From positions 1 to 35,208 of the forward strand of contig JANWXE010000167.1 in the NCBI GenBank assembly GCA_025055385.1: a DNA stretch of 35,208 nucleotides, read 5' to 3'. Under the pieces are notes generated by a model that did not search any database, was not told where the DNA came from, and saw only the letters and a list, made by a program, of their open reading frames with translations. Each line of letters begins with the position of its first letter. The stretch's first letter is position 1. Made by a program: the position numbers and the translations under genes. Source of the DNA: Burkholderiaceae bacterium (lineage in GTDB: Bacteria; Pseudomonadota; Gammaproteobacteria; Burkholderiales; Burkholderiaceae_F). Positions 1-35,208 of this stretch are shown here, piece by piece.

Positions 1-438
1 CGCCAGCGCGCCCGGCAGATGCTGGCCGAACAGCGCGTAGGCAAGGAACAGCGCGCAGATGATCGGCAGCGCAATGCCCATCACGCGCCGCGCCGCCTCG
101 AACACCAGCACGATCGTGACGGTGCCGACGATCCAGTCGCCCACGGTCAGCTCGCCGGCGCGTGCCACAAGCTCTGCCTCGAAGATCCAATGATAGAGAC
201 CAGCGGCGAAAGCGGCTGCTCCAAGCAACGCGCCTAGCCAGCGCCGACGCAGCGGCGGAAACAGCAAGAACGTCATCAGCAGCAGGAACCCGACATGGAT
301 CGCGCGCACGACCACGCTGGACAGCGGGCTGAAGGCGGCGGTCACAATCTGGAAGGCGGAAAACGCCACCGCCACGGCGAAGATGTGGCGCGGCAACGGC
401 CCCTGTGCGGGCGCCTGCAGGTCGTCGGCTGGAGACAT
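1..438 (-). CDS. TRAP transporter fused permease subunit, N-terminal part (runs off the left edge)
   Basis: Minus-strand translation from ATG at 438 is open to base 1: MSPADDLQAPAQGPLPRHIFAVAVAFSAFQIVTAAFSPLSSVVVRAIHVGFLLLMTFLLFPPLRRRWLGALLGAAAFAAGLYHWIFEAE... It is hydrophobic, has the TRAP fused-permease N-terminal pattern, and lies directly downstream of a TAXI receptor gene. Not in the ORF track because it has no stop inside the window. Confidence 0.85.
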   Translation of the reverse strand, partial: MSPADDLQAPAQGPLPRHIFAVAVAFSAFQIVTAAFSPLSSVVVRAIHVGFLLLMTFLLFPPLRRRWLGALLGAAAFAAGLYHWIFEAELVARAGELTVGDWIVGTVTIVLVFEAARRVMGIALPIICALFLAYALFGQHLPGALA

Positions 439-511
439 CGTCCGCTCCGAAAAAGCGATGGCACAGCGGCGCTGTGCCATCGCGTGGCGGCAAGCCGCGG
501 CGGCTGGCGGT

Positions 512-1477
512 TTACTTCAGCAGGCCTGCCTCGCGGAAATAGCGCTCGGCGCCCGGATGCAGCGGCACCGGCAGGTTCTGCGCCGCCGTTTCGCGCACGA
601 TGCCTTTGGCGGCGGCGTGCGCGGCGACGAGCTGATCGAGGTTGTCGAACAGGGACTTCGTCATCGTGTACACGACGTCAGCGGGTACGCCCTCGTGCGT
701 AACAAGGAAATTCTTAATCATCGCCGTCGGCACCGCGGTCTCCTGCCCGGTGTAGGTGTTGGCCGGAATCGTGCCAGGCTGGTAGGCCGGGTCGCCCACC
801 TTGGCGATGACCTCGGGCGGTATCGGCACGATCACGATCTTGACGGCCGTAGCTAGATCGCGGATCGAGGCTACACCCAAGCCGGCGGACTGCAGTGTCA
901 CGTCCAGCTGGCGGTTCTTGATAAGCTCGACCGATTCGCCGAAGGGCAGATATTCGACCTTGGCAAAGTCCTTGTACGTCAGGCCGGCCGCCTTCAAAAT
1001 CGCGCGGGCGTTTAGCTCGGTGCCGGAGCGCGCTGCTCCCACGGAAATGCGCTTGCCTTTTAGGTCTGCCAGCGTGCGGATGCCGGACTCAGCGCTTGCC
1101 ACGATCTGGATGTAGTTGTTGTAGATACCGGCTACGGTGCGCAGCCGCTTCAGCGGTGACTTGAAGCCTGCTTCCTCAACGCCGTTCCAGGCATCGGATA
1201 GCGCGTCACCGAGCGTGAAGGCGATCTCGCCACGCCCCTGCTGCAGCAGGTTCAAGTTCTCCACCGAGGCCTTGGTCGCCTGCACTTGGATCTTGGCATC
1301 CGGGATCGCCTTGCCGTAGATCTGGCTGAGCGCCACCCCGAGCGGGTAGTACACCCCGGCCTGACCCCCGGTCAGGATGTTGACGAACTTTTGCTGCGCC
1401 AGCGCCGGCCCAGTCAGTATCGCCAGTATCGTCGCCACGGCGGCGCTGCGCAGCGCCTGTGAAATCGTCTTACGCAT
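512..1477 (-). CDS. TAXI family TRAP transporter solute-binding protein
   Basis: Signal peptide (MRKTISQALRSAAVATILAILTGPALAQ) followed by KFVNILTGGQAGVYYPLGVALSQIYGK and GAARSGTELNARAIL, typical of TAXI receptors. Adjacent to a fused permease. Confidence 0.93.
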   Translation of the reverse strand: MRKTISQALRSAAVATILAILTGPALAQQKFVNILTGGQAGVYYPLGVALSQIYGKAIPDAKIQVQATKASVENLNLLQQGRGEIAFTLGDALSDAWNGVEEAGFKSPLKRLRTVAGIYNNYIQIVASAESGIRTLADLKGKRISVGAARSGTELNARAILKAAGLTYKDFAKVEYLPFGESVELIKNRQLDVTLQSAGLGVASIRDLATAVKIVIVPIPPEVIAKVGDPAYQPGTIPANTYTGQETAVPTAMIKNFLVTHEGVPADVVYTMTKSLFDNLDQLVAAHAAAKGIVRETAAQNLPVPLHPGAERYFREAGLLK

Positions 1478-1502
1478 GGGCGGGTTCCTTTCGGTGCAGT
1501 GG

Positions 1503-1865
1503 TCAGAACCGGATCCGTCCGGTCAGCATATCCTTGTACATCACCCAGTCGCCGAAAAAGCTAAACAGCGGCTGGCGGAATGAGGCCGGGCGGTTTTTTT
1601 CGAAGGCAAAGTGGCCGACCCATGCGAACCCATAGCCAGCCACGATGCCGGCGAGTAGCCACCATGGATTGCCGCTTGCGATCAACAGCGCTAGGCAAAC
1701 GAGCGCGAGCGTAGAGCCGAGGAAATGCAAGCGCCGGCAGATTGGATTGCGGTGTTCGCTCAAGTAAAAGGGGTAGAACTCGCGAAACGTTCTGTAGCGC
1801 GGCGGATTTGTCTCGATTGTGGTTTTGCTGTCCATCGGTTCCGTCTCCTCGTTGCGGTGGCGCAA
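1503..1865 (-). CDS. DUF962 / Mpo1-like membrane protein
   Basis: YRTFREFYPFYLSEHRNPICRRLHFLGSTL...GYGFAWVGHFAFEKNRPASFRQPLFSFFGDWVMYKDML matches the DUF962 pattern. The start may be the internal Met (MDSKTT). Confidence 0.9.
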   Translation of the reverse strand: MRHRNEETEPMDSKTTIETNPPRYRTFREFYPFYLSEHRNPICRRLHFLGSTLALVCLALLIASGNPWWLLAGIVAGYGFAWVGHFAFEKNRPASFRQPLFSFFGDWVMYKDMLTGRIRF

Positions 1866-1958
1866 ATCTACGCCGCAGACGGTGCGTGATTCAAGGGACG
1901 CCAGCAGTTGGCTGTCTGCCCACCCGACGGCGTTGTGCGCGCCTGTCCCTTGCCGTCC

Positions 1959-2798
1959 TCACTCAGCGCGATGTCGTAACGCCTTGCGCGCAAAAGTGTC
2001 CAACGCACGGCGCACACCCTCCGGGTTTTCGGCCATGAGGGCATGGCCGGTGTTAGGTAACGTCACCACGGTGGCGTCGCGGGCTGCCTCGATCAGGGGT
2101 TGGGCAAGCCTGGGCGGCGTCATGCTGTCAGAGGCCCCAAGCACAAACAGAGCCGGGCAGGCTAGCGCCCGCATCGCTTCCAGGCCGCCGGCGTAGGCGT
2201 GGCAGGCGCTGAAATCGTTGACTAGCACGTCACGGCCATGGATGGCTTCGGTCCGCTGCATCAGACGTAAGTTTTCCCAGAAGATCGAAAAGCCAGGGCC
2301 GGGGTTGCCCGGGCGGGCGGTGAAAGGCGCTAGCGCTGCGCTGTGCGACCAAACGTTGATCATCTGCATCGCACGGGCCGGGTCTTCGCGCGTGGCCGCC
2401 AGCAGCGCCTCGGAGACGCGCATCGGAAAGGCAGTGCCAAGCAGCGCGATGCCGGCGACGCGGTCGCGCAGCCGCTGCGCGGTCTCCAGCGCGATCAGTG
2501 ACCCCATGCTGTGACCGCCGACCACAAAGGCTGGCGTGCGCAGCGGCTGCAGGGCGGAGGCGATGCTGTCGGCCATCGCCTCCACGGTGGGCAACGGCGG
2601 GCCCTCGCTGCGGCCATGGCCGGGTAAGTCGAAGGCGAGCACCGCGTATCCGTGATGGGCGAGCCAACGGCTCTGCAGGGTCCAGACGCTATGGTCGCCC
2701 TGGGCACCGTGCAGCAGCACGATGGCGGGCAACTGCTCGTCAAACGTCCGTCCACCCGTGTAGGCAAACAGAGTGCGGTTGCCGGCGGCAAGTTTCAT
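1959..2798 (-). CDS. alpha/beta hydrolase
   Basis: VLLHGAQGDHSVW, FDLPGHGRSEG and GGHSMGSLIAL nucleophile elbow, with a C-terminal NTGHALMAENPEGV histidine motif. Overlaps metY by 4 bp (ATGA). Confidence 0.9.
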   Translation of the reverse strand: MKLAAGNRTLFAYTGGRTFDEQLPAIVLLHGAQGDHSVWTLQSRWLAHHGYAVLAFDLPGHGRSEGPPLPTVEAMADSIASALQPLRTPAFVVGGHSMGSLIALETAQRLRDRVAGIALLGTAFPMRVSEALLAATREDPARAMQMINVWSHSAALAPFTARPGNPGPGFSIFWENLRLMQRTEAIHGRDVLVNDFSACHAYAGGLEAMRALACPALFVLGASDSMTPPRLAQPLIEAARDATVVTLPNTGHALMAENPEGVRRALDTFARKALRHRAE

Positions 2799-4096
2799 GC
2801 GTCCACCTTGGATGCGGCTTTGAGCGCCCGCGCCAGGTCCTCGATTAGGTCGTCGGCATCTTCCAGCCCGATGGACAGCCGGATTGTGCCCTGCGTGATG
2901 CCGGCTGCCGCCAGTTCTGCATCGGGCACCCGGAAGTGGGTCGTCGAGGCCGGGTGGATCACCAGCGACTTGGCGTCGCCGACGTTGGCCAGGTGAGAAA
3001 ACACGCGCAGCGACTCGACGAACTTCGCACCGGCGGCGCGCGAGCCTTTCAGGTTGAAGCTGAACACCGCCCCGCAGCCTTTCGGCAGTAGGCGCTGCGC
3101 CACCGCATGGTCCGGATGCGTCGGCAGCTCAGGGTAGGCGACCGACTCCACCATCGGGTGGGTCGCCAGGAAGGCGACCACTTTGCGGGTGTTTTCGACA
3201 TGGCGTTGCATCCGCAGCGGCAGCGTCTCCAACCCCTGCAGCAGCAGGAAGGCCGTATGCGGGCTCATGCAGGCGCCGAAGTCGCGCAGCCCTTCGCGGC
3301 GCGCGCGCAGCAGAAACGGCGCGACCGTGCTTTCCTCCGCAAACACCATGCCATGAAAGCCCTCGTACGGTGCCGTCAGCACCTCGAACTTGCCGGACCT
3401 CTCCCAGTCGAAGCGGCCGCTGTCGACCAGCAGCCCCCCGATGGCCACACCATGGCCGCCAAGGAATTTGGTGGCTGAATGAAAGACAAGATCAGCGCCG
3501 AGGTTAAAAGGCTGCATCAGATAGGGCGTGGTAAAGGTCGAGTCGACCAGCAGCGGTAATCCGTGCGCGTGTGCGATCTCAGCGACCGCCGGTACGTCCA
3601 GAACGTCCAGGCCGGGGTTGCCGAGCGTTTCGCCAAAGAGCAGCCGCGTGTTCGACCGGATCGCCGCGCGCCAGGCGTCGAGGTCGCGCGGGTTAACGAA
3701 CGTGGTCTCGATGCCGAAGCGCTTCAGGGTATAGGCAAGCAGATTGTGCGATCCGCCGTATAGGGCGCGGCTGGCTACGATATGGGCGCCAGCGCCCATC
3801 AGCGTGGCGATCGCCAGATGCAGCGCGGCCTGTCCGCTGGCGGTAGCGATCGCACCCACGCCCTGTTCCAGGGCGGCGATGCGTTCCTCCAGCACCGCCA
3901 CCGTCGGGTTGGATATGCGCGAGTAGACGTGGCCGGCGCGCTCCATGTTGAACAGGGCGGCGGCATGTTCTGAATCCTCGAAGCAGAACGCGGCGGTCGC
4001 ATAAATGGGCACCGCGCGGGCGCCGGTAGCAGGGTCTGGCGGCTGCCCGGCATGAAGGGCAAGCGTGTCAAAAGCGGGCGGGCGGGGATCGGCCAT
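2795..4096 (-). CDS. metY: O-acetylhomoserine aminocarboxypropyltransferase (Cys/Met metabolism PLP enzyme)
   Basis: FDTLALHAGQPPDPATGARAVPIYATAAFCFEDSEHAAALF, PLP-lysine region VFHSATKFLGGHGVAIGG, and C-terminal VIHPASTTHFR. Start taken at MADPRPP; the ORF track begins three codons earlier. Confidence 0.9.
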   Translation of the reverse strand: MADPRPPAFDTLALHAGQPPDPATGARAVPIYATAAFCFEDSEHAAALFNMERAGHVYSRISNPTVAVLEERIAALEQGVGAIATASGQAALHLAIATLMGAGAHIVASRALYGGSHNLLAYTLKRFGIETTFVNPRDLDAWRAAIRSNTRLLFGETLGNPGLDVLDVPAVAEIAHAHGLPLLVDSTFTTPYLMQPFNLGADLVFHSATKFLGGHGVAIGGLLVDSGRFDWERSGKFEVLTAPYEGFHGMVFAEESTVAPFLLRARREGLRDFGACMSPHTAFLLLQGLETLPLRMQRHVENTRKVVAFLATHPMVESVAYPELPTHPDHAVAQRLLPKGCGAVFSFNLKGSRAAGAKFVESLRVFSHLANVGDAKSLVIHPASTTHFRVPDAELAAAGITQGTIRLSIGLEDADDLIEDLARALKAASKVDA

Positions 4097-4162
4097 CGGC
4101 GTCAAACATCATGAAAAAGGCTGCGCTTTCTGCGCCTGCGGCGGCACAGAGGCGGCGGCATA

Positions 4163-5134
4163 ATGCCATGCATGGATAACCGTTCGTCCGCGCGCGCGGA
4201 GCTGTATCCGGCAATCGAGCCATACGACGCCGGCATGTTGCCGCTTGACGACATCCATACGATGTACTGGGAGACGAGCGGCAACCCGCAGGGTGTGCCG
4301 GTCGTTTTCCTGCATGGGGGGCCCGGCGGTGGCTGCTCTCCAGAGCATCGCCGCTTCTTCGATCCGGCCTTCTTCCGCATCGTACTGTACGACCAGCGTG
4401 GGGCCGGTCATTCGACGCCCTTGGGCGAGGTGCGCAACAACACCACACAGCACCTGGTTGCGGATCTAGAGACGTTGCGTGAATATCTCGGCATCAGCCG
4501 TTGGTTGGTGTTTGGCGGCTCCTGGGGCAGTACGCTTGCGCTCGCCTATGGCCAAGCGCATCCGGACCGCTGTCTGGGGTTTGTGCTGCGTGGCATCTTT
4601 CTTGGGCGGCAAAGCGAGATCGACTGGTTCCTCGGCAGCCTGCGGCTGATCTTTCCAGAAGCGTGGCGTCGCTTCGTCGAGATGCTGCCGCGTGAAGAGC
4701 GCGACGACGTGCTGCGCGGCTATTTAAAACGGCTGTTTGATCCCGATCCGCGCGTGCATCTGCCGTATGCGCGCGCCTGGAGCGAATTTGAGGGTAGCTG
4801 CTCTACCTTGCTGCCGAACCCGGACCTGGTGCGGCATTTTGCGGAAGAGGCGCTCGGGCTAGCTCGGTTGGAGGCGCACTACTTTGCGCACCAGTGCTTC
4901 CTTGCGCCCAATCAGCTGCTTGCGAACCTTTACCGCATCCGCCATCTGCCGGCGTCAATTGTGCAAGCGCGCTACGACATGGTGTGTCCGATCGCTAGCG
5001 CCGACGAGCTGGCACGTGCCTGGCCAGACGCCCGCTATGTGATCGTGCCCGATGCCGGGCATTCGGTGTGGGAGCCGCCGGTGCGGGCGGCCGTGATGCG
5101 TGAGGTCGAACGTTTCAAACAACTGCTGGCCTAA
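4163..5134 (+). CDS. pip: proline iminopeptidase
   Basis: LYPAIEPYDAGMLPLDDIHTMYWETSGNPQGVPVVFLHGGPGGGCSPEHRRFFDPAFFRIVLYDQRGAGHSTP and FGGSWGSTLALAYGQAHPDR are characteristic. The real start may be the second Met at 4172. Confidence 0.94.
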   Translation: MPCMDNRSSARAELYPAIEPYDAGMLPLDDIHTMYWETSGNPQGVPVVFLHGGPGGGCSPEHRRFFDPAFFRIVLYDQRGAGHSTPLGEVRNNTTQHLVADLETLREYLGISRWLVFGGSWGSTLALAYGQAHPDRCLGFVLRGIFLGRQSEIDWFLGSLRLIFPEAWRRFVEMLPREERDDVLRGYLKRLFDPDPRVHLPYARAWSEFEGSCSTLLPNPDLVRHFAEEALGLARLEAHYFAHQCFLAPNQLLANLYRIRHLPASIVQARYDMVCPIASADELARAWPDARYVIVPDAGHSVWEPPVRAAVMREVERFKQLLA

Positions 5135-5920
5135 ATGCCGCGCTTTGCCGCTAACCTCAGCCTGATGTACCCGGAGCACGCGCTACTTGACCGCGTGGCC
5201 GCGGCAGCCAGCGACGGCTTCGCAGCCGTCGAGGTGCAGGCCCCCTATGCGGTGCCGGCGGCTGAGCTGCGCGCGGCATTGGCCGACGCCCGCGTGCAGC
5301 TAGTTTTGATGAACGCGCCGCAGGGCGATGATGAGGCAGGCGAGCGGGGCCTGGCCGCGCTGCCAGGTCGGGAACGCGACTTCGAAGCGGCAGTTGCGCA
5401 GGCGCTTGATTATGCGCGTGTGGTGGGCGCCCCGCGCGTGCACGTGCTGGCGGGCATCCCGGGGGTGCTGCCGGCTGCGGAATGCGAGCGCGTCTACCGG
5501 CGCAACCTGGCGCACGCCTGCGACGTCTTCGCGCCCCATGGTATCGAGGTGATGATCGAGCCGATTAACACGCGCGACATGCCCGGGTACTTTCTGCACT
5601 GCCTGCAGCATGCCGTGCGCACGATCGAGGCGGTGGCCCGTCCGAATTTGCGGCTGCAGTTCGACTGCTATCACGTGCAAATCATGGAGGGTGACTTGAC
5701 GCGCCGGTTGCGAGAGCACTTCAGTCTGATCGGGCATGTGCAGATTGCTGGCGTACCTCAACGTCACGAGCCGGACCTCGGGGAGGTGCATTACCCGTTT
5801 ATCTTCGCGCAGCTGGATGCGCTCGGCTACCGCGGCTGGGTGGGGTGCGAATACCGACCCGCCGCCGGCAGCCGTCCGGGCGGAACCCGGATGGGCTTGT
5901 CATGGCTGCGGCGCCTTTGA
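5135..5920 (+). CDS. hyi: hydroxypyruvate isomerase-family TIM-barrel protein
   Basis: MPRFAANLSLMYPEHALLDRVAAAASDGFAAVEVQAPYAVPAAEL, EPINTRDMPGYFLH and LQFDCYHVQIMEGDL motifs. ATG directly follows the pip stop codon. Confidence 0.88.
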   Translation: MPRFAANLSLMYPEHALLDRVAAAASDGFAAVEVQAPYAVPAAELRAALADARVQLVLMNAPQGDDEAGERGLAALPGRERDFEAAVAQALDYARVVGAPRVHVLAGIPGVLPAAECERVYRRNLAHACDVFAPHGIEVMIEPINTRDMPGYFLHCLQHAVRTIEAVARPNLRLQFDCYHVQIMEGDLTRRLREHFSLIGHVQIAGVPQRHEPDLGEVHYPFIFAQLDALGYRGWVGCEYRPAAGSRPGGTRMGLSWLRRL

Positions 5921-5983
5921 GGCGCGGTTCCGCGTGCACGTAGCTTGGGCTAGCATGGCTGCTAAACATTCGAGGAGACAGCC

Positions 5984-6436
5984 ATGAAAGTCAGCGACAT
6001 CCTGCGCGTCAAGGGCAATGCCCTGTTTACTGTCACGCCAGAGAACACGCTGTGGCTGGCGGTGCAGAGCATGGCTGAAAACGACATCGGCTCGGTGGTC
6101 GTAATGGAACACGGGGCGCTGGTCGGCATGCTGACATTTCGCGAAGTGATTAAGACCTTGTACCGCAATCAAGGCCAGCTGGGCGACCAGAAGGTGCGCG
6201 ACGTGATGAATCCCTCGCCGCTGACCGTGTCGCCGCAGACCGACGTCAACGAGGTGCGGCGCCTGATGCTGGAAAGCCACGTGCGCTATGTGCCGGTGAT
6301 GGATGGCCGCACATTGATCGGCGTCATTTCTTTTTACGACGTCGCAAAGGCGGTGCTCGAAGAGCAGAGTTTTGAGAACCGCATGCTAAAAGCGTATATC
6401 CGTGATTGGCCGGAACAAGAATCGATGAGCGGGTGA
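5984..6436 (+). CDS. CBS domain-containing protein (two CBS repeats)
   Basis: VSDILRVKGNALFTVTPENTLWLAVQSMAENDIGSVVVMEHGALVGMLTFREV and VRDVMNPSPLTVSPQTDVNEVRRLMLESHVRYVPVMDGRTLIGVISFYDV. Good GGAG ribosome-binding site upstream. Confidence 0.92.
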   Translation: MKVSDILRVKGNALFTVTPENTLWLAVQSMAENDIGSVVVMEHGALVGMLTFREVIKTLYRNQGQLGDQKVRDVMNPSPLTVSPQTDVNEVRRLMLESHVRYVPVMDGRTLIGVISFYDVAKAVLEEQSFENRMLKAYIRDWPEQESMSG

Positions 6437-7111
6437 GGCTCGCTGTTGGCGAATCTAGGGTGGCGGCCGTCAGAGCCCCGTATGACAGCACCATCGCGCA
6501 GCAACGGCCGCCTCGCGGATGGATCAGTAGCGTGCAGCCGAAGTGCGGTATGGCGAGCGAACGGCTGCCGCGGAGTGCGACGGCCGCGTCCTACCGATTG
6601 TGCGTGCGACAGGCTGTGTCGGGTTGCGCAGTGGATTTCTTGGTCCGCCTGTTGACCACAACAGCAGCTGGTTGCTGTCACCGAGGGCCGACGGGCGCGC
6701 GCACGGTGGCGAACAGGTCCGATTGTCAGACGCTATCCGGTTCCGTCGCAGGTGCAAACTGGGCGCGCTGCTGCGGCTGCTGATGCGCCGCGTCAACCGC
6801 ATTCATCGAAGACTTGACGCGGCAGCAGGGCCTGGTTCCTGGCCGGCGCGAAAAGGCCGCAGGAAGCGCCACTGAATCCGTGAGCCGGCGTGTCGATGGG
6901 GTGTGCCGCGCGGTTGGTCAGAGCAGGCCGAGGACCCGTGCAGTCGCGGATAAAGCAAGGCGGCCGGTTGACGCATTTGCACCTGCCGGCATTTGCTGCA
7001 GCGCGCGCTGGCAGCGCGCACGGGGCTGCGCCCGCCTGAGGCGACGCGATTTGCTGTCGGCACTTATCGGCGCGTGCGCACCCGGCCGCTGCATGTGCCC
7101 GGCGTTGTGCG

Positions 7112-7827
7112 ATGCGGCTGCCGCTGTCGCTGGCGCGGCATGAGCTCGTGCAAGCAGCCTGGGAAGGGCTGGATCGCGCACGCGTATGGGACGTGCAGGT
7201 GCACTTTTAATCGGCGCCGGCCATTGCGGCAGCGGGGCCTACGTGGATCCGCGCACAGAAACCTGGGGGCAGCCGGTCGAGCGCATTCGGCTCAAGCCGG
7301 TTTACGCGCAGCTAGCGCGACGCCGTTTGCCGTTAATTGTCCATTGCGGACGGCAGGCGGCAGCCCCGGCGCGCAACAAGTGACGTTCAACAACCCGCTG
7401 CGCCTGCGGAGAGCGCTGGACGCGGGCGGCGAAAAGGAGACCCTTCGGTGTCGAGCCTTGCCCTGTTGCGGCGCCTCCTGGAGGACCGCCGCTACGAAAA
7501 GCTGGTGTTGGTCGGCCTCGCTGCGGTGTTCCAGCGCAACCGCACTTTGGCGGTGCAGCGCGAGCTCCTGCATCGCACGGACTGGGTTACGCGCCTGCTG
7601 CACGGCTCGGAGTTCCCGCGCTGCCTGGTATGCCGTTTATCTATGCCCTGGACCGCTTCGTCCACGTCGGTTGGCTGACTGAGCGCGACGCGAACGTGTT
7701 GAACGTAATCCGCGCCTGCCATCCGCTACTGTTTGCGTTGGTGCTGAAGCGAACGCTGCGCAACGGCCCGCATCGGCTCAGCGACGCCGTTTTTAATACC
7801 CCCGCGATTTTCTTCGCCGCCGCCTGA
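7112..7827 (+). pseudogene. decayed amidohydrolase / metal-dependent hydrolase
   Basis: Fragments in three frames read as one protein: RHELVQAAWEGLDRARVWDVQVHF* (7112-7210), LIGAGHCGSGAYVDPRTETWGQPVE...LPLIVHCG (frame of 7186), TFNNPLRLRRALDAGG (frame of 6993), SLALLRRLLEDRRYEKLVLVGLAAVFQRNRTLAVQRELLHRTDWVTRLLHGSEFP (frame of 7448), LPGMPFIYALDRFVHVGWLTERDANVLNVIRACHPLLFALVLKRTLRNGPHRLSDAVFNTPAIFF (frame of 7621, stop at 7827). Segments between the conserved blocks appear to be missing. Confidence 0.8.
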
Positions 7828-7867
7828 ACGCAACCGGCGCGATGGCCGCGCTTAGAATCGTCCACCT

Positions 7868-8983
7868 ATGTCCGGCTCCATTTTTGGACGCTTTTTTCGC
7901 GTCAGTAATTTCGGCGAGTCGCACGGCCCGGCGATCGGTTGCGTGATCGACGGCTGCCCCCCCGGCTTGCCGCTGAGCGCAGAAGACCTACAGCGCGATC
8001 TGGACCGACGCCGGCCGGGCACCTCGCGCCACGTCACCCAGCGTCGCGAACCGGACCGCGTGGAAATTCTCTCTGGCATCTACGAGGGCGTCACCACCGG
8101 GGCGCCGATCGCGCTGCTGATCCGCAACGAGGACGCGCGCAGCCGGGATTATGAAGCGCTGCTCGACACCTTCCGGCCCGGGCACGCGGACTATACCTAC
8201 TGGCGCAAGTATGGCGTGCGCGATCCGCGCGGTGGTGGGCGTGCCTCGGCGCGGCTGACGGCACCAATGGTCGCCGCCGGCGCCGTGGCTAAGAAGTGGC
8301 TGCGGGCGCGCTTTGGCACCGAGGTGCGTGGCCACCTGGCGCAGTTAGGCGAAATCGAGATTCCGTTCGTGGATTGGGAGCAGGTGGACACCAATGCGTT
8401 CTTTGCGCCTAACGCGCAGATCGTGCCGCAGCTGGAACAATACATGGACGCGTTGCGTCGCCGTGGCGACTCCTGCGGTGCGCGTGTGCGGGTGGTGGCT
8501 ACTGGTGTGCCGGCAGGCCTGGGTGAGCCTCTTTATGACAAGCTTGACGCGATGATTGCCTACGCCATGATGGGTATCAACGCCGTCAAGGGCGTCGAGA
8601 TCGGCGCCGGATTCCGGTGCGTTGCGCAGAAGGGCTCGGAGCACGGCGACGAGCTGACACCGCAAGGCTTCGCGAGCAATCATGCGGGCGGCATCCTAGG
8701 GGGCATTTCCACCGGTCAGGACATCGAAGTGGCGATCGCCCTGAAACCGACCTCAAGCATCCGCATACCGCGCCGCTCGATCGACCGCAGCAATCGACCG
8801 GTGATGGTCTCTACCGAGGGTCGGCATGACCCGTGCGTTGGCATTCGTGCCACCCCAATTGCGGAGGCGATGCTTGCTCTTGTGTTGATCGATGCGGCGC
8901 TGGCAGACCGAGCCTACAACGCCGATGTGCGCCATGCCGTGCCGCCGATTGCGGGGCCGGACCGGAACGCCGCATCGCTGTGA
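7868..8983 (+). CDS. aroC: chorismate synthase
   Basis: [75 protein letters not shown] and [15 protein letters not shown] are family signatures. Confidence 0.98.
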
Positions 8984-8993
8984 CCGCGCCTGC

Positions 8994-10142
8994 GTGTGGC
9001 GGCTCGCGCCGTTTTATTTTGGTTACTTTGCCAATACCGGCGTCCTGACGACGTATTTTCCGCTTTATCTAGAGTGGCGCGGGCTCTCCGCAGCGCAGAT
9101 TGGCATCGTCATGGCCGTCGCGCAAGCCATGCGCGTGGTGGGCCCCACCATCTGGGGCTGGCTGGCGGACCGCTATGTGGCCCGCGAGTGCATTCTGCGC
9201 GCCACGGCCGCCGCCGCTCTGCTTGCCTTTGTGCCGATCTTAACCCCGGGCGGCTTCGCGCTGGTGCTGGCAGTGATGTTTGTCTACCACTTTTTCCTGG
9301 CCGCGCAGGCTCCGATGGCCGAGGCGATGGCGGGGGTACACCTGCAGCGGCGCCGAAACGCCGCTGCTCAGTATGGCCGGCTGCGCGCCTGGGGCTCGTT
9401 TGGTTTCATCGCCTTGGTGCTGGCCGCCGGGCCGCTGCTTGATGGGTTGGGTGTTGCGCTGACCCCGTATCTGGTCGTGGCATTAATGGCCTTGACGGTG
9501 GCTGCGGCCTGGTATGCGCGCGATGCGCGCGGACGCGAGGCGCAGGCGCCGGCGGTCTCGCTGCGCGCGCGATTGCGCGAGCCGCGCGTGCACTGGTTTT
9601 TTGTCTCGGCGCTGCTGATGGTGTTTGCGCATGGCGCGATGTACACGTATCTGGCGCTTTATTTGGCACACCTTGGCTACAGCAAGGCCGCCATCGGCGT
9701 GTTTTGGGTGCTTGGCGTATTGTTAGAAATCGGGCTGTTCTTCGTGCAAGGGCCACTGTTCGCCCGCTACTCGCTGTTTACGCTGCTGCAGGCAACCCTG
9801 CTACTTGCTGCTCTACGCTTTTGGCTGACGGCGCAGTTCGCACGTATCGTGCCGCTGTTGGTGTTGGCGCAAATGCTGCATGCGGCAACCTTTGCGCTGC
9901 ACCACAGCATCTGCGTGGTGACGATTCAGCGCTGGTTTCCGGGCCGCGCCGCCACGCGCGGGCAGGCGCTTTACATCAGCATTGGCTATGGAATCGGCGG
10001 CACCGCCGGCAGCCTGGCTGCTGCGGGGCTTTGGTCGTCGCTCGGGCCTGCGGGGACGTTTGGGGCGAGCGCACTGGCAGCGCTGGCGGGCTGGGGGGCG
10101 GCACGGGTGGCACGCCGGCACGAACGGCCAAGCGAGATCTAA
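8994..10142 (+). CDS. MFS transporter, HcaT / 3-phenylpropionate transporter-like
   Basis: LAPFYFGYFANTGVLTTYFPLYLEWRGLSAAQIGIVMAVAQAMRVVGPTIWGWLADRY and about 10-12 hydrophobic segments. Start uncertain: GTG at 8994 just after the aroC stop is preferred over the ORF-track ATG at 8892 inside aroC. Confidence 0.87.
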   Translation: MWRLAPFYFGYFANTGVLTTYFPLYLEWRGLSAAQIGIVMAVAQAMRVVGPTIWGWLADRYVARECILRATAAAALLAFVPILTPGGFALVLAVMFVYHFFLAAQAPMAEAMAGVHLQRRRNAAAQYGRLRAWGSFGFIALVLAAGPLLDGLGVALTPYLVVALMALTVAAAWYARDARGREAQAPAVSLRARLREPRVHWFFVSALLMVFAHGAMYTYLALYLAHLGYSKAAIGVFWVLGVLLEIGLFFVQGPLFARYSLFTLLQATLLLAALRFWLTAQFARIVPLLVLAQMLHAATFALHHSICVVTIQRWFPGRAATRGQALYISIGYGIGGTAGSLAAAGLWSSLGPAGTFGASALAALAGWGAARVARRHERPSEI

Positions 10143-10163
10143 ATCTAAAAGACGGGGCGTTCG

Positions 10164-11000
10164 ATGGAATGGAGAAGAAAAATCCCATCGTGGCGGTGGC
10201 TGCTGTGGGCTGCATGCGCCATCGCGGCCACGGTGGTTGGTTGTCAGACGGTGCAGACCACACGAGGCGGGGAAGTCGGTGTCGATCGGCCACAGCGCAT
10301 GTTTGCGCTGTTATCGCCGGCGGAAGTAGAAGCAGCTGCACGCCAGCAATACCTGCAGATCGTGCAAGGCGCTGCTCGCAAGGGCATTTTGAATCCGGAC
10401 GCAAAGCAGACTGAACGGGTTCGTGCGATTGCGCAGCGGCTTATCCCGCACACAGCGGTATTTCGCGACGACGCGCCGCGCTGGCAGTGGGAGGTCAATG
10501 TGTTGAAGGTCGATCAGGTCAACGCCTGGTGCATGCCTGGCGGCAAGATCGCCGTCTACACCGGCCTGATCGAGAAACTGGCTGTCAGCGACGATGAGCT
10601 GGCTGCCGTTCTCGGGCATGAGATTGCGCATGCGCTGCGCGAGCATGCGCGCGAGCGCATGAGCCGCCAGATGGGGACTGCCGTCGGCCTGAGCGTGGTC
10701 GAGATCCTGATGGGGGTGTCGCTGGGGGATGTTGGCCAGCTGCTGGCGCAGAGTATGTTCGTGTTGCCGAATAGCCGAGAAAACGAGCTGGAGGCCGACC
10801 GTATCGGCGTTGAACTTGCCGCCCGCGCCGGATACGACCCGCGCGCCGCCATCAGCTTGTGGAAGAAAATGATGACCAACGCGCGCGCGCAGCCGCCGCA
10901 GTGGCTTTCCACGCATCCCTCGCACGAAACGCGCATGCGCGATCTTGAGGCCGTGTCGCAGCGCGTACTGCCACTGTATTTAAAGGCCCGTAGCAGCTAA
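10164..11000 (+). CDS. M48 family metalloprotease, predicted lipoprotein
   Basis: Lipobox-like VVGC near the N-terminus, HEIAHALREHARERM (HExxH) and ELEADRIGVELAARAGYDPRAA. Confidence 0.93.
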   Translation: MEWRRKIPSWRWLLWAACAIAATVVGCQTVQTTRGGEVGVDRPQRMFALLSPAEVEAAARQQYLQIVQGAARKGILNPDAKQTERVRAIAQRLIPHTAVFRDDAPRWQWEVNVLKVDQVNAWCMPGGKIAVYTGLIEKLAVSDDELAAVLGHEIAHALREHARERMSRQMGTAVGLSVVEILMGVSLGDVGQLLAQSMFVLPNSRENELEADRIGVELAARAGYDPRAAISLWKKMMTNARAQPPQWLSTHPSHETRMRDLEAVSQRVLPLYLKARSS

Positions 11001-11009
11001 CGTGAACGG

Positions 11010-11738
11010 TTAGCCGAGCACCAATGCGATACGCGCCATGCGCCGCGTCAGGGCCGCAAGCGGATGATTGGCGCGTGTGGGCTCAAGCCGAAGCGTAACG
11101 AGTGCGCGCTCAGCTGCGCTCAGGCGCCGGTACAAAAAATCGCTTGCATTGCCAGGGTGCTCGGGCAAATAAAGCTGGGAGGCCAGCGCGGCGTGGCCGA
11201 TAGCCTGCACGCGCACGTGGATATGCGGTGTACGGCCGGGATAAGGCACGGGCTCAATGGTGCGAAAATGAAACACACCGTCGGCATCAGTGCGTGTTTG
11301 CCCGTAACCCTGAAAGTGGGGGTCGCGCTCAGAGTCGGCCCCGCCGTGCGGATGGTGGTATACGGCGTTGGCGTCGCATTGCCAAATCTCCACGCGCGCT
11401 TGCGCAAGTGGTTTTCCGCGGCGCGTCAACACACGTCCGGTCAAATACAGCGGCACGCCGCGCGTCAACACACGCTCGCCGTCCACCGTGAGAAGATCGG
11501 CGTCGGTCTCTTGCGGCTGCTCGGCGACGCTACGAGGGTAAAACGGGCCTAACGTCTGCTGCGGGGTGGGCGCCAGCAGGCCCGCTGTGGCGGCTGTCGG
11601 AGGCGTCGACAGCAGAGGTGCAGTCAGCAGCGTCGCTAGCGCGTGGCGGCGCTGCAGCAGGCGGGAATTGTTCGTGCGATCGTTAATTGGCACGTCGGCC
11701 GAAGCGCGGGGAAGGTAAGTTGCAACGGGTTCAGACAT
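11010..11738 (-). CDS. intradiol ring-cleavage dioxygenase-family protein with an N-terminal export-like segment
   Basis: GPFYPRS...[64 protein letters not shown] (His-x-His metal-ligand region). N-terminus [27 protein letters not shown] resembles a signal sequence. Confidence 0.88.
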
Positions 11739-11828
11739 GCCGTGTGCGCGAAGGTTCCAGCCAGAATCGTGCGGTGCGGTGGCATAATTTCAGCCCTTTA
11801 CCAAGCTTTTGCCATCTGCGCTGCAGCC

Positions 11829-13244
11829 GTGGCCAAGACCCTTTACGACAAATTGTGGGATGAGCACGTTGTGCATGTGGAGCCCGACGGCACGACGGTG
11901 CTGTACATCGACCGTCACCTCGTGCACGAGGTGACAAGTCCGCAGGCCTTCGAAGGCCTGCGATTGGCCGGGCGCAAGCCGTGGCGCACGTCCTCGATCG
12001 TTGCTACGGCCGATCACAACACGCCGACGACAGGCTGGGAGCGCGGGCTCGAGGGGGTGGCTGATCCGGTCTCACGCGAGCAGATTATCACCCTCGATGC
12101 GAACATTAAGGCGTTTGGTGCGGCGGCGTACTTTCCGTTTCGGGACCCCCGGCAGGGCATCGTGCACGTAATTGGACCCGAGCTCGGGGCGACCTTGCCT
12201 GGCATGACCGTGGTCTGCGGCGACTCCCACACCAGCACACACGGGGCGCTGGCGGCACTTGCGTTCGGCATCGGAACCTCCGAGGTCGAGCATGTCCTCG
12301 CCACGCAGACGCTGCTGACGCGCAAGTCGAAGAACATGCTGGTGCGTGTGGAGGGCGCATTGCCGCGTGGCGTCACCGCCAAGGACGTCATCCTGGCCGT
12401 CATCGGCCAGATCGGCACGGCCGGTGGCACCGGGTACGCGATCGAATTCGGCGGCTCCACCATCCGCGCGCTGTCGATCGAGGGCCGCATGACGATTTGC
12501 AACATGGCGATCGAGGCCGGCGCGCGGGCTGGCATTGTCGCCGTGGATGAAAAGACGATCGACTACGTCCGCGGCCGGCCGTTCGCACCAACAGGCGCCC
12601 TGTGGGACCAGGCGGTTGCTTATTGGCGCACCCTGCGTTCGGATCCTGACGCCGTTTTTGACCGCACGGTGCAGCTGGATGCTGCCGCGCTGAAACCTCA
12701 TGTAACTTGGGGTACCTCACCGGAGATGGTGACGACTATCGATGGCCGCGTGCCGGATCCGCGAGAGGAAAGTGATCCGGTGCGGCGTGCCGGCTATGAA
12801 CGGGCCCTGCAGTACATGGGGCTTCAGCCCGGCATGCCGATCACAGACATCCGCATCGACAAGGTCTTCATCGGCTCCTGCACAAACTCCCGAATAGAGG
12901 ATCTGCGCGCAGCGGCGCAGATCGTGCGCGGCCGGCGCATCGCGGATAACGTGCGCCAGGCGCTGGTCGTGCCGGGCTCCGGCACCGTCAAGCGCCAGGC
13001 CGAAGCGGAAGGGCTAAACAAGATTTTCCGCGACGCGGGCTTTGAGTGGCGCGAGCCGGGTTGTTCGATGTGCCTTGGCATGAACGCCGATCGCCTCGAA
13101 CCGGGCGAGCGTTGCGCGTCCACCTCCAACCGGAACTTTGAGGGTCGGCAGGGCGCCGGCGGACGCACGCATCTGCTCAGCCCGCCGATGGCCGCGGCGG
13201 CGGCGATTGCCGGACGCTTCATCGACGTGCGGCAAATGATGTGA
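11829..13244 (+). CDS. leuC: 3-isopropylmalate dehydratase large subunit
   Basis: Starts at GTG 11829 ([16 protein letters not shown]); the ORF-track start at 11643 adds a non-homologous extension. [48 protein letters not shown] and [11 protein letters not shown] are 4Fe-4S and aconitase signatures. Confidence 0.97.
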
Positions 13245-13254
13245 GGGGCCGCCG

Positions 13255-14975
<1,721 letters not shown>

Positions 14976-15019
14976 AGCGGCACGCTAGGAGAGGACTGAA
15001 CACGGCAGCGGAGATCGCC

Positions 15020-16147
15020 ATGAAAGTGGGCATTGTGGGTTGGCGGGGAATGGTTGGTTCCGTACTGATGGAACGGATGGTCGCCGAGCGAGATTTTGAG
15101 CTGTTCGACGCGGTGTTCTTCAGCACATCAAATGCGGGCGGGGCGGCGCCCGCGGTGCCGCGTGCATCAGCGACCCTGCAGGACGCCAACGACATCGCTG
15201 CGCTTGCGGCCTGCGATGCGATCCTGACCTGCCAGGGCGGCGAGTACACCGCGGCCGTGCATCCGCGGCTGCGCGCCGCGGGCTGGCGGGGCTACTGGAT
15301 CGATGCCGCCTCGACGCTGCGCATGAACGAGAACGCGGTGATCGTCCTTGACCCGGTCAACCGGCCGGTGATTGACCGAGCGCTGGCCGCGGGCGTGCGC
15401 GACTTCATCGGCGGCAACTGCACTGTGAGCCTCATGTTGCTCGCGCTGGACGGCCTACTGAAAGCAGATCTGATCGAATGGATCACGGCGATGACTTATC
15501 AGGCCGCCTCCGGTGCTGGCGCTCAGAACATGCGCGAGCTGCTTGAGCAGATGGGCTATGTGCACGGCGCGGTCAAGCATTTGCTGGCTGATCCAAACGC
15601 GGCCATCCTTGAGATCGATCGGCAGGTGACCGCCGCGCTGCAGTCGGAGGGTTTGCCGCGAGCCCATTTTGGCGTGCCGCTGGCCGGCAGCTTGATTCCG
15701 TGGATCGACAAGGATCTCGGCAATGGCATAAGCCGTGAAGAATGGAAGGGGGGCGCCGAAGCAAACAAGATCCTCGGCCGCCCGCCGATGGGGCAGCCGG
15801 GCGCGCTGATTGTCGAAGGCATTTGCGTGCGTGTCGGCGCGATGCGCTGCCACAGCCAGGCACTCACGATCAAATTGAAGCGTGATCTGCCGCTGTCTGA
15901 AATCGAGTATCTGCTAGGCAAGGGCAACCCGTGGGTACGGCTCGTGCCAAACAACCGCGAGGACAGCGTGCGGGAACTGACACCGGCGCGCGTGAGCGGC
16001 ACGCTGCAGATTCCTATCGGCCGCGTGCGCAAGCTTGCCATCGGCGCTGAGTATTTAAGCGCGTTCACATTAGGTGATCAGTTGCTCTGGGGCGCGGCCG
16101 AACCCTTGCGACGCATGCTGCGCATCCTTTTGGGCCGCCTCGACTAG
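15020..16147 (+). CDS. asd: aspartate-semialdehyde dehydrogenase
   Basis: [39 protein letters not shown] and [22 protein letters not shown]. Confidence 0.97.
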
Positions 16148-16178
16148 ACGCGGCCGCGCACTGCAATCGACCGGAACG

Positions 16179-16198
16179 GCGGGTTTTTCTCCCGCTTT
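16179..16198 (+). terminator. weak terminator-like hairpin after asd
   Basis: GCGGG tttttct CCCGC followed by TTT. Short stem and short T run. Confidence 0.35.
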
Positions 16199-16288
16199 CC
16201 CGTGACTTGTGGCGGCATCTGAACTTGCTTGCCTAAGTGTCTGATGTTATGTTCGAAAACAGCTTCGAGCGCCTGCAGGGGGGCAGCG

Positions 16289-19210
16289 GTGGCATCTAAC
16301 AAGCAAGGGCGTGCACCAGCGCCCAGTGCACTGTTCGTAGCGATATCGCTCGCGCTAACAGCGCCGATGACGGAAGCTGCGGGGCTGGGCCGGTTGACTG
16401 TGCAATCGGCACTTGGGCAGCCGCTGCGAGCTGAGGTTGAAGTGACGTCGGTCAGTCGGGAAGAGGCCGGGACACTTTCTGTGCGCTTGGCGCCGCCATC
16501 GGCGTTCCGTCAAGCTAATCTCGAATTTAATCCAGCGCTGTCGGCGTTGCGGTTCGATCTGGAACGGCGCGGGGACAATACCTATGTCGTGCGCATCTCG
16601 TCACTGCAGCCGATTAACGAACCATATTTGGATTTGTTGCTTGAACTGAGCTGGGCAACCGGCCGCGTGCTGCGCGAATACACGGTATTGCTGGATCCGC
16701 CAGCCCTGCGTACTGCGCCTGAAGTGATTGCGCCGGTGACGCCGCCGACGGCGGCGCAGCCATCGGTGGCTGCGCCGCAGCCTAGTGTCGTCTCCCCACC
16801 CGCGGCGGCAGCAGTGGCGGCGCCGCCCGTGCCAGCGGCGCGCCAGACCCCTGAAGGCGGCGCGGCGGCGGCAGCCCCTGTCGCTGGCAGCACATATACG
16901 ATCCGGCGTGGCGATACGCTAAGCCAAATCGCGGCTCAGGTTAAGCCGCCAGAGGTGTCGCTAGAACAAATGCTGGTGGCGCTGTTTCGCGCCAATCCAA
17001 ACGCTTTTGTCGGCCAGAACATGAACCGCATGCTGGCTGGCCGCGTCCTGACCATCCCATCGGCTGCTGATGCCCTCGCAGTGTCGGTTGCCGAGGCGAG
17101 GCAAGAAGTCGCTGCGCAGAGCGCTGATTTTGCGCAGTACCGTAGCCGACTCGCACAAGCCGCGACGGCGGCATCTGCAGCCGACGTTACGGCGGCCGCC
17201 CCTGCCGGACAGGGGCGTGTTACGACGCGCGTTGAGGATAAAGCGGCACCGGCCAAGTCCGGCGACCAACTAAAGATTGCGCGCGTCGAGCCGTCGACAC
17301 CGGGCGCCCCAAGCAAGGCGGCTGATGATGAGGCCGTGGCGCGCCAGCGCGCGCTGAAAGAGCAGGAGGAGCGGGCCGCAGAGCTCAAGAAGGCAAACGA
17401 GCAGCTGAAGAAGGCGCTTGAGCTGCAAAGCAAGGTCGGCGCAGCGTTACAGCAGCAAGCCGAAGCGAAGAAAGAGTCTGAGAAGGGCGTTTCAGCGGCA
17501 ACGCAATCGGCAGCGCCTGCGGCAGCGGACGCTACGAAGGCCATGGCGCCGGTTCAGTCGCCAAAGCAGGCCGCCGAGGTGTCGAAGGCGGATGCGCCGA
17601 AGCCTGATGCACCAAGCGCCGAGCCGGCAAAAGCGCAGGCAACTGCACCAGCAGTGACGCCTGCGGCTGAGATCGCGCGGGTCGAGCCCAAGAAGCCAGA
17701 GCCTCCGAAAGCGGCTGCGCCTGCGTCAGCCGAGCCAGGTTTCTTTGATTTCCTCAAGGATTCGACGACGGCGGGCTTGCTTGCGCTGGTCGTCGCGTTG
17801 TTCGGCGCGCTCATTGGGCTGAACCTTTATCGCAAGCGCAAGCTGGACAAGGCCGAGGAGCAAAGCGCGGGCGAGGGATTGCGTGCGAACTCCCTCTTCG
17901 GGCAGACCGGTGGCCAAAGCGTCGACACCGGCACGACGAGCACCTTCAATTCCAGTTTTATTCCAGCGGCCTCGCAGCTTGATTCCAATGAAGTCGATCC
18001 GGTGGCGGAAGCCGATGTTTACATCGCCTATGGCCGCGAGGAGCAAGCCGAAGAGATTCTGAAGGAAGCGCTGCGACTGCAGCCAGATCGGCATGCGGTG
18101 CGGCTGAAGTTGCTTGAAATCTATGCGCGGCGCGGCGATAAAGCGAGCTTTAACGCGCTGGTTGAGGAGCTGCGAGAACGCACCGGCGGCGTTGGCGAAG
18201 AGTGGGAGCGGGCGGTGAAAATCGGCCGCGCGATGGATCCTAACCATCCGATGTTCGCAACGGCTGCGAATGCCGAGGTGTCTCGTGGTCCGACCACCGA
18301 GCTGCGTCTGACGCCCAACACCGGCGCGCCGCTGGGGGCCGCAGCGGCCGCAGCCACCACAGCCGGGCTCGACAAGACTCAGCCATTGATGGCCGAGACT
18401 GGGCTGCACCTGGCGCCTGAGTCGAAGCTCGACACCGCGATGCCGGTGGACACGCGCATGACGGGTGATACGAGCATGCCGCTGGATCGGCCGACGGCTG
18501 CGGACGCCTCAAAGCCGCCTAGCCTTGGCGCGGCCGTACCGTTGGAGGCTGACCTGCCGGCGGCAAAACCGGCGCCAACGGTGGAGGCTTTCAGCGGCCG
18601 TCCGGTGGAGCGAATCGATTTCGCCGCGCTGGACTTTGACCTGGGCGCGCCCGCCGAACCTGTAGCTGCACAGCCAGCTGCAGCAGTCTCGAAGGCAGAG
18701 GCGGCCCGGGTCGAGGCAGAAGCGATGCCGACGATGGATTTTACGTTCCCATCTACGCAGGCGTCGTCGGCGGCTGGCGCAGGGTCGACAGCAGGCGCGC
18801 GCATGACCATCCCGGACGTAGACCTCACGTTGCCGCCACTAACCAGCGGGCCTGTGCCGCCGCCGGCTCCGCAGAAAGAGCAGGTCGCGCGGCCTACGCT
18901 GCTGGGGGATGTCGGCGCATTGCCTGACGAGCAAGCCCCGCGCTTGACCTCAAACACGGATCAGGCGACTGTTCCACTGATTGACTTCGATCTAACCGGT
19001 ACAGACGTCGATCTAGGCGGCCGCCGCACCGAGACGCAGGCGGGCAGCCCGCTAGCGGCGCAGATGGCGACCAAGCTCGATTTGGCGCGCGGTTACATCG
19101 ATCTGGGCGTGAAGGATGGCGCACGCGAGCTGCTGGAGGAAGTGATGCGCGATGGTACGCGCGAGCAGCGCCAGCAGGCGGTCGAGCTGCTCAAGCAAAT
19201 CGAGGGCTAA
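16289..19210 (+). CDS. fimV: FimV-family peptidoglycan-binding (LysM) / TPR-like protein
   Basis: AAGLGRLTVQSALGQPLRAEVEVTSVSREE (FimV N-terminus), LysM YTIRRGDTLSQIA, long Ala/Pro/Lys-rich linker, one TM segment, C-terminal LDLARGYIDLGVKDGARELLEEVMRDGTREQRQQAVELLKQIEG. Start uncertain (GTG 16289 versus TTG 16229). Confidence 0.92.
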   Translation: MASNKQGRAPAPSALFVAISLALTAPMTEAAGLGRLTVQSALGQPLRAEVEVTSVSREEAGTLSVRLAPPSAFRQANLEFNPALSALRFDLERRGDNTYVVRISSLQPINEPYLDLLLELSWATGRVLREYTVLLDPPALRTAPEVIAPVTPPTAAQPSVAAPQPSVVSPPAAAAVAAPPVPAARQTPEGGAAAAAPVAGSTYTIRRGDTLSQIAAQVKPPEVSLEQMLVALFRANPNAFVGQNMNRMLAGRVLTIPSAADALAVSVAEARQEVAAQSADFAQYRSRLAQAATAASAADVTAAAPAGQGRVTTRVEDKAAPAKSGDQLKIARVEPSTPGAPSKAADDEAVARQRALKEQEERAAELKKANEQLKKALELQSKVGAALQQQAEAKKESEKGVSAATQSAAPAAADATKAMAPVQSPKQAAEVSKADAPKPDAPSAEPAKAQATAPAVTPAAEIARVEPKKPEPPKAAAPASAEPGFFDFLKDSTTAGLLALVVALFGALIGLNLYRKRKLDKAEEQSAGEGLRANSLFGQTGGQSVDTGTTSTFNSSFIPAASQLDSNEVDPVAEADVYIAYGREEQAEEILKEALRLQPDRHAVRLKLLEIYARRGDKASFNALVEELRERTGGVGEEWERAVKIGRAMDPNHPMFATAANAEVSRGPTTELRLTPNTGAPLGAAAAAATTAGLDKTQPLMAETGLHLAPESKLDTAMPVDTRMTGDTSMPLDRPTAADASKPPSLGAAVPLEADLPAAKPAPTVEAFSGRPVERIDFAALDFDLGAPAEPVAAQPAAAVSKAEAARVEAEAMPTMDFTFPSTQASSAAGAGSTAGARMTIPDVDLTLPPLTSGPVPPPAPQKEQVARPTLLGDVGALPDEQAPRLTSNTDQATVPLIDFDLTGTDVDLGGRRTETQAGSPLAAQMATKLDLARGYIDLGVKDGARELLEEVMRDGTREQRQQAVELLKQIEG

Positions 19211-19264
19211 CCAGCGTAGCGCGTTGGGGCGGGCGCGCCGTGTGCGCCGGTCCGTTGATTTTCA

Positions 19265-20050
19265 ATGCCCCGTATTGCGCTTGGTTTGCAATATGACGGC
19301 TCAGCGTTCTGCGGCTGGCAGACGCAAGCAAGCGCTTGCGCGGTGCAGGATGCGTTGCAGCGTGCGTTGCGCAACTTCTTACACGAGGAGGTTCAAATTG
19401 TGTGCGCGGGCCGAACAGACGCCGGCGTGCACGCGACGTACCAGGTTGTTCATTTTGACACCCAGCGCGTGCGACCGCTCGCTGCCTGGGTACGCGGTGT
19501 CAATGCGCAGCTGCCTGCAACCATTGCCGTGCGTTGGGCGCGGGTGGTACCGCCGGATTTTCATGCACGCTATTCCGCACGCGCGCGGCGGTATGACTAC
19601 TGGATCCTGAACGACCCCGTACGCGCACCCTTGCTTGTTGGGCGCGTGGGGTGGGTGTTCCGTCCGCTTGACGTGACGGCGATGCAGCAGGCGGCAGCCT
19701 TACTGGTCGGCACACATGACTTTTCCGCCTTCCGCTCGGCCGAATGTCAGGCAGCCACCCCCGTGCGCGAGTTGCGGCTGCTGACGGTGCAGCGGTACGG
19801 CACGCTGATCCGGGTGCGGGCTGTCGCGAATGCCTTCTTGCATCACATGGTACGCAACATCGTTGGCACGCTCGTATATGTGGGCCTTGGGCGGCAACCG
19901 CCCCAGTGGGCCGGCGAGGTCTTAGCTCGGCGCAATCGCGCGCTGGCTGCGCCTACCTTTAGTGCCGATGGTTTGTATCTGACCCACGTCGAGTACCATC
20001 CAGCGTTTGACCTGCCGGCGCCCCAGGATGTGCCGCCTCTGCTCACATGA
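19265..20050 (+). CDS. truA: tRNA pseudouridine(38-40) synthase
   Basis: RIALGLQYDGSAFCGWQTQ, VCAGRTDAGVHATYQVVHFDT and FLHHMVRNIVGTLVYVGLG. Confidence 0.97.
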   Translation: MPRIALGLQYDGSAFCGWQTQASACAVQDALQRALRNFLHEEVQIVCAGRTDAGVHATYQVVHFDTQRVRPLAAWVRGVNAQLPATIAVRWARVVPPDFHARYSARARRYDYWILNDPVRAPLLVGRVGWVFRPLDVTAMQQAAALLVGTHDFSAFRSAECQAATPVRELRLLTVQRYGTLIRVRAVANAFLHHMVRNIVGTLVYVGLGRQPPQWAGEVLARRNRALAAPTFSADGLYLTHVEYHPAFDLPAPQDVPPLLT

Positions 20051-20682
20051 TGCGCACACGGATCAAGTTTTGTGGAATTACCCGCGCGGTCGATCTGGAG
20101 GCCGCTGCGGCATCGGGCGCGGACGCAGTGGGTTTCGTCTGCTATGAGCGCAGCCCTCGCTATGTAAGCCTGCCACAGCTGCGGGAGTTAGCGCGCGCAC
20201 TGCCGCCGTTCTTGCAGCCGGTACTGCTGTTCGTCAACGCGCCGCCGACGCAGGTTACGGCTGCACTCGAATTGGTGCCGCAGGCGCTCTTGCAATTTCA
20301 CGGCGACGAGGACCCTGAGGCATGTGCCCGTCATGGACGTCCATTTATCCGCGCCGTGCGCATGCGCGACGGGGTCGATTTGTTAGACTGCGAACGGCGT
20401 TATGCACACGCTTGTGCCCTGCTGGCTGATGCGCCCACGCCCGGCTACGGTGGCTCGGGTGCGAGCTTCGAGTGGTCGCGGCTGCCGCCGCCCTCAGTGC
20501 GGCGCAAGGCGCTGGTGCTAGCGGGAGGGCTGACACCCGAAAACGTTGGTGCGGCAATCGGGCTCGTGCGGCCATATGCGGTGGACGTATCAAGCGGCAT
20601 TGAAGATGGCCCGGGTGTGAAGAGCGCAGCGAAGATGCGCCGCTTTGTGGCCGCCGTGCGGGCAACCGACGCCATTCAGTGA
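20047..20682 (+). CDS. trpF: phosphoribosylanthranilate isomerase
   Basis: [50 protein letters not shown] and [15 protein letters not shown]. Overlaps the truA stop (ATGA). Confidence 0.97.
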
Positions 20683-20686
20683 GCCG

Positions 20687-21907
20687 ATGAAAGCTTACGA
20701 TCTTCCAGATGCGCGGGGCCACTTTGGGCCTTACGGCGGGATTTTCGTCGCCGAGACGCTGATGCATGCGCTCGACGAGCTGCGCGAGGCGTATCTGTAT
20801 TGGCGAGCTGATGCCGGCTTTCAGGCAGAGCTTGCGCATGAGCTAAAGCATTACGTGGGTCGGCCGAGTCCGATCTACCACGCGCGCCGCTGGAGCGAGC
20901 GGCTGGGTGGAGCGCAGATTTACCTGAAGCGCGAGGATCTGAACCACACGGGCGCGCACAAAATAAACAACACGGTCGGCCAAGCGCTGCTTGCGCGCCG
21001 CATGGGTAAGCGGCGCGTAATCGCGGAAACGGGCGCGGGCCAGCACGGGGTGGCCACCGCCACCGTTGCTGCGCGCTATGGGATGGACTGTGTCGTCTAC
21101 ATGGGAGCGGAGGACGTCGCGCGGCAAGCACCCAACGTGTACCGCATGCAGCTGCTGGGAGCGACGGTCGTGCCCGTGGAAAGCGGCTCCCGTACCTTAA
21201 AAGATGCGCTAAATGAAGCGATGCGCGACTGGGTCACCCATGTGGAGACTACGTTTTATATCATCGGCACGGTAGCGGGACCACATCCCTATCCGATGAT
21301 GGTGCGCGACTTCAATGCGGTCGTCGGGCGCGAATGCCGGGCGCAAATGCTAGAACTTGCCGGCCGGCAGCCCGATTACGTGGTTGCTTGTGTGGGCGGC
21401 GGCAGCAATGCGATGGGCATCTTTTATGAGTACATCGACGACCACGCTGTCCAACTTATTGGCGTGGAAGCGGCCGGTGAAGGCCTGCATACGATGCGCC
21501 ATGCTGCGTCGCTGCAGCGGGGGCGTCCGGGCGTGCTCCATGGCAATCGGACTTACCTGCTGCAAGACGAAGAGGGGCAGATTCTGGCGACGCATTCGAT
21601 TAGCGCCGGCTTGGACTACCCGGGCGTTGGCCCCGAACATGCTTGGCTAAAAGACACAGGGCGGGCACAGTACGTGGGTGTCACAGACGCAGAGGCGCTG
21701 CAGGCGTTTCACGACTGCTGCCGAATAGAAGGCATCATCCCTGCGCTGGAGTCCAGCCATGCGTTGGCTTATGCCGCCAAGCTGGCACCGACGCTAGCGC
21801 GCGATCGCATCATTTTGGTTAACCTCAGCGGTCGGGGCGACAAGGACCTCGCCATTGTAGCCGCCGCGGGAAAACCGACAGCCGGTGCGGGGCAGAAAGA
21901 CCGCTGA
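20687..21907 (+). CDS. trpB: tryptophan synthase beta chain
   Basis: [79 protein letters not shown]. Start at ATG 20687 (MKAYDLPD). Confidence 0.98.
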
Positions 21908-22746
21908 TGTCACGGCTTGCCAGTTGTTTCGCAGCGTTGCAGCAAGCGGGGCGCAAGGGGCTGATCCCTTTTCTTACTGCCGGCGATCCGGCGCCGGAGT
22001 TAACGATACCGCTGATGCATGCGATGGTGGCCGCGGGCGCCGACATTATCGAACTTGGTGTGCCCTTTTCGGACCCGATGGCCGACGGACCGACGATCCA
22101 GCGATCCACGCAGCGCGCGATCGCGAATGGTGGGGGACTGCGGCAGACATTAGCGCTTGCGCAGGAGTTCCGGCGTACCGATGCACGGACACCGCTCGTG
22201 CTGATGGGCTACGCCAATCCTATTGAGGCGATGGGCGTCGACGCATTTACCCGCGCGGCGCGCGCAGCCGACATTGACGGTGTGCTGGTCGTAGATTACC
22301 CGCCGGAGGAGTGCGAGGCCTTTGCCGCAGCACTACGCGCGGTACAGATTGACCCGATTTTTTTGCTGGCGCCGACTTCGACGCTGCAGCGCATCGCTCG
22401 GATCGGGCAGATCGCGTCGGGCTACGTCTACTATGTGAGCCTGAAAGGAACGACTGGCGCCGGCCATCTGGACGTCAGCGATGTCGTGGCGCGTATCCCG
22501 CGTTTGCGCGAACAAGTGCGGGTGCCGATTGGGGTTGGCTTTGGGATCCGCGATGCGCAAAGTGCGGCGGCAGTCGCGCAGGTGGCTGACGCGGTGGTGG
22601 TTGGCAGCCGCATTATCGAAGAAATCGAAAGGACGCCGCGTGAACGGCTCGTCGAGGCGGTACGTACCCTGCTAACGGACATGCGTCAGGCGATCGATGT
22701 CGCGACGGCGGGGCGGGCGGCGCACGAGAATCGGAGGGCCCGATGA
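21907..22746 (+). CDS. trpA: tryptophan synthase alpha chain
   Basis: [59 protein letters not shown] overlap with trpB. Confidence 0.98.
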
Positions 22747-23609
22747 GCTGGATCGAGAAACTGCTGCCACCGCGCATTAAGCAAGGTGGCTCGCGCAAGA
22801 GCGTGCCGGAGGGTCTGTGGACTAAATGCCCAGCGTGTGAGGCGGTCTTATACGCGGCCGAACTGCAGCGTTCGCTGCGCGTGTGCCCGAAGTGCAGTCA
22901 CCATATGCGCATGAGTGCACGCGAGCGCTTGGACGCGCTGCTTGACCCCGAGGGGAGATTCGAGATCGGGCAGGAGGTACTTCCGGTCGATCCGCTCAAG
23001 TTCAAAGACAGCAAGAAGTACCCGGAGCGGTTGCAAGAGGCAATGCAGGAGACGGGGGAGACAGATGCCCTGGTGGTGATGGGCGGGGCGATTCGCACGC
23101 TGCCTGTCGTGGCGGCTGCCTTTGAGTTTGGCTTCATGGGCGGCTCGATGGGCTCGGTCGTTGGCGAGCGGTTCGTGCGCGGGGTGCAGACCGCATTAGA
23201 ACAAAAAACACCTTTCATCTGCATCACGGCCAGTGGCGGCGCGCGCATGCAAGAGAGCCTGCTGTCACTGATGCAAATGGCGAAGACAACAGCAATGGTT
23301 GCTAAGCTTGCGGAGGCGAAGTTGCCCTTCATCTCTGTGCTGGCCGATCCGACGATGGGCGGTGTGTCGGCAAGCTTCGCCTTTATGGGGGATATCGTGA
23401 TCGCTGAGCCAAAGGCGCTAATCGGCTTTGCCGGGCCACGCGTGATCGAGCAAACCGTGCGCGAGAAACTGCCGGAGGGCTTTCAACGGGCCGAGTTCCT
23501 GTTGCAGAAGGGCGCAATCGACATGATTGTTGACCGGCGCCAGTTGCGTGATGAGCTGGCACACCTGCTGGCGCTGTTGCAACGCCAGCCGCTAGACGCG
23601 ATTAGCTAG
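22743..23609 (+). CDS. accD: acetyl-CoA carboxylase carboxyltransferase beta subunit
   Basis: [43 protein letters not shown] (C4 zinc finger) and [24 protein letters not shown]. Confidence 0.98.
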
Positions 23610-23657
23610 CACGCTTGGCAGCCAAGCGGCAGCGGGTGCGGGCGTGAGGGCTGGGCC

Positions 23658-24944
23658 TTGGACGCGTCCACGTCGGAACTTGATGCGTGGCTGGCGCATA
23701 TCGAGCGGCTGCACAGTCGGCCGATCGACATGTCATTGGAGCGCGTGCGCGACGTGGCGCGGCGTCTCGATATCGATTTGAAGCGAAGCATAACCTTCGT
23801 CGTTGGCGGCACCAACGGCAAGGGCTCGACGTGCGCTTTCTTAGATGCGATCCTGCGCGCGGCTGGCTACCGCGTCGGCCTCTATACCTCACCGCACCTG
23901 CTGCGTTTTAACGAGCGCGCCTGCATTGGCGGCATGGCCGTCGATGACAGCGCCTTGATTGCTCAGTTCGAGGCTGTGGAGCGCGCGCGCGCTGGCACCG
24001 AACTAACGTACTTCGAATTCACGACGTTAGCGATTCTGCGCCTGTTTGCGCACAACGGGCTGGATGCCGCGGTCCTGGAGATCGGTCTGGGCGGGCGCCT
24101 TGATGCGGTCAATATCGTCGATGGCGACTGCGCGGTGTTGACGACCGTGGATATCGACCATGTCGAGTACCTCGGCCCCACACGCGACGCCATCGGCTAT
24201 GAGAAAGCGCATATTTTTCGCGCCAGCCGGCCCGCCATCGTTTCTGATCCGCAACCGCCAAACACTGTGCTTGAGGTGGCGACTGCTTGTGGCGCTGACC
24301 TCTGGTTGCGCGGCCGCGACTTTGCCCTCCGCGCTCAGCAGCAACAATGGGATTACCTAGGGCGGACGCTGCGACGCAGCGGCCTGCCTTATCCGGCCTT
24401 GCGGGGAGCGAGCCAACTACTTAACGCGAGCGCGGCGCTGGCCGCGCTAGAGGCAGTGGCATCGCGCCTGCCGGTTAGTCAACAAGCGGTGCGCACCGGT
24501 CTGCTGACGGCGCGGCTGCCGGGGCGCTTTCAGGTACTGCCGGGCCGTCCAACGGTCATTTTCGACGTTGCTCACAACAAGCAAGCGGCTGCCGAACTGG
24601 TGTGCAACTTGGAGCGGCAGGGATTTTTTCCTCGCACGCATGCCGTCTTTGGGATGCTGCGCGACAAAGACGTGCGTGCGGTCGCAAGCTGCGTGGCGCC
24701 GGCAATTGACGTGTGGCATGTTGGCCCCACACCCGGCGCACGCGGAGCGAGTGCGGAGGCGCTGGGCGCACTTCTGCGCGAGGTGGCCGGAAATGCCGAT
24801 GTGCGCACATATCCGAGTGTCGCGGCCGCCCTTGCCGCAGCGCATGAAGCATGCGGCACCGATGATAGGATCGTTGTGTTCGGAAGCTTTTTAACGGTTG
24901 CCGAGGCGATGCGAGCCAGCGGCATGGCAACATCGGTAACATGA
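23658..24944 (+). CDS. folC: bifunctional folylpolyglutamate / dihydrofolate synthase
   Basis: FVVGGTNGKGSTCAFLDAILRAAGYRVGLYTSPHLLRFNERACIGG and LTTVDIDHVEYLGPTRDAIGYEKAHIFR. Probable TTG start. Confidence 0.95.
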   Translation: MDASTSELDAWLAHIERLHSRPIDMSLERVRDVARRLDIDLKRSITFVVGGTNGKGSTCAFLDAILRAAGYRVGLYTSPHLLRFNERACIGGMAVDDSALIAQFEAVERARAGTELTYFEFTTLAILRLFAHNGLDAAVLEIGLGGRLDAVNIVDGDCAVLTTVDIDHVEYLGPTRDAIGYEKAHIFRASRPAIVSDPQPPNTVLEVATACGADLWLRGRDFALRAQQQQWDYLGRTLRRSGLPYPALRGASQLLNASAALAALEAVASRLPVSQQAVRTGLLTARLPGRFQVLPGRPTVIFDVAHNKQAAAELVCNLERQGFFPRTHAVFGMLRDKDVRAVASCVAPAIDVWHVGPTPGARGASAEALGALLREVAGNADVRTYPSVAAALAAAHEACGTDDRIVVFGSFLTVAEAMRASGMATSVT

Positions 24945-24965
24945 TCACGGGCCGAGCCTGGGAGC

Positions 24966-25529
24966 ATGTCAACGGCAAACCAGCGCATGCGCGCCGATAG
25001 CGAGCCCGAGCCAGCGCGCGCGTTACGGGTGCGGGCGCGGCGCCGCCTAATCGGCGCGGCGTTGTTGCTATTGACGACGGCCCTTGTCGTGCCTTGGCTG
25101 CTGGATCCAGCGCCGCGGCCTGTGTCCGACAACCTCGCGATCGATATCCCAAGTGAGCGGGAACCGTTTACGCCTCGGTTGACTACGCCTGCTGCGGTCG
25201 AACCGCCGACGGCGGCCGCAACTGAGGAGCCGGCACCACCACAACGGCCTGTTCAGGGGCCTGTGGGGGACGTCAGGCAGGCTGAAGTCGGCCGAGAAGG
25301 CAAATATGTGGTCCAGGCCGCCGCGCTGAGCTCGGAGAGTGCCGCGCGCGAGCTCAGCGAACGGCTGCGGAAAGCGGGCTTCACGCCGTTTACGGAGAAA
25401 ATCGAAACGCGCGAGGGCGTGCGATACCGCGTGCGCGTCGGGCCATACGCGTCGCGGGAGGAAGCTCAGCGTGCACAAGCGGGTCTGCGCGCACTTGGCA
25501 TCAGTTCGACGCTGGTGGTCGCCGGATGA
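24966..25529 (+). CDS. SPOR domain cell-division protein, DedD-like
   Basis: Single TM (RRLIGAALLLLTTALVVPWLLDPAPRPV), Pro-rich linker, C-terminal SPOR domain KYVVQAAALSSESAARELSERLRKAGFTPFTEKIETREGVRYRVRVGPYASREEAQRA. Confidence 0.9.
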   Translation: MSTANQRMRADSEPEPARALRVRARRRLIGAALLLLTTALVVPWLLDPAPRPVSDNLAIDIPSEREPFTPRLTTPAAVEPPTAAATEEPAPPQRPVQGPVGDVRQAEVGREGKYVVQAAALSSESAARELSERLRKAGFTPFTEKIETREGVRYRVRVGPYASREEAQRAQAGLRALGISSTLVVAG

Positions 25530-26014
25530 CGACGCTGGACTGGGTGGTCATGGGCGTATTAGCAGCGTCGGCCCTGCTAGGGCTGTGGCGTGGCCTGATG
25601 CGGGAGCTGTTCTCGCTGGCCGGGTGGGTTGGCGGTATCGTGCTCGCTGCGCGCTTTGCCGAGCACTTCGGACAGTGGCTGCCGCGCGATCTGGGCTGGC
25701 CAGCTTTGCGCACGGGCGTGGCGGCGTTTGCCATTGTGGTTGCCGCGGTGTTTGCTGCCGCTGCACTTGGCTGGCTGTCCCGGCGGCTTTTAGCGGCTGC
25801 GCACCTGTCAGGCACCGACCGTGTGCTGGGCGCGCTATTTGGGCTGGTGCGCGGCGCCCTGTTGATCGGTGCAGCCGTTTTTTTGGTTTCACGCACCGCG
25901 GTGACGCAGCAGCCCGCTTGGCAAGAGGCAAAACTGCTTGGGATCTTTGCGGCTGGCGTGCGCCTACTTGTTCCGCATCTGCCGCCGTCGTTAAGGCGCG
26001 ACGTCGCCGTATAA
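25526..26014 (+). CDS. cvpA: CvpA family membrane protein
   Basis: LDWVVMGVLAASALLGLWRGLMRELFSLAGWVGGIVLAARFAEHFG; four hydrophobic segments; lies directly upstream of purF. Confidence 0.92.
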   Translation: MTTLDWVVMGVLAASALLGLWRGLMRELFSLAGWVGGIVLAARFAEHFGQWLPRDLGWPALRTGVAAFAIVVAAVFAAAALGWLSRRLLAAAHLSGTDRVLGALFGLVRGALLIGAAVFLVSRTAVTQQPAWQEAKLLGIFAAGVRLLVPHLPPSLRRDVAV

Positions 26015-26026
26015 AAGGAGCTGGCT

Positions 26027-27547
26027 ATGTGTGGAATCGTGGGTGTCGTGGGGACTTCCCCGGTTAATCAGCTTTTGTACGACGCGCTGCAGTTGCTGCA
26101 GCACCGGGGCCAGGATGCCGCTGGAATTGCTACCGCTCATGGCAACACCTTTCACATGTTTAAGGGCAATGGCTTGGCGCGGGATGTTTTCCGCACGCGC
26201 AACATGCGGGCGCTGCCGGGTAACTCCGGCATCGCGCAGGTGCGCTATCCCACGGCGGGTTCGGCCTCTAATCCGGAAGAAGCGCAGCCGTTTTACGTCA
26301 ATGCTCCATTTGGCATCACGCTTGCGCATAACGGCAATCTGACCAATTGGGAACGTCTGAAAGACGAGCTATTTCGCATTGACCGGCGCCATATCAACAC
26401 AAACTCTGATTCGGAAGTGTTGCTGAACGTGCTGGCGCATGAGTTGCAGCTGGCCAGCGAAGGCTTGGTTCTAGATCCACATACCATTTTCCGCGCGGTG
26501 GCGGGTATGCACCGCCGGGTCAGAGGCTCGTACGCCATCGTGGCGCAGATCGCCGGCTATGGGCTGCTGGGCTGCCGTGACCCGTACGGTATCCGTCCCC
26601 TATGTTTCGGGGTCCACGAGACGGAGGCCGGCACCGAGTACATGATCGCCTCCGAGTCGGTGGCTTTAGAAGGGCTGGGTTTCCGCTTTGTGCGCGACGT
26701 CGCACCTGGCGAGGCAATCTTTATCGATTTAGACGGGCGCTTCTACAGCCAGCAGTGCGCAGAAAACCCAAGTCTTAACCCCTGCTTGTTCGAGTATGTT
26801 TATCTGGCACGGCCGGATTCCGTCATCGATGGCGTTTCCGTCTACGGTGCGCGGCTCAGGCTGGGTGAATATCTAGCCGAACAGGTACGAGCGGCCGTTC
26901 CGCTGGGCGACATCGACGTCGTTATGCCGATACCGGATTCCAGCCGGCCGGCGGCGCTGCAACTGGCCACTCGTCTGGGGCTGCCCTACCGGGAGGGGTT
27001 CATCAAGAACCGCTACATCGGCCGTACCTTCATCATGCCAGGCCAGGCTGTGCGCAAAAAATCGGTACGGCAGAAACTGAATACCGTGGGGGTGGAATTC
27101 AAGGGCAAGAGCGTGTTGCTAGTGGACGACTCGATCGTGCGGGGGACGACCATCCGCGAGATTGTTCAAATGGCGCGTGACGCCGGCGCAGTGAAGGTGA
27201 TGGTGGCATCCAGCGCGCCGCCGGTGCGTTATCCGAACGTTTACGGCATCGACATGCCAACGCGTGCCGAGCTGATTGCTGCTCGCCGCAGCGAGGAAGA
27301 AATCCGCCGCGAGATTGGCGCGGATGCGCTGATCTATCAGCGGCTGGAGGATCTGCGGCAGGCAGTGCGCGACTGCAATCCAGCGCTCACCAACTTTGAA
27401 GCCTCTTGCTTCGACGGCCACTACATTACAGGGGACGTCACACCAGAATACCTGGACCGCATCGAGCGGGCGCGCATGCAGCCAAGACCGGCCGAGGACG
27501 TGGCCCGCAACCAGCTCTCGCTAGCGATCGAACCTATCGATGCGTAA
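26027..27547 (+). CDS. purF: amidophosphoribosyltransferase
   Basis: MCGIVGVVGTSPVNQLLYDALQLLQHRGQDAAGIAT (N-terminal nucleophile Cys) and VLLVDDSIVRGTTIREIVQMARDAGA (PRPP site). Confidence 0.98.
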   Translation: MCGIVGVVGTSPVNQLLYDALQLLQHRGQDAAGIATAHGNTFHMFKGNGLARDVFRTRNMRALPGNSGIAQVRYPTAGSASNPEEAQPFYVNAPFGITLAHNGNLTNWERLKDELFRIDRRHINTNSDSEVLLNVLAHELQLASEGLVLDPHTIFRAVAGMHRRVRGSYAIVAQIAGYGLLGCRDPYGIRPLCFGVHETEAGTEYMIASESVALEGLGFRFVRDVAPGEAIFIDLDGRFYSQQCAENPSLNPCLFEYVYLARPDSVIDGVSVYGARLRLGEYLAEQVRAAVPLGDIDVVMPIPDSSRPAALQLATRLGLPYREGFIKNRYIGRTFIMPGQAVRKKSVRQKLNTVGVEFKGKSVLLVDDSIVRGTTIREIVQMARDAGAVKVMVASSAPPVRYPNVYGIDMPTRAELIAARRSEEEIRREIGADALIYQRLEDLRQAVRDCNPALTNFEASCFDGHYITGDVTPEYLDRIERARMQPRPAEDVARNQLSLAIEPIDA

Positions 27548-27557
27548 GCGGCCTTGC

Positions 27558-27586
27558 TTGTCGCTTGGGCTTAGCTGGCCTAAAAT
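27558..27586 (+). promoter_or_regulatory. putative sigma70 promoter for the metZ leader
   Basis: TTGTCG (27558-27563), 17-bp spacer, TAAAAT (27581-27586). Predicted start lands just before the SAM-II-like element. Confidence 0.6.
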
Positions 27587-27594
27587 GCAGAGAA

Positions 27595-27650
27595 TGCGCC
27601 GATTTGATCTCAGCTTGCGGGCGCGTAACAAATGCGGCTAAAGCGAGCGA
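27595..27650 (+). ncRNA. SAM-II-like riboswitch aptamer upstream of metZ
   Basis: TGCGCCGATTTGATCTCAGCTTGCGGGCGCGTAACAAATGCGGCTAAAGCGAG aligns almost colinearly with a SAM-II aptamer recalled from memory (CGCGCUGAUUUAACCGUAUUGCAAGCGCGUGAUAAAUGUAGCUAAAAAGGG). H-type pseudoknot possible: GCGCC (27596-27600)/GGCGC (27620-27624) and GCTTGC (27613-27618)/GCGAGC (27643-27648). Confidence 0.85.
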
Positions 27651-27659
27651 GGTAACCAG

Positions 27660-27690
27660 ACCCGCTTGGCTTGTGCCGGCGGGTTTTTTT
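27660..27690 (+). terminator. intrinsic terminator between the SAM-II-like aptamer and the metZ ATG
   Basis: ACCCGC tt GGC ttgt GCC g GCGGGT followed by a T7 run that ends at the base before ATG 27691. Confidence 0.85.
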
Positions 27691-28902
27691 ATGGCTCAGT
27701 CACTTGAAAAACCGCGTCTTGAAACATGTGCGGTGCGCGCGGGCACCGCACGCTCGCCGTTTGCCGAGCACAGCGAGGCGCTTTTTCTGACTTCCAGCTT
27801 CGTGTTTGATAGCGCGGCGCAGGCTGCGGCCCGCTTCGCCGGCGACGAGGACGGGTTCGTTTATTCACGCTTCAGCAATCCGACCGTGCGCATGTTCGAG
27901 CAGCGCCTGGCCGCGTTAGAAGGTGCGGAGGACTGCCTGGCGACGGCATCCGGCATGTCGGCGCTGCTTGCTGTCTGTCTGGCGACTTTGCGAGCGGGCG
28001 ATCATGTCCTATGCGGTGCCAACGTCTTTGGGGCTACCGTACAGCTGTTCGCTCAAGTGCTGCAGCGCTTTGGCATCCAGACTACCTTCGTGGCGAGCGC
28101 CGATCCGCAGGCTTGGCGGACGTCGGCTACCGATCGCACGCGCCTGATGTTTTGTGAAACGCCGTCGAACCCGCTGATGGAGATTACCGATCTACAGGCA
28201 TTTGCTGCTCTCGGCCGAGAGCTGGGCGCGGTAACGGTAGTTGACAATTGCTTCTGCACGCCGGTGTTACAGCGGCCACTGCAGTTCGGCGTCGACGTGG
28301 TGATCCATTCAGCGACCAAATATCTCGATGGGCAGGGCCGCGTGCTCGGTGGCGCCGTGCTCGGCAGACGCGCGTTCGTGCGTGAGGCCCTTCTTCCGGT
28401 GTTGCGCACCGCAGGTCCAAGCCTCTCCCCGTTTAACGCCTGGGTCCTACTAAAAGGATTGGAGACGCTGCCATTGCGCATGCGCGCGCAATCTGAAGCG
28501 GCACAGCAGCTAGCCACTTGGCTAGCGCAGCGTCCAGAGGTTGAGCGCGTGTACTTTCCAGGCTTGCCGTCGCATCCGCAGTACGCACTGGCACAGCGGC
28601 AGCAAGCGGCACCCGGCGCGGTGCTTTCTTTTTGCTTAAAAGCCGATAGTGAGGCTCAGGCACGGGCGCGCGCTTGGCGGCTGATCGACCGTGTGCGGCT
28701 GATGTCGATCACCGCCAATTTGGGCGACACGCGGACGACGATCACGCATCCTGCAACGACCACTCATGGTCGGCTCAGCGCGGAGGCGCGTGCGCGGGCC
28801 GGCATCGGCGAGGGACTGGTGCGGATCGCCGTCGGACTGGAAGCGGTGGAAGACCTGCAGCGCGACCTGGAGCAGGCGCTTGCGGCCTGCACCAGCTGCT
28901 GA
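27691..28902 (+). CDS. metZ: O-succinylhomoserine sulfhydrylase
   Basis: MAQSLEKPRLETCAVRAGTARSPFAEHSEALFLTSSFVFDSAAQAAARFAGDEDGFVYSRFSNPTVRMFEQRLAALEG; PLP site VVIHSATKYLDGQGRVLGG. The ORF-track start at 27406 is inside purF; true start taken at ATG 27691. Confidence 0.95.
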   Translation: MAQSLEKPRLETCAVRAGTARSPFAEHSEALFLTSSFVFDSAAQAAARFAGDEDGFVYSRFSNPTVRMFEQRLAALEGAEDCLATASGMSALLAVCLATLRAGDHVLCGANVFGATVQLFAQVLQRFGIQTTFVASADPQAWRTSATDRTRLMFCETPSNPLMEITDLQAFAALGRELGAVTVVDNCFCTPVLQRPLQFGVDVVIHSATKYLDGQGRVLGGAVLGRRAFVREALLPVLRTAGPSLSPFNAWVLLKGLETLPLRMRAQSEAAQQLATWLAQRPEVERVYFPGLPSHPQYALAQRQQAAPGAVLSFCLKADSEAQARARAWRLIDRVRLMSITANLGDTRTTITHPATTTHGRLSAEARARAGIGEGLVRIAVGLEAVEDLQRDLEQALAACTSC

Positions 28903-29023
28903 GGGGACGCGCCGCTATGCCAGAACAACGTGAAGGCCAGTTGCGAACAGATCTGCGACAATGCGCGCTGCCCGCTACCTATTAGGGAGGGAAGCAGGCG
29001 GAAATTGCGCGGCGCGTCATTCC

Positions 29024-29287
29024 ATGGCTAAGGTGCCTGATGATATTACCCTGCGCGAGCTATGTCAGCGTGCTGCTGCAGCGTTAGCGCGTGCCGGGCT
29101 CGATCACCGCATCGATATCTATCGTGATGTTGAGGTCGATGATCCAGCGGTGCGCATGATGCTGGGGCGAAAACACCGACTGCGCGTGCGGGTGAAAATT
29201 ACCGCTGCTAGCTTACTGTTCGAGCCGGCCGGTGCAGATGCGCAGCCATCTGGCCCTGCACTTCAAACCGATATGAAAGACAAATAA
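29024..29287 (+). CDS. small hypothetical protein
   Basis: MAKVPDDITLRELCQRAAAALARAGLDHRIDIYRDVEVDDPAVRMMLGRKHRLRVRVKITAASLLFEPAGADAQPSG; coding-like composition, no family recognised. Confidence 0.55.
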   Translation: MAKVPDDITLRELCQRAAAALARAGLDHRIDIYRDVEVDDPAVRMMLGRKHRLRVRVKITAASLLFEPAGADAQPSGPALQTDMKDK

Positions 29288-29304
29288 AGAAAAAAGAGCA
29301 CCGT

Positions 29305-29380
29305 TGGCTCCCCGACCTGGACTCGAACCAGGGACCTGCGGATTAACAGTCCGTCGCTCTACCGACTGAGCTATCGGGGA
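29305..29380 (-). tRNA. tRNA-Asn (GTT), CCA encoded
   Basis: Reverse complement TCCCCGATAGCTCAGTCGGTAGAGCGACGGACTGTTAATCCGCAGGTCCCTGGTTCGAGTCCAGGTCGGGGAGCCA folds as a cloverleaf: acceptor TCCCCGA/TCGGGGA, GGTTCGAGTCC T arm, anticodon GTT. Confidence 0.97.
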
Positions 29381-29400
29381 ACACGTATCACGTTTTTTTA

Positions 29401-30630
29401 TTATAGCGAGACTGTTGAGTCTTCCAGCACGCTGGCAAGGGCGCCACAGACGTATTCTATATTGGACGTATTTAGCGCTGCCACGCAGATGCGTCCGGTT
29501 GCGACCGCGTAAATACCATATTCCCGCCGCAAGCGCTCCACCTGTTCAGGCGTTAGGCCCGTATATGAGAACATGCCGCGCTGACGCAACAGAAAGCTGA
29601 AATCGCGTGGCACGCCGTGCCGCCGCAAGCCGTCGACCAGCCGTTCGCGCATCGCTTTGATGCGGTCTCGCATCCCCGCGAGCTCGCGTTCCCATAGCGC
29701 GCGCAAGTCGGCATCGCGCAGGATGGAAGCGACGATGGCCGCCCCATGGGTCGGCGGATTCGAGTAGTTTGTCCTGATGAGGCGTTTGACTTGGCTGAGA
29801 ACGCGGGTCGCTTCGTCGCGATTGGCGGTTACGATTGTGAGCGCACCGACGCGTTCGCCGTACAGTGAGAATGATTTCGAGAAGGAGGAGGCGATAAAAA
29901 CCGGCACCTCGGCGTTAGCCAACAGGCGGACGGCGATGGCATCCTCGTGCAGGCTTTCACCGAACCCTTGATAGGCGATGTCAAGAAACGGAATCAGGGC
30001 GCGGTGCTTAATGATGTCGACAAGCTCTCGCCACTGCTCGAGGCTCAGATCCACGCCGGTTGGGTTGTGGCAACAGGCGTGCAGCACGACAACAGTGTTC
30101 GGTTCCGCATCAGCCAAGGCCTGCGCCATGCCCGCAAAGTCGATACCGTGCGACGATGGGTCGTAGTACGGGTAAGCGGTTACCTCAAAACCGGCGCTTT
30201 CAAAGAGCGCGCGATGATTTTCCCAGCTCGGATTGCTGATGATCGCGCGTACGGTAGGAACGTGACGGCGTAAAAAATCAGCGCCGACTTTCAGCGCTCC
30301 GGTTCCGCCGAGCGCCTGTATGGTGACGACACGTCCGCTGGCGACGGGCTCCGCATCGGCGCCGAACAGCAGCTGTTGTACGGCGGCGTCGTAACTTGCT
30401 AGGCCATCAATCGGTAAGTAACCGCGCGGGTGGGGCGACTTCAGTCGCGCCTGTTCCGCACGCCGGACGGCTTCAAGCAGCGGAATCCGGCCATGTTCAT
30501 CGTAATACACACCAACCCCGAGATTGACCTTGCTTACGCGGGGATCGGCCGCGAAGGCTTCGTTCAGGCCGAGGATCGGATCACGAGGGGCGAGTTCGAC
30601 GCGCTCAAAAATCGGAAACGACGCTGGCAT
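29401..30630 (-). CDS. tyrB: aromatic amino acid / aspartate aminotransferase
   Basis: FERVELAPRDPILGLNEAFAADPRVSKVNLGVGVYYDEHGRIPLLEAVRRAE, LHACCHNPTGVDLSLEQW and FIASSFSKSFSLYGERVGALT (PLP lysine). Start taken at MPASFPIF (30630) or MLSMPASF (30639); the ORF track extends further upstream without homology. Confidence 0.94.
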   Translation of the reverse strand: MPASFPIFERVELAPRDPILGLNEAFAADPRVSKVNLGVGVYYDEHGRIPLLEAVRRAEQARLKSPHPRGYLPIDGLASYDAAVQQLLFGADAEPVASGRVVTIQALGGTGALKVGADFLRRHVPTVRAIISNPSWENHRALFESAGFEVTAYPYYDPSSHGIDFAGMAQALADAEPNTVVVLHACCHNPTGVDLSLEQWRELVDIIKHRALIPFLDIAYQGFGESLHEDAIAVRLLANAEVPVFIASSFSKSFSLYGERVGALTIVTANRDEATRVLSQVKRLIRTNYSNPPTHGAAIVASILRDADLRALWERELAGMRDRIKAMRERLVDGLRRHGVPRDFSFLLRQRGMFSYTGLTPEQVERLRREYGIYAVATGRICVAALNTSNIEYVCGALASVLEDSTVSL

Positions 30631-30714
30631 AGATAACATTTCCGGGGCGCGCAAGCGTATCGCGCACCGCGCTAACAAAAGTTCAGAGTCTACACGCGGC
30701 TTTGGGCAGCCCGG

Positions 30715-30750
30715 CCTAGCCGAGCAACAGGTCCTAGCCGAGCAACAGGT
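30715..30750. repeat. 18-bp perfect tandem duplication
   Basis: CCTAGCCGAGCAACAGGT occurs twice head-to-tail (30715-30732, 30733-30750). Confidence 0.95.
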
Positions 30751-30884
30751 ATCAGGCGGCTGCGTCCCCCGGCTTGAGGGTGGCTCTGTAACGGATTGAT
30801 TGGGCGTTAAAAAGAGGCAGCACAAGCGAGATAGGCTGGACTAGGTTTTTCTTGCGCCCCGGACTAAAATAAAAGTTTCGCGCG

Positions 30885-30907
30885 CAGATTTTGCGGCGCA
30901 AAATCTG
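30885..30907. repeat. perfect 10-bp inverted repeat with 3-nt loop directly before the uvrB start
   Basis: CAGATTTTGC ggc GCAAAATCTG; ATG of uvrB at 30909. Confidence 0.95.
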
Positions 30908-30908
30908 A

Positions 30909-32951
30909 ATGCTTCGGTCCTTTCCAAATTCGCCATTTCAGCTTGCGCAGCCCTTTGCGCCCGCCGGCGATCAGCCGCAGGCGATCGAGCGGCTTGTTGC
31001 TGGGCTGCAGGAAGGCATGGCCTGCCAGACGCTGCTCGGCGTAACAGGTTCAGGCAAAACCTTCACGATGGCCAATGTAATCGCCCGCGTTGGCTGCCCA
31101 GCCTTAATCCTGGCGCCTAACAAGACGCTCGCGGCTCAGTTGTACGCGGAAATGCGCGATTTTTTTCCGCACAACGCCGTGGAGTACTTCGTTTCGTACT
31201 ACGACTATTACCAGCCGGAAGCGTATGTCCCAGCGCGCGACCTTTACATCGAGAAGGACAGCAGCATCAATGAGCATATCGAGCAAATGCGGCTGTCGGC
31301 GACCAAGTCGCTGCTGGAGCGGCGCGACACGATTATCGTTGCGACCGTGTCGGCGATTTATGGCATCGGCAACCCGGCCGATTACCACGCGATGGTCTTG
31401 ATCGTGCGCGTGGGCGATCGTATTAGCCAGCGCGACGTGATTGCCCGTCTAGTATCCATGCAATACCGTCGCTGCGAAAGTGACTTCGCCCGCGGGACGT
31501 TTCGCGTGCGCGGCGACGCGATCGATGTTTTTCCGGCCGAACACGCCGAACTGGCGCTGCGCATCGAATTGCTCGATGACCGTGTCGAGGCGCTGACCCT
31601 CTTTGACCCGCTCACCGGCCAGACGCGCCAGCGCATTTCGCGCTTCGCCGTATATCCGTCGTCGCACTACGTGACGCCAAGGCAGACTGTTCTGCGGGCG
31701 ATCGAAGCGATCAAGGCTGAACTGAAAGAGCGTGTTGAATGGTTTCTCGCGCAGGGCAAACTGCTGGAGGCGCAGCGGCTTGAGCAGCGCACGCGCTTTG
31801 ATCTAGAGATGCTGGCCGAGCTCGGCTTTTGCAAGGGCATCGAGAACTACGCACGGCATCTTTCTGGGGCGCGGCCTGGGGAGCCGCCGCCGACGCTGAT
31901 CGATTATCTGCCGGCCGATGCGGTCATGTTCATCGACGAGTCGCACGTGACCATTCCGCAGTTACAGGGCATGTACCGCGGCGACCGCTCGCGCAAGGAA
32001 ACGTTGGTCGAGTACGGTTTTAGACTGCCATCGGCGTTGGATAACCGCCCGCTGCGTTTCGAAGAGTTCGAGCGCAAAATGCGCCGCTGCATTTTCGTGT
32101 CGGCGACGCCGGGCGACTTTGAGTACGAGCGTTCGTCGCAGGTGGTTGAGCAAGTGGTGCGCCCAACGGGCCTGGTCGACCCGCGGGTGGAGGTGCGACC
32201 GGCGCGTACCCAAGTCGATGATCTGCTATCTGAGATCCGTTTGCGCGTGGGGCGGCAGGAGCGAGTGCTGGTGACGACGCTCACAAAGCGGATGGCGGAG
32301 GACCTAACCGCCTTCCTGGCTGAGCATGGTGTGAAGGTGCGGTACCTGCATTCCGACGTGGACACGGTCGAGCGTGTGGAGATCATTCGTGATCTGCGCG
32401 CCGGTGTCTTCGATGTGCTGGTCGGTATCAACCTGCTGCGCGAAGGGTTGGACTTGCCAGAGGTCTCGTTGGTGGCGATCCTAGATGCGGACAAGGAGGG
32501 TTTCTTGCGGTCGGCACGCTCGTTGGTTCAGACGATCGGGCGGGCCGCCCGCAACCTCCATGGCACGGCCATTTTGTACGCCGATGAGGTGACCGAGTCG
32601 ATGCGGGCGGCAATCGAGGAGACGAACCGCCGGCGCGCAAAGCAGAGCGCCTTTAATGCCGCCCATGGCATCGTGCCGCGTGGCGTGCACAGGGAAGTGC
32701 GCGACTTGATCGATGGCGTGTACGAGCCCTCTCGGCAGTCGGCGAGTGAGCCGATGCTACCCTTCGAAACAATGAGTGAGAAGCAGCTCGCGAAGGAAAT
32801 TCGGCGCCTGGAAAAGGCGATGTATGAACACGCGCGCAATCTGGAATTTGAAAAAGCAGCGCGGGTTCGGGATCAGCTTGCAGCCCTTCGGGCGCGGGTC
32901 TTTGGGGCAACAGGGTGTGCCGAGGCGATCGTGGCCGAACCTGCTGCCTGA
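30909..32951 (+). CDS. uvrB: UvrABC system protein B
   Basis: [102 protein letters not shown]-terminal UVR motif [34 protein letters not shown]. Confidence 0.98.
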
Positions 32952-33121
32952 AACAACGGTCGTCAATGGTAACGAAACTTGTTTGAATCTAAGCAGTCTT
33001 TGGGGTTGGTGTTTTCTTTTGTGTTGAGTGAATCGTGGGAACCATAACTCAGGTGCGGCCGGCACGAACCGGTCAGACGGGCAAACGAAGCGCTAGCCCG
33101 AATCAGAAAAGCGCGACAACA

Positions 33122-33610
33122 GTGACGAAAGTCCTTTTCGTTTGCATGGGCAATATATGCCGCTCGCCGACCGCCGAGGGCGTATTTCGAAAGATGGTGC
33201 GCGACGCGGGTCTCGAGAACAATGTGGTGATCGATTCGGCGGGTACGCACGCGTACCACGTGGGCGAGCCGCCTGACGAGCGTGCTCAACAGGCTGCACG
33301 CAAACGCGGGTACGAAATTGGTGATCTGCGTGCGCGGCAGATCACGCAGGATGATTTTCGCGAGTTCGACCTCATCCTGGCGATGGACTGGGAGAACCTC
33401 GCCTTGCTGCAGCAGCAGTGTCCGCGTCCCTACAAGCACAAACTGCATCTGCTGATGCGCTTTGCCGGCGAGCACGATGCGGCAACGGTACCGGACCCCT
33501 ACTACGGCAGCCCCGAGGGCTTTAACACGGTCCTCGATTATGTGGAAGACGCCTGTCAGGGCTTAATCGAGGTTGTGCGCAAACGTGCTTCGCTGTACGC
33601 GGCTGCCTAG
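33122..33610 (+). CDS. low molecular weight protein-tyrosine phosphatase
   Basis: VTKVLFVCMGNICRSPTAEGVFRKMV (CxxxxxRS P-loop) and VPDPYYGSPEGFNTVLDYVEDAC. GTG start at 33122 chosen over the ORF-track start at 33035. Confidence 0.94.
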   Translation: MTKVLFVCMGNICRSPTAEGVFRKMVRDAGLENNVVIDSAGTHAYHVGEPPDERAQQAARKRGYEIGDLRARQITQDDFREFDLILAMDWENLALLQQQCPRPYKHKLHLLMRFAGEHDAATVPDPYYGSPEGFNTVLDYVEDACQGLIEVVRKRASLYAAA

Positions 33611-33637
33611 GGGAGCGCAGCGCTCCGGACGGCGAAA

Positions 33638-33693
33638 TTAGTTGACCGAGTTGGTCGGGAAAGCATAAAATCTTGACTATGGCGCTCGGGATT
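33638..33693 (+). promoter_or_regulatory. iscR promoter with two tandem IscR type 1-like operator sites
   Basis: -35 TTGACC (33642-33647), 18-bp spacer, -10 TAAAAT (33666-33671). Two 25-bp stretches, TTAGTTGACCGAGTTGGTCGGGAAA (33638-33662) and AATCTTGACTATGGCGCTCGGGATT (33669-33693), match the type 1 IscR consensus ATASYYGACTRNNNYAGTCRRSTAT at most positions (consensus recalled from memory). Confidence 0.7.
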
Positions 33694-33709
33694 TAAGCCG
33701 AGCGCTTTT
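33682..33709 (+). terminator. terminator- or attenuator-like hairpin in the iscR leader
   Basis: GCGCTCGG (33682-33689), 8-nt loop, CCGAGCGC (33698-33705), then TTTT; it lies between the iscR promoter and the iscR ATG at 33733. Confidence 0.55.
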
Positions 33710-33732
33710 CACCACCGATAGGCGGGATTTCG

Positions 33733-34236
33733 ATGCGACTGACGACCAAAGGTCGGTTCGCCGTCACGGCGATGATTGACTTGGCTTTAAGGCAGCACAA
33801 TGGGCCGGTGACGCTGGCAGGCATCAGCCAGCGTCAGCGGATTTCGCTCTCCTACCTGGAGCAGCTGTTCGGGCGGCTGCGTCGGCATGCGTTGGTGCAG
33901 AGCACGCGTGGTCCCGGAGGCGGATACACGCTGGCGCGGCCGATGTCCGAGGTGTCGGTAGCCGACATCATTTACGCGGTCGATGAACCACTGGATGCCA
34001 CCCAGTGCGGCGGGCGCGAGAACTGCGACAACGACCAGCGTTGCATGACGCATGACCTGTGGGCCAATTTGAACCGAGTCATGGTTGACTACCTTGATTC
34101 GGTCACGCTACAGGATCTCGTTGAGCAGCAGCGCCAGCGGATGGCGCAGCAAGGGTCGGCAGCTCAAGTGGTGGTCGACAGCCGCAAGCGGCGCGACGAG
34201 TTGCCAGCGGATAAGAACCAGACGGTCTTCGGATAA
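33733..34236 (+). CDS. iscR: Fe-S cluster assembly transcriptional regulator IscR
   Basis: MRLTTKGRFAVTAMIDLALRQHNGPVTLAGISQRQRISLSYLEQLFGRLRRHALVQSTRGPGGGYTLARP; cysteines in CGGRENCDNDQRCMTHDLW. Confidence 0.97.
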   Translation: MRLTTKGRFAVTAMIDLALRQHNGPVTLAGISQRQRISLSYLEQLFGRLRRHALVQSTRGPGGGYTLARPMSEVSVADIIYAVDEPLDATQCGGRENCDNDQRCMTHDLWANLNRVMVDYLDSVTLQDLVEQQRQRMAQQGSAAQVVVDSRKRRDELPADKNQTVFG

Positions 34237-34248
34237 CCGGGGGGCGCA

Positions 34249-35208
34249 ATGAAGCTGCCGATTTATTTGGATTATTCGGCGACGACGCCGGTTGACCCGC
34301 GCGTGGTCGAAAAAATGTTGCCGTATTTGACCGAGCATTTCGGCAACCCGGCTTCACGAAGCCATGTCTTCGGCTGGACCGCTGAAAAGGCCGTCGAGGA
34401 GGCGCGCGAGCAGGTAGCGGCGCTCGTAAACGCTGATCCGCGCGAGATCATCTTCACCTCGGGTGCAACCGAGTCGATCAACCTGGCGCTAAAAGGGGCC
34501 GCCCATTTTTATCGGGACAAAGGCAAACATCTGGTCACGGTGAAGACCGAGCACAAGGCGACGCTGGATACGATGCGCGAGCTGGAGCGGCAGGGCTTCG
34601 AAGTGACCTATCTTGACGTCGACAGTGGGGGGCTGCTTGACTTGCAGCAGCTCGAGGCAGCCCTGCGCCCGGACACGACGCTGGTCTCGGTCATGTATGT
34701 CAACAATGAGATCGGCGTAATTCAGGACATTCCGGCTATCGGCGAGCTTTGCCGCAGCCGCGGCATCATCTTTCATGTCGATGCTGCCCAGGCTACCGGC
34801 AAGGTGGCAATCGATTTGGCCAATCTAAAAGTGGATTTGATGTCCTTCTCGGCGCACAAAACCTATGGTCCAAAGGGGGTCGGAGCGCTGTTCGTGCGCC
34901 GTAAACCACGCGTGCGCCTAGAAGCGCAAATGCATGGTGGTGGGCACGAACGCGGGCTGCGTTCGGGTACGCTGGCCACGCACCAGATCGTAGGGATGGG
35001 TGAGGCGTTTCGCCTTGCGCGTCTCGAAATGCCCACTGAGGTGGAGCGGATTCGCATGCTGCGCGATCGCCTGTGGGCGGGGTTGAGCCAGATCGAAGAG
35101 GTGTACGTCAATGGCGATATGACGCGGCGCGTCGCGCATAACTTGAACGTCAGTTTTGCCTACGTGGAGGGTGAGTCGCTCATCATGGCAATCAAGGACG
35201 TCGCTGTC
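34249..35208 (+). CDS. iscS: cysteine desulfurase IscS, N-terminal part (runs off the right edge)
   Basis: [83 protein letters not shown]...[44 protein letters not shown]. Missing from the ORF track because no stop lies in the window. Confidence 0.97.

Follow-up and report, generated by a model that had tools for sequence, protein, structure and literature searches.

The window, by which we mean the entire 35,208-nucleotide stretch of DNA analysed here, carries on its plus strand purF followed by metZ, whose product is identified as O-succinylhomoserine sulfhydrylase (NF006003, scoring 643.7 bits where the cut-off is 522; ATG at 27691-27693). The two genes and the leader between them show the following features:

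26027-27547 (+): purF, the upstream neighbour (gene annotation)
27558-27586 (+): sigma-70-like promoter, TTGTCG-17-TAAAAT, with 9 of 12 consensus matches
27586-27662 (+): RF00521 match (33.2 bits, E=3.1e-6; gathering score 36)
27596-27600 (+): P1 5' strand, GCGCC, partner 27620-27624 (P1 covariation)
27601-27606 (+): conserved L1 GATTTG, of the SAM pocket in known SAM-II (RF00521 alignment; sequence)
27609-27618 (+): P2 5' strand, CUC(A)GCUUGC, partner 27637-27647 (pairing in the window fold)
27617-27621 (+): GCGGG, taken as the antiterminator strand in the sequence-only reading (sequence)
27620-27624 (+): P1 3' strand, GGCGC (P1 covariation)
27637-27647 (+): P2 3' strand, GCUAAAGCGAG, with the conserved GCUAAA (RF00521 alignment)
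27641-27653 (+): predicted antiterminator 5' strand, AAGCGAGCGAGGU, of which 7 nt are common to the P2 3' strand (folding, permutation)
27660-27672 (+): predicted antiterminator 3' strand, ACCCGCUUGGCUU, equal to the terminator 5' arm and loop (folding, permutation)
27659-27690 (+): intrinsic terminator hairpin and U7 tract (sequence, folding, conservation)
27691-28902 (+): metZ, O-succinylhomoserine sulfhydrylase (NF006003)

The promoter predicts a transcription start at about 27593, just 5' of P1, and a counterpart with at least 8 of 12 consensus matches occupies the equivalent place in 89% of 138 beta-proteobacterial leaders, compared with 7% of shuffles. At the other end of the leader, the terminator hairpin (27659-27684, -17.4 kcal/mol) runs into a T7 tract (27684-27690) that ends at the base before the metZ ATG, just as a previous reading of this DNA from the sequence only had described; the positions which that reading gave for GATTTG, the helices, GCGGG, CCCGC and the terminator are all right. 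Such a terminator is present 3' of 118 of the 138 canonical beta aptamers. Weak Rfam matches to Trp_leader, sX11, BcKCsr2 and similar families are terminator look-alikes that score far below their thresholds. In the window (27684-27693), and in about 26 of the 138 relatives, the U-tract runs straight or nearly straight into the start codon (GGGTTTTTTTATG), an arrangement that leaves the gene without an ordinary ribosome-binding site. Downstream of metZ lies a tRNA gene on the minus strand (29308-29380, 69.8 bits), the anticodon of which reads GUU (Asn).

The SAM-II aptamer and its distribution

The Rfam scan of the window at the gathering cut-off recovered no SAM-II match, and hence we used an E-value scan. 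This gave a plus-strand match of RF00521 (SAM_alpha) to 27586-27662, scoring 33.2 bits (E=3.1e-6 over 191 nt; E=8.4e-6 in the genome-wide scan). The SAM-II core occupies 27596-27647 and includes AGCTTGCGGGCGC at 27612-27624 and AAATGCGGCTAAAGC at 27630-27644. In the RF00521 alignment the pocket blocks GAUUUG, CUUGC and GCUAAA are intact in the window, and they are seen across both the alpha-type and the beta leaders. The 103-nt window leader also folds better than its shuffles (z -2.6).

The fold is supported by P1, at least 4 of the 5 pairs of which are formed in 216 of the 218 alpha and beta aptamers, with many compensatory changes. Within the beta leaders these include GCGCC/GGCGC, GTGCC/GGCAC and GTCGCC/GGCGAC, and a sixth pair varies between C-G, U-G, A-U, G-C and U-A; CGTGG/CCACG is a compensatory variant separating beta from alpha-type sequences, and GCGTC/GACGC was seen as well. 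P2 shows invariant GC/GC pairs, and its strands pair well in the window; the next pair outward is formed in 62% of cases as against 48% in the shuffled set. A permutation test of the whole of P2 also scored, but so did its reversed control, and it was therefore set aside as evidence. Beyond the invariant GC pairs, P2 is weakly supported by our own tests and rests mainly on the known structure of the family. The earlier suggestion of a SAM-II-like core before metZ is thus upheld by a significant Infernal E-value, by the covariation of P1 and by the intact pocket blocks, although the score of 33.2 bits stays under the gathering score of 36.

This shortfall is best judged against the relatives. 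RF00521 elements occur in 33 of 101 near genomes and in 184 of the 399 genomes of the order, 69 of which have a match above the gathering score; the remaining 115 positive genomes have none, and the Rfam SAM_alpha threshold in effect hides many of the beta members. Across the phylum the element was found in 79 of 399 genomes, the highest scores falling in another class and being alpha-proteobacteria-like by sequence. MetZ leaders of the same family as the window reach the threshold (L008, 36.5 bits; L010, 36.0 bits), such that the window element belongs to a continuum and its lower score can be judged a threshold effect rather than the lack of a structural feature. It is, in short, an ordinary member of the SAM-II class. 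In the leaders that were read, the downstream gene is mostly metZ; the relatives with the core upstream of this gene include Pandoraea, Ferriphaselus, Derxia, Sulfuriferula, Burkholderia and Paraburkholderia, and many metZ genes of Dechloromonas and Accumulibacter show no match to the core pattern within 450 nt.

Several variants were encountered among the relatives. A second, divergent SAM-II core lies 3' of the first terminator in L005/L152, L006, L030, L033, L037, L066, L079, L093, L113 and L139; in most of them, the terminator scan detected no terminator 3' of the second core. L004 (1501-1640) and L007 (minus strand) have SAM-II cores with AGCGTTCGT...ACGAACGCT in place of a terminator; that of L004 precedes an ORF of 332 aa, for which an assignment as DUF1852/MesX is unsupported (no Pfam match). 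A further subgroup (L045, L098, L099, L103, L114 and L117) has aptamers of the form ATTTGC(C/T)TGATC(C/T)GCTTGCGGGCGC, after which no good terminator was found, L045 having a weak hairpin only.

The predicted switching pairing

The arm that would build the terminator is complementary to the end of the aptamer itself. The P2 3' strand and the tail that follows it are predicted to form with this arm a hairpin at 27641-27672 (-12.8 kcal/mol), which begins with the pair U27653-A27660, continues with G-C/C-G pairs at 27652/27661, 27651/27662, 27649/27663, 27648/27664 and 27647/27665, and closes inward with A-U at 27646/27666, G-U at 27645/27667 and the pairs 27644/27669, 27643/27670, 27642/27671 and 27641/27672, leaving A27650 and G27668 as bulges. 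With P1 enforced, 27590-27676 folds most stably into this antiterminator (-27.6 kcal/mol), as does the transcript extended through 27690 (27590-27690, -35.2 kcal/mol). Across 91 leaders, the native combinations of P2 3' strand plus tail with terminator 5' arm average -11.62 kcal/mol against -10.45 for permuted ones (z -5.75), and 0 of 5000 shuffles were as good as the native partners, a count to be read as an inexact probability because the leaders are related by shared ancestry. The corresponding controls were null (reversed, z -0.3; complemented, z -1.05; 3' arm, z +1.3), and a like permutation of the P2 3' strand against the arm in 37 alpha-type leaders gave z -3.9 with 0 of 2000, subject to the same reservation. 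Partition-function folds of transcripts ending at the terminator 5' arm, computed for 118 leaders, show the tail that follows GCUAAA as the main partner of the arm in 86. Seven bases (27641-27647) are common to the antiterminator and P2, and it is this sharing that gives the switch: the antiterminator excludes both the aptamer and the terminator, and has evolutionary support.

For the window, the unforced fold of the partial transcript decisively favours neither of the two candidate partners of the arm, and the unconstrained full leader prefers a local hairpin at 27607-27653 together with the terminator (-41.8 kcal/mol). The nearest-neighbour model of RNAfold places the pseudoknot, ligand, magnesium and co-transcriptional kinetics outside its scope, and this apparent default state may be an in silico artefact only.

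We consider it highly likely that the element is a SAM-II riboswitch controlling metZ by transcription attenuation, with the P2 3' strand supplying the antiterminator. A promoter between purF and metZ would give rise to a leader RNA beginning just 5' of P1, and P1 (27596-27600/27620-27624) would presumably fold first. In the SAM-free leader, the terminator 5' arm (27660-27672) would be taken up by pairing with the P2 3' strand and tail (27641-27653), so that the terminator would not form and metZ would be transcribed. With SAM, the P2 3' strand (27637-27647) would be held in the pseudoknot with 27609-27618, and the arm thereby freed would fold into the terminator (27659-27690), ending transcription roughly where the leader meets the metZ ATG, one base ahead of it. 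The computed support for this comprises the homology of the aptamer, the covariation of P1, the conservation of promoter and terminator, and the co-variation of tail and arm. Both the putative SAM-II identity and the proposed attenuation are well supported from sequence comparison, by the RF00521 match, the relatives passing its threshold, the P1 covariation and the upstream promoter; the ligand that is sensed before transcription is stopped would very probably be S-adenosylmethionine.

The sequence-only reading had arrived at the same mutually exclusive off-switch logic, which our results support, but had assigned the antiterminator to GCGGG (27617-27621) pairing with CCCGC (27661-27665). The complementarity itself is conserved: of 63 SAM-II terminators, 59 (94%) carry CCCG within the opening 6 nt of their 5' arm, as against 6 of 65 control hairpins (9%, a rough figure since the controls, drawn from 1.2 Mb of stretches, are partly intragenic), and the aptamer CGGG is near-invariant among the leaders. 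However, conservation of CCCG in the arm alone does not identify its partner, and is largely explained by the tail pairing, in which CG pairs with the GCG after GCUAAA and CC with the GG of the tail. Of the covariation anticipated among the leaders of relatives, that of P1 was found but that of GCGGG/CCCGC was not (permutation z +0.7), the aptamer CGGG varying too little to give a signal; where it is altered, in L030, L125 and L145, the change is uncompensated and the terminator keeps CCCG. When forced, this pairing yields -21.7 kcal/mol over 27590-27676, 5.9 weaker than the P2 3'-strand antiterminator, and -32.7 versus -35.2 kcal/mol over 27590-27690, and the arm pairs mainly with GGG and the P1 3' strand in just 5 of the 118 partial-transcript folds. 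We therefore regard GCGGG as an unlikely antiterminator, though it may act as a second or kinetic partner of the terminator arm.

A separate motif, CAAGC or AAGCTGA, often appears in the terminator loop or 3' arm (L001, L034, L040, L048 and others) and is complementary to the P2 5' strand; CAAGC is found in 27% of SAM-II terminators versus 1.5% of controls and is absent from the window terminator. Several leaders, L001 among them, have GCAAGCTGA in the terminator 3' arm, and this arm may pair with the P2 5' strand, but the energies showed no significant difference.

Control exerted mainly on translation, with the terminator hairpin or P2 hiding the start region and termination secondary, would accord with the position of GGCGGG (the terminator 3' arm) and U7 right beside the metZ ATG in the window, with about 26 of the 138 leaders in which no more than a few bases part the U-tract from an ATG, and with the translation-acting SAM-II riboswitch known at metA (PMC9373788). 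Against this, a textbook terminator with its U-tract is kept 3' of 118 of the 138 aptamers even as its distance from the ATG varies widely, and we hold a chiefly translational role to be quite improbable. A constitutive terminator, for instance of purF, standing beside a decayed aptamer would fit the sub-threshold score, but is very hard to reconcile with the intact core blocks, the element's own promoter, the fit between terminator arm and aptamer tail and a same-genus leader (L009) that is nearly identical in core and switch. The notion of a SAM-II fold with a different ligand has a precedent in the ligand-changed variants of SAM-I (PMC10853860), with none found in the literature for SAM-II, and is scarcely credible given that GAUUUG, CUUGC and GCUAAA all fit the SAM-II consensus ahead of a methionine biosynthesis gene.

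Relation to metXZ, RF02424 and known SAM-II riboswitches

The attenuating SAM-II reading bears on two records that have been kept apart from SAM-II in the literature. The first is the novel beta-proteobacterial metXZ RNA of Leyn et al. (2014; PMC4239095), with a pseudoknot and a terminator/antiterminator, which that paper treats as distinct from SAM_alpha, listing no SAM_alpha in beta-proteobacteria. As given there, its genes, its taxonomic group and its conserved-block pseudoknot followed by a terminator are all as in the window element, and its proposed antiterminator partners are the GC-rich regions 3 and 4; from locus, gene, group and architecture we infer that it is very probably SAM-II. 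The second is Bp2_Cand287, a Burkholderia sRNA detected by RT-PCR upstream of metX/metZ (2012; PMC3521395). The corresponding family, RF02424 (Bp2_287), covers the same locus with a model that is the reverse complement of a SAM-II leader and terminator. It matches the window on the minus strand (27565-27689, 25.9 bits, short of its gathering score of 70) and Burkholderia sp. TSV86 with 161.6 bits, again on the minus strand, over the metZ SAM-II leader. The plus strand of that leader reads GATTTG...CTTGCGGACGC...GCTAAAGCG and scores only 13.3 bits with RF00521. L346 has an RF02424 match at 1732-1908 (minus strand), and among the 34 matches listed in relatives most lie opposite a SAM-II match. 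Together with the TSV86 score, this leads us to read RF02424 as the antisense of the SAM-II element, with the family appearing to be set on the wrong DNA strand. RF00521 misses the Burkholderia form, in which an additional small hairpin (GGGGCGACCCG) stands between P1 and GCUAAA.

We thus think it likely that both the beta 'metXZ' RNA and the 'sRNA' RF02424 represent SAM-II riboswitches, some with an additional hairpin that hides them from Rfam, and that GCUAAA and its tail serve in them as the antiterminator to a complementary terminator 5' arm. As far as we searched, the very probable identity of metXZ with SAM-II and the antisense nature of RF02424 are new; no paper joining SAM-II, metXZ and Bp2_287 was found in the open-licence literature, and earlier recognition is possible. 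The type of element is already known, and what is corrected is its switching pairing and its annotation. Besides joining these records, the reading offers a concrete pairing by which the SAM-II expression platform could switch and would explain a probable control of homocysteine synthesis by SAM in a large beta-proteobacterial group.

The 2005 description of SAM-II already placed terminators downstream of many members (PMC1273637), and their occurrence in alpha- and beta-proteobacteria was reported in 2007 (PMC2258182). These known representatives likewise combine P1 and an H-type pseudoknot with a promoter 5' of P1, a terminator 3' of P2 and a methionine gene, the window element differing as a beta sequence variant that scores 33.2 bits, below the 36 of RF00521. 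The tandem SAM-II riboswitches, reported in 44 examples with mixed terminator and ribosome-binding-site platforms (PMC9481103), have a first aptamer and terminator as in the window; about 10 of the relatives are tandem, whereas the window has a single aptamer. The closest parallel is the metZ SAM-II riboswitch of Sinorhizobium meliloti (2022; PMC9373788), in which the gene and the order of parts are the same and high SAM brings more of the terminated leader RNA (RZ) and less read-through mRNA, with promoter activity also falling. S. meliloti is an alpha-proteobacterium, and the alpha-type P1 and P2 sequences differ from those of the window, the partner of the terminator arm in alpha-type leaders being a P2 3' strand of the GGCCGG type.
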